Assembly (NCBI GenBank): GCA_907165065.1
Contig: OU015524.1
Span: forward strand, 39,437,295-39,501,294
Source: Caprimulgus europaeus
Taxonomy: Eukaryota > Chordata > Aves > Caprimulgiformes > Caprimulgidae
Reading direction: 5' to 3'
Length of the DNA: 64,000 bases
The position numbers were made by a program, and so were the translations under genes. Under the pieces are notes generated by a model. It ran no database searches. It had not been told where the DNA came from and worked only from the letters and a program-made list of their open reading frames with translations. Shown here in pieces: positions 1 to 64,000 of the stretch (the stretch's first letter is position 1; each line of letters opens with the position of its first letter).

Positions 1-101
1 CACTGACATACTGCTCTTTCAGTCAGGAAGAAGGCAAACAGCTGGTATTTCCATCCCATGGCACATGCAAGGGGAGTAGCCACTCAGTGAGGCAGACTCA
101 C

Positions 102-185
102 CACCTTCCCCACGAAGTAGAGTGCTGTAAGGACGTGCACAGAGGCAGTTACCACAAAAGAGCTGATGTGCTGCAAGTTTACATC
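102..185 (-). pseudogene. CATSPERE: CATSPERE exon 10 candidate
   Basis: An 84-nt open segment, phase 0 to phase 0, reading DVNLQHISSFVVTASVHVLT then ALYFVGKV. The donor GGTG|GTGAGTC is good. Similarity to the human VTFQDCFIADFLILLTF stretch is weak. Without the splice it would stop shortly after, so a terminal hydrophobic tail is an alternative reading. Confidence 0.4.
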
Positions 186-388
186 CTACAGTTGGCATCC
201 TGCAGTTTCCTATTCATCTACTCAAACCAAAATGCCAAGTCTTGCAATCCACCCTTAAAACAGGGCAAGCTGAGTAATGGCACAGCTGCTTGCTCAGGGG
301 TGGCTGAGGAGAAGAACTTGCACGGGGAGAACATAAGCTTGCTTCCACAGCTGTGAAGTTCAACCATATTCAGCAGACTGCAAACTAC

Positions 389-467
389 TCAGGAATTCAG
401 TTTGTTAGCAAGGACACTTTCACTATTATTTAAAGCTTTTGTATTTCCCCACATGATCACAATCTCT
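389..467 (-). pseudogene. CATSPERE: CATSPERE exon 9 relic
   Basis: After a pyrimidine-rich acceptor (CCCTTCTTTGACTGTAAG) the frame reads EIVIMWGNTKALNNSE, against human RIVVPMTKDDAL. Joined to exon 8 the split codon is TG|A, a stop, where human has Trp. The frame also ends in TGA at 391-389, just before a possible GTAG donor. Confidence 0.45.
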
Positions 468-1090
468 CTTACAGTCAAAGAAGGGGTGAGATAGGAAATA
501 ATTTATCTTATCTCTTTATATTAAATTTGGCAGATGCTATGAAATACGGAATTTTTAAAACAAGATTGTATTAGTTTACTGTACCAATGGAATGTTTAAT
601 CAGATTCACTGTATGCCACACACATTTTAAATATCTCAAACAAGGATACAATTTCAAATAAATGAGTAATAGGTTGGTCTGCCAAAGTCTGCCATTAACC
701 AGCCTAAATCTGTGTCAAAATTATTTTCCATAAAAATAAGAAAAAAACGGAGAAGAGCTAAATCAAAATATAAGGCCAAAAAACACACTCAAATTTATCT
801 GTCTTTCACTTACGGAGCGTGGATCTGTTCTACAAAAACAATACATTACATATTACTTTAAATTATCATTAAAATCTTGCTATTGAATAAAACTATTTTA
901 TATTATTTATTTGTATGAGAGACATACACAGTGTCTAAAATACTGTTTTTAACACACTGGCTTTGGTTGTTCAACTGCACAAATATTTTAACATCTAAAG
1001 AGAGATCCATATCTGTTGATGTTTCTCATTTTAAAAAAAATATTCTAAGCATCTTTCATGGGCTTTTTTATAACAAAGCTTCTCTCTTAC

Positions 1091-1186
1091 CAAAAATATG
1101 TACTATTTAAAGAGAGCATGTCTTCTGAAGATTTCACCTTATCTAAAGTTATCAGATTAAAAAGATCAGTTTTCAAGGAAGTATAC
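1091..1186 (-). pseudogene. CATSPERE: CATSPERE exon 8 candidate
   Basis: A 96-nt open segment between ATATAGCAG and TTG|GTAAGAG. It contains LDKVKSSEDM, compared with human KVYSSNEKM. Start phase matches exon 7. It ends with the first two bases (TG) of the next codon. Confidence 0.55.
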
Positions 1187-1865
1187 CTGCTATATTAGAG
1201 TGCACAATGGACACTGTGTTGTGCCCTATCTAAGGAGAAGATTCCCCTCTCCAGTAAGGGAGACATGCTCTCTCTGTAATGACATGACAAGGAGCAAACT
1301 GCTGCTTGTGTTAGAGTTGGGGCCTCTGAATCTTCTGCCCTCTTGCTGCAGCTGGAATGGGTAAGGTCCAAGGGTGAGGGAAAGGCAGGGAAACTGCTGC
1401 ATCTTGGATAACAGAAATACTACAGAATTAGGCTTGCATGAAATCACACCCCAATAAACATCCTAGATGAAATGTTAATTTTGATTAAGCCAATGCTAAA
1501 ACATCCACTGCCTTCAAAAGAGGTCAAGAATTCGTCCATCAGTTTAAGCAGAAAAAAGAAGCTGTAGACATCGATCAGAGTTGATAATACAGAAGCATGT
1601 TTCAATCACTACCCAAGTAATACATTAAAAGTCTACTGATTATCTTCAAATTTGCTGAAAAAAATTCCGCATGACTACAAAACTAAATTTGCAGTTTTCA
1701 AGCAAAGACACAAGTAATTCTAACTAGTGTGACTGAGGCAGAAAAAAAGTCTGATCTATGGTTCTTCTAGGATGAGAGAGATTGCTGCTATTAAGGCCAT
1801 CTTTGGCTTCTTGTCAATCACACTTTGTTTAAGTTTGGTAACTGTACTCACTGCATTCCTTCCAG

Positions 1866-1899
1866 CAAAACAAACAAACAAACAAACAAACAAACAAAC
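1866..1899. repeat. (AAAC)n microsatellite
   Basis: About eight AAAC units in the CATSPERE intron, 65 bp from a CR1 fragment. Confidence 0.97.
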
Positions 1900-1963
1900 C
1901 CAATTAAGTGCCCCTTTCTGCAGTAGTATCTGGGAAATGTAAGAAGACATTCTCAGGCAATAT

Positions 1964-2141
1964 ATCATAGAATCATAGAATGGTTTGGGTTGGAAGGGAC
2001 CTTAAAGATCATCTAGTTCCAACCCCACTGCCATGAGCAGGGACACCTTCCACTAGACCAGGTTGCTCAAAGCCTCATCCAACCTGGCCTTGAACACTTC
2101 CAGGGAGGGGGCACCCACAGCTTCTCTGGGCAACCTGTTCC
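1964..2141 (-). mobile_element. CR1 LINE 3' fragment
   Basis: The + strand begins with the reversed CR1 tail (ATCATAGAATCATAGAATGG) followed by GTTTGGGTTGGAAGGGACCT, the 3' untranslated end of an avian CR1. The copy is truncated to about 180 bp and lies in the CATSPERE intron between exons 7 and 8. Confidence 0.93.
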
Positions 2142-3078
2142 TATATAAACACTAATCAAAACAGAAAACATGCAAGAAAGTTTACCTTGAGTTTAACAGA
2201 AAAAAGTCTGAGTAAGGAGCTTAATAGCCAACTTTACAAATAAATGGATAGAACAGTTGCATGGCTTTGAGGGCAAACACTTGATGTTTTGCATTACAAG
2301 AGTTATCAGACAGGTTAAAAAACTGTAAAAAATAAAGCTACTGCTATTTATTTCTGCTAAGTTTAGAGAAACAGGACTTTGTATACATATTTCATAAGCA
2401 AAACTATGCCATTAAAAATGTTCCTGGCTAGTATTATAGATGTTTTCCTCCTAAATAAATAAAGCAAGTAAAATACTGGCAAACTCCAGGGATGATAGGA
2501 ACAGAATACAAGTTACTATTTTCACCTAAAACCTACTGTTTTTATTCAGGAAATCTACAGAACTTTTTCAGTAGTCTCACAACCATTAGGCTTTTTCTTT
2601 CCCTTTTCCAGGTGCTTCCAGGTGTAAGGTGATAATAACTCTGGTAGGGATTCCTAGACTGACAACCACCAAAGTTCCTGTTTGGTCTTACTGCTTTAAA
2701 ATATGTGCTCTTACACTTCACTGTTCATTTTTTCTTGGCCTGTCTAGCACCCTTCAAGAGCATGCTCTCTCCCTCCACACAAGCAGCACCTTCTGTACAA
2801 TTATTTTTAATTCCTATTCATTTGAGCAGATGTTTTCTTAGCTGCAATTTCACTCTGACATAGTCTTCTTCAGAGACGTTAAGAGTGCACAGGGAGATGC
2901 ATACATTCTAATATTTAAAAATTATTACTTTAGTGAACAGGATAAATATACATACCTAGACAAAAGAATAAAGCTTGTGCCTCATTTTTCTCCCTTCTCA
3001 TGAGCATTCTTTGGAATCCTGCAACAGTATCCAAGATATTCTTATTTCTACAATTGACTCCTTTCAAGAAACACTTAC

Positions 3079-3147
3079 TTCTGACCCCTGCAATCAAAAT
3101 TCCCCTGTGTTCTACAGTAAATTGGAGGCTCTTCAATCACCTCAGAC
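3079..3147 (-). pseudogene. CATSPERE: CATSPERE exon 7 (intact-looking)
   Basis: A 69-nt segment reading SEVIEEPPIYCRTQGNFDCR then GQ, with K completed by the next exon. Human has AEEPSI.......GQK. The acceptor is TGTCTAACAG and the donor AGAA|GTAAGTG. Confidence 0.72.
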
Positions 3148-3243
3148 CTGTTAGACATATGTCCTCCCAAGTTTGATTCTTTTCTTTGTAATCTCTTGCT
3201 CATGAGCTGCCTTCTGCAATTCCGTCTTGAAACAATTATTTAC

Positions 3244-3322
3244 CTTGGACAAATGGCTGGCTGTTTTTTTTCAGTGCTACATTTGAATCCACATGTCAAT
3301 ATCCTTCATTTTTAGACCTGTA
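3244..3322 (-). pseudogene. CATSPERE: CATSPERE exon 6 relic with frameshift
   Basis: A 79-nt segment bounded by CTTAG and AAG|GTAAAT. In the frame set by exon 5 it reads LKMKDIDMWIQM then TAG (3279-3277). One extra base would explain both the stop and the length: 78 nt would keep phase with exon 7, and the shifted frame reads STEKKQPAICPR, resembling human .PESASPDE. It is the least certain exon assignment. Confidence 0.4.
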
Positions 3323-3579
3323 CTAAGTACAAAAGCTCCTCTTTTCAACTTCTATGGATTTTAATTAAATATGTAAAGAAAGGAGTTCTCAATTTGACCC
3401 ACACATGTATATACACACAATATCAAAAAACCATAAATTCTAAACTGTCAGGTTTTTCATCTATTCAAATAGACCATATTATCTTAAAATTAAAATCTTA
3501 ATATTAAAAATATTATACCTGTTAGAAAATTTTACTATTATATACTTCCAAAAATATTTACATAGAAAAAAAACCTTAC

Positions 3580-3668
3580 CTGTCTGTTTGTGAAGCTGCT
3601 GTCACATACCACATGAAACAATTAGAATGATCATAAGCAGGCAAATACCGCTTTTTATCCTCAAATGT
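3580..3668 (-). pseudogene. CATSPERE: CATSPERE exon 5 (intact-looking)
   Basis: An 89-nt segment starting TFEDKKRYLPAYDHSNCFMW and continuing YVTAASQTD. Human has RYL....S..CF.WY at this point. The acceptor reads CATTTGAGG after CCTAG and the donor is ACAG|GTAAGG. Exon 4 ends in phase 0 and this exon starts in phase 0. Confidence 0.78.
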
Positions 3669-5275
3669 CTAGGAGACAGAAACATATTTTGCTTTGATAG
3701 ACTGTTCTTCCTAGTGCTATTGATTTACGCTTTACTCATATCAACATAAAATTCTATATAATGCTTTATTACTTTCAGAAAAAGCTTTGATTTATGAATA
3801 TTCCAGCTGAATTCAGTGAAACTACAAACACAGAAGCACGCTTGGAAACTCAAGGTCCTAAAGCCTGGGTCAGTAATCACATTTGTAGGTTAGGACTCAC
3901 CACAGTACTTGCTACCTCTTGTTCAACCAGTAGTTGAAAACTTGAACAGCTGAAGCTATTCCAGAATGGCTCGAGAGGTACTGGTAGGAAATCGAAATAT
4001 TAAAGGTGAAGAGAGCTTGAACACAGGTAGGATTTAGGATTATTTAGATAGAAAGGCTGAAGTGAAACATAAATGGGAGAGAACTAAGGTTTGGCACTCA
4101 GAAGGGGTTGTAGAAGGGGAGAGTTAGAGAACAAGAACAAATAGGCAACAATTAGTTTTGATGTTCATGAAATAAATTGCAGCAATTCTATCGGCCAAGA
4201 GAAAATATGAAATTAAGAGAAGTTTCTTACATGAAATGTGTTTGGTTTTTATTTAAATGCCTGTATATTAGATCCTTTCTGAATAGCAGTTTACATCTGT
4301 GTCTGTGCCACCTTAAACAGAGGTGTAAATGCAGACGTAAACCCAATAGTATTAACTTCTTTATAACAGTCTTATCTAATGAACAGGGATTCAACATGAT
4401 ATTGCAAATTTCCTTAATTCCTTTAAAAGAGATTATAGTTCCTTTTGGTCAGTGATCACCATAAGGGTTCAGCATGAGCTTCTTCAGATCTAAACACAGT
4501 TATAATCCAGAAACAAAAACACCAATTACATTCTTTACAAAATACTGAAAAAAAAATCCTAATTGGTCAAATCCCATTTTTTTTTGTGGTAAACATGGTG
4601 GAAATCTGTGATAAGTTCCACATAATATGTGTTGTTCCAGTGTAACAGGCAGGAAACATGATTATAAACCCATTTAAGAATCAAGAGTTCAGATGAACTT
4701 AATAAGAAAATCAATAATGTCTGCACAAATTTCTTATCTCTCATTTAATGTAAGACTAAAATCCATTAACATTGTCCCATACTTTTTTTTAAGCTTCATT
4801 TATACTACAGAATTTGGTATAAAAACACTCAGTGGTCATTACAAAAACTACTGTGAGAAAGCTGAGGTTTTTTGCAGTTATATATGGTAAGTGGCTGCCT
4901 TTTGTCCCCAGAGAAGATATGAGATGCAGATAGGCCTGTAGAGCAAGCAGAGTAACTGGATATTAAAGGGCTAAGTGTAAAATATTTAATATTGCAATAA
5001 AAAAGAGGCTATCAGAAATCTCAGAATTCATGGATTCATCTTGCAAGAAAATGAACCATCTCTACACTACTTAAACTCTGTTCTGCCTTGGAAGTTTTCC
5101 TTCACAACCTTTAGAGATAAAAACGGGTTATTTTGTAAATAGCATATTAAATTGTGGAGCTCCATTTCATAACAGACTATGGATGCTATGAGAGACACCT
5201 GCATCCAAACCATCACCAAGTACACAATGATCAGACCACAATTAATTTTCCTCACAATTTATTTTCACAGCTTAC

Positions 5276-5345
5276 CTCAGTCTTTACTTTTGGTTTTACA
5301 CTGTAAGTCCCAGCAAACAGAGAGTTCAGTGTCGGTTTTGGTGAA
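5276..5345 (-). pseudogene. CATSPERE: CATSPERE exon 4 (intact-looking)
   Basis: A 70-nt segment reading SPKPTLNSLFAGTYSVKPKV then KTE. It aligns with the human SSP.....C.SPG.HAIKP region. The donor GAG|GTAAGC is strong. Phase is compatible with exons 3 and 5. Confidence 0.75.
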
Positions 5346-7116
5346 CTATAATTACTTAAATACAAATACACATAATACAAATGTTTAGCGCTAGTTAACA
5401 TGAGATATGTGCAGCTTAGAATCTATTTACATTAAATCTTGAAAATTTAGGATTTCAGGGTCCTCTTCATAAGTTTGTGCAAGAGAAAAACCTCACATTT
5501 CTATTAAACAGAGAATACAATCTAGCAGTTCAGCACTCCAATGACAGACAATCTACAGCTTTAAGACCAAATGATTATCATTTTAGGGCATTATTTATAA
5601 GCACATTGGACAAAATTAAAAAAAAAAACAAACAACAAACCAAAACCAAACAACCCAACAAACTAAGAATGTGAGAGAAACGTGAGCCTAAAAGCATGTA
5701 AAATATTAATTAAGTTTTTGGTTCAAGTTTTTCTTACATGTGTGTGAGACAACCTAGCTACCTGTGACACCAGGGAACTACAAGACTGTCTCTCAACAGC
5801 TACATAAACAAGCCCCCTAATGACAGACAGAAGGCAGGGCACATCTCCCAGCCCCTGAGCTCTCTAAGCATGTGGTATGGGTCATTCTAGAGGCCTGCAC
5901 ATCCTGATCATCTGCCTTTAAGGTCACACTTCACCTGTTCACCAGTTTAGTTTCATCCTATTTAGTTCCAAAACATCAGATAAGATTAGTAGCAAAAGAA
6001 ATTAAGCATTTATCAGGACTTGTGTATTATGGGTTACAGGTTAATACAGACAAAAGTCTTTATTCTAACCTGTAACAACCAAATACAGTCTTGGCTGATG
6101 CAGTAGCTCTCACCCACAGCCCTGATGACTCTTCTAAGAGATGGTGAACTCGGGGTGCTGTTTTCAAACAGATAAAGCTGATGTAGGGGCTTCTGAGCTC
6201 CCCTCCCTTGAGCTGACACTTTTGTAGTGACCCAGATAAGGGAACTATTCTAACCAAAAAACAGAAAAAGGAAAAGCTTTCAGCCAATTCAAGATTTTTC
6301 TTAGTCAATTATTTTGAGATATTTGGCATCCTGTTTTAGTGAATAAAAATTACAAAAAGGATTCATACATTCATCAGGGTTTTTTGTTTGTTTCCCTTAT
6401 GTAGTGCTTCATTCTCCCTGACTGAGAGAGGCATATTCTGAGAAATTTCTAAATCCATAAAGTCTTGCAAAAAATTAATCACCCAATATCTATCACACAT
6501 GCATCCTGTTGAACTTTTAGTGCCTGATGCTGTCAAAGGCTAAGACAGAGACAGAACACAGTATCTTTGTACACGCTTAACATGTAACACTAAGGAACAG
6601 GAAACTTATTTACAGCTGCCTTGGAGGGTAAGCTGCCGGTTGGATCACAAAAAACAATGAAATTTTAGGGGGAACACTGTAATAAAAGCTAAATTGTATA
6701 TGCCAATTTTTATATTTAACATATCATAGGTAAATATTTAAATTACAGTATCAAAGATACAGAAAACTGTTTCATTTCTGTTCTGTAGACAGCAATCCAT
6801 TTTCTGTTCTTTCAGAGGAAATTTTTTACTTTTTTTTTTAGTATTATTCTAGAAAATAGTTGTCCTTGCAGATCATAATTTACAAATCTCATTTCCAAGC
6901 AAAGGATTTAGCTTTACAGCTTTTCAGTGACAGTATTTTACTTTCCTGTATATCTCCACTCTCGTCAGCTGCTACCTTATTTACACTTGCATGTGAAAAA
7001 TTAACTTCTGTAAACTGACAATGAAATTTCAAGTGCCTTGTACTGTTTTAACTATTCTCCCACTGAATTAAAAATCTTGCTATTGTGAAGAAGTTTGTGA
7101 TTTTTTAAGTTCTTAC

Positions 7117-7180
7117 CTTTTATCTTCTGCAGTACATCCATCAGGAAATTCCCACTCAATAAATGAAGTTCCTTCATATT
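7117..7180 (-). pseudogene. CATSPERE: CATSPERE exon 3 (intact-looking)
   Basis: A 64-nt segment reading YEGTSFIEWEFPDGCTAEDK, against human YEGTLF.EW.VP..C. The donor AAAG|GTAAGA is strong. The acceptor (AAATGAG) lacks a pyrimidine tract but has TTTTTAAC ending 16 nt upstream, which resembles a minor-class branch point. The last codon is completed by exon 4 to give KSSP, as in human. Confidence 0.8.
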
Positions 7181-8464
7181 CTCATTTAACCAAGGAGTTA
7201 AAAACACTTGCTAGTGCTTGCAAATATATCAATCGTGACAACATGCACAAATACTACTTTAGAATGTTCTTAATCTCATTTTTATCATCATTAAAAGATT
7301 AATGAATGTAACAAAAATAATTAAGGGAAATTTTAACTGGAAAGACTAATTTTAAAACAGTAATAACAAGCAACAAGCAGGGATCAATTACATTAGCACA
7401 CTGTTCAAATAAAATTATGCATGTCCTAACTGTATAATGATTTCTCTTCCTCCTAAGCTAAGCTGACAGCATTCTGGAGAGTTTGAAGTGCTACAGATGC
7501 CAACCATGTCTGGCACAGTGATTCTTAGACTTAGGGTTTTTTTTTTACTATGGCACTATCAACACCCAATGTTTTGTGAGTCACTGTACATCTTAGCACC
7601 AAATAAGCAGGCAAATGCTCTAAAGATGCTGTAAATAATCAGGAAGCAAAATTAACAATTTTATTGAATGTTTTAATGACATTAATGTGACAAATTTCAA
7701 CATTTTATTGCTTAACACAGCTCTGTAGGACACCTGTAGATTAGTTAACCATGGCCCACAGGCCACTTTTGTGCAAACACTGTGCTAGTGCAGGTAAGAC
7801 CTCAGTGTGAAATATCCGAGTATTACATCACTGTCACACGCAGAACCAATTTCAACAGAAAACTCGTACCATGGACCATGTGCCCTGACATTTGCATTGT
7901 CAAGGGAAATTTCTTTGATCTACACTTTTCCTGAAACTCAGAAATTGCTTATAATAGGAAGAACAGTATCAGAAAAGTATTAACATTGTACAGTAGTCCT
8001 TCAACACAATTAAGAAGTATTAATAAGGAGAAAGAAATAGCACTCTATGACCCACTGGCCATGCTAAGCATTAGCTAATAGTCCAGTTGGCCTTCTTGCT
8101 TGTTACTCATGCTCACCTTTGATTTTCTGAATTACTAAAGTTCTTACCTAAATTCTCCTCTAAACTACTTTGTGTGACAATTTAAAAAAAAAAAAATCAG
8201 AATATGTGGCATGCTTCATTAGAATAATTGAAAACATACAGATGTAACAATTCCACATATCTCTTCAACACATCTGAATGAAATGCAGATCTCACACTGC
8301 TTCCATTTGGTGATTATCTATTAAAAATTCCTTTCCGAGTCTCTCGCAATTCATTGGGAGGCAGGAAATGCAGTTGTATGAAAAGCTTGAATGTACTCAA
8401 ATTAGAGTAAAATTTGTGATAAATGTAACTGCCTCAGTTCTTCAAGTCCAGTCAATACCATTGA

Positions 8465-9559
8465 ACAAATGCCTGGCAAAGTTATGGAGAAGATTATTCT
8501 AAGAGCTACTGAAAAACACCTAGAAGACAACGCAGTCATTGGTTCCAGCCAGCATGGGGTCATGAGAGGAAAGTCCTGCTTAACAAACCTGATCTCTTTC
8601 TATGATAAGGTTACCCGCCCAGCTGACCAAGAGAAGCCAGTCAATGTAGTCTTTTTGGGCTTCAGTAAAGCCTTTGATACCATCTCTCACAGTGTCCTCC
8701 TGGACAAAATGTCCAGCATACAGCTGAATAAACACACACTGCTATGGGTGAACAATTGGCTGATGGGTCGGGCTCAAAGGGTTCTAGTCAATGGGGTGAC
8801 ATCGGGCTGGTGATCAGTCACTAGTGGGGTCCTGCAGGGATCCATCCTGGGGCTGCTGCTCTATAATGTCTTCATTAATGACTTGGATATAGGACTTGAA
8901 GGACTGCTAACTAAGTTTGCTGATGACACCAAATTGGGAGGAGCTGTGGACACTCTTGGGGACAGAGAGGCCCTGCAGAGAGATCTGGGTAAATTAGAGA
9001 GCTGGCCAATCACCAACCGTATGAATTCTAACATGGGCAAGTGCCAGATTTTGTACCTGGGACACAGCAACCCAGTTCAAGAGAAACAGGGAACTTCTGG
9101 GGAGAGTCCAGTGGAGGGCTACGAAGATGATTAAGGGGCTGGAGCATCTTTCTTATGAGGAAAGACAGAGAGTTGCATCTGTTTAGCCTGGAGAAGAGAA
9201 GACTGAGAGAGGACCTTATTAATGTTTATAAATATCTAAAGGCAGGTGTCAAGAGGATGGGGCCAGACTCTTTTCAGTGGTGGCCAGCAATAGGACAAGG
9301 GGCAATGGGCACAAGCTAGTACACGGGAGGTTCTGCTTAAACATGAGGAAAAACTTTACAGTGAGGGTGTCAGAGCACTGGAACAGGCTGCCCAGAGAGG
9401 CTGTGGAGTCTCCTTCTCTGGAGATGTTCGAACCTCACCTGGATGCCGCCCTGTGCAACCTCCTCTACGTGAACCTGCTTTGGCAGGGTGGTTGGACTAG
9501 ATGGTCTCCAGAGGTCCCTTCCAGTCCCTACTGTTCTGTGAGCCCGTGATTCTGTGATA
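8465..9559 (+). mobile_element. CR1 LINE, decayed reverse-transcriptase fragment
   Basis: Encodes part of the CR1 ORF2 reverse transcriptase. GFSKAFD is at about 8658 (the first catalytic Asp of the usual DFSKAFD is Gly here), a TGA interrupts the frame at 8811-8813, then SGVLQGSILG and FADDTKLGG (8916-8942). Near 9075-9100 the sequence jumps to the CR1 3' region, so a piece of ORF2 is deleted. It ends with the tail TGATTCTGTGA. Clearly inactive. Confidence 0.93.
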
Positions 9560-9560
9560 C

Positions 9561-10293
9561 ACACGTAGACTGGGGAATGAGAGGCTGGAGAGCAGGCCTG
9601 CGGAGAGGGACCTGGGGGTTCTGGAAGATGGCAAGTTGAACGTGAGCCAACAGTGTGTCCTGGCTGCCAAGAGGGACAACCGTGTCCTGGGGTGCATCCA
9701 GCACGGCATTGCAAGCCGGTCAAGGGAGATGATCATTTCACTCTACTCTGCACTGGTGAGGCCTCACCTCGAGTTACTGTGTGCCGTTTTGGGCACCACA
9801 GTATAAAAAGGACATAAAGCTACTGGAGAGTGTCCAGAGGAGGGCCACAAAATTGGTGGAGGGCTTAGAGGGGAAGCTGTATGAGGAGAAGCTGAAGTCA
9901 CTTGGTTTGTTCAGCCTGGAGAAGAGGAGACTGAGAGGAGACCTCATCACAGTCTATAACTTCCTCACAAGGGGAAGGGGAGGGGCAGGTGCTGATCTCT
10001 TCTCTCTGGTGACCAATGATAGGAGCAGGGGAAATGGCAGGAAGATGTGCCAGGGCAAGTTTAGGTTGGACATGGGGAAAAGGTTCTTCAGGCAGAGGGT
10101 GGTGGAACATGGGAAGAGGCTCCCCAGGGAGGTGGTCATGGCACCAAGCCTGACAATACTCAAGAAGCATTTGGCCAACATGTGCCCTCAGACACATGGT
10201 CTGAATCTTGGGATTGTCCTATGCTAGGACAGGAATTGGACTCGATGATCCTTGTGGGTCCCTGCCAACTCACAACATCCTATGATTCTATGA
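9561..10293 (+). mobile_element. Second CR1 LINE copy abutting the tail of the first
   Basis: A 5'-truncated CR1 of a different, more diverged type: the C-terminal ORF2 region (CQLAA..., [41 protein letters not shown]) and the 3' end closing with TGATTCTATGA. It begins right after the 3' repeat of the preceding CR1. Confidence 0.9.
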
Positions 10294-11690
10294 ATTCAGA
10301 AGTCAATACAACCTAAACTTTATCAATGTTCACTTCTACCATGGGTTCAGTTTTACAGAGTCAATCCCATATATCAGTTTGCAAATGCCAGAAAAGGCAG
10401 TCACATTCCTTCATTCCTTGAACATAAACTCTTGCCACTTTGTGCCACCTCTAAATGCCCACCTGACCTCTCACAGAGCAGATGCAGCTTCCCCAAATAG
10501 GAAAAAAAGTTAATATAGTCCATACATGTTAGAGGAAAAAACCAGTGCTGTAACATTGCGTGCTCTTGCAGGTTTTCTTGCTTGTAGTAAAAGAACCAAA
10601 ATAAGTGCAATTAAGAGTTTCTGCAGTTTTATTCTAAGCTCTTAGTTATACTGCAGTAAATGCCTGTTTTTCACAAGGGGCATTAGACACCAGTTGTGAC
10701 TTTGGTCAAGAGTTACCAAGTTTTAGAACTAGACTATCAACACAGTTAGTGAATCATGTCAATAAAGAGCATTTAATATCTTTTACAATATTAGAATGAA
10801 AGCCTCCATTTAATTTGCAAAGAAAAGGGGGTGAAGGAACAATGGATCCTTAATACCATATACTGAATAAAAATTCTACACCTTGCAGTGCTAATCAGTA
10901 TTGATTAGCTGAGTCTTCATTAAACACTTACAGATTTTCTGAAAGTGAAGAGTTCGTGATTTTCTTTACTGGTTCTATACCCACCAAAAAAACATACCAA
11001 AATAGAAATCTCGAAACTCTACTCTTCTACACCAAATAAAAACAGCAAAACAATGGATTCATGTACCTGAGACCTCTTGGGAAAGTGCCATTACACTAAT
11101 ACCTCATTGCTAGGACACTACCACAAGAGGCTCAAATTTATTTTGAGATTCAAAGGAGTATATGTGTTGGCAATGGTGAGGTGTTATTATGGCTCAGCTA
11201 CAGTGGAAAATCATATCCTGAAGCATTAATCTAGACCATTGTTTAGTCACAAGATGATCTATGGCCTCAGAAGTGAGTGCACTAAAACAAAGTTTGTCAT
11301 TGTGTCAGCAAGACTGGAGAAATCCACTTCGGCAGCTCCTTGTGGCTTTAGTGACTTCCCACAAGCTCTGTACAGCAATACAGAAATCATCGCCATGGAG
11401 GTTTGTTTGTTTGTTTTTAGCACAAGCAGACAAAAATATTAATACTATGGACTATACTGAATGTTTAAGGAACTGTTTTGCTCTTTGAAGTATATACACA
11501 CAATTGCCTCCTATCATTTGCAAGTGCTCAACATCTCTGTACTGAAGTGACTACTTTGTGATAGCATCTCTTCGCAGTGACATACAGGATTTAGATATTT
11601 TCAGTTGTTTTTTAAGAAAATATTTTCTCTCAACTTGGTATTTAATTTTCTGTTACATATCTTCCTGGCATCACGAGATTAGAGTTAAAC

Positions 11691-11739
11691 TTTTATCCAG
11701 TGGCTTTTATAGATCCTGAAATTATTGGTTAGAGTAAAC
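11691..11739 (-). pseudogene. CATSPERE: CATSPERE exon 2 relic
   Basis: After an excellent acceptor (CGGCACTCCTTCAG on the - strand) the frame reads FTLTNNFRIYKSHWIK. This resembles the human stretch around NYRIFSTRSTIK. The next codons are GTT then TAA (11687-11685), and no usable GT donor lies where the exon should end one codon later. Confidence 0.55.
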
Positions 11740-11882
11740 CTGAAGGAGTGCCGAAGCAACTAAAACTCCACAACCTGGGAGACAGCTGCAGATTGTGACT
11801 GCTCAGTGACTCAGGTTTTTTAATAGTTGTCTTAGCAATAATTACATCATTCAGAGTTATGTCTTTTTAATAGCTACTTTAC

Positions 11883-11952
11883 AAAAAAATTTCTTCCCCC
11901 AGGGGTGTTGTTTCTGCGAAGCAGGAAAGAATGAAAGCAGCCACTGAGACAT
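11883..11952 (-). pseudogene. CATSPERE: Possible CATSPERE exon 1 (signal peptide)
   Basis: An ATG at 11952 opens MSQWLLSFFPASQ, a short signal-peptide-like start, followed by QHPWGKKFF and a run of seven T before GTAAAG. Phase to exon 2 is off by one base, which an indel in the T run would explain. There is no direct sequence match to rely on. Confidence 0.22.
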
Positions 11953-12197
11953 CAGTTCCACTTCTAAACCCTCAAGTATGCACGATGAAGGCATTTCTCT
12001 CCTATGGGTTTTTTCCATTATTTTTTTTTTCCTTATGAATAAGCCTGGGGCCATGTTCCGGTGTCTCTGGAGAAAATGGCCTCGTACACTCAGCCTCTGG
12101 TTCTACAAACACCAATTCACATTCTTATCATTAAGTTAGCAAAACTAATCACGCGGGCAAAGCTGTGACATACTGCAAACACACGTCTGCAGGTCTG

Positions 12198-12214
12198 ACA
12201 TCTGTGACAGATGT
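12198..12214. promoter_or_regulatory. Palindromic double E-box at the CpG-island edge
   Basis: ACATCTGT-G-ACAGATGT: perfect 8-bp arms containing CATCTG and CAGATG E-boxes. It lies on the CATSPERE side of the shared promoter. Factor binding is speculation. Confidence 0.35.
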
Positions 12215-12640
12215 AACGGGAGGGGGAAGCGGGAGCCCCACCAGCACCGAGACCCCCGGGCTGGCGGGGACCAGAGACACTCGCGCCGGTTCAGAGCGGT
12301 GCGGGGACACCTGTAGCCCGTCAGGGCGCGCGCTGCCGCGTCCCAGAGCGCTGGGGAACCGATACAGGACCTGCGGCCGCCAAGGCCTCCAGCTCGAGGC
12401 TATACGGAGCCGAGGCCAGACCCGACGCACAAAGGCCTCTCCTCACGGCTCCCCTCAGCGCCCCTCGCCCCTTCCTTCCACCTCCACAAGGCACAGCCGC
12501 CACCCAGCCACCGCCGGGCCAGCAGCGCCCGGTGCAGCGCCAGGGCCTCTCCTCCGCGGCCGCCCCCGACCGCCACGGCCTCGCAGGGCGCATGGGGCAA
12601 CCGGGAAGGGACCGTCCTGCCACAGGTGCGGGCCCCGAGG

Positions 12641-12659
12641 ACTACGCGTCCCAGCATGC
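12641..12659 (+). promoter_or_regulatory. ZNF143/THAP11 (SBS) binding site
   Basis: ACTACGCGTCCCAGCATGC matches the remembered SBS consensus ACTACAATTCCCAGCATGC at 16 of 19 positions, including the TCCCAGCATGC core. This motif is typical of housekeeping and divergent promoters. Confidence 0.75.
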
Positions 12660-12706
12660 ACCGCGCCCGCCTCCGCGCCGAGCCCTGCGCGGGGGGGCCG
12701 CGCGGC

Positions 12707-12723
12707 GCGCTGGGTAATGCAGT
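12707..12723 (-). promoter_or_regulatory. Second, inverted and weaker SBS-like site
   Basis: Read on the - strand this is ACTGCATTACCCAGCGC, about 12 of 17 positions matching the ZNF143/THAP11 consensus (ACT.C, CCCAGC kept). It faces the first site about 50 bp away. Confidence 0.4.
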
Positions 12724-13007
12724 CCGGGCCGCGAGGCGCGGGGGAGCGGCGCGAGGGAGGGGGAAAGCCTCCGGGAGCGGCGGCGGCGGTTTCCCCGCGG
12801 GGGAGCGGGGCGAGGCTCTGCCGGAGGGCAGGGGTCTGCCTGGCGGGGAGCGGCAGGGGGAGGCCGCGCTGGCGGGGCCGGTAGGCGGCGGCACCTGGAC
12901 GCGGGAGCACCGCCCGCCCGGCTGGGAGGAGGAGGAGGCGGGGGAAGCGGAGCTGCCGCGCGCTGCCGCATGTGCCTGGAGCGGAGCCGGAGCGGGCAGC
13001 GCGAGCT

Positions 13008-49472
<36,465 letters not shown>

Positions 49473-50205
49473 AGATTTCAGATGCATGGAAGAAAGCACA
49501 CTCCTCAAAAGACTGCTCATTCTTAAATGCATTAGTAGCCCGCAAAGCAAAGATGGTGGAAAGATAGATTTTTGCATGGAAAGAAATGCTAGAGTTGGTA
49601 CCCCCAGATGAATCGCTACTCCTGAAAGAGACTTTAACATGAACCTGTATCAATTCTTGTTCAACTGCAATTTCCAGGACACTTGTCATTGTTGTTCAAT
49701 GTGCCATCAGATTTTTTTTTTCTTTACCTAATATTTACTTCATAATGTAATTCCTGTTTGAAAATCTAAGGTAGCATTACTTTTCACGACTGTTTGTCTT
49801 TGTTATCCTCTCTCTGCTTTTGGCGGTGTTACTTCCCTGAAATTTTAGACAGTAAAAATAATGCAGTTTTGCACAGATAGTTTTACATCCTCATTGTTTG
49901 TATTCCTAAAGCTGTTGTATTCTTAATGGCTGCTCTCGTGAGTGATTAAAGAGGGGGGTTCTGATTTTATAATGCTATAAATGCTGTCTAAATTATTGTG
50001 TGATCTGTTTTTTAAAAAAAGACGTGATGCCAAGTTGTTAAGAATGTCCAGGTTTTTTTAGCTGTATAACATGGAAAACTTACTCTTTGTAACTCACAGA
50101 GGACACTCAAGTGTTTATCAGGAAGTGCGCCCAGAAAGTTAGAAAACTGATATTGTAAAAAAAGTTCATTTGCGATTATTAAAGAACTGTTTTGATTTTG
50201 AGTTA
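49473..50205 (+). other. ADSS2: ADSS2 3' untranslated region with polyadenylation signals
   Basis: Non-coding tail after the stop. ATTAAA occurs at 49945-49950 and at 50178-50183. The second is followed within about 10-35 nt by a T/GT-rich stretch, the arrangement expected of a real cleavage site, so the 3' end probably lies near 50200. AATAAA at 50819 and 50948 could serve longer forms. The choice of site is inference. Confidence 0.6.
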
Positions 50206-51481
50206 AATGTTTGATGATGTTACTAATTTTCTTTTCTGGTATTTATAAACTCTTCAGTTCTCTACTTCCAAGGTGCATATCTCAAACTGTTTCCCTAATT
50301 AAATGAGGTTCTATTCATATTTGGTAAGAAGTCTAACATTCTGATGCCCTTTTAAATTCCTTTCTACATAGCCAATAGCAGATGTTTCTCTGGAGAACTA
50401 GCAAAGTACAGGCACTTTTGTAATTATAAACTGAAGATGCTTTAGAAATCACATTTAAAGTATTCAATGTATTTGCTTTAGATGTAGGGAAAATAACAAG
50501 TATTCACCTCGTGACATCTGACATATTTTGGCTTATTCATGCTGGGAAATGTTCTAGAATTATTTTAATTTATAACCATTATTATATATTCCAAAGAATC
50601 TGATTTCTTTTGGCAACAACCCAATAGTTATATATTCCCTTTCCAGATTTTTTGAGAATGACTTTGTTTTTACACACTGTAGTATTCATGTGCTTCCTTT
50701 TCACTTCAAGTAAAACTTACTTTTTCATAAAAACAAGTTTGTGTTGGGGTGGGGCAGTAGTTTTAGATTTAGTTTAGTAGATTTTGGCTATGCAGGCGAT
50801 AAGAAACTTTCTGTGCAAAATAAAAGATAAAGAGGCTTTCCAGATCAGGTCTTAGGTAACCAGATGTTGCTTGAAACAGAATAGATTTGTTGGATTGATG
50901 CTGCTTTGAGGCATTCAGCACAATGTTTGTGTTCTCAGTTAACTTAAAATAAAATTACTTTCCATAAGGGCAGGAACAGGATGGTTGAAGGATAAAACTA
51001 CTGATACTTAAGGAGTATTTTCTATTTAATTGTTTGCATGTGACAGAACAGTTAGCAGGGTGTGTATTTTACTTGTGTAGTATGTAGAATGAGGGGATAC
51101 CACAGAATGCTGGAAAACTGGCACATACATTGAAAAGCCTTTGTACCAGCATTGCATGTAAAGATTACTCTCCTTGGCATTAAAACCAAATAACTTCTTA
51201 CTATTTTTTTTTCTGGAAGGGGATGAGGGTCTAGTTTTGCTGTCAGCCTCGCAGTCCAGGAGAGAACCATACCATCCTGCCCTAGCTAAGGGACACCTTG
51301 TCTTGAAAATCTCTTCCTAATTCCCTGATGAAGGGAAGGAGGGATATACCCATGTGAAACATAAAATCCAGTGTCCATTTAGAGGAAGAAACAAGGTTAC
51401 TATTTTCTAGGCGATGGAGTGAATTGACTGGGATGTGAACAGTAGGTTAAACCATGACTAAGCATTCTTGTCTTCCTGTAG

Positions 51482-52490
51482 CTGGAGGAGGCACCAAGAG
51501 GATTTGCGCTGTCAGTGAAACAACCAGCCGAGGACTGGGGGCCTTGCTGCTTGAAGGAGTGAGTAAATACATAAGGACACGTTTTCCTTTACAGTGTGTG
51601 AATAAAGGAGGGCTTACAGTGTTCCACTTCTGCCAAGCAGAGACCTTCAAGGCTGTTTCAATTCTTTCTCTGTTGTAACTCCACAATACAAACTAACCTT
51701 TTTTTTTTTCAGTTGAGGAATTCAGGTTCCCAGATGCAGCAGGATTTCTAAGCAATATAGCCATGGCCTAAAATGATACAAAGCATTTGTGCAGTTAAAG
51801 AAACAAAACAGAATTGTCTTACATGCAAGAGTGATTAATCTTCTTTTGCTTTCTCTTAAGTTGGGCTGAGATTTTTCTTTTATTCTTTCACTCAAGTGCA
51901 GGCCTGGAAAGTTGAAAACATCCTCCTACCAGTACTTGTCCAGATAATATGTGGTCCAGGAACTGTTGGTGTGTATTTATTCTCATGACCTGGAACAAAT
52001 AATTGTTCTTTAAATTTCAGATGGTTAAACTTGGCATCTGTAAAGCTTATTATGTGGTCCCTGAATGCCAGTTTCATGTAAGTTTTCCTGGAGTGAGTCT
52101 TGGACTGGTGCACAAACACTTTCCTGGTGTCAAAGAATGGCTACAGAATGGTTATATCCTACCAAATTCTCCCCTCCAGTGCTACTTTTTCTGCCCTTAC
52201 TTCATTTGTATGTATGGGGAAATAGGCTGAGATGTGTTATCACCAAACTGAACGCTGTGGAAACAAATGTTGAAAGTTACAGGGATAGTTTGAGGTGCTG
52301 TTGAAACCATGCTGTGTCCAACTATGGAAGAGAAGAACAGCCTAAAACTCTTAACACCACCAGTGTGTTTAGCAGGGGCAAAGTTAAATGGCTTTGAAGG
52401 CACTTGTTTTTTCTCCAGCCAAAATTCACTCTTCTGCTTCTCTCTGCCTTCTTTGGCCTCAAAGGAATTGCCAGGCTCATTGGCACAACA
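51482..52490 (+). other. Chain of three exon-like open segments, unrecognised
   Basis: On the + strand downstream of ADSS2, three segments have strong splice borders and open, phase-compatible frames: 51482-51558 (TCTTCCTGTAG / AAGGA|GTGAGTA; ICAVSETTSRGLGALLLEG), 52021-52077 (AAATTTCAG / CAT|GTAAGTTT; MVKLGICKAYYVVPECQFH) and 52419-52490 (TTTTTTCTCCAG / AACA|GTAAGC; KFTLLLLSAFFGLKG). I recognise no protein family. It could be a lncRNA, an alternative downstream extension of ADSS2, or chance. Confidence 0.2.
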
Positions 52491-53197
52491 GTAAGCTGTA
52501 ATAAAAGGAAAAACTTTTGTATTTCAATGACAAGCATGTATTTCTTAGGCCCTTGCTGTATACTCCCTTCCTCTCTGAAGTCTCTTCTGTTGCAACCATG
52601 TAAGGGGATAGGATGGCAGCACAGGATGGTAGTTGAAATTGATTCTTCTCCAACTGCCCCCTCTCACTAATGGGATGTTTTCAGGAGGCATGGATACCTT
52701 TTAGACCTGACAAGGCTGATGACAGCCAAGGTATTTTGATCTGCCATTCTTACTGCCACTGAAATATTCATGAGGTTGATTCTCCTAGGCTTGTGCTGTA
52801 CTGCAGCATTTAATAGCCCTTGCGTCCCTGCGGTTTAGTGACTCCTCTCCTTGACTAATAGGACAGAGAGTCAAGGATACTTCTGCTGTTTAGCTTTTCC
52901 ATTTGTATTCCATAGGTAGTTGGGTTTTGACATGCAGCTAATGGACAAAACCTTCAGATAAAATGGTTGAGAGATGGTGTTGATGTACTACATGACAGCT
53001 GCTTTCATCTGCCATCATCCTGGAAATCTACTTGCTAATCGAAGATTATAGTCACCTTTTGCTGTCACAGCCAGCTCCCTTAGTACAACAATGAAAGGTT
53101 TGGCCGGTTTAGAAAAAGTAAAAGGCACAGGAGCTGGTAATGAAGATAAGGGAAAACATAATCTGGTGAGTTTTCTCCCACCCTTACTGCTCCTGGT

Positions 53198-53248
53198 CTC
53201 TGAAAGAGTGAAAGAGTGAAACTTACACTCTGAAAGAGTGAAACTTAC
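53198..53248. repeat. Short tandem duplication
   Basis: CTCTGAAAGAGTG...AAACTTAC occurs twice in a row; the first copy has an extra AAAGAGTG. Confidence 0.9.
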
Positions 53249-53923
53249 TAAACCTAGTGGTATAGTAATTAAGCACATTTGATACACGACAGCTATACCT
53301 GCTTAAGGCAGACTGATGTGTATACATGCATACACACACAGGTGATGCATTATTTGCAGAGACTTAAAATTTTATACTCTTTGTTGGTTACAATTCAGTT
53401 GACAGGTCATCTTTAAAATACCTTGCAATAAATACACATTCAAATGTCTTCCATTTAATTTTAAACAGATAATGTTGAGTTAAATCCTAATGTTCTTTAC
53501 TGCCACTTTAGAACTGTTAAATCAAGTGTATCAAAGTCATGTATTTTCTTACACTATGTTAGTTTTTTTGGTGATGAGTCAATTCTTTCATATATCCAGG
53601 TAATCACTCTCTAGTGCTCTCTGTATCCACTACTGGCATTATATACAATGTGTTTCAGTAACTATTTTTTAGATAACAAGCTGCACAAATACAAATAGAT
53701 TGCCTTATTCTTGTTTGTTGGTTGCCTTACGTATATTGCAGAAAGAACTGGGATACCTGAGTGTTGGTAGTGGAGAGATGGTATAGTTTTGGGGGACAGA
53801 TGGCAGCTCTTGTTTTTTAAACAGACAGTGAAATGACTATTCACCTTTTTCTCCATATGGTTTAAGACTAGTTCATTTATAACAGAGCAGACCTCCCTAG
53901 TTCATCTTCCATGCTCCTCTCAC

Positions 53924-54043
53924 CAGGGAAAACAGGATGGGTTACTTGTGTTGAGATACGGCAAGTCGAATGCTGCTTTGTATGAAGTTTGATAGTACCA
54001 GTCACTGCTGGTCTTTTTCATTATTTTTTGTACTTCTTGAGAG
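53924..54043 (-). CDS. SPMIP3: SPMIP3-like exon with WY..TSY.....LPY motif
   Basis: A 120-nt open segment. The acceptor (ACTTTGACAATTAAG) is mediocre and its position uncertain; the donor CCCTG|GTGAGAG is good. If unspliced, the frame stops one codon beyond the donor (TGG TGA), so it may be a terminal exon. Confidence 0.55.
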
Positions 54044-54843
54044 CTTAATTGTCAAAGTCAGGTTGGAACGGAGTTTCAGCTTCATAGTTCACTGAGCCAG
54101 TAGCAGTTTACTGAAAGGTCTAGGCAAAAAGCATAAATCATTCAGTAATCTCATGCTGACATATGGTATGTAAATACCATGATCCACCCAAAGGGTAGCC
54201 AGCATTATAAACGTACTTTCTAATCTCCTGCTGAAATGAGCACTCACTATAATGCAGATGTAATCTAATAGATATTAACAGCTTGAGAATGTACAGTAAA
54301 ACCTTAATAACTCAGTTTTGTGTGATTGGCTCCATCTGACTTGTAATTAGCATGATAAGGGTTGTGGCTCTTGTATTTGAAAAACTAACTGTATTAGTTT
54401 AATGTTATTAGAATTTTTAAAGCTTTGATGTCCCAACAGAAATAGCCTATGACATTTTTTTTTTTCTTTTTAAATTAAAAGTATTTTGAAGTTGACGTGC
54501 AATACAACAAACTTGCTTAGGAGGAAAAAAGACAGCATTTTTTACAACAATTTCCAGTCTAGATTCTCATATACATAATAAATTCAGGTCATGGAGCACT
54601 CCTGGTATGGCCAAAAACTTTTGGATGTAGTTTTGTTTTACTCTGCATGGATCCTCTTGTTCCTCTTTTAGGCCAAATTAATAAAAAACCATGAGGAGTT
54701 TTTGCGGTGTTGCCCTCAACAGGCATAAAAGGAAAAGGCTTATTCCATAGTTTTCATGGGTCTACTTTGACGCACAAGCTTACCCTGGAGCTCCTCTGGA
54801 TGTGTGTGTCTCCTGGACCCATCCTGGTTGCCCAGGATAGAAT
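53924..54843 (-). CDS. SPMIP3: SPMIP3 (C1orf100)-like gene, partial, two exons recognised
   Basis: SPMIP3 is a small sperm microtubule inner protein (about 146 residues in human) lying tail-to-tail with ADSS2 in mammals. Two - strand segments fit. At 54784-54843 the frame reads FYPGQPGWVQETHTSRGAP, against remembered human YYPGQ.......H..KRAP. At 53924-54043 it contains SSDWYYQTSYKAAFDLPY, against human PWYKETTY..DYSLPFY. The first ends in phase 2 (CCAGG|GTAAGC) and the second can begin in phase 2-compatible register. The middle of the human protein (PPKTKYHYQPQ region) was not found between them, and the N- and C-terminal exons are unassigned, so this may be a degraded or divergent copy. The identity rests on remembered human sequence. 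Confidence 0.5.
54784..54843 (-). CDS. SPMIP3: SPMIP3-like exon with YPGQ motif
   Basis: A 60-nt segment between GTCTGTAG and CCAGG|GTAAGC. The motif YPGQ followed after a spacer by H-x-S-R-x-A-P matches the human order. A second frame is also open, so coding status is not proven by openness alone. Confidence 0.5.
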
Positions 54844-55755
54844 CTACAGACATCCTTTCCAGGACAAACACTGAGCTGATGAAGCAAGCAAGTAGGAGAT
54901 AGTGAAGGAAGGTACAAGCAGAAGACTAGAGAGCAGGGATCCCAGCTGTGCTGTGGAATAGCAATTTTCTTAACATGGCAGTTCTGAAAAATAAGTATTT
55001 TTATCCCTTTACTGACCTTACTAACAAATAAGGGAATGACGTTGAAAAGATGGCAAAATCTTGCATCTTTTGAAAAAAATTGAGTTTGTGCAGATGAATA
55101 GACTTTTTTTTTTTACTTTAAGAAATAAAAGCTGGGCAAGCTTCTATGCAAAAAAAGAAAAGAAGAAAGTACTCTTCTGAAATGCTGAGAGTCTTGAGCA
55201 GATTTCTTGTACAACTGACTGGTATCCTGGCCTGTGTGCATAATGTGTGCTGTGTGGTTCAAGAGGTTTGCCCCGGTGGGCCAATCCCTTAGTTTCTTTG
55301 TGGAGTATAACATGGCAAATTCCTACAAACAATGACATAATCTTTGTTTGGTTGGTTTTTGTTTGTTTTTGTTAAGGAGCTGTTGATGGACCTAAAATAA
55401 CTTGCTTACATGGTGTGAATATATTAATCTCCATTTTGGTAGCAAAATCCTCTATGGAATAGCAGACCAATTCAGAATTCCCCAGAAAGAAAAGAACCAG
55501 TGTATGCGTGTAAAAGTAAAGGTTCTACAAAACATCAAGTTTTGCAGAGCTATGGGAGTTTCTAGAGTGAGCTGCACAATATTAGTAGCAAACAAATGAA
55601 GGAACCAGTTAATTTATTTTAACAGTATTTTATAATTCAGGACAACAGAGTGCTGTTCTGTGACTCAAAGCACAATTTCTTTGCAGACTGATTCATTATA
55701 CCAGTGGGTCTGATGGTCTGCTCATTTGTCACAATTAAGTAATAATTTATTCTAC

Positions 55756-55779
55756 CTCCCGAGGAACGAAATTTGGCTG
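55756..55779 (-). other. Possible small upstream SPMIP3 exon
   Basis: 24 nt between TTTTATACACAG and GGAG|GTAGAA on the - strand. In the phase required by the YPGQ exon it reads SQISFLG, vaguely like the human PPSIFI segment. Very weak. Confidence 0.2.
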
Positions 55780-58700
55780 CTGTGTATAAAACACTGACTC
55801 ACCAGTATTTGGAAAACAAAGTAAATGTTTTCTGTATTTTGTTGCCCATCAGAGTGGGTGAATTATGTTTTGGCCACTCCATGGCATCTACTTCACTGCA
55901 GTGTGAATTAATATTGCAGCTCCAGGAGTTTGATATTGAAATCGGTTCTCACCCGAGATCTTACTCAGACTATTGTTTTGAATGGTATCGTGACACAGCC
56001 ATCTTAGAAACTCCTTGAATACATCCACAGTTTGATTCTTTTTTTTTTCCCCTAAAACTGAGACCATTGCATCTTCTACTGAGTTGTAGAGCACGATGTA
56101 AAAACTCCTTATCCAATTCAGTCTACAAAAGAATGTATTTTCATGCTTTAGATAATTTCAGTCAATCTTGGAAAATGTAGCTATACAACATACAAAAGTG
56201 ACAACTCCAACACTCACACACAATATGAGCTGTTGAGAATCACTGTTATATTTACCAACATTTCCATATCCCTGTCAGCCAGTTCTGCACAACTGTTGTC
56301 CTCATCATAGTCAGCAGCACCAACAGAGATTCCTCTCCTCTACCCAACTCCTCCCAGGGGTGATTCTTTTCCAGTTTTACCCTTAGCTTGGCTTCAGTGA
56401 GAAACATTCCTCATCCCTCATCTTTGGGATATGGGGGACTTTGCGTCTTCCTTCCTCCAGCAGGAATGATGTATTCATGTTGCCAACCCAGCTACCACAG
56501 ATAGTGCCAGTAGCCCCTGTGCCTACCACAGAGCTGACAAGCTTCCTTCTAAACCTTGGGTTGCTTACCTGTATACTGGTGTACGCTTCAAAGGCCCTCA
56601 TCTGCAGGAATATCTTTAAAATTTGCTGTTTGAATGTATTGTAACTTTGCACGTAACACTTCAGTTACAAGTCTCGTCAGCTTTTGAGACCTGATGTATT
56701 AAAAACTCCGCATAGTGTGAACTGAAGTGGCTTTGGTCTTAAGACATCAAGCCTGGTCAGAAGGAGAGAGCCTGAGGTGGAGGTTAAATGGTTCATGTAG
56801 GAACCTGAAGGAAGCCTGTGACACACAAGGGAAAGCAGTACATCCAAATGCTACAGTTAAAATTGCAGGGCCATCTGTAATCCTACCTGCTTGCACTAAA
56901 TAACAGTAATGGGTTAAAAATTATCCTGATCTTGTTTTTGAAGTTTATCAAACTCAACGCACTTCTTTTTCCAGGATGAAATCCATTCTGCTTTCTAAAA
57001 CCGAGCAAGCCCATACCAATAACATTTACTTATCTAAGTGCTATTTCTGTTTACAGTTGGGCAAAGTCTGAGGCTGCAATGTGAGTTTACCTTTCCCAGT
57101 TCCCATGCAGTGGGGTTACGGACTTAAGTAACTCATGGAAGGAAGATCAGGAAAGGCAAGGCTTGCAGGCACAGTGGTGGGGTATGTCTGCCTGAGCTCC
57201 CTCTGCCTTGCAAGCAAGTCCCTCTAAGCTTGGCTTTGTGGTGGAAAGGGGGAACTGCCACTGGCATTGAACAAGGTGTGCCCCTCCGCCTTGCAGGTGC
57301 ATTTTTGAGTACTGTTGGAGCCGGTTTACCAGCAGTGTTGCAGTTGACTATATATACAATAAAATGAAGGAGTGGTGTCGTACTGAAGATGAGAGCCTAA
57401 GGAGACTAAGAGCTAGACAGAGGAGGGGAAAAGATTATCTACCAGCAAATCACTTGGAAACTTGTGCCCCTGCACACCCAAGCCACCATCCTGAGTGCTG
57501 CTGCACTTTAGTAAATTAGACTGTAGTGTCTGCTAGTCCTCAGGTTGCACAGTCCTCAAGTTACTCATAGGCCTGAGTGTAGGAGCATCTCCTGACAGTG
57601 GTGAAGATTAAAGGAGAAAGTCAAAGGGTGAGGAAAGAAAAAAATCTGACACAGGAGCAAGGAGTGCAGGGTTATATCTTTAAGGGTAAACCTTTTTCTA
57701 ATGTTTCATTGGACGTGTTCTCCAGTGCATCTTACTTGCTGTAGACAGAAGGTAAAGCTTTCTTTAACCTTTCTGGAATTAGAAATGTAGGTGTAATTTG
57801 AGTCTGGATTTTTTTATGCACCCTTCTGTCATATGAGCTATGACCTACATCTCAGCACTGAAATAGGGAGACCTAGGGAAAGACGAGGTGGGGCAGGGAA
57901 GAAGGAAGAGCTTGCTTTGCTTCTGAGACACACACCCCTGGAACCAGGAAGGACCATGAGGGACCTCTAGTCAGTGGGGCCTGGGATGGGAGAAGAGTCT
58001 CTGCCTTTGCTGACCCAAACAGACACTTGCCTATCTCTTACTCTGAGACTTCTCAGCCTCCCTGATGATCTGCTCTGGTGTTTCACCCTTAAAAAGTTTC
58101 TCCTACCATCTATTCAGATCCTTACTGCTGCTATTTAAGCTTGCTGTTTGCTGGACAGGGAAGACACATTATTGCCTTTTTCTCTGCACTGATGTTTTAG
58201 GTATTTGCAATGTCCCAGTTGTTTTTCCCTCAGGCTGATTAATTCTCTAAAGCTCTGCTTGGAGGTCACTTTTAGAGATCTCCAAGGCTGTTTGGGTTTT
58301 TTTCTTTGTCACTGGAGAGTTGGGACCTTTAATAGGTCACAATTCATTCACTGACGTTTGCAGACTGAGTGGAAGGGATGGAAGACATCATGTAGCTTGC
58401 ATCAGGAAATCTAATTATGGATTCTAGTATGATATTTCCCATCTTTCCAATGGCATAGCTTTGCTGATTCATATTTCAGTACATTTAGCCTTTGTGATAT
58501 TGTTATTTTTTCTGCTTACACGTAGAAACTTGCCCATAGCCTTACTGCATTGCAGCCTGTTTTTCTCAGACCATTTCTCCAATTTGTTAAAATAATTTTG
58601 AACTCTTATCCCATTTTCTAATGTACTTTCAGTTCCTCTCAGCTTTGCATTACCTGCACATTTACTAAGTACACTCTCTATCTTTGATTAAAAATTTGAA

Positions 58701-60092
58701 TTGTGCAGAAGCAGGACCTGTTCACTGAATACATCACTTTCCAGGATGTGATTTTTTTTTTTTTTTCCCCTGCCCAAATCTGCACATACCCCAGAGCAGT
58801 TTTATCTAGACCACATGCCTTCGTTTGCTTATGAAAACATCCTGCAAATCTGAACATGCCATCGTTTGAGCTGATACCAGCAGCTTGCTAATGCTGTCAA
58901 GAAAATGTCCTGATCTTCACCTTGTGATTGCTGAGCCTCCTGCCAAACCAGTTTGCTTTGCTAAATAGGCAGAAAAAGAACCAGTGAAAAATAAGCAAAG
59001 ATGTGCCTGTGGGTTCGTTCAGCAGGTTGGCTTGGCCCAGCAAAGGGTCTGCAGAGCCATGGAGGTGCCACCAGGGACGGGGCAACACTCCACCACAACA
59101 TGTAACTGTACACTGAGCCAGCATCAGGGCCTTGACGAAGCCAGGAGGTGGTGATTGCTACTTCCCATGAGGAGAAAGGTTGAGTTTGCCTGTTGGATAA
59201 AGAATTGAGAGGCAAATGCAGACAATGTTTTCATTAATTTCTAGCTAATCATAACTTAATCATAACTAATGATTAAGTCTAAGGTGATTTTAGGTAATCC
59301 TCTTTAATCAGATGATTTTTATGCCACTTTTTTGTGTGAGAACACCATGAACATACTTGTTCAGTCAACTGCAATTCATTAATTAATATGGATGACAGCT
59401 CTGCTGAAAAGCAATTCCAAAAAGGACATGCATGTCTCACATGTGTTCTGTGTTGCTCACTTCGGTATGAAGTTGCCTCCACATCAGGATGGAAAGGTGG
59501 GTTTTCTTCATGTCAACCACCCCGCTCGCTCCAGGCTCTGGCCATCCCTGCCGGACCCCAGTTCAGCTCTCACCTGGAAACAGGTGACGACAGTCAATTC
59601 AGTCTGGTGTTTTGCAACCCTTCTGTCTCCACATTTTCTCCCCTCAGACAAAATTGTGTCAACCCAGTAATCTTGGCACAGGTGGAGAATTGTCCCTGGA
59701 AGAGCAGGCAGCAAGCATGAGACAAGAGGCAGGAAGTGACAGTGGCAGAGGGCTGGTGCAGCCCTGGGCTTCATGGGGTTGGCGGTTTAGAAGAGAAAGA
59801 GCAATTTACGAGTTCAGCACAGTCAGTAAGGGAGAATTAAACACAGCAAACAGAGAAACCTGCAAAATTATCTTTGTAGTCATTCTTGAGGACAGAGCTA
59901 GATTTAAAAGCCCCTGGCTGTGACACTGGTTCCAATTATGGCCATGGTCTGTCCCTGGTAGCAGATGAGTGGGAGATTTAATTCATTATTGTAAGAAATC
60001 CAACTCATTCCCATTATCTTTTGTTGTTGGTGGTTTTGATTTTTTTAATAAAGAAAATGAAAGGATTGAGATTTGCCTCTTTCCTATTGATT

Positions 60093-60390
60093 TATCATAG
60101 AACCATATAGAATCACAGAATCATTACAGTTGGAAAAGGCCTCTAATATCAAGCCCAACCATCAACCGAACACTGCCATGGCCACTAAACCATGTCCTGA
60201 AGTGCCATGTCGACACATTTTTTTAACAACTCCAGGATGGTGACTCCACCACTTCCCTGGGCAGCCTGTTCCAATGCCTGACCACTCTTTTGGTAAATTA
60301 ATTTTTCCTAATATCCAGTCTAAACCTGCCCTGGTGCAACTTGAGGCCGTTTCCTCTCATCCTATCACTAGTTACTTGAGAGAAGAGAGC
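60093..60390 (-). mobile_element. Old CR1 3' fragment
   Basis: The + strand shows a diverged reversed tail (ATAGAATCACAGAATCATTA), then CAGTTGGAAAAGGCCTCTAA and, further on, the reversed end of ORF2 (SDRMRGNGLKLHQGRFRLDI on the - strand). It is more diverged than the others. Confidence 0.88.
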
Positions 60391-61459
60391 ATTCTCCCAG
60401 CAGTTTCCCAAAGGTGCACTTGCATCCAAGCTCACACTAAGTATTTCCCTTGAGATGCTGCCCTCTGCAAAGGCCTTTTGGACAGAGGCAGCTGGAGAGC
60501 TGAAGCTTGCCGAAAGCGAGCACCTTTGCCACCTGAGAGCTGCTGTCCCGGTCCAGTGCCAGACGGCTCGCCCTTTGCTGGGAGACAAAGGGAGCCGTGT
60601 CTGAGCCGCACTGAGGCTGCACTTGCCGGAAGAAACCTAACAATTCTTATTTACCAAATTGACAAAATCCTATCATTGCAATTAAGGGGATATGTAATTA
60701 ACTGTGTCTTAATTACAGCAGCTGCCACTTCATCTGAATGCAGCAATTTGCGGAGAAACCGGGGGAGATGCTTTCAATTCGTGTGTGTAAACAGCGCAGG
60801 CACAAACAGCGTGACGTGTGTGGCTCCGGGGCTGTGACGCCCTGCCCCAGGGTGCGTGGGGTGAAGGCTCAGGCTCGCTGGCTGCTGCCCTGCCTGGCTG
60901 TGGTGGTCTCTGAAAATCCCTTTGGGAGGCAGAGAGCTTTTGAAAACCCCGCTACAAACCTATGGCCCAGGAGTTTTTAAGCATTTTGTTCCACCTCGGC
61001 TTGCTGAGCTGCAAGGCTGAGTGTGCCCAACACCACAAAGACCTCCTGGCACAGAAATGTTTGTGAAGAGCTTCTTACCCCTGACTTCAGGCCTCTGTAG
61101 GAGTGTGAGCCCTTGCTGCATGTGCCGAGATGTACTGGGCAAGATTCATTTTGCTTGGTCTCTCGCTGTGCGCTTCCATGGCTTCCTCAGCCCTGGCTGG
61201 CAGGAGCAGACCGTGCAAAGGGACAGTGGTCGTGCAGGCTCTGCCAGCCTGATTCCTTTCTGTCCCTTACTGGCTCTGCTGCTGGGGAGCAGGCTGAGCC
61301 CCTCCAGCCGCTGCAGGGCTGCATGGTGTTCTCAAAGCGCTTGCATCCTTTGCTGCTGCAGCCTTCTGTGACTTATTAGTGATTTATGTGACTCATTTCC
61401 CAAGAGCTTATGTGGGTTTCCAGGATGGCCAAGTTTTCCCTCCCAAGGTACCCAGAAAG

Positions 61460-61483
61460 TGGTGGTGGTGGTGGTGGTGGTGG
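61460..61483. repeat. (GGT)n trinucleotide repeat
   Basis: Eight pure GGT/TGG units. It would read poly-Val, poly-Gly or poly-Trp in one direction and poly-His in the other, but lies in no recognisable gene. Confidence 0.97.
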
Positions 61484-64000
61484 ATCCACCTGGGTTTTGC
61501 CTCTGCTCCTGCCTGCCTCAGTGGCTGTCTGCTCCCACTTCCTGCCTGTACCCAGGACTTGGTGACTGGCTGTGCTGGTTTAGGGTAGAGAGTTGTGACA
61601 GGATGGACATGGTTTTCCATATCTGGAGAGACAACATGAGGTTCCCTGTTCTTCTAAGGCAAGAGCCATGGGTGCTTAGTAGATAGGAAGAGAGTACTGA
61701 TCTGCCTGAGACTTCCTTCCAGCCCTGCTCGCCAACAGCAACTCCTCCTGGAGATCATGCCGAGGAGACATTATCGATCCCTCTGTGCCTCAGCTTACCC
61801 ACTGGTAACGGCCTCAGTGAATTTGCTTGTATCTGTGCCTCAGGTACAGCTCACAAATGCTGAGCTAAGCCCAGAAGGCACTTACTGCTGGGCTGTAGCT
61901 TGGAAGGAGCCGTGGACTCCCCTCACCACTGCTAATAAAGATGATTGATGTTACAAAGGCTAAGGACTGTGCCTGCTAACGGTAGACGTAATTTGGGCCC
62001 CATAAGTCAGCTGCATTGATTTGTTCTGTATGTTTCACATACAGAAATAAAGTTTTTCTCTATCAAGCCAGCACAGGAAGGATATCCTGCTTGGTTCCTC
62101 CAGTTTCCTAACTGAAACATAAACTATTTTCTGAATATTTCAGTACTGTGCAGCATCAAAAAAGACTAGCTTATTAATATGCACATCTAGAATCTGAAAA
62201 GATGGGATGACATCCTGTCACTATTTAAATGATGGCACGAGCTCCCATGGACACTGGTGCAGCCAGAATTTCACCAACCACTGCTACTCAGCTGCAACAA
62301 GCTATCTTCACATCACGCTGCAGGACTCTGAATTGCAGTTAATGGCACTTTGAGGAAAAGAAAAAGACAGTTAAAACTAGTAAAAACTTGTTCATGCTAA
62401 TCTCTCAAAAAGCACTTATTCACTGTAGATTTACATGCTGAATGAGGTTTCATGGAAAACTTTTGAAATACGTTTCTCTTTCTGCCTCCTTTGGGATGCA
62501 GCACTACCTGCATGGTGTTTCTAATAGCAGTTACATTTGCATGGATACATGTGCTTTTTTTCATTGACCCTGTGTTTGCTGCCCACATTTTGAAAGCTAA
62601 AGTAACAGAATATTCTGACCCAGTTATTCCCACAGCACTTGTCTGTGGTGTTACTGGCTGCACTTTGGATATAGCGTTAGCAGGAGAAATCAATTTAAAA
62701 AAATAGAAGAAAACAAAGCAGCCTTTCAATTTGTTTTACCGAAGTGGAGTGTCTAGGCAGGAGTGATATAATTTTCATAGCCACCGAGCACTTTGGCTTC
62801 ACTGACATAATTTGTGGTCATATGGGTGCCAGGCATCTACCTTTTGGTAACACAATTTGGAAAAGCCACTCAAAGGTTCCCATTGCCACCCAAGTGTCCT
62901 TAGCAACAAGCACAAGAGAATTCAGAAAATATGAGACACCGGAAGGATGTTTTTTCTCCGAGTTCCCTGTTTGATACGTGCAGGGTTTGCCATGCCCTAC
63001 TTACACTACTGTCTTCAGAGGATGCATAAAGTGCTGTCAACACAACCTCCCTCAACCCCGCCATAGGCTAAGGGAATTATGTTTGTGCTCCCACTCATAA
63101 ACCTGGAGAGACAAATCTACAGTTGGTCACACTTAGGGAATTTATATTCAAGCATCTGTTACACAGTTTAAAATGTTTTTCTTGACATCAAGGTGTTTGA
63201 CAGCAGCAAATGTCCGACACCCAGGAGGTGGTGTGGCAACGCTGTCGGTCTGTAAAAGCCCTCCCTACCCTACTGCTGTTGTTTCAGTGGCTGAGACCCC
63301 TGGATTAGAGGGACTTGCTGGTTCTTGCTAACACCTCCCCACTGACCCACGCCATCTCCCTTACCCAAATGCTGGCCCCTCTCTGCAGGAGGCAGGGGGG
63401 CTGCCGGCTCTGGGGTGTGAACAAAAGACTGTGAGGAACTGGAATGAGATCACTAAATCCATTTGATTTATTTGGGATTTGAGCCTAGGTCTTCTGGGTG
63501 AAAGTGAGTGCATTAACCCACTGTGGGAGTTAATTCCTTGCCTAGTCATTATTCAGGCATCATTAAAGTATGCATTGTGCTGGAGGTCAAATCAGATTAC
63601 TCTAAAGAATTTGGAATGGGAAAAATGCTGGGGGTTTTTCATCAGCCTAAGTGTTTGATTATCTCAGTGTTTAGCTATTTATATTGTGCCTGTCACTGTG
63701 GCATGTCACTGTATAAACAAAGAGATGCTCTAAATCTCTTATTATTTTAATGGCATTAATGTTCTTCAGCTGGGGAAAAAAGAAAATAATTTCCCTCTGG
63801 AAGATAACAGAGTGAGTGGTTTAACCTGAACAGCGGCTCTGGGAAAACTGCTCTTACAGGCTCACCCAGGCAGAACGGTCCTGCAGCTCCCCAACAACCG
63901 CCCAGATGCACCTGGAGATGCTGCTGCCCACACCTTCTCCTAACGCCAGGGACAAGCCCCCACCTCTGCATGAAGGGCTACCCTGCAGCAGCAAAAACGT

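Follow-up and report, generated by a model that had tools for sequence, protein, structure and literature searches.

Does the genome of a bird, the nightjar Caprimulgus europaeus, still hold a copy of CATSPERE beside ADSS2, and what does such a copy say about its loss? CATSPERE is auxiliary subunit epsilon of CatSper, the calcium channel of sperm; CatSper is required for male fertility in mammals and has been reported lost or degenerate in neognath birds. The window referred to here is the whole stretch of DNA analyzed, 64,000 nucleotides of contig OU015524.1 (C2 below, forward strand, from 39,437,295 to 39,501,294); positions without a prefix are counted from its first letter. An initial annotation, made from the letters of this window, proposed a CATSPERE relic next to ADSS2. 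Its identity, exon order, and ADSS2 - CATSPERE - DESI2 setting withstood testing, and we put a probability of about 0.93 on the locus being CATSPERE in the form of a unitary pseudogene that still occupies the gene's ancestral position, flanked by ADSS2 and DESI2.

Exons in the window and their neighbors

Nine minus-strand segments spanning positions 102 to 11739 had been put forward. Three of them stand as exons; the others found no support, and nor did the span to 102 and 11739. The features in the window are as follows:

7180-7117, minus strand: CATSPERE relic exon 1, EYEGTSFIEWEFPDGCTAED.., mouse residues from 72 on; exits in phase 2; donor GTAAGA; acceptor weak
5345-5276, minus strand: CATSPERE relic exon 2, SPKPTLNSLFAGTYSVKPKVKTE; entry phase 2, exit phase 0; donor GTAAGC
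3668-3580, minus strand: CATSPERE relic exon 3, TFEDKKRYLPAYDHSNCFMWYVTAASQTD; entry phase 0, exit phase 2; donor GTAAGG
13008..13175, plus strand: ADSS2 first coding exon; Pfam Adenylsucc_synt, 51.2 bits, model 1-30

The splice borders and compatible phases that had been claimed hold for these three exons, which are open and collinear with CATSPERE; the borders were inferred from this one sequence, with no reptile or second bird as reference. When joined, the exons retrieve mouse CATSPERE from the PDB (E=2.5e-10), and the 13 other PDB sequences listed all bear the name of a single unrelated enzyme and have E of at least 1. Across the 1.18 Gb of the genome, the top place for the model CATSPERE_NTD1 (PF22841) is exon 1, with 28.2 bits against 17.1 bits at the runner-up place. 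A three-frame first look at this exon with the same Pfam model had given 24.1 bits, below the cut-off of 27. Exon 1 aligns to mouse CATSPERE, exon 2 aligns to mouse SPKTTLHCKRAGIHTIKP without a gap, and with exon 2 and its neighboring exons joined the NTD1 score rises to 44 bits. The joined N-terminal piece also gives a PKD domain at 20.8 bits, under that family's cut-off of 23.5.

We also ran a scan with the letters of mouse CATSPERE that is independent of our choice of exons, taking 561 control chunks as background. It recovers the pieces of the relic in CATSPERE order, with scores of 71 for exon 1 and 52 for exon 2 (control maximum 49). Exon 3 reaches only 41. This exon aligns to the mouse CYLWYFT stretch and was the first of six splice-bounded open segments listed, though not the first in a looser list; searched alone against the PDB it does not retrieve CATSPERE, and what it does match (E 0.25) is unrelated. 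With a scan score within background, exon 3 is supported instead by its order, its phase and splice sites, and the match of the joined exons. Elsewhere in the scan, the place C2:39414337 scored 47 with the third query (control maximum 42) but lies out of order, and we took it as chance.

Upstream, neither a first exon nor a start was found, and the read-through pieces at 7150-8460 and 10320-12900 hold no CATSPERE match; mouse residues 1-70 have no counterpart found. A candidate upstream exon at 7785-7919 (..GPWYEFSVEIGSACDSDVILGYFT) has no Pfam match alone and remains unaligned in joined queries. A joined query that included it reached CATSPERE in the PDB at E=3.3e-20, but the segment left the joined score unchanged; it was therefore dropped, and the joined match was repeated without it. 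Please note the TGA at 7184-7182, directly before the assumed start of exon 1 and inside the NTD1 match: we take it as intronic, but because the acceptor of exon 1 is weak it may be a further in-frame stop.

The neighbors are those expected. The ADSS2 exon is directly followed by GT and lies head to head with the relic, and DESI2 comes next on the relic's strand, as Peptidase_C97 exons on the minus strand. This setting matches the mammalian gene order, which we take to be ADSS2 - CATSPERE - DESI2. An absence of CATSPERE hits, best hits in another family, or a non-collinear order would each have spoken against the initial annotation; what we found was a joined CATSPERE match and a collinear order.

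The relic towards DESI2 and its lesions

Part of the N-terminal region that had been recognized is present, but the relic is more complete than was claimed: outside the window it continues, in broken form, as far as the Ig-like domain. The majority of the recognizable gene lies outside the window on the DESI2 side, at C2:39423979-39436855. In family-model searches that scored their best candidates only, the genome-wide best places were found here for the beta-propeller (two exons, 53.1 and 42.4 bits) and the Ig-like domain (42 bits, model 1-68); the NTD2 model also has its best place at this locus, at 20.5 bits (E 0.44). NTD1, beta-propeller, and Ig-like domain thus exceed their curated cut-offs and NTD2 falls below its own, in collinear order, and the best places of the four models fall within one stretch of ~19 kb. 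With the joined read-through from the beta-propeller to the Ig part as query, mouse CATSPERE is found at E=5.7e-40, and the two mouse CATSPERE sequences are the only matches among 177,635 PDB sequences. A post-Ig exon, whose score of 35 in the mouse-letter scan is under control, was retained only because joining it with the Ig-like exon gives 56 bits (model 1-82) versus 42. The exons are dispersed over ~20 kb with splice borders, and the introns so preserved rule out a processed pseudogene.

The ~1.4 kb (463 codons) of coding sequence assigned to the relic contains four lesions, mapped in one assembly, none of them inside the window:

C2:39431250: frameshift in the CATSPERE relic
C2:39431018-39431015: frameshift in the CATSPERE relic
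C2:39430963-39430961: in-frame stop TAA in the CATSPERE relic
C2:39425684-39425682: in-frame stop TGA in the CATSPERE relic; the alignment continues on both sides

The frame across the extracellular domains is therefore not open. Both frameshifts are close to short homopolymer runs (C6, T5), places prone to sequencing errors; the two stops are independent of this kind of error. Nor is there a second, intact copy among the candidates scored, as five CATSPERE models have no other place over cut-off, and with the disabling lesions this fits a unitary pseudogene.

The C-terminal domain, which in the CATSPERE family carries a membrane segment, was sought in several ways. Among the candidates scored genome-wide, the model CATSPERD-E_C (PF22850) has no place over cut-off, its best being 14.7 bits on a different contig, and it has no match in a piecewise scan of C2:39418295-39424054; C2:39412800-39418294 was covered by family scans in long pieces only and by the genome-wide search. 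Candidate C-terminal exons PVDVVCEKPNFTTHRIP and YSLKYLQKHYLNLIPT did not extend the match, and their search listed two unrelated PDB sequences (E 0.23 and 1.3). Scans of read-throughs of ~3,300 residues are insensitive: one missed a beta-propeller exon that a 333-residue piece reveals at 52.2 bits. Negatives from such scans therefore carry little weight, and we relied on piecewise scans and the genome search. For about half of mouse CATSPERE we found no counterpart; the undetected parts, the C-terminal domain included, could be strongly diverged instead of deleted.

Judged by its sequence, the relic yields no working CATSPERE subunit now, because frameshifts and stops interrupt its frames and its C-terminal domain is undetectable. 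The course of events we infer is that the other CatSper subunits were lost in the ancestors of this bird, which would have released CATSPERE from selection, and that it would then have decayed in place without any role.

Age of the break and other readings

The initial annotation counted recent loss among the possible meanings of so readable a copy. Readability alone does not show this, because STK33, whose pseudogene is dated to ~100 My, has left remnants in 28/28 neognaths examined in a 2015 study (PMC4509753).

A late break has its own arguments. CATSPERE might have been kept under selection well after the pore subunits were lost, breaking only within roughly the last 10-50 My; we consider this unlikely. 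The 463 assigned codons contain only two stops and two frameshifts. Given neutral change at 1.9e-9 per site per year, ~8 stops along with 9.5-19 frameshifts would be expected after 90 My, and four or fewer lesions in all would have P<=1e-4; 10 My fits (P 0.95-0.81), 20 My fits (P 0.65-0.28), and 30 My is marginal (P 0.30-0.05). At an alternative rate of 1.2e-9, P is 0.014 to 0.0002 for 90 My and 0.26 to 0.04 for 50 My. However, these rates and the indel ratios are assumed values, and a literature search found no avian rates. Nor does alpha-A globin single out a clade for this bird: bird-type chains score 210-227 bits with none ahead of the rest, and the entries ranked higher are human-type constructs of two domains, with totals added up from two copies. 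Exons were found by being readable, so lesion-poor sequence is over-counted; the half of mouse CATSPERE without a counterpart found stands outside the count, as do two more possible lesions, the TGA at the exon 1 border and, at the NTD2 piece, either a TAA or the loss of the acceptor. STK33 remnants, moreover, are still recognizable after ~100 My. Four lesions do look few if CATSPERE decayed neutrally for ~90 My, as though the gene had survived the loss of the pore, but detection bias and assumed rates make this a weak argument. More doubtful still is the fuller version, in which CATSPERE outlived the channel, with selection maintaining it for tens of My after pore loss, perhaps for a different function at the sperm membrane, and was broken only recently, independently of other neognaths.

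It is very improbable that a shortened CATSPERE still works here, for example as a secreted N-terminal piece made from the open exons. The exons in the window are open and phase-compatible with good donors, but they lack a detectable first exon or start, the exon after them either is preceded by an in-frame TAA or lacks an AG acceptor, later exons are broken, and the CATSPERG propeller model has no candidate in the genome (in a search whose controls also matched nowhere). Chance resemblance of short open segments to CATSPERE, which exon 3 by itself and the sub-threshold first look at exon 1 might suggest, is refuted by three joined matches to one protein, collinear order, expected neighbors, and the genome-wide best places of four models. 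A unitary pseudogene remains our reading.

Comparison with known systems

Mouse CATSPERE (PDB 7eeb_H, 9ubw_H) shares 29-50% identity with the relic over the aligned pieces and has the same domain order; it is complete (985 residues in 7eeb_H), whereas the bird copy is broken and has no detectable C-terminal domain. STK33 offers a likeness in fate: palaeognaths keep the gene, and in neognaths exon loss, indels, and stops have broken it in place. It differs in being a kinase whose loss was dated with 28 neognath species (PMC4509753).

Within birds, the surprise that the initial annotation attached to a CatSper gene was overstated. Degenerate fragments of CatSper-beta and CatSper3 from chicken and zebra finch were published in 2008 (PMC2572835): the same complex and the same fate, with synteny conserved in chicken, but other subunits, epsilon being unnamed in the sections available. 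Among palaeognaths, a kiwi and a tinamou are reported to have conserved CatSper (PMC6660944). Also close to our case are the CATSPERE fragments of zebra finch and chicken published in 2019 (PMC6679542), likewise very partial, from two neognaths, and with the zebra finch locus checked by its neighbors. The relic is thus not new as a kind, and it confirms the published CatSper losses without changing them. Its long extent and mapped lesions make it a concrete locus for dating that loss, and a comparison of these lesions between orders of birds would tell whether the CatSper complex fell once or piecemeal. To the 2019 fragments, for which the accessible portion of the paper gives no lesions or exon map, it adds, for one bird, the places and frames of exons together with two frameshifts and two stops.

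Identity and layout of the CATSPERE relic

Between ADSS2 and DESI2 lies a minus-strand relic of CATSPERE, of which we could assign the following pieces, listed from the ADSS2 side; the window is C2:39437295-39501294, and the C2 coordinates below lie on this contig beyond its DESI2-side edge.

Window 7180-7117, minus strand: CATSPERE relic exon
Window 5345-5276, minus strand: CATSPERE relic exon
Window 3668-3580, minus strand: CATSPERE relic exon
C2:39436855-39436772, minus strand, outside the window: NTD2 piece
About C2:39431388-39430931, minus strand, outside the window: long exon
C2:39430503-39430306, minus strand, outside the window: exon
About C2:39425801-39425421, minus strand, outside the window: exon with the propeller end and the Ig-like domain
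C2:39424035-39423979, minus strand, outside the window: short exon

DESI2 follows next on the same strand. The initial annotation had read nine CATSPERE-like minus-strand segments across window 102-11739; three exons survive from that reading, and mouse residues 1-70, as well as the stretch before the propeller, have no counterpart that we could find at the locus. Likewise, we found no counterpart for some of the propeller or for almost all of the mouse sequence beyond the Ig-like domain.

The identification can be followed through successive joins. Translated in three frames, the minus strand first yielded a single CATSPERE family, NTD1 (PF22841), at 24.1 bits against a cut-off of 27, and this score rose to 44.3 bits once the three in-window exons and the NTD2 piece were joined. 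Three hand-read segments, one of which was later dropped, matched only the two mouse CATSPERE sequences in PDB (E 0.024 and 0.029). A longer join (the dropped segment, the three in-window exons, and the NTD2 and Ig pieces) again matched only these two, at E=3.3e-20. The three in-window exons alone reach E=2.5e-10, with the 13 other PDB sequences listed at E of 1 or more, and the later part of the locus, joined as a read-through, reaches 5.7e-40. A PKD domain match of the joined N-terminal piece stays below its cut-off (20.8 bits). Splice phases agree: exon 1 ends with two bases of a codon, exon 2 supplies the remaining base and itself finishes at a codon boundary, and exon 3 begins with a whole codon.

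Family models were also run in six frames over the whole genome (1.18 Gb, 121 contigs), and they place the CATSPERE domains at this single locus. NTD1 scores 28.2 bits here versus 17.1 at the next place; the Ig-like domain has its sole match here (42 bits); and the beta-propeller gives 53.1, 42.4, 26.9, 21.2, and 18.2 bits, with the four other listed places at most 21.1. NTD2 also has its best place here, yet at 20.5 bits (E 0.44) it falls short of its cut-off. Mouse letters were then used to scan 123 minus-strand chunks of the interval alongside 561 control chunks per query. The first query scored 71, 57, 52, and 41 (control maximum 49), the second 118, 85, and 58 (43), and the third 125 (42); the third in-window exon accounts for the score of 41 and on its own does not rise above background. 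First-query matches fall along the strand while mouse residues rise. The claim of an avian CATSPERE relic facing ADSS2 head to head stands. A globin search of the genome lists three adjacent genes on contig C16, four on C1, and two at other places; the alpha-A-like gene closely resembles avian chains in PDB (210-227 bits), in keeping with a bird.

An open minus-strand segment at window 7785-7919, with a plausible donor and a beta-rich extracellular look, was rejected, having neither a Pfam match nor a mouse CATSPERE alignment. At window 8406-10330, between the first recognised exon and ADSS2, remnants of CR1-like retroelements can be made out by eye, with plus-strand open frames that resemble reverse transcriptase.

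Lesions and the age of the break

The relic is broken. A scripted, frameshift-aware alignment to mouse letters, scoring 174 where 25 random window pieces of similar length reach 38 at best, places frame changes at C2:39431250 and C2:39431018-39431015 and an in-frame TAA at C2:39430963-39430961. A TGA (C2:39425684-39425682) sits inside an alignment that runs on ungapped on both sides. None of the counted lesions falls inside the window, and the three in-window exons are open. Two possible defects were left out of the count. One is a TGA immediately ahead of the point where the first in-window exon is assumed to begin; the other, at the NTD2 piece, is a lost acceptor or else an upstream in-frame TAA. 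At this piece the mouse match extends upstream beyond a long pyrimidine run, the expected AG is absent, and the TAA lies further up, which makes an additional lesion probable. Nothing above 14.7 bits was found genome-wide for the C-terminal domain common to CATSPERD and CATSPERE.

The count is two stops and two frameshifts in 463 assigned codons. With neutral substitution rates not taken from this lineage, 90 My of decay predicts several times more lesions, which would favour a late loss. A rate of 1.9e-9 per site per year agrees with 10-20 My and marginally with 30 My; 1.2e-9 allows up to about 50 My, and 3.3e-9 gives about 5-20 My. This dating is weak, since detection favours exons that are still readable, the rates come from elsewhere, and STK33 remnants are described in PMC4509753 as still recognisable after about 100 My. 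We consider late loss unlikely, and a role for CATSPERE after the pore was gone more doubtful still.

Other CatSper subunits and the published record

The search for CATSPERB, G, and D was productive for the first only. Two open CATSPERB_C exons on a second contig (C9:18255957-18257952; 39 and 35.3 bits) give 86.8 bits when joined, covering model positions 39-112 of 258; the remainder of this domain was not found in the genome, and the first CATSPERB domain has nothing over cut-off there (best 18.8 bits). Given the 66-residue CatSper-beta fragment reported in chicken, the same C-terminal piece perhaps persists in several birds. A search for the CATSPERG propeller gave no candidate in the genome, with the caution that it gives no match in any of its control genomes either, and the best place for the CATSPERD propeller is below cut-off (17.9 bits, E 0.61). 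Judged by these searches, the other subunits present a picture of scattered fragments, as published for neognaths.

Excerpts of PMC6679542 give CATSPER1, 4, and G as present in ratites and missing in zebra finch and chicken, and list CATSPER3, B, D, and E as fragments in both neognaths, plus CATSPER2 in chicken. Passages of PMC2572835 describe CatSper-beta as degenerate in chicken and CatSper3 as fragmentary in both chicken and zebra finch, and part of PMC6660944 reports CatSper conserved in two palaeognaths. The portion of PMC11289002 consulted has birds lacking CatSper1 only, in conflict with the other papers cited. In an extract of PMC4463845, C1ORF101 is one of the chicken genes whose stop-gain variants reach very high frequency in more than 10 lines; the paper's authors propose that this may be advantageous, whereas we read it as relaxed constraint. 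In view of these earlier losses and fragments, the CATSPERE relic is one more example of an already published loss; the open-access literature was searched for earlier bird lesion maps, and the lesion map is the addition made here.
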